From IMG/VR virus record IMGVR_UViG_3300042934_000495, positions 1 through 30,451 of that record: 30,451 nt of DNA; one strand, given 5' to 3'. The position numbers and the translations under genes are program-made. Origin of the DNA: a virus. The notes under the pieces are model-generated. The model had not been told where the DNA came from. It searched no databases and saw nothing but the letters and a program-made list of their open reading frames with translations. Of the stretch, positions 1-30,451 are shown one piece after another (position 1 is the stretch's first letter; every line of letters starts with the position of its first letter).

Positions 1-42
1 GATGTGGAGGTCGCGACCGACCTTCGATGCCTTGATGCTCAT
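1..42 (-). CDS. 5' end of an unidentified tail-region gene (partial)
   Basis: Only the first 14 codons are in the window, reading MSIKASKVGRDLHI, and the gene continues past position 1. It starts 22 bases after the stop of the major tail protein gene, with a weak purine-rich stretch upstream. In siphovirus order the gene after the major tail protein is often a tail assembly chaperone, so that is the positional guess. The residues seen are too few to test it. Confidence 0.45.
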   Translation of the reverse strand, partial: MSIKASKVGRDLHI

Positions 43-64
43 TGGAGTCCCTGCACTCTCTGAG

Positions 65-820
65 TCACGCGGCGGTGTACGTCAGCGGGTCTGACGCCCC
101 GACGCTGTTGGTGATGATGATCGGCGCGGAGCCGGTCACGGCCGCGGGCACGAGCAGCGCCACGGTGTACGCGTCGATGACGATGCGCTCGAGCACCGTC
201 TGGCCGTCGACCGTGGCCGACACCATGCTGCTGAGGCCGTAGCCGCGCACCTTGATGAGGTCGCCGACGGCCGCGCCGGAGGGCGACGCCGACTCGAGGA
301 TCGGCTCGCCAGTGCCGGCGAGCGGCGACGTCTCGAGCACGGTGACGTCACCCTTGTTCTTCAGGGTGATGCGGACGACCGCCTTGTCGGCGAAGCCGGT
401 GTTGCCTTCGGCGAACGCGACCGAGAACGTGCCCTCGACGACAGGCATGTCCTCGTCGAACGCGTCCGTGAACAGCTGGAACTCGCGCTCGTTCGCGCCG
501 CCCGTGGCGAACGCGGCGGTCACGAGGTCCTTGAACCACGACTGCGACGCGACGATCTGCTTCGTGTCGGGGTCGCGGATGACCTCGACGTCGAACGACG
601 GCGCGTAGTTGTACCCCGTGATGTCCGAGGACGTCTTGGTCTTGTTGCCGTACGTCTCACGAGCCATCTCGATCGGCGTCGGGTTGAGCGCGAGGTTGTT
701 GACGTCGCCGGTGATGTTGATGAAGACCCCTTCGACCTTCATCCGGATCAGTCGCTCGTGCGCGAGAGCCAGGGAACCCACGGAGGGCGCCATGGTGTCA
801 TAGAGGGTGGTGTCGGCCAT
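65..820 (-). CDS. Major tail protein with C-terminal Ig-like domain
   Basis: 251 residues. Residues 1 to about 165 look like a siphovirus tail-tube subunit, the protein that polymerises into the hollow tail tube. They contain a FINITGDVNNL stretch and alternating beta strands. Residues from about 173 to the end form a separate beta-rich module (SPSGAAVGDLIKVRGYGL, then ATVDGQ) resembling an IPT/TIG or other Ig-like domain, a common display add-on of tail tube proteins. The ATG at 820 is chosen over a longer in-frame extension because a strong AAGGAGG lies just upstream (825-832). It follows the tail terminator gene, as expected for HK97-like phages. The family call rests on order and fold-like features, without an alignment. 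Confidence 0.8.
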   Translation of the reverse strand: MADTTLYDTMAPSVGSLALAHERLIRMKVEGVFINITGDVNNLALNPTPIEMARETYGNKTKTSSDITGYNYAPSFDVEVIRDPDTKQIVASQSWFKDLVTAAFATGGANEREFQLFTDAFDEDMPVVEGTFSVAFAEGNTGFADKAVVRITLKNKGDVTVLETSPLAGTGEPILESASPSGAAVGDLIKVRGYGLSSMVSATVDGQTVLERIVIDAYTVALLVPAAVTGSAPIIITNSVGASDPLTYTAA

Positions 821-863
821 AGCCGCCTCCTTCTGGTCGGGTGCCGGCGCTTCCGGCGGGTTC

Positions 864-1271
864 CTACGGCCGGCGGCCGCGGAAGTAGTAGGTCGCAGCG
901 ACCGCCGAGCGGTTCTGCGTGTCGGGGTCGAAGTCGAGTGCGGACTCTTCCCATGCCCACGAGATGCTGAGCACCTGCGGGGTGTACGACTTCTGGTCCA
1001 GCAGCGCACGAAGGTCTGCGGCCCACTGCCGGGCCACGTTCGGGGAGCCGGTGCGGCGCGTGTAGATCTGCGTCCGGTAGACGAGGTTCGCGCGGCCGTC
1101 GGGGACCGGCCGGAGCGCGGTGAGGAGCGTGAACTCGTCGATCGTGGGCATGACGCCGTCGAGACGGATGCCGCGCGCCGGGACACCGGTGAGGCTGTAC
1201 ACGGCGAGGCCGGCGTCGTGGAGTAGCTGAGCGAGTGCGCGGTTCAGGATGATCTCGGGAGCGTCAGGCAT
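864..1271 (-). CDS. Tail terminator-like protein
   Basis: 135 residues. It sits between the HK97-gp10-like gene and the major tail protein, the usual slot of the tail terminator that caps the tail tube and joins it to the neck. The sequence has an N-terminal helix (APEIILNRALAQLLHDAGL), a central beta region with the run RTQIYTRR, and a C-terminal strand ending YYFRGRRP, as in many small phage tail-joining proteins. Its ATG overlaps the end of the upstream gene by 8 bases (1264-1271), suggesting translational coupling. Assignment is mainly positional. Confidence 0.65.
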   Translation of the reverse strand: MPDAPEIILNRALAQLLHDAGLAVYSLTGVPARGIRLDGVMPTIDEFTLLTALRPVPDGRANLVYRTQIYTRRTGSPNVARQWAADLRALLDQKSYTPQVLSISWAWEESALDFDPDTQNRSAVAATYYFRGRRP

Positions 1272-1623
1272 CACGGACCGCCTTCGCGATGATCTCGCCG
1301 AGCTCGTCCTTGGCGTCGACCATTGCTTCCTCGACCCACTTCCCCTGTGCGTTCGGGTTCGCGTCGGTCGAGAAGTTGTATTCGGGGTGCTCGTGGAGCT
1401 TCGCCGCGTACGGGGTGTCGACGACGAGCGCGGCGCCTTCTTCGGGGTCAGTCGCGGGGATGACGGCGTGCGCTCCGGCGAGGGTGCCGATGTCCCACGG
1501 GGACCGGTCGACGGAGAGCGCCATGCCACGCTGCGCGGCGAGCGTCTCACCGGCGGCGAGCCGTGCCATGAGGTCGGGCCCGGCGTCGTTCACCCGCAGG
1601 AACACCTCAACGCGAATGCCCAT
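1264..1623 (-). CDS. HK97-gp10-like neck/tail-joining protein
   Basis: 119 residues. The C-terminal half shows the pattern typical of HK97-gp10-like proteins: a strand with TPYAAKLHEHPEYNF, then GKWVEEAM and a terminal helix. Such proteins occupy the neck between the head closure and tail terminator proteins. The gene lies exactly there, 9 bases after the head closure gene and overlapping the tail terminator gene. The ATG at 1623 follows the purine-rich stretch GTAGGAGGCC on the minus strand. Confidence 0.65.
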   Translation of the reverse strand: MGIRVEVFLRVNDAGPDLMARLAAGETLAAQRGMALSVDRSPWDIGTLAGAHAVIPATDPEEGAALVVDTPYAAKLHEHPEYNFSTDANPNAQGKWVEEAMVDAKDELGEIIAKAVRDA

Positions 1624-1632
1624 CGTGGCCTC

Positions 1633-1977
1633 CTACTCGAGGTAGAGCTCGACGTGGTTCGGGGTGCGCTGGTCGTACATGCCGAGCGCGGAATCGATCA
1701 CCTCGGAGGTGCGCTCGCGCGCGGTCCCTGCCCACACGGTGACCTTCGTCCGGGGGAGCACGTCATGCTCGGGGAGCAATACGACGGTGGTCGAGGACTT
1801 GATCTCCTGCCCACTCGTCGGGCTGGTAGACCGGCGGTCGACCCGCAGGTGCGTCTTCTGCTCGACGTACGCCGGCACGTCGGGGATCGGGGTTCCCTCG
1901 ATGTCGCCCTCGGGGCCGTCGAGGATCGGGGTGAGGATGACGCGGTGCGGGAGATGAGCCTTGCGGAGACGCGGCAT
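1633..1977 (-). CDS. Head closure (head-tail stopper)-like protein
   Basis: 114 residues, beta-rich and without membrane segments. The central part (SPTSGQEIKSSTTVVLLPEH) resembles SPP1 gp16-type head closure proteins, which plug the connector and retain DNA. It lies between the adaptor gene at 1987 and the gp10-like gene, the conserved position of a head-tail stopper. Position is stronger evidence than sequence here. Confidence 0.6.
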   Translation of the reverse strand: MPRLRKAHLPHRVILTPILDGPEGDIEGTPIPDVPAYVEQKTHLRVDRRSTSPTSGQEIKSSTTVVLLPEHDVLPRTKVTVWAGTARERTSEVIDSALGMYDQRTPNHVELYLE

Positions 1978-1986
1978 CCGATCCTC

Positions 1987-2403
1987 CTACGTGTGCGAGA
2001 CCGCGGAACCGATGAGGCCCGCGTTGCGGAGGATGGTGACGGCCTCGTCGGCGCGGCGCGCGTCTGCGGCGCTGCGCGATGATGCGCCGCCCGTCGCGGT
2101 GCCGCCGAGGGTGACGGAGAGGATCTTCACGGGCCCGGCGATCGCGTTGCCGCCGGTGATGTCGCCCGTCTCGTCCCAGTACGCCACGAACGCGCACGTC
2201 GCGTCCTTGAACGCTTCGAGGACCGCGGTGTCTGTGGGGAGGCCGTCGTCGTCGGTCTCGTACACGGTGGTGCGGGTGAGCCCGCGGACCTCGTTCGACG
2301 CGCGGCGGAGACCCGCCTTCGCCTCTGTGTCGGACGCGTCGAGCTCTTCGACGCCGAGGAACTTCTTGAGGTCGCTGACCTTCGCGTACACCGGCAGAGC
2401 CAC
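1987..2403 (-). CDS. Head-tail adaptor-like protein
   Basis: 138 residues, mostly helical. The N-terminus (YAKVSDLKKFLGVEELD, then AGLRRASNEVRGLTR) is typical of small phage connector proteins of the HK97 gp6/SPP1 gp15 kind. These bind under the portal as a ring. A C-terminal helix carries ADEAVTILRNAGL. It is the first gene of the neck cluster, 3 bases after the 99-residue protein gene. Confidence 0.65.
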   Translation of the reverse strand: MALPVYAKVSDLKKFLGVEELDASDTEAKAGLRRASNEVRGLTRTTVYETDDDGLPTDTAVLEAFKDATCAFVAYWDETGDITGGNAIAGPVKILSVTLGGTATGGASSRSAADARRADEAVTILRNAGLIGSAVSHT

Positions 2404-2406
2404 GGG

Positions 2407-2706
2407 TCAGCCCTTCTTCCGGCGGGAGACCTTCGGGGTGGTGTCGCCCTCGATCGCCTCGGGCAGCGCCTCGAACGGCGCCAGCGGGTCGTCGGCGAGG
2501 CTGTCAGCGAAGTGGACCTCCGCGAGGGTGCCAGTGGAGTACCCCGCGGCCATGACGTCCGGGTGCACGATGGTGTAGCCGTGCTGCAGGAGCGCGAGCT
2601 CGCGCTCGGGGTGCAGCGGGCCGACCTCGGCGACGCCGTCGATGAACTCGACGCCGATGAACGTGCGGCGGCCGGGCACTGGGCGCGGCGAGATGATGCG
2701 GACCAT
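2407..2706 (-). CDS. Small head-region protein, paralog of the gene at 2771
   Basis: 99 residues, function unknown. Residues around GVEFIDGVAEVGPL...LLQHGYTIV match, position by position, the module GVHFADGAGETED...YFERRGYGIE in the 88-residue neighbour, so the two look like an ancient tandem duplication. A later VHFADS copy lies at AEVHFADSLADDPL. Genes of this kind between capsid and adaptor are frequent in actinobacteriophages and have no firm function. The ATG at 2706 is chosen because AAGGAGGG lies 6 to 13 bases upstream. The C-terminus is basic (SRRKKG). Confidence 0.7.
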   Translation of the reverse strand: MVRIISPRPVPGRRTFIGVEFIDGVAEVGPLHPERELALLQHGYTIVHPDVMAAGYSTGTLAEVHFADSLADDPLAPFEALPEAIEGDTTPKVSRRKKG

Positions 2707-2728
2707 CGGGACCCTCCTTGGGGTGGTG

Positions 2729-2764
2729 CCCCGGCGCGGCGGCGTTGTGCGCGCCGCGCCGGGG
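2729..2764. terminator. Strong GC hairpin between the two paralogs
   Basis: A perfect 13-bp inverted repeat (arms 2729-2741 and 2752-2764, loop 10 bases) lies between the 88- and 99-residue paralog genes. No T tract follows on either strand, so it is not a classic intrinsic terminator. It may stabilise or process the abundant capsid message, or act as a partial terminator. Confidence 0.5.
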
Positions 2765-2770
2765 GTGTCG

Positions 2771-3037
2771 CTACTTCTTGGCCGCCTGCTTGGCGGCCTC
2801 GGCGGCAGCTTCGGCCTTCTGAGCCTCGGCGGCGTCCTCCGCAGCCTTGGCCTCGGCGGCGAGCCGCTCGGCCTCCTGCTCGGGCGTCTCCGGCGCATCT
2901 TCGACCTCGATGCCGTAGCCACGGCGCTCGAAGTAGAAGAGGGCGGCCGGGTCCTCGGTCTCGCCGGCACCGTCGGCGAAGTGGACCCCCGCGATCGTGC
3001 CGGTGAAGCCCTTGACGGGCGTGGTGATCTTCGCCAT
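2771..3037 (-). CDS. Small head-region protein with Ala/Lys/Glu-rich tail
   Basis: 88 residues. Residues 1-45 carry the GVHFADGAGETED...GYGIE module shared with the downstream gene. The C-terminal half (from about residue 52) is almost only Ala, Glu, Lys and Gln, predicted as a long charged helix or coiled coil ending KQAAKK. It sits 3 bases after the major capsid gene. A capsid accessory or decoration role is possible, but nothing seen proves it. Confidence 0.7.
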   Translation of the reverse strand: MAKITTPVKGFTGTIAGVHFADGAGETEDPAALFYFERRGYGIEVEDAPETPEQEAERLAAEAKAAEDAAEAQKAEAAAEAAKQAAKK

Positions 3038-3040
3038 GGC

Positions 3041-4042
3041 TCAGGCCACCTTGATGTTGCGGAAGACGGCCGCGGCCTTGGTCGCCTTGAGGGCGACGGA
3101 CACCGGGCCCATCTCGACCTCGCCGAGCTTCACGGCGCCGGCCTTCGAGAAGTCCGGGAGCCACGTCTCGACGAGCTGCCCGCCGACGATGGACACACCG
3201 TGGAAGCCGTCGATCCCGACGCGGTACGCGTAGAGGTCGGTGAGGTTCGTGGTGGACACACCGACGGTGCGGGTCTCGACGGGGATGATCGGGTCGTTCG
3301 ACCCGGCCTTGTTGCCGGCGTCGGCGAACAGGATGCCGCCGTACGACTCGCGGTAGATCGGGCGGCCGTCCTGTCCGATGAGGCCCTCGACGGGCTCCTT
3401 GACGTACAGGGACGTGCGACGCACGATCGCGCGAACTCGGGCGAGTGCACTCTTGTTGCCCACGACGATCGTCGGGGTGCCGTCGAGCAGCGCCAGGAAC
3501 TCGTCGAGCGCGTCGAGCGCGGTGAACTTCGTCGCCGCAGACGTGTCGAGGTCCGACCAGTCCGTCACGGCCGCGGCACGGAACTCCGTGCTCGAGCCGG
3601 TGAGGGCCTTGTCGAGGCCGTCGAAGCCGTTCGCATCGACGGCGGTGTCGCCGTTGATGACCTCGTCCTGGAACTTCGTGGCCGTGGCCTTGATCTTCTG
3701 GGACAGGTTGAGCGACACCGCGCTGGATGCGGCGGGGCCGATCTTGGCGACGACACGGTCCACCTCGAAGCTGCCACCGAGCGGCTTCAGCTCGGTGCTG
3801 TAGTGCTGCGTGGTGACGTTCGCGGGCGTGTACTCCGAGTTGATGGCTCGGAATGCGGCGCTGGGCTGGGTGATCTGGCGACGGTATCCGTACAGGAGCG
3901 TCGCGCCGCCACCCGAGGGGTTGACGGCGTCGTCGAAGATCAGCGAGTCGAGGATCGAGGACTCCTTGCGGAACTCGTCGATCACCGCGACATCGAGATC
4001 GGTCTGGGCGTTGAGCTTGCCTTCGGCCAGGGAAACGGCCAT
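3041..4042 (-). CDS. Major capsid protein (HK97-fold)
   Basis: 333 residues, a usual size for a capsid protein with no protease domain or long delta region. It follows a scaffold gene and precedes neck genes. Features include an N-terminal helical arm (residues 1-35), a PSGGGATLLYGYRRQ loop, an E-loop-like acidic segment, and a C-terminal segment MGPVSVALKATKAAAVFRN, where a packed strand and helix typical of this class occur. The start at 4042 has an AGGAGGAACC stretch directly upstream. The subunit would assemble into the icosahedral procapsid with the neighbouring scaffold. Confidence 0.85.
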   Translation of the reverse strand: MAVSLAEGKLNAQTDLDVAVIDEFRKESSILDSLIFDDAVNPSGGGATLLYGYRRQITQPSAAFRAINSEYTPANVTTQHYSTELKPLGGSFEVDRVVAKIGPAASSAVSLNLSQKIKATATKFQDEVINGDTAVDANGFDGLDKALTGSSTEFRAAAVTDWSDLDTSAATKFTALDALDEFLALLDGTPTIVVGNKSALARVRAIVRRTSLYVKEPVEGLIGQDGRPIYRESYGGILFADAGNKAGSNDPIIPVETRTVGVSTTNLTDLYAYRVGIDGFHGVSIVGGQLVETWLPDFSKAGAVKLGEVEMGPVSVALKATKAAAVFRNIKVA

Positions 4043-4065
4043 GGTGGTTCCTCCTTACGAGGGAT

Positions 4066-4692
4066 TCAGCCCCCGAGCGCCTTCTTGACGGCGCCGTCGA
4101 GGGTGACGGGTGTTGCGGGGTTGGAGCCGCCCTGGTGTCCGCCGCCACTCATGCCGGGGAGGCCGGGACCGGCCTTGAACGTCGAGTTCTTCTCGATCGC
4201 GTCGGTGATCGCCTTGTCGACGGCGGCCTGGTCGGCCAGGTCGATGGGGGCGAAAGTCTTCATGAAGCTCGAGGAGTCGAGCAGCAGGTCGGCGCGGGCG
4301 CCGAGTCGGGGGGCGTTGAGCAGCAGAGCACGCTCGCGGGCGAGGTTGTCGCGCTCCGCGGTGAGCGCATCCCGCTCTGCCTGCGCTGCGGCGGCGTCGG
4401 TCGCGGCCTTCTCAGCGGCGAGACGGTGCGTCTTCGCCTCCTCGCGGAGCTCGCGCACGTACTCGTCCGGGTTGCCACGGTAGTCGACCGGCTTCGGAGG
4501 CTCGGGCGCGGGGGGTTGCGGGGCGGGCGGCTGCGGCGCCGGGGGAGGCGTGGGAACGGGCGGGGCGGGTGCCGGCGGGGCGGGCGGTGTCGGATCGCCT
4601 CCGCCGCCGCTCTCGCCCTCGAGGTACCGGAGGAACGGGCGGTGGTAGGTCGGCGCGAACTGTGCGCCCAGGGTCGGGATCTGGCGGGACAT
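4066..4692 (-). CDS. Capsid scaffold protein
   Basis: 208 residues. After about 30 residues comes a Gly stretch, then a proline-rich spacer with repeated PAPQPP/PAPEPP units. Next is a long charged coiled coil (about residues 75-130, rich in Ala, Glu, Lys and Arg), and a C-terminal region ending in a Gly-rich patch and TLDGAVKKALGG. The layout of disordered head, coiled coil and C-terminal capsid-binding tail, immediately upstream of the capsid gene, is that of phage scaffolds, which guide assembly and then leave. The ATG at 4692 is preferred because AGGAGG (4699-4704) stands 6 bases upstream. Another ATG at 4710 has a poorer site. Confidence 0.8.
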   Translation of the reverse strand: MSRQIPTLGAQFAPTYHRPFLRYLEGESGGGGDPTPPAPPAPAPPVPTPPPAPQPPAPQPPAPEPPKPVDYRGNPDEYVRELREEAKTHRLAAEKAATDAAAAQAERDALTAERDNLARERALLLNAPRLGARADLLLDSSSFMKTFAPIDLADQAAVDKAITDAIEKNSTFKAGPGLPGMSGGGHQGGSNPATPVTLDGAVKKALGG

Positions 4693-4714
4693 GGTGAGCC
4701 TCCTGCTCATCGGT

Positions 4715-4735
4715 TCCTCACCCCTGCGGTGAGGA
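4715..4735. other. Small hairpin upstream of the scaffold gene
   Basis: An 8-bp inverted repeat TCCTCACC/GGTGAGGA with a 5-base loop lies just upstream of the scaffold ribosome binding site. It could occlude or time translation, but this is only suggested by position. Confidence 0.35.
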
Positions 4736-4742
4736 CGTGGGG

Positions 4743-4778
4743 CCGCGCCGTCGACGTGCAGGGCCGACGACGGCGCGG
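4743..4778. terminator. 11-bp perfect hairpin before the scaffold gene
   Basis: CCGCGCCGTCG (4743-4753) pairs with CGACGGCGCGG (4768-4778) around a 14-base loop. It lies in a stretch of about 270 bases between the zinc-binding small gene and scaffold. No T tract follows, so it may be a processing or partial termination site that marks the 5' edge of the scaffold-capsid message. Confidence 0.45.
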
Positions 4779-4789
4779 GGACTGGGGGA

Positions 4790-4918
4790 TCATCGACGGT
4801 CTGACTTGGGCCCGTGCTTTCGCGCCGGGTCATTCCCGTACCAGCCCGCACCTTTGAGTGCCTCGGTGGCGTCGATGAAGTCGGGTGCAGGTCTGCCTCG
4901 CCCCTCGGAGTGTGGGCG
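4790..4918 (-). pseudogene. Start-less open frame, possible gene remnant
   Basis: Between the 76-residue gene and scaffold one minus-strand frame stays open for 42 codons, ending DFIDATEALKGAGWYG then NDPARKHGPKSDRR and a stop at 4790-4792. The residue mix looks protein-like, but there is no ATG, GTG or TTG in frame after the upstream stop (4919-4921). It may be the 3' end of a gene whose start was lost, or chance. The only other start here, an ATG at 4922, opens a different 30-codon frame without a good ribosome site. Confidence 0.2.
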
Positions 4919-4965
4919 TCATGAGCAGCCTTCGCGCGGAAAGGTACGCGCGTTGACACCCGAGA

Positions 4966-5196
4966 TCAGAGGTCGGAGTGGGTCCACATGTGAGCGTGGA
5001 TATCGGTCATGTCGGGGGTGCAGACCAGCGTCGCGTCGCCAACGTCGGAACCTTCGGGGTTCTCGATCGCGGCGGATACGGTGGCGGGCATCAGTTCTCC
5101 GCACTCGGGACACTGAATGCGCACTGTGCCGACATGGCCAGCCACGTGGTTTGCCGCGACTGAGGCGGGAATCTGCGCCTCGTCCTCGGCGCTCAT
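4966..5196 (-). CDS. Small zinc-binding-type protein
   Basis: 76 residues. A CPEC pair at about residues 30-33, a later single Cys (LVCTPDM) and several His near the C-terminus (DIHAHMWTH) suggest a metal-bound fold. No family is recognised. Its ATG overlaps the end of the upstream gene by four bases (ATGA, 5193-5196), so the two are translationally coupled. It lies between the MuF and scaffold genes in the late region. Confidence 0.65.
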   Translation of the reverse strand: MSAEDEAQIPASVAANHVAGHVGTVRIQCPECGELMPATVSAAIENPEGSDVGDATLVCTPDMTDIHAHMWTHSDL

Positions 5197-5576
5197 TCGT
5201 CGCGCCCGTAGGCGCGGTCGCGGGCCGTGCGGAGGGTCCGGACGGTCGCGTTCACTTCGGAGCGGCTGAGGACATCGGACATGACACGGAACTGGTGCGC
5301 GTCGACGGCGTACTCGCCCATCTCTGCGAGTCGGCGAGCCTCGGACTGGGCCTCAGCTTCGGCGTGCGCGAGCATGTCGCGAAGTTCGGCGACCGTGATG
5401 TCGATTCCGACCTGCACCCATCCGGCGTCTGCCGGATGCCATGCGATGTGCAGGTTGCGTCGCGGGATCTCGATGTGTGCCGTCACCGTCGGGATGTCTT
5501 CCTCGATGGTGCCGTACGTCATGCTGCTGACCGTCTGGTCGACGATCCGGTTGTGTGTGATCTGTTCACGGGGCAT
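5193..5576 (-). CDS. Hypothetical late-region protein
   Basis: 127 residues, no recognised family. The N-terminal half is beta-rich (TAHIEIPRRNLHIAWHPADA, then WVQVGIDITV). The C-terminal half is helical and charged (AELRDMLAHAEAEAQSEARR). The ATG at 5576 is chosen over longer in-frame starts because GGAGGT lies 7 bases upstream. It is followed by the coupled zinc-binding gene. Confidence 0.65.
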   Translation of the reverse strand: MPREQITHNRIVDQTVSSMTYGTIEEDIPTVTAHIEIPRRNLHIAWHPADAGWVQVGIDITVAELRDMLAHAEAEAQSEARRLAEMGEYAVDAHQFRVMSDVLSRSEVNATVRTLRTARDRAYGRDE

Positions 5577-5638
5577 CGCGCCCACCTCCATACGGAGAAA
5601 CCGCGTCACGCGGTCGCCCAGCCTTGATGCTGGGACGT

Positions 5639-7717
5639 CTATGTGCGCCGACGACCGTCGGCGAAGTGCAGCTGCTCACGGTAGCTCTGGCGCAGGCGGC
5701 CGGTCTGTTCGATGAACCCGCGCATCTTGGCCTGCGCCTGACGGACCTCGCGGGCGGCGCGTGCACGGTCGGCGTCGTTCATCGCGGTGACCTCGCGACG
5801 CTTCGCCGCGCGGATCTCCCGCTCGAGGCGACGCTGCTCAGCCCGTTCCTTCTCCGCCACAGGGTCGTACGTGGTGTCGTCCTGCGGGACGGTCAGCCCG
5901 GGCAGGTACGGGACGAGCCGGCACCGACAGTTGTGCACGATGATAGAATCGGCAGTGTACCAACCCCCAGCAGTCTGGAGATTGTAGACATGGCCAGCGA
6001 ACGAGTACCTGTCGACACTGACAATTTGATCCGCCGATACGAGGCCGGTGAGAGCGTCAAGCAGCTCGCCAGCGAGTACGGTGTCTCCCGCGATACGGTC
6101 AACCGCCGACTCCGAAACGCTGGTGTCGAGATCCGCGACCGCTCCGCCTCCATGTACAACCGCATGGCCCAGACCAGCCCCGAAGAGCGCGCCAGACTCT
6201 CCGCCGGCGCCCATGATGCCGTCCGAGGGATGACCCGCGTCGTGGAAGACCTGGAAAGCCGCGCCTACACGAAACAGCTCCGCCTCTCGCACGCGACCGA
6301 TGAGGAGATCGCTCTCGGCCGGGAGGTTCAGCAGCGTGGGCTGGCCGTCACTCCCCAGCAGGCCGTCGGCAAATACAACATCGACCTCGGCGTCGGCGGA
6401 ACCGTCGCCGTGGAAGTGTTCGGCGGCTCCTGGCATCGTGACGGCCGTCACATGGCGCGACTGCCGCAGCGCCTCGTAGACCTCGCCGATCGGGGCTTCA
6501 ACACCCTCATGATCTGGTCGGCTCGTGAGTGGCTTCTCGATGTCGCCCTGGTAGCTGACGAGGTCGTGGCCTTCCACGAGCGCACCCGCAGCGACCCAGC
6601 CTTCCGTCGTCAGTACCGGATGGTTTGGGGTGACGGTGAGTTCGCGACCGGCGGCTGTGTGGATGACGACGACCTGGCCCTCGTACCATCGAGAGTCGGC
6701 AGCCGAAACACCCGTCGGGGCTGACACCGGCACGAAGCCGGGGAAGCAGTTCGGGTGCCCCCAGCCGGCGTTGCGCGCCCCGTCGACGGTCGCCGCGACG
6801 TTCACCGTCACCGTGCCGTCATCGGTCGCGTGCGGCAGAGTCACTGGGCCGGGAGGCGTGCCGTCGGTGGAGAGGATCTTCCCCGCCCACTCGGCGCACT
6901 TCCGGCACGAGTCCAGGCCACGCACCACGGTGACGAGGCCGATGCCCGACTGCTGCATCCGCCACACGCCGGCGTCGTTGTACGCCCGGTTCACGGACGT
7001 GCGGCCCGCCATCTCCGCGTACGCGCCGATCGTCCACCGCCGGTCAGCCCGGTCGGTGAACGACGGGATGCCCTCGGCGAGGAACCGCTGAACCGCGGCC
7101 GCCTGCTGCACCTTCGACGTCGTGATGCCGAGGAGCGTGTTCGGCGAGTGCAGGGCGATGATCCGCTGGTACGCGTCCTGCGGGTAGCGGGTGATGCGCT
7201 GGTTCAGCACCTCGAGCCGCGACTGCAGGTTCAGGGCCACCATGGTGACCGCCTGCGCTGCTGCACCGCTCATCGTCGCCGCGGAGATCTGTGTGGTGGA
7301 GCCGATGAAGGGGAGCGGGACGACCGCCGACGGCTGACGCCCGGCAAGACCGAGCATCGCGGCGGCGGCCGCTTCCCCCTCTGTCGCCGCGACTTCGATG
7401 ACGCGGCGGGCCAAATCTGCGACGCGGAGCCGTTCGGCCATCGCGACCGCGATGCCCTGCAGTTCCCGGATCGCCTTCGCACGGTGCCCGGCGAGCTCCG
7501 CGAGGATCCGGTTCTGCCGGCGCCGCGCTTCGGGGGTAAGGCCGAACGTGGCGACGGGGAGGCCGGCGGCGATCTCCATGTCCCGGACTGCGCGGACCGC
7601 GATCTCGCGGATCAGTTCGTCCTCAGCCTCGCGGTACGCGCGGGCGAGCTCGAGCGACAGCTGCTCGATGATCTCCTCGACGGACTCGGCTTCGGGGTTC
7701 GGGACGAACAGCGCCAC
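5639..7717 (-). CDS. MuF-type minor head protein interrupted by an intein
   Basis: 692 residues as translated; removing the intein leaves 419. N-extein residues 1-323 include a helical part (residues 1-110) and the MuF-like core with NRAYNDAGVWRMQQSGIG and LDSCRKCAEWAGKI. The conserved end motif HPN/CRCRLVPYLPG is split by the intein between N323 and C597. The C-extein is a charged helical tail. MuF proteins sit inside or under the portal and act in head morphogenesis or DNA ejection. The start is GTG at 7717 behind a G-rich site. It follows the portal gene and three tiny membrane protein genes, a normal position for MuF. Function of the precursor needs splicing, because the HPNCRC motif is broken until then. 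Confidence 0.85.
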   Translation of the reverse strand: MALFVPNPEAESVEEIIEQLSLELARAYREAEDELIREIAVRAVRDMEIAAGLPVATFGLTPEARRRQNRILAELAGHRAKAIRELQGIAVAMAERLRVADLARRVIEVAATEGEAAAAAMLGLAGRQPSAVVPLPFIGSTTQISAATMSGAAAQAVTMVALNLQSRLEVLNQRITRYPQDAYQRIIALHSPNTLLGITTSKVQQAAAVQRFLAEGIPSFTDRADRRWTIGAYAEMAGRTSVNRAYNDAGVWRMQQSGIGLVTVVRGLDSCRKCAEWAGKILSTDGTPPGPVTLPHATDDGTVTVNVAATVDGARNAGWGHPNCFPGFVPVSAPTGVSAADSRWYEGQVVVIHTAAGRELTVTPNHPVLTTEGWVAAGALVEGHDLVSYQGDIEKPLTSRPDHEGVEAPIGEVYEALRQSRHVTAVTMPGAAEHFHGDGSADAEVDVVFADGLLGSDGQPTLLNLPAESDLLIGRVREAELFRVGAAFQVFHDAGHPSDGIMGAGGESGALFGAGLGHAVVHGGGAVADLDTSVSESAVDRIAGDTVLAGELLDALTGLVSADQIVSVDRYSFAGHVYNLQTAGGWYTADSIIVHNCRCRLVPYLPGLTVPQDDTTYDPVAEKERAEQRRLEREIRAAKRREVTAMNDADRARAAREVRQAQAKMRGFIEQTGRLRQSYREQLHFADGRRRT
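5930..6748 (-). mobile_element. Intein in the MuF-type head protein gene
   Basis: 273 codons. Splice junction residues are complete: Cys1 (codon 6746-6748), a block-B TPNH (residues 40-43, where T and H assist the first acyl shift), C-terminal block VYNLQTAGGWYTADSIIVHN, and the following extein Cys (codon 5927-5929). This is the class-1 cis-splicing set C1, TxxH, HN/C. Recognisable Hint segments are only about 65 residues at the N end and about 40 at the C end. The roughly 165 residues between them contain no LAGLIDADG-like repeats and read as the complement of the plus-strand endonuclease gene. Splicing would restore HPNCRC in the host protein. Confidence 0.9.
5990..6724 (+). CDS. Antisense homing-endonuclease-like protein inside the intein
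   Basis: 244 residues. A resolvase-type HTH occupies about residues 17-45 (SVKQLASEYGVSRDTVNRRL). A nuclease core follows with YNIDLGVGG and VEVFGGSWHRDGRH, then helix LPQRLVDLADRGF and strand NTLMIW. This matches the Vsr-like/very short patch PD-(D/E)xK layout used by free-standing intein- and intron-associated endonucleases; D132, E142 and H149 are candidate catalytic residues. The ATG at 5990 has GGAG 9 bases upstream (5977-5980), and a TAGAAT -10-like box lies at 5944-5949. Every base of the gene lies within the intein, on the other strand and in codon register with it. It would cut intein-free MuF alleles and drive homing; this is inferred from family and location. Confidence 0.85.
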   Translation: MASERVPVDTDNLIRRYEAGESVKQLASEYGVSRDTVNRRLRNAGVEIRDRSASMYNRMAQTSPEERARLSAGAHDAVRGMTRVVEDLESRAYTKQLRLSHATDEEIALGREVQQRGLAVTPQQAVGKYNIDLGVGGTVAVEVFGGSWHRDGRHMARLPQRLVDLADRGFNTLMIWSAREWLLDVALVADEVVAFHERTRSDPAFRRQYRMVWGDGEFATGGCVDDDDLALVPSRVGSRNTRRG

Positions 7718-7737
7718 GATGACCCCCGATCAGGTCC

Positions 7738-7854
7738 TCAGTCGCTGATGCACCAGACGAACGCGGCAGCCCAGACGAGGAGCATCGTCACGACGCGGCC
7801 CAGGAGGCGGCGCTTCGTGACCACGATGTCGGGGTGGTGGTAGTGGACGTTCAC
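7738..7854 (-). CDS. Tiny membrane protein (38 aa)
   Basis: GTG start at 7854, 38 residues: a polar, His-containing N-terminus, basic KRR at about residues 14-16, then one hydrophobic segment (VVTMLLVWAAAFVWCI). The positive-inside rule would place the N-terminus in the cytoplasm. It overlaps the upstream gene by GTGA (7851-7854). No family is recognised. Position between portal and MuF is unusual for a membrane protein. Confidence 0.6.
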   Translation of the reverse strand: MNVHYHHPDIVVTKRRLLGRVVTMLLVWAAAFVWCISD

Positions 7855-7979
7855 TCGAAGTCGCCTTGCGCCTGCCGCCACAGCATGTAGAAGACCCACC
7901 CGATGATCAGCAGGCCCACCGCGAGGGCGATGCCGCCGAGGACGCTCAGTCCGATGAGGACGAGCAGCATCCCAGGCAT
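7851..7979 (-). CDS. Tiny membrane protein (42 aa)
   Basis: 42 residues, almost wholly one long hydrophobic segment (residues 3-33, with LLVLIGLSVLGGIALAVGLL) followed by a short polar tail WRQAQGDFE. The length would allow one long or two short helices, as in small holin-like proteins. The start ATG at 7979 lies one base after the stop of the upstream gene, and the stop overlaps the next gene. Function unknown. Confidence 0.6.
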   Translation of the reverse strand: MPGMLLVLIGLSVLGGIALAVGLLIIGWVFYMLWRQAQGDFE

Positions 7980-7980
7980 G

Positions 7981-8133
7981 TCATGACCTGCGTGCTCGGC
8001 GGGCTGTACGGTTCGCGTCGTGGACGATGTCGAACCAGGAGGGGTCAGGCGTCCGCAGTCCGCGGCCGCACCCGGCGAGGAGTGCGCATGAGACGGCGCC
8101 GAGCATCAGGATCACCACGCCGGCGCCGATCAC
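7981..8133 (-). CDS. Tiny membrane or lipoprotein-like protein (50 aa)
   Basis: GTG start overlapping the portal stop by four bases (GTGA, 8130-8133). Residues 2-21 are hydrophobic and end in LLAGC, which resembles a lipobox with Cys22 as the possible lipid site, but the N-terminus has no Lys or Arg before the hydrophobic part. The C-terminal half is polar and basic (TARRARRS). It could be a lipoprotein or a single-pass membrane protein. Confidence 0.6.
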   Translation of the reverse strand: MIGAGVVILMLGAVSCALLAGCGRGLRTPDPSWFDIVHDANRTARRARRS

Positions 8134-9731
8134 GGCTCCACATCCTGATCCTGGTCGTCGTCGGCGTCGTCCGGGTCGTCGCCGTCGAACGCGGCCGGGT
8201 CAGCGACCGGAGGGCGGTCAGCACGAATCGCGGCGACCTCGTCGCGCACCTGGTCGTCGTCCCAGTCAGGGTTCGCGCGGCGCACCTTCTGCTCGGTGGA
8301 GATCGCCCCGGCGGCATCCAGCAGGGAGAGCGTCTGCGCCAGCTGCAGCGGCGACTCCTGCGACGTGTCCGGGAACTCGACGGTGATGTCGTCGTACCGG
8401 CCGCCACCCTTACCAGGGAACAGGATCCCGTCGAGCTCCATCGCGACCGACGCCTGCCGTGCGATCGCCGAACGGTCGCGGAGGATCTTCTTGTCGCGCG
8501 TGCGCTCCGACGCGGACTTCCGGTCCGACACCTCGGTCGCGGTCATCGCACCGTCGCCGCCGCCGGCGTAGTCGCCCCATGCGGACGGGGAGAACCCGGC
8601 CTTGCGGAGGATCTCGCGGTACACGGCCGCCGCTGTACGCTCGTGCTCCTCGACACGGATGTCGAACTGCACCTTGTCGATCGTCATCTGCGAAGGGTCA
8701 CCGGGCGTGTTCAGGCCGGCGAAGATCTCGCGGCCAGCGTCGAACGATGCGCCCACGCCGACCGCGTTGATGTCGAGCATCGCGTCGGGCACGAGGATCT
8801 TGCCGGCGCCGAGGCGAAGGTCACGCATCCACGAGGAGAACGTCTCGTCGAGCCAGTCGAACAACGGGTGCAGCTGCGCGAAGTCGGAGCGCCCCGTGTA
8901 CGCGAGCGGGCCCATCTTCCGCCATGCCGCGGTGGGCATGTTCGGGTTGTACGACGCGGTCAGCCGGTCCAGGCTCGTCTCGATGAGCGACTGGTCGTTC
9001 ACGAGGGTGGCGAAGACCGCGGTCTCGGGACGGTCGTTCAGCGACACCCGGCGGCCGAGGTTCTTCTCAGTCCCCTGGAACAGGGCGTGCTCGATGTAGC
9101 CGATGCCGTGGTGCTCGAGGTGCCGCCAGTACGTGGAGCCGTCCCGGTACTCGGTCCACATCGTGAGCTCGACCATGCGGCCACTGCGGAACGTGGGGAT
9201 GACCACGTCGGCGGCGACGGTCTCCAACCAGACGTGATCCTCGACAGCGACATCCCAGCGGGTGACGAGCACCGCGGCACCGAGCGCCGACTTCTGCTCA
9301 CCCATCTGGTTGTACGTGGCGTGCGCGTCGTCGGAGTTCGCGATCTTGTCGAGACGAGCCTGCGCCTGCTTCGACGCGTCCTTCGTCTGCCCGTCCTGCT
9401 TCTCCGGCAGGCCGACTGCGGGCGGCTCCGCGAACACCAGGTCGGATGCGAGGGTCGCGAGGTCGGCGGCGGCCGGCACGTGAATGCGGGAGCGGTTCTC
9501 ACCGGCCGGGACGGGGCGACCCCAGAACATGCGGGATGCGGCGCCGACGATCCCGCCACGCATCGGCACACCACGGCGCTGATGCGTCGCGTCGCCCTGC
9601 GCCTCACGCCGGTACAGCTTCTCGAGCCGGTCGGTGTCACCCGTCCACCAGGCTTCGTTCTCGTCGAACGCGCGGTACGCGAAGCCCCACGGCTCAGGGA
9701 GCCACGGTGTGTTCTGTTCGGGGATCGGCAC
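8130..9731 (-). CDS. Portal protein
   Basis: 533 residues, the common length of SPP1 gp6-like portals. It directly follows the terminase large subunit gene. It has the Arg/Trp-rich N-terminus, a mid region with VEDHVWLETVAADVVIPTF, a long helical part around the expected crown/stem, and a very acidic C-terminus (DDPDDADDDQDQD). The portal is the dodecameric ring at one head vertex through which DNA is packaged and released, and it docks the terminase. The start at 9731 follows a GAGAGGGGACC stretch. Confidence 0.85.
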   Translation of the reverse strand: MPIPEQNTPWLPEPWGFAYRAFDENEAWWTGDTDRLEKLYRREAQGDATHQRRGVPMRGGIVGAASRMFWGRPVPAGENRSRIHVPAAADLATLASDLVFAEPPAVGLPEKQDGQTKDASKQAQARLDKIANSDDAHATYNQMGEQKSALGAAVLVTRWDVAVEDHVWLETVAADVVIPTFRSGRMVELTMWTEYRDGSTYWRHLEHHGIGYIEHALFQGTEKNLGRRVSLNDRPETAVFATLVNDQSLIETSLDRLTASYNPNMPTAAWRKMGPLAYTGRSDFAQLHPLFDWLDETFSSWMRDLRLGAGKILVPDAMLDINAVGVGASFDAGREIFAGLNTPGDPSQMTIDKVQFDIRVEEHERTAAAVYREILRKAGFSPSAWGDYAGGGDGAMTATEVSDRKSASERTRDKKILRDRSAIARQASVAMELDGILFPGKGGGRYDDITVEFPDTSQESPLQLAQTLSLLDAAGAISTEQKVRRANPDWDDDQVRDEVAAIRADRPPVADPAAFDGDDPDDADDDQDQDVEP

Positions 9732-9743
9732 GGGGGTCCCCTC

Positions 9744-11045
9744 TCAGGCGGCGAGTTCGAGCATCGGCTGCCAGTAGCCGACGGTGGAGTGTGTGATGTA
9801 GCGGCCGCCGTCGAGGTAGTGGTCGTCTTCTTTCACGACTTCGTCTTCGCCCTCGGCGGTGGCTTTCTCGTCCCACCGGTACTCGGTGACCTCGGACTGC
9901 CAGCCCTCGCAGCGGTCGGTGACGACCATGCGGGGTTCGTCGCCGTCGAGGAGGTTCGCGATCGTCGCGATCCCCTTCAGCACGTCGTTGTCCGCCGGCC
10001 ACGGTGCGAGCCCCGTGCCGCGGAGATCCTGGTGCAACTGCGTACGGAACGACGCGGCCGCAGGGTCGAGCATCAGGAAGCGGGGACGGAGGCCGTCAGG
10101 TTCCGGGTGGTGCTGCTCACCCAGCCAGCCACGGAAGCGGCGGGAGAGCTCGGAGTCGGTGAGGCGGAGGCCGTTGTTCTTCTCGTCCTTCGAGTTGTAG
10201 CCCCACTCGTCCATCAGGATCAGACGCGGCTTCTCTTCGGCGGTGACACCGAGCATGAGCGCCGTGGTTGCGTTCGTGGTGCCGTAGTCCATGCCGATGC
10301 CCATGATCTCCTGCATGCGCGGCAGCGACGCCCAGGGGATGACGTGCTTCTCGGGGTCCCACATGGGGTAGACGGCGCCCTCAGCGTTCGTCCACTCGCC
10401 CTTGATGAACCGGTCGTAGAAGACGCCGCTGTACGAGCGTTTCATGCGGTCGATGTACGACTGCTCGAGCGTGGGGTTGTCGAGCATCGTGAAGTGGAAG
10501 TGGATCAGGTCGACCGCGTCGGCCTTGAGGATCCAGGACTTCCGCATCCAGTGGTTCCGGGATGCGGGGTTCATCGTCGCGAGGAGCCGCGAGCCCTTCA
10601 CCCGGAGGCGGGTGATCAGCATGTTCCAGAACACCTCGGGCAGCAGGGTCGCCTCGTCGACGTACGCCAGCGCCACCGTCGCACCCTGAATGCGGCCGAC
10701 GGATTCCGCGTTGTGCGCGCCGACGACCATGACCTCACGGCCGAGGATGATCGCCTTCGTCGCCCCCGGCGTGTACACGATGGATGCGGCGACGAGCGAG
10801 CCGAACAGGCCAGGATCCTGCAGCGGAACGAACACGTTCTGGTACACCGTCTGCAGCGTGCGCCCGACGATCAGGATCAGCCCGTTCCTCGGCGCGACGC
10901 GCACAGCGAGGAGGAACGCGATCAGCGACGCGATCGTCTTCCCCGCCGACACCGACCCAGACCACAGCGCGAGCGTGCGCTGCTTCGACGCGGACACCGA
11001 CAGGATCTGCTTCCGCGACAGCAGCCGCTCAGCGTTACCCAGCAT
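9744..11045 (-). CDS. Terminase large subunit
   Basis: 433 residues from the ATG at 11045. ATPase domain: Walker A GSVSAGKT (residues 30-37), Walker B ALAYVDEA (125-132) and the coupling motif LLATMNP (154-160). RNase H-like nuclease domain: GMDYGTT with D253, LMLDPAA with D327, and a late DHYLDGGRY with D409/D412, giving the acidic triad. It pumps DNA into the procapsid through the portal and cuts concatemers. The ATG overlaps the end of the small subunit by 11 bases. A longer in-frame extension exists but is made of basic out-of-frame-like residues. Confidence 0.93.
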   Translation of the reverse strand: MLGNAERLLSRKQILSVSASKQRTLALWSGSVSAGKTIASLIAFLLAVRVAPRNGLILIVGRTLQTVYQNVFVPLQDPGLFGSLVAASIVYTPGATKAIILGREVMVVGAHNAESVGRIQGATVALAYVDEATLLPEVFWNMLITRLRVKGSRLLATMNPASRNHWMRKSWILKADAVDLIHFHFTMLDNPTLEQSYIDRMKRSYSGVFYDRFIKGEWTNAEGAVYPMWDPEKHVIPWASLPRMQEIMGIGMDYGTTNATTALMLGVTAEEKPRLILMDEWGYNSKDEKNNGLRLTDSELSRRFRGWLGEQHHPEPDGLRPRFLMLDPAAASFRTQLHQDLRGTGLAPWPADNDVLKGIATIANLLDGDEPRMVVTDRCEGWQSEVTEYRWDEKATAEGEDEVVKEDDHYLDGGRYITHSTVGYWQPMLELAA

Positions 11046-11553
11046 CCGCCGGCGTCTCATCCTCAGCGCGAATCGCGTCCGCCGCGAGCTCGAGCGCCGC
11101 CGCGAACGTGTCGAGCACGCCAGCAGCACCATCCACAGGACTCGCGTCCTTCTCGACGATGCGGGTCAGCTTGTCGAACACGATCGCCGCAGACGTGATG
11201 ATCGTTCGTCGAGCGTCCACGGGCACGCTGTCGAGCTCCTGCGAGTTGAACGTGTTGTCCTTGCCGCCGAAGTTGTACACCGTGAACGGCCCATCGAGCA
11301 TGTCGAGCATGTCGTTCGCCGCGACGTCGAGGCGCTCCGCGAGCCGCTGCCGGCGCTCGGTCAGATCGACGCTGCGAGCCTCTTGTGCGCTTTTTGTCGC
11401 TGACCGGTCAAAGGCGCGGTCGTTGTCGGCGCAGATGTTGGAGACGGATCCGGCGCTGATGCCGGTCTGTCGGGCGATCTCGTTGCGGGCGAGTCCCTCG
11501 GCGTGGAGACGGAGGACTTCGTCGCGCTGTGCGTCGGTGAGCTTGCCAGCCAT
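11035..11553 (-). CDS. Terminase small subunit
   Basis: 172 residues. An N-terminal HTH (DEVLRLHAEGLARNEIARQT, then GISAGSVSNICADND) is followed by a helical oligomerisation region. It recognises the packaging site and recruits the large subunit encoded just downstream. The ATG at 11553 has a GAGGTGA site 7 bases upstream. It is the first gene of the late operon after a gap of about 125 bases that contains its leader. Confidence 0.85.
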   Translation of the reverse strand: MAGKLTDAQRDEVLRLHAEGLARNEIARQTGISAGSVSNICADNDRAFDRSATKSAQEARSVDLTERRQRLAERLDVAANDMLDMLDGPFTVYNFGGKDNTFNSQELDSVPVDARRTIITSAAIVFDKLTRIVEKDASPVDGAAGVLDTFAAALELAADAIRAEDETPADAG

Positions 11554-11678
11554 GGCGGTTCACCTCGCTCGTGGGCCTCTTGCCCGATGGCGGTTGCCGC
11601 GTTCGCACCTGGATGTCTAGGGCGGCTGGGAGCATCGATGGTGTGCCGCCATGGTGGCGGGACAGAGAGGGGGTCCTC

Positions 11679-11831
11679 ATGGTCGAGTGTCCGCAGTGTG
11701 GCGGGTCGGCTGAGGTGACGCGGAACCCGGACAGGTTGACGCTGCCGAAGAACCACGGGAAGTGCAGTGCGTGTGGTCACGAGTGGAACTTCAACTCGGT
11801 GACGCCGCGGGATAGCCGGCTGGGGATGTAG
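11679..11831 (+). CDS. Small zinc-ribbon protein on the plus strand
   Basis: 50 residues. Two CxxC knuckles (CPQCGG at residues 4-7 and CSACGHEW at 29-32) form a classic zinc ribbon, the kind found in small nucleic-acid- or protein-binding phage proteins. It reads opposite to all neighbours, in the gap between the early operon end and terminase. A G-rich site lies before the ATG and a hairpin terminator just downstream. Confidence 0.65.
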   Translation: MVECPQCGGSAEVTRNPDRLTLPKNHGKCSACGHEWNFNSVTPRDSRLGM

Positions 11832-11843
11832 TCGGACGACGAG

Positions 11844-11868
11844 AGCCCCGGCTGTGCGGGCCGGGGCT
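11844..11868. terminator. Bidirectional terminator hairpin
   Basis: AGCCCCGGC (11844-11852) pairs with GCCGGGGCT (11860-11868) around a 7-base loop. It follows the plus-strand zinc-ribbon gene by 12 bases, with a short TCTC after it. The minus-strand early genes also run into it. It therefore probably ends both messages and separates early from late genes. Confidence 0.65.
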
Positions 11869-11891
11869 TCTCGGGCGGAGTTCTCCACCAT

Positions 11892-11951
11892 CTACGATTC
11901 AGTCTGCGGGTATTGCGGCTTTTGCGTATTTTCTTCGGCCAGATTCGTCAT
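11892..11951 (-). CDS. Possible 19-residue coupled peptide
   Basis: A 19-codon frame starts with an ATG that overlaps the stop of the HTH gene (ATGA, 11948-11951) and reads MTNLAEENTQKPQYPQTES. It is the last frame before the terminator and is lower in GC than its surroundings. Coupling makes translation plausible, but it may be only a fortuitous frame. Confidence 0.3.
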   Translation of the reverse strand: MTNLAEENTQKPQYPQTES

Positions 11952-12163
11952 CGGCGTGTCGGGATGCCGCGGGGCCGGCCGCGGCGCACGGTCGGTTCGA
12001 TTCGGATGACAGCCTTGGACAGCACCTCGGTGACGCCGTCGCTGTTCAGGCGGGTGGCGAGGCGGTCGTTCTCGATCCACTCGTAAATCGTGCGGGGGGC
12101 TTTGCCGACGAGCAGGGCGGCTTCCTTCACGGTCACCCATTCCTTCGGCTGCGCGGTGCTCAC
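11948..12163 (-). CDS. Helix-turn-helix (excisionase/MerR-like) DNA-binding protein
   Basis: 71 residues from a GTG at 12163 that overlaps the upstream stop (GTGA). WVTVKEAALLVGKAPRTIYE then WIENDRL is the classic winged HTH of helix_turn_helix_17/excisionase-like proteins, which bend or bind DNA. The C-terminus is basic (RRGRPRGIPTRR). In a phage it could be an excisionase or a switch of late expression, given its location at the end of the early genes. Which one is not shown by the sequence. Confidence 0.75.
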   Translation of the reverse strand: MSTAQPKEWVTVKEAALLVGKAPRTIYEWIENDRLATRLNSDGVTEVLSKAVIRIEPTVRRGRPRGIPTRR

Positions 12164-13011
12164 GCGGTCTTCCTCTCGTCGGTCTGCGGTCGGAAAGTCT
12201 CCCCGTCCCACACCCACAGGGTGCGGTCGCGCCATCCGGTGACGGCGGCGAGGTCGGCGTCCCACAGCGCGGGGATGCCTTGGGGGCGGGAGCGGGCGCC
12301 GATGTCGTGGCAGACGCATCCGCATGCGAGTTCGGTGCACGCGAGGTGGTGTTCGTCGCGGCAGGGGTCTGAGCCGATCCATCGGGGGGAGTCGTCGCGG
12401 ATCCGGTCGAGCAGCTCGCCACAGTTGCCGCAGGTGACCACTGTGGCGCCGTGCACCTTGCGGGTCTGGTTGCCGCCGGCCCAGAGTGCGAACTGGTCGC
12501 ACTTCGGGCAGCGGACCCGTTCCAGCTGGAGCTCGCGTTCTTCGACCTCGAGGGACCGGTAGGCGCGTTCGGCGGCGTGGGCGAACATGATGGCGTCGCG
12601 GGCGCCGGCTTCGGTGTGCACCCAGGCGTCGAGGGTGAGCCCAGCTTGGGAGCGGAGGAGGCGGGTGCATTCGTCGAGGGCGAGGACCGTGAGGGGCAGG
12701 TTCGTGTACCCGTCGGGGGTGGAGCCTTTGATGCCGCCGCCGTCGGCTGAGACGGCGCGGCCGTCGGTTTCGAGGACGAGCTGCGCGAAGGTGCGCCATT
12801 TCAGGTGTGCGGCGTCGAGCTTCTCGTAGCACCACTGGCAGAGGTAGCCGCGGTCGGCGGAGCGGGGGAGGCAGCCGTTGCATTCGCCGGGGCGGATGCT
12901 GGCGGCCCATCCTTCGTGGTCGAGGCAGGTGACGCGGTGCTGGCCGCGGTGCGTGCAGGGGCGGATGCCGGGGAGGCCCGACGTCGTGATGCAGAGGATC
13001 GTCACACCCAC
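12160..13011 (-). CDS. Multi-cysteine zinc-binding protein
   Basis: 283 residues with at least five Cys clusters: CNGC, CQWCYEK, CPKCDQF, CGNCGE, and CGCVCH near the C-terminus, suggesting several zinc knuckles. A helical region lies between the first two and the last three. Proteins of this type occur in many actinobacteriophages with no known role. The C-terminal part (WDADLAAVTGWRDRTLWVWD) is not cysteine-rich. The start at 13011 overlaps the end of the next gene upstream. Confidence 0.7.
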   Translation of the reverse strand: MGVTILCITTSGLPGIRPCTHRGQHRVTCLDHEGWAASIRPGECNGCLPRSADRGYLCQWCYEKLDAAHLKWRTFAQLVLETDGRAVSADGGGIKGSTPDGYTNLPLTVLALDECTRLLRSQAGLTLDAWVHTEAGARDAIMFAHAAERAYRSLEVEERELQLERVRCPKCDQFALWAGGNQTRKVHGATVVTCGNCGELLDRIRDDSPRWIGSDPCRDEHHLACTELACGCVCHDIGARSRPQGIPALWDADLAAVTGWRDRTLWVWDGETFRPQTDERKTA

Positions 13012-13445
13012 TCCTTTCGGACCACGACGGCGACGTCGTCCTGGCTGCGGAGGCCACCCCCGGCCGGGTGCGGGTCGTGGAGGATCTGGCCAGTCCGCGC
13101 GCTCGCAATCACGCAGTGCTGCCAGTCACCGCGAGGGCTCTTGCCGGTGAGGATCGCCCACTGCGGCGCGTCTTCGGGTTCGATCCCGTCCCACTGGATG
13201 ATCGGCCAGCGCGGGTCCCATGCGGCGAGGGTGTATCCGGGCCGCTGATGCTCGACCCAGGCGACCGACGACAGCCACCACTCGCCCGGCTCGTTGTTGT
13301 GCGCGTGGATGAAGTGCGGGACCTCGTCGCGGGGCACCTCCAGGAGGCAGGCGAGCGCGGTCCGCCAGCAGTCACCCGGGACGGGCCCGTTCGCGTCGAG
13401 GATCGCCTGGTGCTGGCGGCGGAGGTCGGTGGTCGTCGTGCTCAT
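13002..13445 (-). CDS. Papain-like/C39-like putative cysteine peptidase-fold protein
   Basis: 147 residues. GDCWRTALACLLEVPRDEVP provides an N-terminal Cys before a helix, and HCVIASARTGQILHDPHP gives a His then Asp. This C...H...D layout is that of small phage and bacterial C39/NlpC-like papain folds. Catalysis is not proven, since some members of such groups are inactive. The start at 13445 overlaps the upstream gene by ATGA. Confidence 0.55.
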   Translation of the reverse strand: MSTTTTDLRRQHQAILDANGPVPGDCWRTALACLLEVPRDEVPHFIHAHNNEPGEWWLSSVAWVEHQRPGYTLAAWDPRWPIIQWDGIEPEDAPQWAILTGKSPRGDWQHCVIASARTGQILHDPHPAGGGLRSQDDVAVVVRKEWV

Positions 13446-13777
13446 GCGGGGTCTCCGTCCTTCGGCTGGAACGCGATGCACGCGGGCCAGCGTTTCGTCA
13501 TGTCGCGGCCATCGCCGCGGTGGTTCTTCGATCGGGGGTCAGGGGTGCCGCACTTCCACCACTTGCCGGCGCCCGCGAACTTCTCACGGAGGAGGGCGCA
13601 GTCGCCGCACGTCTTGCCGTTGTCGGCGAGCGGCATCTTCGTCGCGGGGTGGATGCCACCCTCGATGAGCGCGGCATCGAGGAGACGGCGCTGGATGCGC
13701 GGCGGCTTGTGCTCAGGCTCTGTCTCGACCAGAGGCGGGGGCGGGTCGAACCCGGGGAGGACGTCGTCAGCGCTCAT
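13442..13777 (-). CDS. Small Cys-rich protein
   Basis: 111 residues. The C-terminal half has CGDC, then KCGTPDPRSKNHRGDG and WPAC, a spaced set of four Cys likely to bind zinc. The N-terminal part is proline-rich (PGFDPPPPLVETEPEHKPP) and likely flexible. The ATG at 13777 shares one base with the stop of the gene before it. Unknown function. Confidence 0.65.
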   Translation of the reverse strand: MSADDVLPGFDPPPPLVETEPEHKPPRIQRRLLDAALIEGGIHPATKMPLADNGKTCGDCALLREKFAGAGKWWKCGTPDPRSKNHRGDGRDMTKRWPACIAFQPKDGDPA

Positions 13778-13935
13778 CAGAACAGCTCCTCTGTGATCGG
13801 CGGGTAGTGGGAGAGGGCCTCGTCCCATTGGGCGAAGCCACGCTCGAGGTGGTTGCCTTCGTGGCCGGCGTCGAGCTGGCAGCGGGTGGTGCTGGCGTGG
13901 AAGTGCGCGGCGCACCGGCGCTTCAACTCGGACAT
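13777..13935 (-). CDS. Small Cys/His protein
   Basis: 52 residues with RCAAHFHASTTRCQLDAGHEGNH, a C..H..C..GHEGNH pattern often seen in tiny actinophage zinc-finger-like proteins. The ATG at 13935 is preferred; it overlaps the previous gene by 13 bases. Unknown function. Confidence 0.65.
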   Translation of the reverse strand: MSELKRRCAAHFHASTTRCQLDAGHEGNHLERGFAQWDEALSHYPPITEELF

Positions 13936-14129
13936 GCGCACGCTCCGTTCAGGGCGGTCTCGGTGAAACACTCAGGGCAGGTGGGGCGGGGTGCCCGCTC
14001 CACGACGGGAGCGGGCGTGCAGCCCTCGTGCACCAGCTGGTCGTCGACGTACTCGACGGCGTCGCCGGGCTGGATGCGTTCGCCGCACTCGGCGGCGCAG
14101 GGGCCGCCGAATCGGGCTGTGAAGCTCAT
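13923..14129 (-). CDS. Small zinc-finger-like protein
   Basis: 68 residues. Two Cys groups: CAAECGERIQPGD...LVHEGC, then CPECFTETALNGACAC. These resemble paired zinc knuckles. GGAGGTGTC precedes the ATG. It overlaps the upstream gene by ATGA. Unknown function. Confidence 0.65.
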   Translation of the reverse strand: MSFTARFGGPCAAECGERIQPGDAVEYVDDQLVHEGCTPAPVVERAPRPTCPECFTETALNGACACPS

Positions 14130-14488
14130 GACACCTCCACGGGGGACAGGACGTTCAGGTCTCGGTTGAGGCTGGCGAGGATCTCGGCGTCCTCCTCGGG
14201 CACGAAGCAGAACCCGGGGCGGCCGGGGGCTGTCACCTGCCAGACGGACGAGGGGTGCAGGCATTCGTCGGTCACCGGGTGCCGGTCGAGGGGGTCGAGC
14301 ACCTCGACTGCGCGGGCGACGTGGCCCTGGCACGCGAACATGCCGCACCGTCCCTCGGGGTGGTCCATGAGGAAGTGCGCAGACGCGGGCGCACTGCAGA
14401 TGTCGTCCGGCGCCGACCATGACGACACGAACCCGCAGTGACCTCTCGCGGAGACCGGGAGGAGCGGGCCCAGCGTCCCGCCCGTCAC
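14126..14488 (-). CDS. Cys-rich hypothetical protein
   Basis: 120 residues from a GTG at 14488, with a GGGAGGTG site and a four-base overlap with the upstream gene. Contains six Cys and several His (GHCGFVSSWS, DICSAP, GRCGMFACQGHVA, DECLHPSS), suggesting a metal-bound or otherwise compact fold. Longer in-frame starts exist but are basic, Arg-rich shadow sequence. Confidence 0.6.
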   Translation of the reverse strand: MTGGTLGPLLPVSARGHCGFVSSWSAPDDICSAPASAHFLMDHPEGRCGMFACQGHVARAVEVLDPLDRHPVTDECLHPSSVWQVTAPGRPGFCFVPEEDAEILASLNRDLNVLSPVEVS

Positions 14489-14625
14489 GACGCACCTCCC
14501 GGGTGGTCCTGGCTGGCGCAGATGCAGTCGGCCTCGACCACGTCGAGCCCGTCGTCGACGAGCGCGACACCGTTGCAGGCGCCGTGCTTCCCCTCGCCGC
14601 ACTCGCGGCACCGCTGGCCGGTCAT
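14485..14625 (-). CDS. Tiny zinc-finger-like protein
   Basis: 46 residues: CRECGEGKHGAC, then CICASQDH. Two Cys pairs and a His suggest a single zinc site. The ATG overlaps the stop of the 29-residue gene by ATGA (14622-14625). Unknown role. Confidence 0.6.
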   Translation of the reverse strand: MTGQRCRECGEGKHGACNGVALVDDGLDVVEADCICASQDHPGGAS

Positions 14626-14711
14626 CGCCAAGCCCCGCAACGCCAGCACTGCCCCGGGCGCACCCACACGGTCCAGTGGTGGCCGAAAAGCCAGCACTTG
14701 AGACGGTTCAC
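14622..14711 (-). CDS. Very small Cys/His/Trp protein (29 aa)
   Basis: GTG at 14711 overlapping the upstream stop. The 29 residues contain KCWLFGHHW and CWRCG, a pattern common in very small phage proteins of the DUF1660 kind (short strand, GHxW, C-x2-C), probably one zinc knuckle. It is overlapped at both ends, which supports its being a real gene. Confidence 0.55.
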   Translation of the reverse strand: MNRLKCWLFGHHWTVWVRPGQCWRCGAWR

Positions 14712-15322
14712 GATGCGTCCCTCGCGGCTTCGAGCATCGCTCGGGCCGTGTCCAGGCAGTGGCCCTCCATCCGGCAGAGGTTGCCGATCGGGTGGTCCTC
14801 TTCAGGAATCGACCACGAGCATCGGCGGGCGCCGGCAGCCGCTTCGACCTGTGCGTCGGTTGGTACGGCGGCCTGCAGGTCCTGGACACACGCCAATGCC
14901 TCGTCGAGCATCGGGGTGAGGATGCGCAGCGCCTCCTGGGCTGAGTCGCGGTCTCGCTCGGCCTCGCGGGTCAGCACCTCAGCGCGTGAGGCGCGATCTC
15001 GTTCCTCGCCCACGAGGGTGTTCCAGTAGTAGCCGAGTTTCCACTCTGCCTCGCCGACTGCCCCGATCTTCTGCCGTAGCTCCTGCTCAGGCAGCCCCAT
15101 GCAGTTGCGGCGGAGATAGGCGATCTTCTCCTGCACTTCGTCGCGAGCGGCGACCACCCGCTCGTGCTCGGCGATCAGGGCGCCCAGGGCGGCCCGCAGT
15201 TCGACCTCGTGTTCCGTGAGGATCGACGTGTGGTGGTCTCGGATCACGATGTGCAGATCCGAGGACGGGTCCATCTCGATCACCTTGGCCAGCGCGGTGC
15301 GGGCGTCTTCGATTGCGGTCAT
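14708..15322 (-). CDS. Coiled-coil protein of unknown function
   Basis: 204 residues from the ATG at 15322, largely helical, with a long heptad-like charged region (residues about 45-150). Near the C-terminus are three Cys (RRCSW, LCRMEGHC). No enzyme motif is seen. It is the gene after ssb in the leftward message. Confidence 0.6.
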   Translation of the reverse strand: MTAIEDARTALAKVIEMDPSSDLHIVIRDHHTSILTEHEVELRAALGALIAEHERVVAARDEVQEKIAYLRRNCMGLPEQELRQKIGAVGEAEWKLGYYWNTLVGEERDRASRAEVLTREAERDRDSAQEALRILTPMLDEALACVQDLQAAVPTDAQVEAAAGARRCSWSIPEEDHPIGNLCRMEGHCLDTARAMLEAARDAS

Positions 15323-15333
15323 CGTTCGTCTCC

Positions 15334-15825
15334 TCAGAACGGGGTGTCGTCGCCGAACGAGCCGGGCGCCGCCCACTCGTCAGACGCGGTCGGCTGCCCG
15401 GGCGTCGCCCACGGCTCGTCGGACGCCGGGGCAGGGGCGCTCTCCCGCGCGCCCGCTCCGCCCGCAGCTCGGGTGACCTGTGCGGTCGCGTAGCGCAGCG
15501 ACGGCCCGATCTCGTCGACCTCGAGCTCGATTGCGGTGCGGTTGTTGCCTTCGCGGTCCTGGTAGCTGCGCTGCTTGAGGCGGCCGGTCGCGATGACCCG
15601 CATGCCCTTGGTCAGCGAGCCGGCCACGTGCTCGGCGAACTCGCGCCACACGCTCGCGCGGAGGAACAGCGCTTCGCCGTCCTTCCACTCGTTCGCCTGA
15701 CGGTCGAAGTTGCGCGGCGTCGACGCGATCGTGAAGTTCGCGACGGGGAGGCCGTTCTGCGTGTACCGCAGCTCGGGATCAGCCGTGAGGTTTCCCACGA
15801 CGGTGATGATCGTCTCGCCGGCCAT
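15334..15825 (-). CDS. ssb: Single-stranded DNA-binding protein
   Basis: 163 residues. OB-fold motifs are clear: [20 protein letters not shown] at the start, NFTIASTPR, and ERTx-like [21 protein letters not shown]. The C-terminal linker is Ala/Pro-rich and ends in the acidic tip DDTPF, equivalent to the DDDIPF partner-binding tip of bacterial SSB. It coats ssDNA during phage replication and recombination, and may recruit the neighbouring RecT/exonuclease and replication proteins. Start at 15825 shares one base with the preceding stop. Confidence 0.93.
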
Positions 15826-16067
15826 CAGCGCGACACCCGCCGGTAGTTCTTCCGCAGCGTGCGCTCGGCGACACGCGACACGTTGCCGACCGCGGGCGGA
15901 TTCTTCGGGTGCGCCTCGGTGCGGACGCGGTACAGGTTGCCGCGCGCGTCGCCGACGTACCGCGGCCCCTCGACGATCTCGATGACCTCGACCACACGAC
16001 CGGTGTCGCGGCTGTCTTCCGACTCGAACCGGTCACCCGGCTCAATCGGCTGCTGGATGGTGCTCAT
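15825..16067 (-). CDS. Small beta-rich hypothetical protein
   Basis: 80 residues, SH3/beta-barrel-like in pattern: [20 protein letters not shown], then [18 protein letters not shown] and [19 protein letters not shown]. No family is identified. It overlaps upstream by ATGA and shares one base with the ssb start, so it is coupled to ssb. Confidence 0.6.
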
Positions 16068-16348
16068 GCTGTCCTTCTCTCTTCTCGGTACTGCCTGTAC
16101 TCGGCGTTGTTCCGCCGGGCATCTTGCCGGCGACGACGGCGGGCGTTCTCCTCGCAAGAGCGCCGCCACCGCGCGTCGTGCTCGCGGGCCTTCGCAAGCT
16201 CGGCCTCCTCACGGAACAGCCGCTTGCGCTCGATGTCTGCGGCGCATCCCGGGCGCTCGTTCCTGACCTTCGACAGCGGCGGGAACTGCTCGCGCAGCGC
16301 GGCCCTCTTGTCGATGAGGCACCACCAGTCCGGCTCGAGGTCAGGCAT
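16064..16348 (-). CDS. Charged helical hypothetical protein
   Basis: 94 residues. A short head with DLEPDWWCLIDKRAALREQF is followed by an Arg/Glu-rich helix ending [17 protein letters not shown]. Likely nucleic-acid-associated by charge, but no family is recognised. Coupled to its neighbours by overlaps of 4 and 8 bases. Confidence 0.55.
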   Translation of the reverse strand: MPDLEPDWWCLIDKRAALREQFPPLSKVRNERPGCAADIERKRLFREEAELAKAREHDARWRRSCEENARRRRRQDARRNNAEYRQYREERRTA

Positions 16349-16676
16349 CAGGCACCTCCCGGCGAGTGGTGCAGAGCATGCACGTGCCATCAGCGAGCCA
16401 CCGGTGCGGCCGCTTCGGCTCGCACGAGTCCGGGGCCGTCGGGCTCATCGTCTCCGGGAGCTCGAGGCGCCGCGCCGCGTGGACGCCCTGCACGATGTGG
16501 GCGGGTTGCAGGTAGGCAGTCGAGGACCGGAAGTGCGCGTTGACGGCGTCCACGGCCGCGGCGTACGGGACGTCGGCCATGAGCGGCGACCACGCCTCGA
16601 TCGTCAGCTGGTCCACCTGCCGGTTGTCGAGGACCTGGATGCGAGCCAGGAGGGTGGTCAGTTCGTCGATGCTCAT
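16341..16676 (-). CDS. G39P-like helicase loader/inhibitor candidate
   Basis: 111 residues. The N-terminal part (helix TTLLARIQVL...VDQLTIEAWSPLMADVPY, then AVNAHFRSSTAYLQPAHIVQ) resembles phage replicative helicase loader/inhibitor proteins of the G39P type, where a helix-W-helix region and a final PxxI are usual. A C-terminal CMLC pair and His suggest an added zinc site. It lies between the initiator-like gene and ssb, which fits a role in loading a helicase at the origin. Assigned by pattern, not alignment. Confidence 0.45.
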   Translation of the reverse strand: MSIDELTTLLARIQVLDNRQVDQLTIEAWSPLMADVPYAAAVDAVNAHFRSSTAYLQPAHIVQGVHAARRLELPETMSPTAPDSCEPKRPHRWLADGTCMLCTTRREVPDA

Positions 16677-17455
16677 GAGGCGATCTCCTTCGGCTCGAGC
16701 GTGGTGATGGTGCGGCCGGCGACGGCGCGGCCGGCGGCAGCGGTCTGCATCGCCCGCTCAGTCGGCGTAGGCCGGTGGTTGCTGGTCTTCTCGGCGTCGC
16801 GGCGCAGCCAGTTGCGCCACGTCGCCACCCAGTCGCGTTTCGCGGCCTTCGCGCCGGACTCGGCACGCCAGTAGTCCACGAAGGTGCGCGTTGAGCGGTC
16901 GACGTCGACGCCGGGGACCTCGGCCGCAGCCCACTCCCGCATCCCGGTCGTGAGGATGAAAGGTTCGGGGATGCGGGTTGCGCGTGAGCGCGCCGCACCA
17001 CCTTTAGGTGGTGTCTGCTCTGTACTGCTCTGCTCTGTACTGCTCTGTAGCGCGGAATCCTCTTGGATTCCGTCCGGATTCCGCTTGGAATTCGGGACCA
17101 CAACCCCGGAATCCTGCGCCTTGCGCTCTCGGTCCTTGGCGAGCAAGCGACCGATCTCTTCCGTGCTCCGATTCCACTTCTGCCAACTCCGAGCGACATA
17201 CCCCCCGCTCTGAGCAGCGAGTAGGCCCGCGTTGAGCAGCGACTCGATCCGACGCGGCACGTTCCGGAGGCCCAGGCCGACGATGGTTCGCAGCTGGCGG
17301 TCCGTGATGAACCCGTCGCTCGGCACCGACGCGAGGAACGACAGGATGCGCACGAACAGCAGCTCGGCCTCCGGGCCGGCTTCGAGGATCGCGTCGTCCA
17401 TGTAGTAGTTCGCGGCGAGCGGGACGTAGGGCCCCTTCGACTTCGGGCGTGCCAT
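16673..17455 (-). CDS. Replication initiator-like protein with internal origin-like DNA
   Basis: 260 residues. The N-terminal domain has ANYYMDDAILEAGPEAELLF followed by a winged-helix pattern (FITDRQLRTIVGLGLRNVPRRI), as in phage replisome organisers. A low-complexity linker (about residues 112-155, with a repeated STEQS) then leads to a helical C-terminal domain (TFVDYWRAESGAKAAKRDWV, WRNWLRR), which resembles DnaB-partner domains. The linker coincides with an array of DNA repeats (16996-17114), as in lambda O. The ATG at 17455 shares one base with the HNH stop. Confidence 0.6.
   Translation of the reverse strand: MARPKSKGPYVPLAANYYMDDAILEAGPEAELLFVRILSFLASVPSDGFITDRQLRTIVGLGLRNVPRRIESLLNAGLLAAQSGGYVARSWQKWNRSTEEIGRLLAKDRERKAQDSGVVVPNSKRNPDGIQEDSALQSSTEQSSTEQTPPKGGAARSRATRIPEPFILTTGMREWAAAEVPGVDVDRSTRTFVDYWRAESGAKAAKRDWVATWRNWLRRDAEKTSNHRPTPTERAMQTAAAGRAVAGRTITTLEPKEIAS
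16996..17013. repeat. 18-base palindrome next to the iteron-like array
   Basis: CACCACCT (16996-17003) and AGGTGGTG (17006-17013) form a near-perfect palindrome with a 2-base centre. It lies inside the initiator-like gene and next to the tandem repeats, so it may be part of an origin. Confidence 0.5.
17016..17045. repeat. 15-bp tandem repeat inside the initiator-like gene
   Basis: TGCTCTGTACTGCTC occurs twice in direct succession (17016-17030, 17031-17045), followed by the first bases of a third unit. It encodes the repeated STEQS peptide on the minus strand. The repeat is next to a palindrome and the phased GGAWTCC sites. Confidence 0.7.
17054..17114. repeat. Phased GGAWTCC repeats, candidate origin iterons
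   Basis: GGAATCC or GGATTCC occurs at 17054, 17065 and 17076, a one-mismatch variant (GGAATTC) at 17087, and another perfect copy at 17108. The first four are exactly 11 bases apart and the last is 21. An 11-base step is one DNA turn and not a multiple of three, so it does not come from the protein repeat. The motif is its own near-complement. With the adjacent palindrome and tandem repeat, this has the shape of a phage origin embedded in an initiator gene. Confidence 0.6.
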
Positions 17456-17871
17456 CAGCGTCCCCCTCCGCTCATCAGCTGGTCGGCGGTCGCCTGCGAG
17501 ATCTCCGACCACCAGCGGCCCTTCGAGTCCGGGGTGTTGAAGTAGATGACCCAGGAGCGGACGTCAGCGCGCCACGCCGGCCACCAGACGGGGTCGCCCC
17601 AGCCGGGGACAGCGAAGCCCTCGAGGATCGCCGCAGCGGGGTGCTCGGTCGCCCACTTGTGGCACCCCTCCTCGTCACCGTGGGGGCCGCAGAGCAGCTG
17701 CAGGTTCGACGGGACCGTCAGCCCGCCCTGCGACCGGTTCTGCCGGTGGTCGCGGTGCATGGTGCCCGACCAGCAGCAGCGGACGCAGCGGCCACCGTCA
17801 CGGGCGGTCGCGTCCTCGTAGGCGCGCTTCTCTTCCGCCGCGGTCGGCTTCGGGGTCTTCGGGCCGATCAT
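17455..17871 (-). CDS. HNH endonuclease
   Basis: 138 residues. CVRCC, then MHRDHRQNRSQGGLTVPSNL and LLCGPHGDEEGCHKW give the HNH core: D41-H42 in the first strand, N56 in the loop, H64 or H71 in the final helix, with Cys pairs that bind structural zinc. HNH proteins make metal-dependent DNA breaks; in phages they help packaging or act as selfish elements. This one is away from the terminase and next to the initiator-like gene, so its role is unclear. The start at 17871 overlaps the upstream gene by ATGA. Confidence 0.8.
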   Translation of the reverse strand: MIGPKTPKPTAAEEKRAYEDATARDGGRCVRCCWSGTMHRDHRQNRSQGGLTVPSNLQLLCGPHGDEEGCHKWATEHPAAAILEGFAVPGWGDPVWWPAWRADVRSWVIYFNTPDSKGRWWSEISQATADQLMSGGGR

Positions 17872-18044
17872 GAGTGCCACCTGCAGAAGTCCACGAACGC
17901 TTCCCCGCGGAGCGCGGTCCACCAGCCGGACAGCTTGCGAGCCTCGGCGCGCACCTGCGCCGTCGTCTGGTCCTCGCCGCCGACGTACCGCTCACGGCAG
18001 TCGTCCTTGTCGCAGGTGAGCGTCACCACGCGCCGGGCGGTCAC
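17868..18044 (-). CDS. Small Cys-rich protein (58 aa)
   Basis: Starts at GTG 18044 overlapping the upstream stop (GTGA), and its own stop overlaps the HNH start (ATGA). Residues include LTCDKDDCRERYVGG and FVDFCRWHS, giving three Cys and one His that could form a single zinc site. No known family. Both overlaps match those of the other genes of this message. Confidence 0.55.
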   Translation of the reverse strand: MTARRVVTLTCDKDDCRERYVGGEDQTTAQVRAEARKLSGWWTALRGEAFVDFCRWHS

Positions 18045-18394
18045 GACGCCGCTCCCGGTTCACGGCGGGCGTACGTCGACGGCGACTTGAGGCCGAGCCC
18101 CCGGCGCCACGCGGACACCGTCGGCTGCCCGACACCGAGCTGCTCAGCGATCGCCGTGTCGGACATGCCCCTGCCGTTCAGGGTCGCGACCTGCTCGAGC
18201 AGATGCGGCGTGGACCGCGTGTATCGGCGTGCACCTTCCTTCGACCGCGACTTCTTCGCCGGCCGCGCGTTGCGGATGCTGCTCGTCACCCGCGCGGCGA
18301 TCAGCGCGTGCACCTGCGTCTCGTGCCGGTCGGCGATCTTCATGAGGGCGAGGTAGACGTCGTCGGGGAGCTTGACGACCACTGAGACCGTCAT
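18041..18394 (-). CDS. Ribbon-helix-helix/HTH two-domain regulator
   Basis: 117 residues. The N-terminus (MTVSVVVKLPDDVYLALMKI, then HALIAARVTSSIRNAR) resembles a ribbon-helix-helix strand and helices. The C-terminus (residues about 68-102) has LNGRGMSDTAIAEQLGVGQP and TVSAWRRGLGL, a clear resolvase/sigma-type HTH. Having two DNA-binding modules in one small protein is unusual. It is coupled to the helicase-methyltransferase gene by ATGA. Confidence 0.6.
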   Translation of the reverse strand: MTVSVVVKLPDDVYLALMKIADRHETQVHALIAARVTSSIRNARPAKKSRSKEGARRYTRSTPHLLEQVATLNGRGMSDTAIAEQLGVGQPTVSAWRRGLGLKSPSTYARREPGAAS

Positions 18395-20997
18395 GCCGCC
18401 GTCTCCTGAAGGTCGAGGAGATCGAACAGAGTGGGCGTGTTCGCCTCGTTGTCGTGGCGGGTGAGGTAGAAGACCGAGTCGGCCACGCTCACCGGGTTGA
18501 GCTCGGATCCGAACCCGCGGCGGCCCTGACGGACAGCCTCCAGGACCGTCGAGCCGAGTCCGCTGAAGCAGTCGCCGACGAGCTCGCCCGGGTTCGAGTA
18601 CATGGTGATCAGCCGACGCGGAATGTCGAGCGGGAAGGGGCAGATGTGCGCCTCGACCTCACGTCGCCGCTGCTCGCTGTTGAGCGTGTCGATGCGGAGC
18701 ACGTCGGTCCACACGTCGGGACGCGCGGAGCCGGGGACGAGGGACGCGAACGTCCCAGGTAGCGCGTTGGCCGCGGCGAGGCGGTCGGCGAGGGCCACGT
18801 GCGCGTCGTAGTCGTACACGGTGCGCTGGCTCTGCGCGGTGAAAAGCTTCGACCGCTTCCCGACCTCCAGCCGCGCGAGCTCGTCGCCGGTCAGCAGCCG
18901 GTCGCCGCCTGTGCGCCAATCTGCGGCGGCGTCGATCTGCCACCGGCCGACCGAGTAGTCGGCTTTCGCCTTCTCCACGGGAGTGTCGGCATAGCCGCGA
19001 GTGCGGTTGGTCTGCGGCTTGTGGAACAGGAGCACGTACTCGGGTGAGCCGACGCCCATCTTCGAGTGGTCCTTCGCCATCTCGGAGTAAGAGAGCCGGT
19101 ACGTCTGGTTGTTCTCGCGCACGACGTCGGTGGTGACGGTGATCATGCCGAAGTAGTCGAAGCCGTGGGCCGTGTAGTGGGCGATCGCTTCGGCGTGCAT
19201 GGTGTCGAACGTGTAGACGCCGGTGCCCGTCACGGACCCGTACAGGGGGAAGTCCTTGACGTGCACGGCGAGGATCCGGCCGGGCATCAGCGCCCGGTGC
19301 AGCGACGGAGTGAGGTAGTCCATCTGCCACCAGAACTGGCCGTTGTCGTCGACGTGGCCGAAGTCGGCGTAGTTGGGCGAGTACTCGTACTTGCCGCCGA
19401 ACGGGATCGACGTGCAGATGAAGCCCATCGACTCCGGCTCGACGTGGTCGCGCCACTCGATCACCGAGTCGTTGAGCGCGATCCGCCAGTCCTGCCCCTC
19501 GAACACCTGCCGCTCGACGCCCATCGCCCGCGCGAGTTCCGTGGACACGGCGCGTGCGTTCAGCCCGAACTCGCGCAGGATCTCGCTCATCGTGTCGGTG
19601 AGGGCCTCGTCCTCCTGCCACTTCGTCATCAGGTTGTCGCGGACGTCACCCTCTGTCTCCCCGTAGATCAGGTGCACCCGGCACGCGTTGACCTGCCCGA
19701 ACCGGTGGATGCGGTGGATGGCTTGCACGGTCTGCTCGTACTTGTGCGTGACGCCGACGAACACGGCTTCCGAGCACTGCTGCAGGTTGAGCCCGCGGCC
19801 GAGCATCATGGGCTTCCCGATGAGGGCGTACGTCTCACCGTCGAGCCAGCGGCGCAGCTGCTCCTCGACCTCGGCATCGGACTGCGCGCCACGGATCGAC
19901 GAGAACGTGTGCCCCATCTCCGTGAGCGCCTTCTCGATCGCGTCCTGCTCGTCGTTCAGGTCGCACCACAGGATGATCTGCTTCCCCTGCTCCCACAGGT
20001 GGTGGCGGGCAACCAGCCCGCGCATCTCCGCGATCCGTGCGTCGAGAGTGTGGCGCTTCTCGCGCGACGACTCGACGGCCGACTTCGACCCGCCACGGAC
20101 GAGAACACCCTGCCCGTCCTTGTCGACCTGATCGGACAGCAGCCCGACCTCGACCTCATCCCAGATCACTTCGAGCGGCGGCAGATCGTAGCCGTCGTCC
20201 GAGTAGCCGAGATCCGACGGGCGCTGGATGAAGCACGCCCAGGTGTTCAGCCACAGCATGAACTCGCGCTTCTTGTGCGGGTAGAGCTTGAGGTTTCCAG
20301 CCTTGGACGAGTCGCGCTTGAAGAACCGTGTCAGCGCCTGGCCGGTGTCCATGATCCCGAGGAACCCGGCGTAGTGGATGAGCTCCTTGTGCCGGTTCGG
20401 AGCCGGGGTGGCCGTCGCGACGAACCGGTATCGGATGCCGGCGAACAGGGGGAGGAACGTCTGGTAGGTCTCTGATCCGAACGAGCGCAGCACGGCCGCC
20501 TCGTCGAGCGAGACCGCGATGAACAGGTCGACGTCGAGCTTCCCGTCACGCACCGACTCGTAGTTCGTGACGTACAGGCCCGACCACTCCGGGTCGACCT
20601 CGGCCGTCGTGCGCACGAACCGCACCTCGGTGTCGATGAGGTTCCGCCCGTCCTTGATGATGTCGAAGCGGACGCCGAGCGGCGCGACGATCAGGCCGCG
20701 CTTCACGGGCACGTCGACGGGCGCGAGCTCGATGATGAGCCGCAGGACCTCCAGCTGCATCACGGACTTGCCGAGGCCGTAGCGGGCGAAGATCGCGCGC
20801 CGGCCGCCGGCGACCGCCCACCCGACGATCTCTCGCTGGTGCGGCTTGAAGTCGGGGTGCCCCGGCTGGAAGATCGGGGAGAACGCCTCCATCGGCACGG
20901 GGAAGCCGTACGAGCGGTCGAAGCGCACTTTCTCTGCGAGGAAGCTGTCGTAGTCGCGGCCGTCGTTCCCCGTGTTCAGGGTCAGCAGGGCGCTCAT
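18391..20997 (-). CDS. SNF2-like helicase fused to a DNA methyltransferase
   Basis: 868 residues from the ATG at 20997. The N-terminal half is an SF2/SNF2-type translocase: Walker A GLGKS (residues 74-78), DEAA (165-168), VATATPAP (193-200), and motif VI QAIHRIHRFGQ (425-435). The C-terminal half is a beta-class amino-methyltransferase: motif IV as TSIPFG (529-534, a variant of the usual SPPY/F), and FxGxG-type motif I as DCFSGLGST (809-817) followed by E832, with a FPLDIPRRLI segment between them. It may remodel DNA and methylate it, for example to resist host restriction, as DarB of phage P1 is thought to do. Whether the methyltransferase is active with TSIPFG is uncertain. Confidence 0.85.
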   Translation of the reverse strand: MSALLTLNTGNDGRDYDSFLAEKVRFDRSYGFPVPMEAFSPIFQPGHPDFKPHQREIVGWAVAGGRRAIFARYGLGKSVMQLEVLRLIIELAPVDVPVKRGLIVAPLGVRFDIIKDGRNLIDTEVRFVRTTAEVDPEWSGLYVTNYESVRDGKLDVDLFIAVSLDEAAVLRSFGSETYQTFLPLFAGIRYRFVATATPAPNRHKELIHYAGFLGIMDTGQALTRFFKRDSSKAGNLKLYPHKKREFMLWLNTWACFIQRPSDLGYSDDGYDLPPLEVIWDEVEVGLLSDQVDKDGQGVLVRGGSKSAVESSREKRHTLDARIAEMRGLVARHHLWEQGKQIILWCDLNDEQDAIEKALTEMGHTFSSIRGAQSDAEVEEQLRRWLDGETYALIGKPMMLGRGLNLQQCSEAVFVGVTHKYEQTVQAIHRIHRFGQVNACRVHLIYGETEGDVRDNLMTKWQEDEALTDTMSEILREFGLNARAVSTELARAMGVERQVFEGQDWRIALNDSVIEWRDHVEPESMGFICTSIPFGGKYEYSPNYADFGHVDDNGQFWWQMDYLTPSLHRALMPGRILAVHVKDFPLYGSVTGTGVYTFDTMHAEAIAHYTAHGFDYFGMITVTTDVVRENNQTYRLSYSEMAKDHSKMGVGSPEYVLLFHKPQTNRTRGYADTPVEKAKADYSVGRWQIDAAADWRTGGDRLLTGDELARLEVGKRSKLFTAQSQRTVYDYDAHVALADRLAAANALPGTFASLVPGSARPDVWTDVLRIDTLNSEQRRREVEAHICPFPLDIPRRLITMYSNPGELVGDCFSGLGSTVLEAVRQGRRGFGSELNPVSVADSVFYLTRHDNEANTPTLFDLLDLQETAA

Positions 20998-21332
20998 GCT
21001 GCGGCCGCCAGGGTGGAGCGCGCCGGCAGCGCGCGGAGGCGGCGGCGTGCGGCGGCGCGGCGGTTGTTCTCCGCCTGCGTGACCGGCTCCAGGTGGTTCG
21101 GGTTGCAGCACGCGCGGGACGTGCAGCCCCACTCCTCGACGTGGTCGAGGTGGAGGCCCCGCGGGATCGGGCCGACGAGGAGCGTGTAGACGAGGCGGTG
21201 CACGCGGGCGACGGTGCGGCCGACGTGGATGTGCCCATAGCCGTTGTGGCTGAGGGACCCGGTCCAGAGCCAGCAGTCGCCGGTCTTGTCGAGGTGGGTC
21301 TCGATGCGCTCGAGGAGCGTGAGGCGGCTCAT
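20994..21332 (-). CDS. HNH endonuclease (HNH_3-type)
   Basis: 112 residues. CWLWTGSLSHNGYG and RVHRLVYTLLVGPIP form the N-terminal module, and LHLDHVEEWGCTSRACCNPN followed by HLEPVTQAENN is the HNH motif with D63-H64, N78 and H80. This is the layout of HNH_3-type homing-like nucleases. It is overlapped at both ends, by the resolvase-like gene (ATGA) and the helicase gene. The C-terminus is Ala/Arg-rich. Confidence 0.8.
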   Translation of the reverse strand: MSRLTLLERIETHLDKTGDCWLWTGSLSHNGYGHIHVGRTVARVHRLVYTLLVGPIPRGLHLDHVEEWGCTSRACCNPNHLEPVTQAENNRRAAARRRLRALPARSTLAAAA

Positions 21333-21766
21333 GCGTCGAATCCGCCCTCGATGAGACGCGCGAACGTCTCGGCGGTCATGGTCACGTACTGCTCGGCCGG
21401 GTCCGTCGTGCCGCGCTTCTTGTGCATGACGACACCGATGTGCGCGTCGTCGTTGCCGCGCTCGATCTCCGCCTCGCGCAGCCACGCCGGCAGCGACATG
21501 GTGGCGGTGTTCTTGCACTCGATGACGACCCGGCCGCCGCGGATCATGCGGACACCGCCGATGTCGCCGCGGTCCTTTGTCCCGTGCTTCACGCGGCGGT
21601 CGATGCGGTCGTCGTCGAGGCGCTCGGCGAGCCAGTCGGCCTGTGCACGCTCGAACGAGGACCCGGCCTTGCGCGCCGACGTGCGGTTGCGGCGCGGCTT
21701 CGGGAGGGTGACGGTGTCGGTCTGCACCTGCTCCGGGTACGGATCAGGGATGATGGGGATGCTCAC
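21329..21766 (-). CDS. Holliday-junction-resolvase-like PD-(D/E)xK nuclease
   Basis: 145 residues from the GTG at 21766, chosen because AGGAG (21774-21778) is 7 bases upstream. An alternative ATG lies 6 codons earlier. The core is E39 in a helix (SFERAQADWLAERL), D68 after GTKDRG, and the E83-C-K85 motif (GGRVVIECKN), then a helix and GVVMHKK. This fits an Hjc/RecB-like fold used to cut branched DNA in replication or packaging. Target is inferred from family. Confidence 0.7.
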   Translation of the reverse strand: MSIPIIPDPYPEQVQTDTVTLPKPRRNRTSARKAGSSFERAQADWLAERLDDDRIDRRVKHGTKDRGDIGGVRMIRGGRVVIECKNTATMSLPAWLREAEIERGNDDAHIGVVMHKKRGTTDPAEQYVTMTAETFARLIEGGFDA

Positions 21767-21803
21767 GCGAGTACTCCTGGTCAAGGGATGCAGTGTGGGT
21801 GGA

Positions 21804-21836
21804 GGGGACCGGCCGACTGCTACTCGGCCGGTCCCC
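21804..21836. terminator. 13-bp hairpin with loop CTGCTAC
   Basis: GGGGACCGGCCGA and TCGGCCGGTCCCC pair perfectly around the 7-base loop CTGCTAC. It lies between the DUF2303-like gene and the resolvase-like gene. The 3' flank on the plus strand is GTTCTG, not a T tract. A partial terminator or processing site for the leftward message is plausible. Confidence 0.6.
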
Positions 21837-21846
21837 GTTCTGTGGG

Positions 21847-21869
21847 CGCTGCGCCTGCTACGCGCAGCG
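21847..21869. terminator. Second hairpin with the same loop CTGCTAC
   Basis: CGCTGCGC and GCGCAGCG pair around a loop identical in sequence and length to the hairpin 10 bases before it, although the stems differ. It ends 5 bases before the stop of the DUF2303-like gene. A shared loop suggests a recognised RNA element. Confidence 0.6.
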
Positions 21870-21874
21870 ACCGG

Positions 21875-22756
21875 TCAGGAAGACGGCTTGCCGTTGAAGA
21901 TCGGCACGTCACCGATCCCGTCGTGCACGCGCGTCTCGACGCCGTCCTTCTTGTCGGTGCGGCCCTCACGGATCTCGGTCACGATGTCCGTGAACGCGAG
22001 GTCGAGGATCACCTCGGGGCGCTCGAGCTTGAAGCCGAGGTGCACCGAGCCGCCGCGGAGGCGGTACCGGAAGCTCGCCCAGATGGAGTAGATTGGGCCG
22101 CCGATGTACGGGCGCAGTGCGATCTGGATCCGCGCGGGGATCTCGATGTCGCCCTTCTGCCCGGCCTTCGCCGCCGTGTCTTCCGTGTAGTTGAGCTTCA
22201 CGTCGCCGCTGGCTTCGCGGATGCTGCTCTCGAACGCGACCTTCGTGTGCGCCTGGAAGGTGCGGGCGATCTCGATCATCCGCGCCGGGACAGGCTCGAT
22301 CACGTCGAGGTAGCGGTCGTCGAGGAAGTCCGCGAACTCCTCCTGCGTGTAGAGGTGGCCGTCGGCTGATTCCCATGCGAGCCACGCCTTCGACTTCTCG
22401 AGGGCGAGACGCACGGTGTGCTTCTGCCAGCCAGGCATGTAAACCTCGGCCGTGTCGCTGCTCTCGTGCGAGTCGATGACCGCGACCACCGACGACGTGT
22501 TCGTGTGGGCGAACACCTCCGTGCCGAGGCGGCGGTGACGGTTGACGTACGCGACGAACGACGCCGCGTCGGTGACGACCCGCGCGCCGGCCGTGTGGCG
22601 AGGCGCGGTGCCGAACGCGTCGGTGTCGACGATGCGCGCGCCGCCGTCACCATCCGGCAGCAGGTACAGCCCGGCCGGGTGCACCTCCTTCGGGGCGAGC
22701 GCCTGCCGCGCGAGTTCCGCGGCCGCGTCCGTTTCGGTCCTGGTGTCATCGGTCAT
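21875..22756 (-). CDS. DUF2303-like protein
   Basis: 293 residues. The segments WQKHTVRLALEKSKAWLAW and QEEFADFLDDRYLDVIEP, then FESSIREASGDVKLNYTED and IPARIQIALRPYIGGPIYSI, match the pattern of the DUF2303 family, widespread in phages and of unknown role. It is often next to recombination genes, as here with RecT and the exonuclease upstream. The gene overlaps the previous one by ATGA and is followed by two hairpins. Confidence 0.75.
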   Translation of the reverse strand: MTDDTRTETDAAAELARQALAPKEVHPAGLYLLPDGDGGARIVDTDAFGTAPRHTAGARVVTDAASFVAYVNRHRRLGTEVFAHTNTSSVVAVIDSHESSDTAEVYMPGWQKHTVRLALEKSKAWLAWESADGHLYTQEEFADFLDDRYLDVIEPVPARMIEIARTFQAHTKVAFESSIREASGDVKLNYTEDTAAKAGQKGDIEIPARIQIALRPYIGGPIYSIWASFRYRLRGGSVHLGFKLERPEVILDLAFTDIVTEIREGRTDKKDGVETRVHDGIGDVPIFNGKPSS

Positions 22757-23166
22757 GATCCGGGTGCCTCCTTGATCTCACCGGTCTGGAGGTCGACATG
22801 CGCGCCGGCATCGCGGATGTCCTCGTCCCACAGCGGCATCGCACTGGGGTCGGTGCGCGACAGGTCACCTTCGCGCGTGATGAATGCCATCGAGCCCTCA
22901 CGGGTCTTCTCCGGCACCTTCTGCGACAGGCGGTCGTAGACCACCACCGCATCGCTGAGACCGTCGGCGGGCTTCACGTCCAGCCGGATCGTGATCGAAC
23001 CGACCTTCCCTGTCGCCTTCACGGCCTCGATGACCTTGCGCAGCATCTCGGCGGCCTCGACGTCGGTGCGCGGACGCACCTGCGCGAGCATGGCCGCGAA
23101 GCTCGGCGGCTTCTCATTGTTCTTCTCGGTACCCACCTGGTATCCCTTTCTCTGGGTGGTCTTCAT
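22753..23166 (-). CDS. Hypothetical protein upstream of the DUF2303-like gene
   Basis: 137 residues. A helix with TDVEAAEMLRKVIEAVKATG precedes a strand region GSITIRLDVKPADGLSDAV. An ATG at 23166 overlaps the stop of the previous gene; a GTG at 23133 has a better AAAGGGA site and may be the true start. No family was recognised. Coupled to the DUF2303-like gene by a four-base overlap. Confidence 0.55.
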   Translation of the reverse strand: MKTTQRKGYQVGTEKNNEKPPSFAAMLAQVRPRTDVEAAEMLRKVIEAVKATGKVGSITIRLDVKPADGLSDAVVVYDRLSQKVPEKTREGSMAFITREGDLSRTDPSAMPLWDEDIRDAGAHVDLQTGEIKEAPGS

Positions 23167-23558
23167 CGGCCAACTCCGCTCGCGTTGTACGACGACGCGA
23201 GCGCCTTGTTGAGGTTGAGGTAGCCGTACAGCTTCGCCGTCAGCGCCTTCTGCAGCTCCTCGGCCGCATGGAGGATCTCCTTCGCGGTGTCGAAGTCGTG
23301 GCGGTACGTCATCGTCGCGAGGTCAGCCTCAGCACGCTTCTCCGTCACCGAGCCGGCGCCGGACCGGATCACGGCCTTCGCCTTCTCCTCGATGAGCTTC
23401 CGCTCGGCGGCGTACCGGTTCGACCACAGCTGCTTGATCACCGGCACGGCACGCTCGAGGCGGTCGCCGAGTTCGCGGATGATCATCTCGAGCTCGATGG
23501 GTGACGCGGGCTCGAAGTCGACGATCTCTCCGGTGGTCAGGTTCGCTACCTCGGTCAT
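23163..23558 (-). CDS. Helical hypothetical protein
   Basis: 131 residues. After MTEVANLTTGEIVDFEP come two long helices (LEMIIRELGDRLERAVPVIK, then RYAAERKLIEEKAKAVI and SVTEKRAEADLATMTYRHD). A coiled-coil accessory protein is likely. The ATG at 23558 is coupled to the upstream gene (ATGA, 23555-23558). Confidence 0.6.
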   Translation of the reverse strand: MTEVANLTTGEIVDFEPASPIELEMIIRELGDRLERAVPVIKQLWSNRYAAERKLIEEKAKAVIRSGAGSVTEKRAEADLATMTYRHDFDTAKEILHAAEELQKALTAKLYGYLNLNKALASSYNASGVGR

Positions 23559-23770
23559 GGCTTCACCGGGACGGGGCGTTCCCACGTCCTCCCGCAGATG
23601 CAGCGGTGACCGGCGTCGTGGTCGACGGCCAGCTTGCAGGGGTGGGTGAGCGTCGAGTGGGGCGCGTGGGGGCGCGTCTCGGCAGCGGTCGACTTGCACC
23701 GGTATCGGGGCATCGGGACCGGGGTGTTCTCCTTGTCGCCGTACACCTGGCCGGTCGTCGGGACGCTCAC
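23555..23770 (-). CDS. Small zinc-finger-like protein
   Basis: 71 residues from a GTG at 23770. RYRCKSTA, HPCKLAVDHDAGHRCICGRTW supplies four Cys and several His near the C-terminus, a likely zinc knuckle. No family. Overlaps upstream and downstream genes by four bases. Confidence 0.55.
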   Translation of the reverse strand: MSVPTTGQVYGDKENTPVPMPRYRCKSTAAETRPHAPHSTLTHPCKLAVDHDAGHRCICGRTWERPVPVKP

Positions 23771-24618
23771 GCTTCGACCGCCTCAGCGTCGAAGCTGGCG
23801 GCCTCCGCGGCCGTGTCGTCGACCACATCGGCATCGACGGTGTTCGCTTCCCGGTCGATCGCGCCGGCGCGAGCCAGCCACGCGGCGCGGATCTTGTCCG
23901 TGGCCTCGCCGCTCTCCTTGAGCCGTGCGCCGATCTCGTCGAGCTCCTCCCGTGACTGTGCCGCGACGATGAGCGCACCCCAGTCCTCAGTCGGCTCGTC
24001 GATGATCGCGTCGCTCGTGTCGACGTCGTCAGACTCGAAGTCCTCCGGCGTGTAGAGGCCGGCGAGTTCCATCGGGAAAGCGCGGCGGAAGCCGTGGGAC
24101 TCGGCGCGGATGCCGAGCATGTGCGACGGCCGCTTCTCCCAGTTCCCCTTCGCCGTGCTGCCGAACTCCGCGAAGGTGACCGTCTGCACGAGCGGTCGGC
24201 CGACGCCCTTCCGGTAGATGGCGACACGCGCTGCGAACGGCGTCTTCGGCGGCACGGTCACCCAGGGGCCGTTCTCCTCGGCCTGCCACTCGATCGGGTC
24301 CTGCCCGTCGTACTGCCCGGTGCGCTGCGCGACGACGCGCATGCCGTCGATGCCGATGAGGACGGTCCACTTGCCGCCCATTTGCGCGGCGTAGATCTGC
24401 TTTGCGGTCGGATCGAGACCGGTCCGCGCGCAGGCGGCGATGAACGCGGCCATGATCCCGGGAGGCGCATACATGCGCACGGCGCGCGGTGTACCGGGGT
24501 TCTCCGGATCGGGTCGCTGCTCAGTCCAGGTGAGGCCGGCGAACTCCATCATCGCGGCCGTGTCGGCATTCCAGGAGTCGGGGCGAACCGACGTGGGCAA
24601 TGCGAGCTCGGTGGACAT
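23767..24618 (-). CDS. RecT-like single-strand annealing protein
   Basis: 283 residues, within the length range of RecT-type annealases. Features: a helical lead (AAFIAACARTGLDPTAKQIY), a GGKWTVLIGIDGMRVVAQRTG core, then TVTFAEFGSTAKGNWEKRPS. It anneals ssDNA made by the YqaJ-type exonuclease encoded immediately upstream. The C-terminus is acidic and helical (DAEAVEA). The ATG at 24618 shares one base with the exonuclease stop (TAATG), and ssb lies downstream in the same message. Confidence 0.85.
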   Translation of the reverse strand: MSTELALPTSVRPDSWNADTAAMMEFAGLTWTEQRPDPENPGTPRAVRMYAPPGIMAAFIAACARTGLDPTAKQIYAAQMGGKWTVLIGIDGMRVVAQRTGQYDGQDPIEWQAEENGPWVTVPPKTPFAARVAIYRKGVGRPLVQTVTFAEFGSTAKGNWEKRPSHMLGIRAESHGFRRAFPMELAGLYTPEDFESDDVDTSDAIIDEPTEDWGALIVAAQSREELDEIGARLKESGEATDKIRAAWLARAGAIDREANTVDADVVDDTAAEAASFDAEAVEA

Positions 24619-25238
24619 TAGAACGGAACCTCCTGCAGGCGGGCCGCGTTCAGCGCGGCGAGAACTTCGTGAGCAATGGGGACGATCAGCGCCGTTGCGG
24701 CGGCGATCGCGGGCGTCTCCCGGTCGAAGAGGAGGGTCTGCGGGTCGCGGCGGAGTCGCCAGCCCTGAGGCTCGGTCGCGTCTTCGACGAGCTCGCCCCA
24801 CACCCACGCGGCATAGTCGGCCTCGGGGATGCAGTACAGCTGCCAGGCGAGTTGACGGATCTCGTAGGGCGTCGGGCCTGTGATGACCTTGTTGTGCTTC
24901 GCCTTCGTCTCGGCGATCGCGAAGCTAGCGCCGTACGGGATCGCCCCGTCGACGGTCGCCGCGAACCGGTCGTTGTCGGGGTGGTGGATGAACAGGCTGT
25001 TCGGCTCAGCGCCCGCCCACGCGAGGAGCATCGGCTCCCAGCGGTGACCGGACTGCGTCGACGCGTTGCCAGAGAACGTGCGCGGGGCGAGGATCTGCCG
25101 GACGTACGTCTCCACCGACCCGGGCTTCGCGAACTTCCCCGCCGTCGACGAGCCGATGACCTTGTCGTGCACGGCCAGCCACGAGTCGCGATCGGCGGAG
25201 TCCGCGAGGGTGCGGTCCAGGGTGGCGAGGGCGCTCAC
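24618..25238 (-). CDS. YqaJ-like (lambda Exo-type) exonuclease
   Basis: 206 residues from a GTG at 25238. IGSSTAGKF (residues 29-37), SGHRWEPMLLAW, AATVDGAI with D97, and AETKAK with E110-K112 form the typical lambda Exo/YqaJ PD-(D/E)xK set. It would chew one strand of duplex ends and hand ssDNA to RecT, encoded just downstream. This pair is the phage recombination module. Confidence 0.85.
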   Translation of the reverse strand: MSALATLDRTLADSADRDSWLAVHDKVIGSSTAGKFAKPGSVETYVRQILAPRTFSGNASTQSGHRWEPMLLAWAGAEPNSLFIHHPDNDRFAATVDGAIPYGASFAIAETKAKHNKVITGPTPYEIRQLAWQLYCIPEADYAAWVWGELVEDATEPQGWRLRRDPQTLLFDRETPAIAAATALIVPIAHEVLAALNAARLQEVPF

Positions 25239-25519
25239 AGGCCCAGCCCCCCTCGGATGTCAGAGCGGAGGCGGGTTGAGACGTACGCTTCCTCTCCGAC
25301 CTCGTCGTCTGCCGGAACCGTGTACTGCTCGAGCGTCATGTCGAGCGCGATGAGGTTCGCGATGCGCTGCTGTTCGACGAGAGCGAGCGTCGCGTGCGCC
25401 TGGGCTTCGATGGCGACGGTCAGCATGGACGCCTCGGTCATGCCTGCTTCGGACTGGTAGTCGTGCAGTCCCTCGATGTTGCGGCGCGCTTCGGCGGCGT
25501 GGTCGATGCGGTCGCTCAT
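25235..25519 (-). CDS. Helical hypothetical protein
   Basis: 94 residues with helices MTEASMLTVAIEAQAHATLA and LVEQQRIANLIALDM. No family recognised. It lies between the ATPase and the exonuclease gene and overlaps both by four bases, so it may be an accessory of that module. Confidence 0.6.
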   Translation of the reverse strand: MSDRIDHAAEARRNIEGLHDYQSEAGMTEASMLTVAIEAQAHATLALVEQQRIANLIALDMTLEQYTVPADDEVGEEAYVSTRLRSDIRGGLGL

Positions 25520-26763
25520 GCGAGGGCCCCGTCCTGGATGGTGAAGCCGATGTCGCGCGACTCGTCACGGTCACGCTCGACGAGCACCGTGTAGCCGCGT
25601 TCCTCCGCGAGCTCACGGATGCCGGCCAGGCTGTCGGCGTCGAGCAGGTCGCCGTCCTTCACGATCACGAGGCGCAGCTTCGGGTCTCCGGCGGTGGCGA
25701 TCGCGAACGCGACCCGGCGGCGCATGGCCGTGTTCACCTGCCCGAACGGGATGCCGTCGAACGTGACCCCGGTCTCGTCCACCGAGAGGCCGTCGACGGG
25801 GAACGCTGCCGTCGCGAGCGCGAGACGCTTCCCGGCCTCGATGCCCTCGATGTCCGACTGCGCCTCAGCGTGCGCATCCTCCGCCGCCGACAGGGCGGTC
25901 GCGGTGCGGAAGTACTCCTTCGCCGCACGGACGCCCGCGTTCGTCTCGTCGACGGCCGCGAGACGCGCCTGAATCGGCGCGATGTCGACCTTCGCCTCAC
26001 CAGCTGCGTGCTCGGCATCGCCGCGCCGCCCCCGAACATCGTCCCGATCGCTGATCGCCGTCTCGAGTTCCGATCGGAGCTGCATGATCCGCCGGTCGAG
26101 GCTTTCCTCCTGGCGACCGAGTTCGGCAGCGAGGTCTGCTGCGCGCTGGATGTCGGTGTTGTGCTGCTGAGCCTCGGCGAGGTCCGTGAGCACGTCCTGT
26201 GCCGAGACCTCCTCGGTCGGCGAGCCGGGCGCCGGCGCGGTGAGCGTCGACAGTGCGCCCTGCAGCCGCTTCACCTCACGGCCAGCCTCAAGCCGCCGCG
26301 CCTCAGCGCCCGCCTTCTCCCGGCCCACCTGCTCGAGGTCGATGGGGAGGTCGACCTTCGCGAGCAGCGCGTCACGCTGCCGCTTCTCATCGAGGTTCAG
26401 GAACGCGACCGGGTCGAAGATCAGACCGCCCGTGAGCGACGCGACGACCTCGGCAGGCTTCGAGTACTTTGCGCCGTCCAGCGCGAACACCTCGAGCTTC
26501 CCGGCGTCATCCTTCTTCCAGGTGCGGACGATCCGCACACCGAGGTCGGTGTCGGTGAACTCGGCGTGCGCCTCGTCCTCACCGTCACGGATCGGCTTCG
26601 GTGTCAGGCGGGTGCCCTTCGGGTCGAACAGCTCCACGAACGCGTCGATGAAGCTGGACTTCCCGGCGCCGTTGCCGCCCGCGATGACGACGAGGGAACC
26701 AGTGGGGGAGAGGGTGATCTCGCGGACGCCTTTGAAGTTCTTCGCGGCGAAGGTCTGGGTCAT
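25516..26763 (-). CDS. SMC/RecN-like AAA ATPase
   Basis: 415 residues from the ATG at 26763, with AGGAG 7 bases upstream. An N-terminal strand (FAAKNFKGVREITLSP) leads to Walker A GGNGAGKS (residues 29-36). A central coiled-coil region (about 150-320) lies between this and a C-terminal strand with VIVKDGDLLD, the Walker B-like position, then GYTVLVERDRDE. This is the ABC/SMC arrangement of small phage AAA_23-type ATPases associated with recombination. The Walker B has DGD rather than DE, as often in this group. Confidence 0.85.
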   Translation of the reverse strand: MTQTFAAKNFKGVREITLSPTGSLVVIAGGNGAGKSSFIDAFVELFDPKGTRLTPKPIRDGEDEAHAEFTDTDLGVRIVRTWKKDDAGKLEVFALDGAKYSKPAEVVASLTGGLIFDPVAFLNLDEKRQRDALLAKVDLPIDLEQVGREKAGAEARRLEAGREVKRLQGALSTLTAPAPGSPTEEVSAQDVLTDLAEAQQHNTDIQRAADLAAELGRQEESLDRRIMQLRSELETAISDRDDVRGRRGDAEHAAGEAKVDIAPIQARLAAVDETNAGVRAAKEYFRTATALSAAEDAHAEAQSDIEGIEAGKRLALATAAFPVDGLSVDETGVTFDGIPFGQVNTAMRRRVAFAIATAGDPKLRLVIVKDGDLLDADSLAGIRELAEERGYTVLVERDRDESRDIGFTIQDGALA

Positions 26764-26777
26764 TGCATGCTCCTGGG

Positions 26778-26933
26778 TCAGTTGGATTCGGTGAGATGGG
26801 TGACGGCGGCGAGCATGACCCCGCCGCCGGCGAGAAGAAGGAAGAGTCCGTCGATGAGCCAGCCGCGGCCGACGGCCTGGAGGATGCCGGCGAGGATGAG
26901 CAGCACCGCGATGAGGTAGCCGAGACCGTGCAT
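26778..26933 (-). CDS. Small two-helix membrane protein
   Basis: 51 residues: LGYLIAVLLILAGILQAV, then a GRG-containing turn and LIDGLFLLLAGGGVMLAAV. This is a helical hairpin with little polar sequence. Holin-like size and topology, but it lies among early genes, so another membrane role is equally possible. Its start shares one base with the preceding stop (26933). Confidence 0.65.
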   Translation of the reverse strand: MHGLGYLIAVLLILAGILQAVGRGWLIDGLFLLLAGGGVMLAAVTHLTESN

Positions 26934-27448
26934 CAGTCCGCCTCCGGCCAGATCCGGCGGGCGCCGACGAGAGTGCCCGCGGCGACGTTGACGGGGCCAC
27001 CGTCGGCCCATGTCCACTCGCCCTTGGCGTGAAGCGAGGCGGCATACTCGCCGTCGAGGCAGTCGAGCGTGAATGCCCACACCTCGCCGGGCTTCGCGTC
27101 ATCCCACGGCCTCTGTTCAGGGTGGGCGGCGAAGTACGCGAGGGCCGCGTCGCGCGGCGGCGAACCAGCCCCGTCCGCGGCGACATCCCGGGTCCACTCC
27201 GTGCATCCGCCGCCAGGCTCATAGATGACGGTGATCGCGGCTTCTCCGTTCCGGACGATGTTCGGGTAGACGATGAAGTCGGGGTCCTCGGGGTATCGCC
27301 ACCGTCCGAGGCGCTTGTCTTCCTCAGCACGGAAGAACTCGCGAGCCGCGATCACCTCCAGCGGCGACAGGAGGGTCGCCGCACCGATCTGCAGACGTGG
27401 GCCGGCCACCAGGACCTGGATGCCGTTGGATGCCAGGAAGTCGCTCAT
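26933..27448 (-). CDS. Hypothetical protein
   Basis: 171 residues, alpha/beta in pattern: IQVLVAGPRLQIGAA, VIAAREFFRAEEDKRLGRW, PNIVRNGEAAITVIYEPGGG. Its C-terminal region contains GEVWAFTLDCLDG. No family recognised. It overlaps the 40-residue gene upstream by ATGA. Confidence 0.55.
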   Translation of the reverse strand: MSDFLASNGIQVLVAGPRLQIGAATLLSPLEVIAAREFFRAEEDKRLGRWRYPEDPDFIVYPNIVRNGEAAITVIYEPGGGCTEWTRDVAADGAGSPPRDAALAYFAAHPEQRPWDDAKPGEVWAFTLDCLDGEYAASLHAKGEWTWADGGPVNVAAGTLVGARRIWPEAD

Positions 27449-27567
27449 GCGTTCCGCTCCTCGTTGGTGATGTCGGGGGAGCCGTCGACGCCGTAGATCA
27501 TCGCGGCGCGCTCCTCCTCTTCGACCCGCATCAGCAGGTCGTGGTCGGCGACCACCAGGCCGGTCAC
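27445..27567 (-). CDS. Small hypothetical protein (40 aa)
   Basis: GTG at 27567 overlapping the upstream stop by four bases, and its stop overlapping the next start by four bases. Residues are MTGLVVADHDLLMRVEEEER, then AAMIYGVDGSPDITNEERNA. The two overlaps are the main support for its being expressed. Function unknown. Confidence 0.5.
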   Translation of the reverse strand: MTGLVVADHDLLMRVEEEERAAMIYGVDGSPDITNEERNA

Positions 27568-27935
27568 GCCGCCACCGCCGCGAGCTCGTCGTCGGTGAGG
27601 TCCAGGAATCGCAGCACGTGCGGTTCGAGGGCAGCCCAGCCGTGCACGGTGTCCGGGTCGTACCAGACCGCGTCGTCGGCGTGCAGCGCCTCACGGGCAG
27701 ACTGGATCGCATTGTCGACGTCCCTCGGGGAACGGTCGATCCCGGCGGCGAGGAACTTCGGCCACACCTGCAGGACCGTCGCTTCCCAATGCACGCGGTG
27801 GGCGCGGACCACCCACTCGATCCCGTCACGCCACCCGGCCCGGTGGCCCTGCTTGAAGCTGACGCCGAAGTTCCCGCGGCGTGACCCCCATGCCTGGTCT
27901 TCCGCGTGCGCCTGCGCGAGTGCCGCCGCGTTCAT
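27564..27935 (-). CDS. Hypothetical protein
   Basis: 123 residues, helical, with KQGHRAGWRDGIEWVVRAHR and a C-terminal FLDLTDDELAAVAA. No known family. The ATG at 27935 overlaps the upstream stop by four bases. Confidence 0.55.
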   Translation of the reverse strand: MNAAALAQAHAEDQAWGSRRGNFGVSFKQGHRAGWRDGIEWVVRAHRVHWEATVLQVWPKFLAAGIDRSPRDVDNAIQSAREALHADDAVWYDPDTVHGWAALEPHVLRFLDLTDDELAAVAA

Positions 27936-28192
27936 GCTGCGTCTCCATCCGGGCGCGGCACGAACACCGGGTGCTGGTTCGCTTGGTGGTTCACGGCGGG
28001 GACGGGCCCGTACGGGGCGTTGCGCACGTCCCCGCCGCGAGTCTGCTTCGGCAAGGGGATGATCTGCCCGGGGTGCTGGGGAACACCCCGGGCAGGTGCC
28101 ACGGTCGGGTCCGTGGCGGTGACGTCGCTGGGAGACGACGCCAAGACGGGGAGGACAGCCTCCATGATCGGGTGCACGTGCGAGTTGGACAT
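27932..28192 (-). CDS. Proline-rich hypothetical protein
   Basis: 86 residues, mostly Pro, Val, Ala and polar residues (VTATDPTVAPARGVPQHPGQ), so probably disordered. It shares one base with the previous stop. No function inferred. Confidence 0.45.
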   Translation of the reverse strand: MSNSHVHPIMEAVLPVLASSPSDVTATDPTVAPARGVPQHPGQIIPLPKQTRGGDVRNAPYGPVPAVNHQANQHPVFVPRPDGDAA

Positions 28193-28581
28193 CAGAGGCC
28201 CGCCCCTGCGCGCAGTGTTGCGAGGCCGGCCTGAGACGACACCGGCTCGACGGCGGCTTCGAGATGCTCGGTCACGTCGACGGGGCGGCGAAGCTCACGC
28301 GGCAGATCGTCGATCGAGTAGACCCGGAGGATCGCCGCGCCCCGTTCGACCTCGAACGAGGTGTGCACGCACGTGTGCGCGTGGTCGACGTACTCGGCGA
28401 CCCGCACGCCGAAGTCGTCAGCCAGGGCGCGAGCCACGAGGCCCGTGCGCACGGCCACGAGGATCGACTGCGGCACGGCCGGGACGACTCGCGCACCCTC
28501 GAGCGCCGGCACATTGTCGGCGAGGTCGGCGAGCGCCCTGAGGGAATCTCCCAGGGGAGTGGATACGATGGTGTTGGACAT
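28192..28581 (-). CDS. Hypothetical protein
   Basis: 129 residues, alpha/beta. GDSLRALADLADNVPALEGA is a helix, and CVHTSFEVERGAAILRVYSI is a strand pair followed by helical residues. The start at 28581 has an AAAGGGACACC site upstream. It is one of the first genes after the regulator. Confidence 0.6.
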   Translation of the reverse strand: MSNTIVSTPLGDSLRALADLADNVPALEGARVVPAVPQSILVAVRTGLVARALADDFGVRVAEYVDHAHTCVHTSFEVERGAAILRVYSIDDLPRELRRPVDVTEHLEAAVEPVSSQAGLATLRAGAGL

Positions 28582-28605
28582 CTCAGGTGTCCCTTTCTTG
28601 TGAGG

Positions 28606-28629
28606 CGGCGTCCCGGCCAGGGGGCGCCG
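28606..28629. terminator. Possible plus-strand hairpin terminator
   Basis: A 9-bp stem (CGGCGTCCC with GGGGCGCCG, one G-U pair, 6-base loop) is followed on the plus strand by TTTCCGTTTG. There is no plus-strand gene before it, so it may instead be a leftward attenuator or chance. Confidence 0.35.
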
Positions 28630-28639
28630 TTTCCGTTTG

Positions 28640-28744
28640 TCAGGCCGCGTCGGCGACAGGCTGGGCAGGGTGCTCGTCGAGCCACGAGCGCACGCACTCG
28701 GCGTAGAACGCCTGCATGCACTCCTCGAACGTGGGCGCGCGCAT
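28640..28744 (-). CDS. Small hypothetical protein (34 aa)
   Basis: ATG at 28744, which shares one base with the stop of the regulator (TGATG). The residues include FEECMQAFYAECVRSWLDEH, an amphipathic helix with two Cys. No known family. The overlap with the regulator stop supports its being expressed. Confidence 0.45.
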   Translation of the reverse strand: MRAPTFEECMQAFYAECVRSWLDEHPAQPVADAA

Positions 28745-29013
28745 CAGGCGGCCTGCGCTTCGGCAGCGACCGCGGCTTCGCCGGCGGCGTAGATGTCGCG
28801 GATGTCGACGCCGAACGCGTCAGCGATCGCGAACAGCTCGTCTCCGGTGAAAGAACCGGGGCGCGTGCGCAGCTTGTTCTTCAGGGTCGAGTAGGAGATC
28901 TCGGAGCGCTTGGCCAGCCACCCGAGGGTGCGCTTGCCGCCGCTATCATCGGCGAGAAGCGCGAGGATGCCAGCCCGGATGATCTTGGCGCCGACACCTT
29001 GAATCGTGGTCAT
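28744..29013 (-). CDS. Cro/C1-type HTH regulator
   Basis: 89 residues. KRTLGWLAKRSEISYSTLKN and LFAIADAFGVDI form the HTH and following helix of XRE/Cro-like proteins. The C-terminus is Ala-rich. It is the first gene of the leftward early message and is divergent from the plus-strand repressor-like gene, the layout of a Cro-CI switch. Confidence 0.75.
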   Translation of the reverse strand: MTTIQGVGAKIIRAGILALLADDSGGKRTLGWLAKRSEISYSTLKNKLRTRPGSFTGDELFAIADAFGVDIRDIYAAGEAAVAAEAQAA

Positions 29014-29016
29014 GGG

Positions 29017-29130
29017 ACCAATGTACGACCCGGAATAGGTATAGAGAAGACTTTTCTTGGTCCTGATACCAAGATTGAGGGTCTACACAACATCGTTGTT
29101 GGTGTCCCACAAGAGGCGCGCGAAATTGGT
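29017..29130. promoter_or_regulatory. Divergent switch region with TTGGT half-sites
   Basis: This 141-base gap lies between the two HTH genes. TTGGT or its complement ACCAA appears at 29017-29021, 29057-29061, 29068-29072, 29099-29103 and 29126-29130. The middle two form a 20-base inverted repeat (29055-29074, arms TCTTGGT/ACCAAGA). Five half-sites in 114 bases point to operators for the divergent regulators. A TAAACT -10-like box at 29142-29147 lies 8 bases before the plus-strand GTG. Confidence 0.6.
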
Positions 29131-29154
29131 TTCGGCGGGCCTAAACTTGCCGCC

Positions 29155-29421
29155 GTGGCCAACAAACTGGACCCTCGAAGCAAGGCGATCGCAACACAAC
29201 TGCGCGCCGAGATCGCCGGCAGCGACTACAAGAAGATCGCGCCGTTCGCCCGGGCACTCGACGAGAAGGTGAAGACGGACCCGACGACATTCTTCAACCG
29301 AGTGTCAGGGAAGTCACCGATGCCGATGGAGACGCTGTTCGCAGCGCTCGACCTGCTCGGTCTCGATTTCGACGTGTTCGTCAAACGAGCGATGGAGCGT
29401 CTCGAACGTCCGCAGGACTGA
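29155..29421 (+). CDS. XRE-like repressor candidate
   Basis: 88 residues from a GTG at 29155. AGSDYKKIAPFARALDEKVK and FFNRVSGKSPMPMETLFAAL, then DLLGLDFDVFVKRA, look like an HTH regulator of the XRE kind. It is divergent from the Cro-like gene and is the candidate immunity repressor. The -10-like box at 29142-29147 would put the transcript start at or next to the GTG, so the message may be leaderless. Its 3' end overlaps a possible minus-strand gene. Confidence 0.6.
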   Translation: MANKLDPRSKAIATQLRAEIAGSDYKKIAPFARALDEKVKTDPTTFFNRVSGKSPMPMETLFAALDLLGLDFDVFVKRAMERLERPQD

Positions 29422-29557
29422 GACTCATCGCCGCGAGCTCGTCGAGGAAGTCCGCGGGGTCGGGGCAGATGCGGCCGACGCGCCCCACGGGGCATCGAGC
29501 CGAGCATGCGAGGTTGGCGCGGCAGATGGTTGCAGGCATCGGCGTGGTGTCGATCAT
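29381..29557 (-). CDS. Small Cys-rich frame convergent with the repressor gene
   Basis: 58 codons from an ATG at 29557: ICRANLACSARCPVGRVG, then RICPDPADFLDELAAM. Four Cys in 20 residues suggest a metal site. No good ribosome site is seen, and its end overlaps the end of the repressor-like gene by 41 bases. It may be real, but evidence is only the composition. Confidence 0.35.
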   Translation of the reverse strand: MIDTTPMPATICRANLACSARCPVGRVGRICPDPADFLDELAAMSLSPADVRDAPSLV

Positions 29558-29679
29558 GGGGAGGGTGGCGGTGCTCTCTTGGTAAGGCGAGGGGGCGGAT
29601 GGGCTGCCAGTAGCCGGTCGCCTCAGGGGCCGGGAGGGTGACGGATGAGAGGAATCTAACCCAGCCCAGCGACACTAGG

Positions 29680-29695
29680 CGAGGTGGATTGCACC
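29680..29695. repeat. 16-bp inverted repeat, left copy
   Basis: CGAGGTGGATTGCACC. The exact reverse complement lies at 29934-29949. The two copies flank the small RHH-like gene at 29767-29916. Confidence 0.75.
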
Positions 29696-29738
29696 TAAAC
29701 CCTCAGCGACACCTAACGATCCGGTAAAGGTATTCCCT

Positions 29739-29760
29739 TTGTCCCCCACATGGGGGACAA
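29739..29760. repeat. Palindrome with arms TTGTCCCCCA / TGGGGGACAA
   Basis: Ten-base perfect arms with a 2-base centre (CA), 6 bases beyond the stop of the small RHH-like gene. It has no T tract on the leftward side, so an operator is as likely as a terminator. Confidence 0.6.
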
Positions 29761-29766
29761 GAGTCG

Positions 29767-29916
29767 CTAGCCAGGTTGTACGGTTTCTGGCTCGCCGTCG
29801 ATGTACTCGCGCATCCGGCGTTCGATCACGTCTTCCAGTCGCTCACCGCGCTCTGCAGCCTTCGCTCGAGCGCGGGCCAGGATCTCGGGATCGAGCTCGC
29901 CCATCGGGTCGCTCAT
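29767..29916 (-). CDS. Small ribbon-helix-helix-like protein
   Basis: 49 residues: ELDPEILARARAKAAERGER then LEDVIERRMREYIDGEPE. The strand-helix-helix pattern and size fit Arc/antitoxin-type proteins. It is divergent from a related gene at 29976. No toxin gene is adjacent. It may regulate the integrase region. It is flanked by a 16-bp inverted repeat and a palindrome. Confidence 0.6.
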   Translation of the reverse strand: MSDPMGELDPEILARARAKAAERGERLEDVIERRMREYIDGEPETVQPG

Positions 29917-29933
29917 GGCTGGACGGTACCACG

Positions 29934-29949
29934 GGTGCAATCCACCTCG
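29934..29949. repeat. 16-bp inverted repeat, right copy
   Basis: GGTGCAATCCACCTCG, exact complement of 29680-29695. It stands between the divergent RHH-like genes and so is well placed to be an operator for both. Confidence 0.75.
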
Positions 29950-29975
29950 ACAGGGCAGGGTGCCACCATGGGACA

Positions 29976-30158
29976 GTGCCGAACCAGCCGAAGACGCCGA
30001 ACGCGACGTTCCGGATTCCGAAGTGGGTGCGCACGAAGGCCAGCGCGAAAGCGAAGCGTGAGGGGTATCCGTCCCTATCGGCACTGGTGAACGAGTGGAT
30101 GCTCGACTACATCGCCGATGAACCAGACGACGAGGACGACGAGGACGCGGGCGTGTAA
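29976..30158 (+). CDS. Small ribbon-helix-helix-like protein before the integrase
   Basis: 60 residues from a GTG at 29976. FRIPKWVRTKASAKAKREGY and LSALVNEWMLDYIADEP give the strand-helix-helix shape seen in Arc/MetJ-type DNA-binding proteins. The C-terminus is acidic (DDEDDED). It stops 10 bases before the integrase ATG and is probably cotranscribed. Its sequence resembles the divergent 49-residue protein. A regulator of integration is likely, though no partner is proved. Confidence 0.6.
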   Translation: MPNQPKTPNATFRIPKWVRTKASAKAKREGYPSLSALVNEWMLDYIADEPDDEDDEDAGV

Positions 30159-30168
30159 AGTCCCGGGC

Positions 30169-30451
30169 ATGACCCCACTTGCGTCCGTGAAGCCGGCGCC
30201 GCGCCGCGCGTTCGCGCTGATCCGCGTGTCGAAGGAGCGGGACGGCATGACGTCGCCCGAAGTGCAGCGGCATGCGATCGAGTCGTACGCGGCCGCCAAC
30301 GGGATCAGCATCCTCGACTGGATCGAGGGCATCGACGAGTCCGGGTCGCGTGCGAAGTCCGCGTGGTGGCCGAAGCTGAACGACACGATCGACCGCGTCG
30401 AAGCCGGTGAGGCGACGATGATCCTCGTGTGGAAGTTCTCCCGCACCGCAC
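30169..30451 (+). CDS. Serine integrase (N-terminal part, truncated by window end)
   Basis: 94 residues are seen and the gene runs past the end. The resolvase domain is clear: ALIRVSKERDG with catalytic Ser21, SPEVQRHAIESYAAANGI, DWIEGIDESGS and ILVWKFSR. Large serine recombinases make a double-strand break at attP and attB, with this Ser forming a phosphoserine bond. The protein integrates the phage genome. The attachment site should lie close by, perhaps in the repeat-rich region upstream. Confidence 0.9.
   Translation, partial: MTPLASVKPAPRRAFALIRVSKERDGMTSPEVQRHAIESYAAANGISILDWIEGIDESGSRAKSAWWPKLNDTIDRVEAGEATMILVWKFSRTA

Follow-up and report, generated by a model that had tools for sequence, protein, structure and literature searches.

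A putative homing endonuclease gene nested antisense and in codon register within a mobile intein of phage MuF genes

Nuclear rDNA group I introns can carry endonuclease genes in antisense orientation. In phages, fractured genes are reportedly found (Dassa et al. 2009 are said to have described them) in which split inteins flank a freestanding Vsr-like endonuclease gene, and we regard these as the nearest intein relatives of the arrangement analyzed here. The nearest published case that we found is the ShiLan-type insertion, a hidden HNH endonuclease on the same strand but out of frame, which has no splicing domains, leaves the host frame open and is not an intein (PMC11855218). We found no description of an antisense or opposite-strand nuclease in an intein in the open-access literature searched, which is not proof of novelty. 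Here we examine such a nuclease gene in a phage capsid gene; both parts belong to known families and, as far as we can tell, their combination is new.

The window is the whole 30,451-nucleotide stretch of viral DNA that was analyzed (IMG/VR record IMGVR_UViG_3300042934_000495). The minus-strand frame of its MuF gene contains no stop across its full length, 5639-7717, and the features discussed below are arranged within it as follows (a slash marks the insertion point).

5639-7717, minus strand: MuF / phage minor capsid protein 2 gene, an uninterrupted 692-aa precursor of extein plus intein (PF06152, 1.1e-30; phrog_581, 1.9e-54)
5930-6748, minus strand: class-1 intein of 273 aa, inserted at HPN/CRC (sequence profiles, PDB inteins down to 7e-10, Foldseek)
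5930-5989, minus strand: intein C-terminal blocks F/G (VYNLQT...IIVHN), outside the nuclease reading frame
5977-5980, plus strand: Shine-Dalgarno (SD) sequence GGAG of the nuclease gene, 9 nt upstream of its ATG and opposite the block F codons for N-L-Q
5990-6724, plus strand: homing-type endonuclease gene, 244 aa, ATG at 5990 and TGA at 6722-6724, antisense to the intein in codon register (AF2 model and 3r3p match)
6017-6118, plus strand: helix-turn-helix DNA-binding domain, nuclease residues 10-43 (profile and AF2)
6299-6592, plus strand: EDxHD / PD-(D/E)xK-like catalytic core, nuclease residues 104-201
6305-6307, 6383-6385 and 6413-6415, plus strand: near-invariant nuclease residues E106, D132 and E142, respectively; Y129 and N130 are likewise near invariant
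6404-6415, minus strand: intein FHGD motif, residues 112-115, facing nuclease VAVE (139-142), with both strands constrained
6611-6658, plus strand: nuclease C-terminal beta hairpin, residues 208-223, opposite intein block B (AF2, permutation test)
6620-6631, minus strand: intein block B TPNH, residues 40-43 (TIGR01445)

The initial annotation, made from the sequence alone, had proposed an intact class-1 intein on the minus strand, a full plus-strand gene inside it with its own ATG and GGAG, and codon boundaries shared by the two strands. The intein coordinates, 5930-6748, were exact, and its blocks, profile and predicted fold agreed with the proposal; the plus-strand gene at 5990-6724 and the shared boundaries held to the base, the ATG being the complement of intein His253 in block F (GHVYNLQ) and the TGA that of Ser9.

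On the minus strand, the product matched Phage_min_cap2 (1e-30) and Intein_splicing in profile searches. Its motifs run from C1 in FPGF through T40-P-N-H43 to H272-N273 with a +1 Cys, flanked by HPN/CRC, so that Cys1, the block B TxxH, the C-terminal His-Asn and the +1 Cys expected of a class-1 (Hint) intein are all in place, as they are in the homologues examined. In the AF2 model the splicing halves mostly have pLDDT >90, residues 85-126 form a small, partly folded module and residues 129-221 are disordered; the top Foldseek match was the Mtu RecA intein (prob 1.00), with RadA inteins also among the top matches. The predicted fold is that of a Hint splicing domain. Efficient splicing is only assumed, because the model has this disordered middle and there are no splicing data; some block residues deviate, for example Asn for Asp in block F.

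The plus-strand product had been assigned a helix-turn-helix and a Vsr/PD-(D/E)xK-like domain, an identity that was supported by profile matches to HTH_7/HTH_58 (∼1e-6) and REase_MTES_1575 (2e-8) and, with a profile built from 40 homologues, by PDB matches to I-Bth0305I (3r3p, E 2.2e-6) and the endonuclease-like protein 3hrl (1e-5). The AF2 model (mean pLDDT 89) shows a helix-strand-strand-strand-helix-strand core bearing E106, D132 and E142, and its first-ranked Foldseek match was again I-Bth0305I (prob 1.00, E 0.0095); the whole-model TM-score was low because the 3r3p entry holds the catalytic domain only. Of the residues that may form the EDxHD signature, which were not matched one by one to 3r3p, E106, D132 and E142 are near invariant among homologues and H149 is present in 34/59. 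By profile and predicted fold, the nuclease meets the description of the I-Bth0305I / EDxHD family, an assignment that rests on the catalytic domain, and its cleavage activity is inferred. Some relatives (L017, L019, L020, L021, L042, L043 and others; L numbers denote related loci) encode nucleases of ∼300 aa instead of 220-250, with an extra N-terminal stretch resembling a second HTH. The inteins that host these are ∼325 aa instead of the usual ∼270, and both proteins thus lengthen together.

A tblastn search with the nuclease matched 124 phage records, 103 of them over ≥80% of the nuclease length. The first twelve phage loci examined have the nuclease antisense within the MuF gene, with L022 as the sole exception. 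Searches of viral contigs and genomes, for which nuclease subgroup profiles were used since a single all-nuclease profile was too divergent, added loci from Actinobacteria, Acidobacteria, Firmicutes and Chloroflexi. The set comprises ∼78 related loci of 34-71% GC with both frames kept, from Actinobacteria, Proteobacteria, Firmicutes, Chloroflexi, Acidobacteria and a Helicobacter prophage, and nearly every related locus that we examined, whether in a phage, a viral contig or a genome, has the antisense architecture. In the window and the nested loci scored, the minus frame is contiguous across the nuclease, and the split intein that defines a fractured gene is absent. Exteins with Pfam matches are mostly MuF, minor capsid 2 or a portal-MuF fusion; L071 and L080 have no head-protein match. 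Other domains occur in the intein-bearing frame of L068 (portal + MuF), L071 (a downstream alpha/beta hydrolase) and L075 (DUF6883). None of the nested-locus records examined annotates the nuclease gene. Phage records H17, H25 and H107 label the MuF gene that contains the intein "NAD+--asparagine ADP-ribosyltransferase." In L084 (Salmonella phage GE_vB_HIL, an UNVERIFIED record) the nuclease is broken across several frames, by sequencing error or real decay.

We then considered the start of the nuclease gene. That its ATG faces His is trivial, since ATG always does, but the fixed position of the ATG is not: in most of 52 scored homologues, the first in-frame ATG lies directly before the block F "VYNL." An SD-like sequence accompanies this ATG in 37/52, and the Leu codon overlapping the SD is CTC or CTT in 43/52, which the plus strand reads as GAG or AAG. 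SD and start persist also in loci whose overlapping intein residues differ. At four further loci the start position lacks an ATG, and GTG may be used instead.

Given the shared register, the intein frame stays open only if the nuclease avoids in-frame TTA, CTA and TCA. For 33 nested loci, mutually <50% identical, we derived the expected number of antisense stop codons from the codon usage of each locus's other reading frames; 177.5 were expected and none was observed (log10 P ∼ -89, a value from a codon-usage model and not a phylogenetic test). The remaining two antisense frames average 9 and 20 stops. Except in L022, no locus scored has an in-register stop in the matched nuclease stretch, and a fuller count gave zero stops in 58 nested loci. 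Such avoidance had been thought easy at high GC; this view did not survive, as the arrangement persists at 34-49% GC with strict avoidance of TTA, CTA and TCA, and the 34% GC Helicobacter prophage (L023) has no stop where 10.7 were expected. For the window locus alone, the probability of no antisense stop is 0.08, and the window, at 66% GC, holds other long antisense ORFs, probably spurious ones; for these two reasons the antisense ORF alone would be unconvincing as a gene. One of the open frames in the window, of 1110 aa at 7866-11198 on the plus strand and opposite a portal-type gene, is most likely a high-GC artefact.

We found a single family member outside an intein, L022 of Acinetobacter phage P1068 (OQ689089.1, 2830-3723, plus strand), a free nuclease gene convergent with the 3′ end of an intein-free MuF gene. 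Here 11.6 antisense stops were expected and 12 observed. In a maximum-likelihood tree, L022 falls inside the nested family as sister to L042 (99/90). Because it nests in the antisense family, neighbors an intein-free MuF gene and has stops at the expected level, L022 is most likely an escapee from an intein in which the antisense constraint has lapsed, as judged from sequence comparison; the direction of this escape is only inferred, since the tree was midpoint rooted.

To ask which strand is constrained where, we shuffled synonymous codons within each gene across 33 loci, with phylogeny handled only by the requirement for <50% identity. Over codons 9-135 of the nuclease, plus-strand conservation is far above what the minus strand explains, and minus-strand conservation is about what the plus strand alone predicts. 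At codons 138-142 there is an excess on both strands, V/I-A-V-E on the plus and F/L-H-G-D-G on the minus. Codons 193-234 are constrained mainly on the minus strand (blocks N4 and B), with an independent plus-strand signal at Tyr209 and Gly216. Seen from the intein, conservation at residues ∼87-128, with the "VF" and "FHGDG" motifs, exceeds what the nuclease protein explains. Among the window's close relatives, the ratio of differences at codon position 1 to those at position 3 in the minus frame is 0.63 in one extein, 0.17 at intein residues 1-9, 0.48 at 10-77, 1.21 at 78-128, 1.44 at 129-252, 0.14 from 254 to the end and 0.54 in the other extein, and in this group the switch coincides with the start and stop of the nuclease gene. 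The trend is alike in the Pseudomonas and gut groups and weaker in the Klebsiella group, for which the intein end was mis-set in the calculation. Second codon positions, at which changes alter both proteins, are almost frozen (5/279 single changes in the core). Purifying selection thus acts on both frames across their common DNA, as required of a true antisense overlapping pair. The proposal of the gene would have failed had plus-strand rates in related inteins lacked protein constraint, or had relatives kept the intein but not a conserved plus frame; plus-strand constraint was present, and the related nested loci keep both frames.

The N-terminal half of the nuclease faces a disordered, nearly unconstrained intein linker, and in ∼105 codons (nuclease 117-223, intein ∼31-137) both strands encode folded, conserved protein. 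The initial annotation had regarded the whole central linker as free of protein-level constraint, which stands for intein residues ∼129-252 only; the permutation test contradicts it for ∼87-128, and the nuclease C terminus overlaps blocks B and N4. Two loci, L016 and L023, have no FHGD, which suggested that this motif might be a bare shadow of VAVE, an idea that we rejected since the intein strand constrains codon choice at 138-142. No Pfam or PDB family related to the FHGD module was found outside the intein-nuclease element. A search of 395 genomes of the L076 class gave two new matches, both also carrying the antisense nuclease, and searches of the L077 and L080 classes added no further matches (the last without a positive control).

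Mobility of the element was assessed from filled and empty sites. The MuF gene of BPS11Q3 matched 386 phage records, 58 of them across ≥80%, and many others listed match as two pieces that skip the intein; BPS11Q3 and PBSE191 form a precise filled/empty pair. The inteins of Escherichia coli phage Snoke and Salmonella phages LP31 and sidste are 95-97% identical, whereas their exteins are mostly 54-75% identical away from the site. In the upstream extein, the 60 nt (LP31) or 120 nt (sidste) adjoining the intein are 88-95% identical, yet in those 60 nt LP31 is only 65% identical to the intein-free PBSE191, to which it is near-identical elsewhere. This pattern matches what break-driven gene conversion (co-conversion) is expected to leave behind. 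Sporadic presence, precise empty sites and transfer with co-conversion, the marks of a mobile intein, are thus all met, and the nuclease ORF is intact in 6/6 Jersey/Kaguna inteins checked. In Escherichia phage fEg-Eco06 (L081, 869-2806, plus strand), an intein with an antisense nuclease occupies a second MuF site, T/CRARDG instead of HPN/CRS.

Taken together, we hold with high confidence that this is a mobile intein with an opposite-strand, in-register homing endonuclease, which has a gene and a ribosome-binding site of its own. The MuF precursor would be translated from the minus strand through the intein, which would splice itself out, and a separate plus-strand transcript would yield the HTH + I-Bth0305I-like nuclease. 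Most likely, the nuclease would cut the conserved insertion site in MuF alleles that lack the intein, carried by co-infecting phages, and repair templated by the occupied copy would install intein and nuclease together; separate expression would decouple the nuclease from the capsid gene. Sequence and its comparison establish both frames, both families, selection on two strands, in-register conservation and mobility of the unit, and splicing, plus-strand transcription, cleavage and the cleavage site are inferred, with no transcript, protein, splicing or cleavage data. The nuclease gene may be hard to lose, we infer, because frameshifts would strike both proteins.

We weighed other readings of the same data. 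High-GC windows do yield long in-register antisense ORFs, such as that opposite the portal gene, and the plus-strand ORF could be a spurious, GC-driven shadow of the intein that encodes nothing; but independent nuclease and HTH homology, a confident fold, conservation at 34-49% GC, a conserved SD, and codons 9-135, where the plus strand is constrained and the minus strand is the passive shadow, leave next to no room for this. Scarcely more credible is that a nuclease gene merely landed in MuF, with a minus frame that does not work as an intein. The central part of the intein does consist of antisense translation with predicted disorder, yet all splicing blocks are present, exteins run on both sides, the fold matches inteins, the terminal blocks are under minus-strand constraint, and the nested loci have no in-register stops despite the many expected.

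It is improbable, though harder to dismiss, that the nuclease is not or is no longer the mover of the intein, and that it has another role (competitor exclusion, regulation) while another nuclease drives mobility. Freestanding homing-type nucleases can act on neighboring genes, L022 stands free beside an intein-free MuF gene, and cleavage data are lacking; set against this are the intact ORF in the six Jersey/Kaguna inteins, unit-wise transfer with co-conversion, the second MuF site and the strong selection on active-site residues. The alternative that retains the most weight, while still unlikely, concerns codons 138-142 alone, where RTC GCC GTG GAR is almost fixed and could reflect a DNA or RNA signal rather than two overlapping proteins. 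The positions that do vary are, however, ones where a change is silent on the strand concerned: at codon 138 it is the intein wobble base that differs, with the intein Gly mostly kept, codon 139 alternates G/A (Asp kept, Val/Ile) and codon 142 A/G (Glu kept, Phe/Leu). Moreover, where the nested sister L042 has GTC GCC GTG GAA, the escapee L022 has GTG GCG CTG GAA, which preserves VALE on the nuclease strand and loses HGD on the intein strand.

Returning to two overlapping proteins, we favor, with some reservation, the view that intein and nuclease are mutually overprinted, parts of each having arisen as the antisense reading of the other and having since become required. If so, a single DNA segment would encode two folded, conserved proteins codon against codon, with the active-site VAVE of the nuclease opposite the FHGD module and the nuclease hairpin opposite block B, and a selfish nuclease would be tied to a frame whose loss the phage could not tolerate. 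The element is a widespread mobile unit. It is also a clear natural example of both strands coding for protein in register over a long stretch, an arrangement conserved across bacterial phyla, and the escaped copy with its decayed antisense frame serves as an internal negative control. Its architecture, which decouples nuclease expression from the host capsid gene, offers a new route to the origin of intein-endonuclease partnerships and a testable model for the birth and constraint of overlapping reading frames, and mutations silent on one strand make the role of each protein experimentally separable.

As in the fractured genes, one insertion site in a phage gene holds both an intein and a separate gene for a Vsr-like nuclease; there the nuclease gene splits the intein, whereas here the intein is contiguous and the nuclease lies on the opposite strand. 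As in large inteins with in-frame LAGLIDADG or HNH domains, splicing domain and homing endonuclease form one mobile unit at a conserved position, but the endonuclease is translated separately from the other strand and is not an intein domain. Group I introns with antisense endonuclease genes share a nuclease gene opposite the host gene strand, but the intron is untranslated and so there is no double coding. The nuclease resembles the I-Bth0305I / EDxHD (Vsr-like) family in its catalytic domain, by profile and fold, in its separate DNA-binding module and in its phage setting (PMC3943268); I-Bth0305I is a mobile intron protein, whereas this gene lies antisense within a contiguous intein, with its C terminus encoded opposite intein blocks. 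In the ShiLan-type insertion, as here, the insertion is open in the host frame while an alternative frame conceals a homing endonuclease (PMC11855218); the present locus departs from the definition of that type in having its nuclease on the opposite strand of an insertion with full splicing blocks (PMC11855218).
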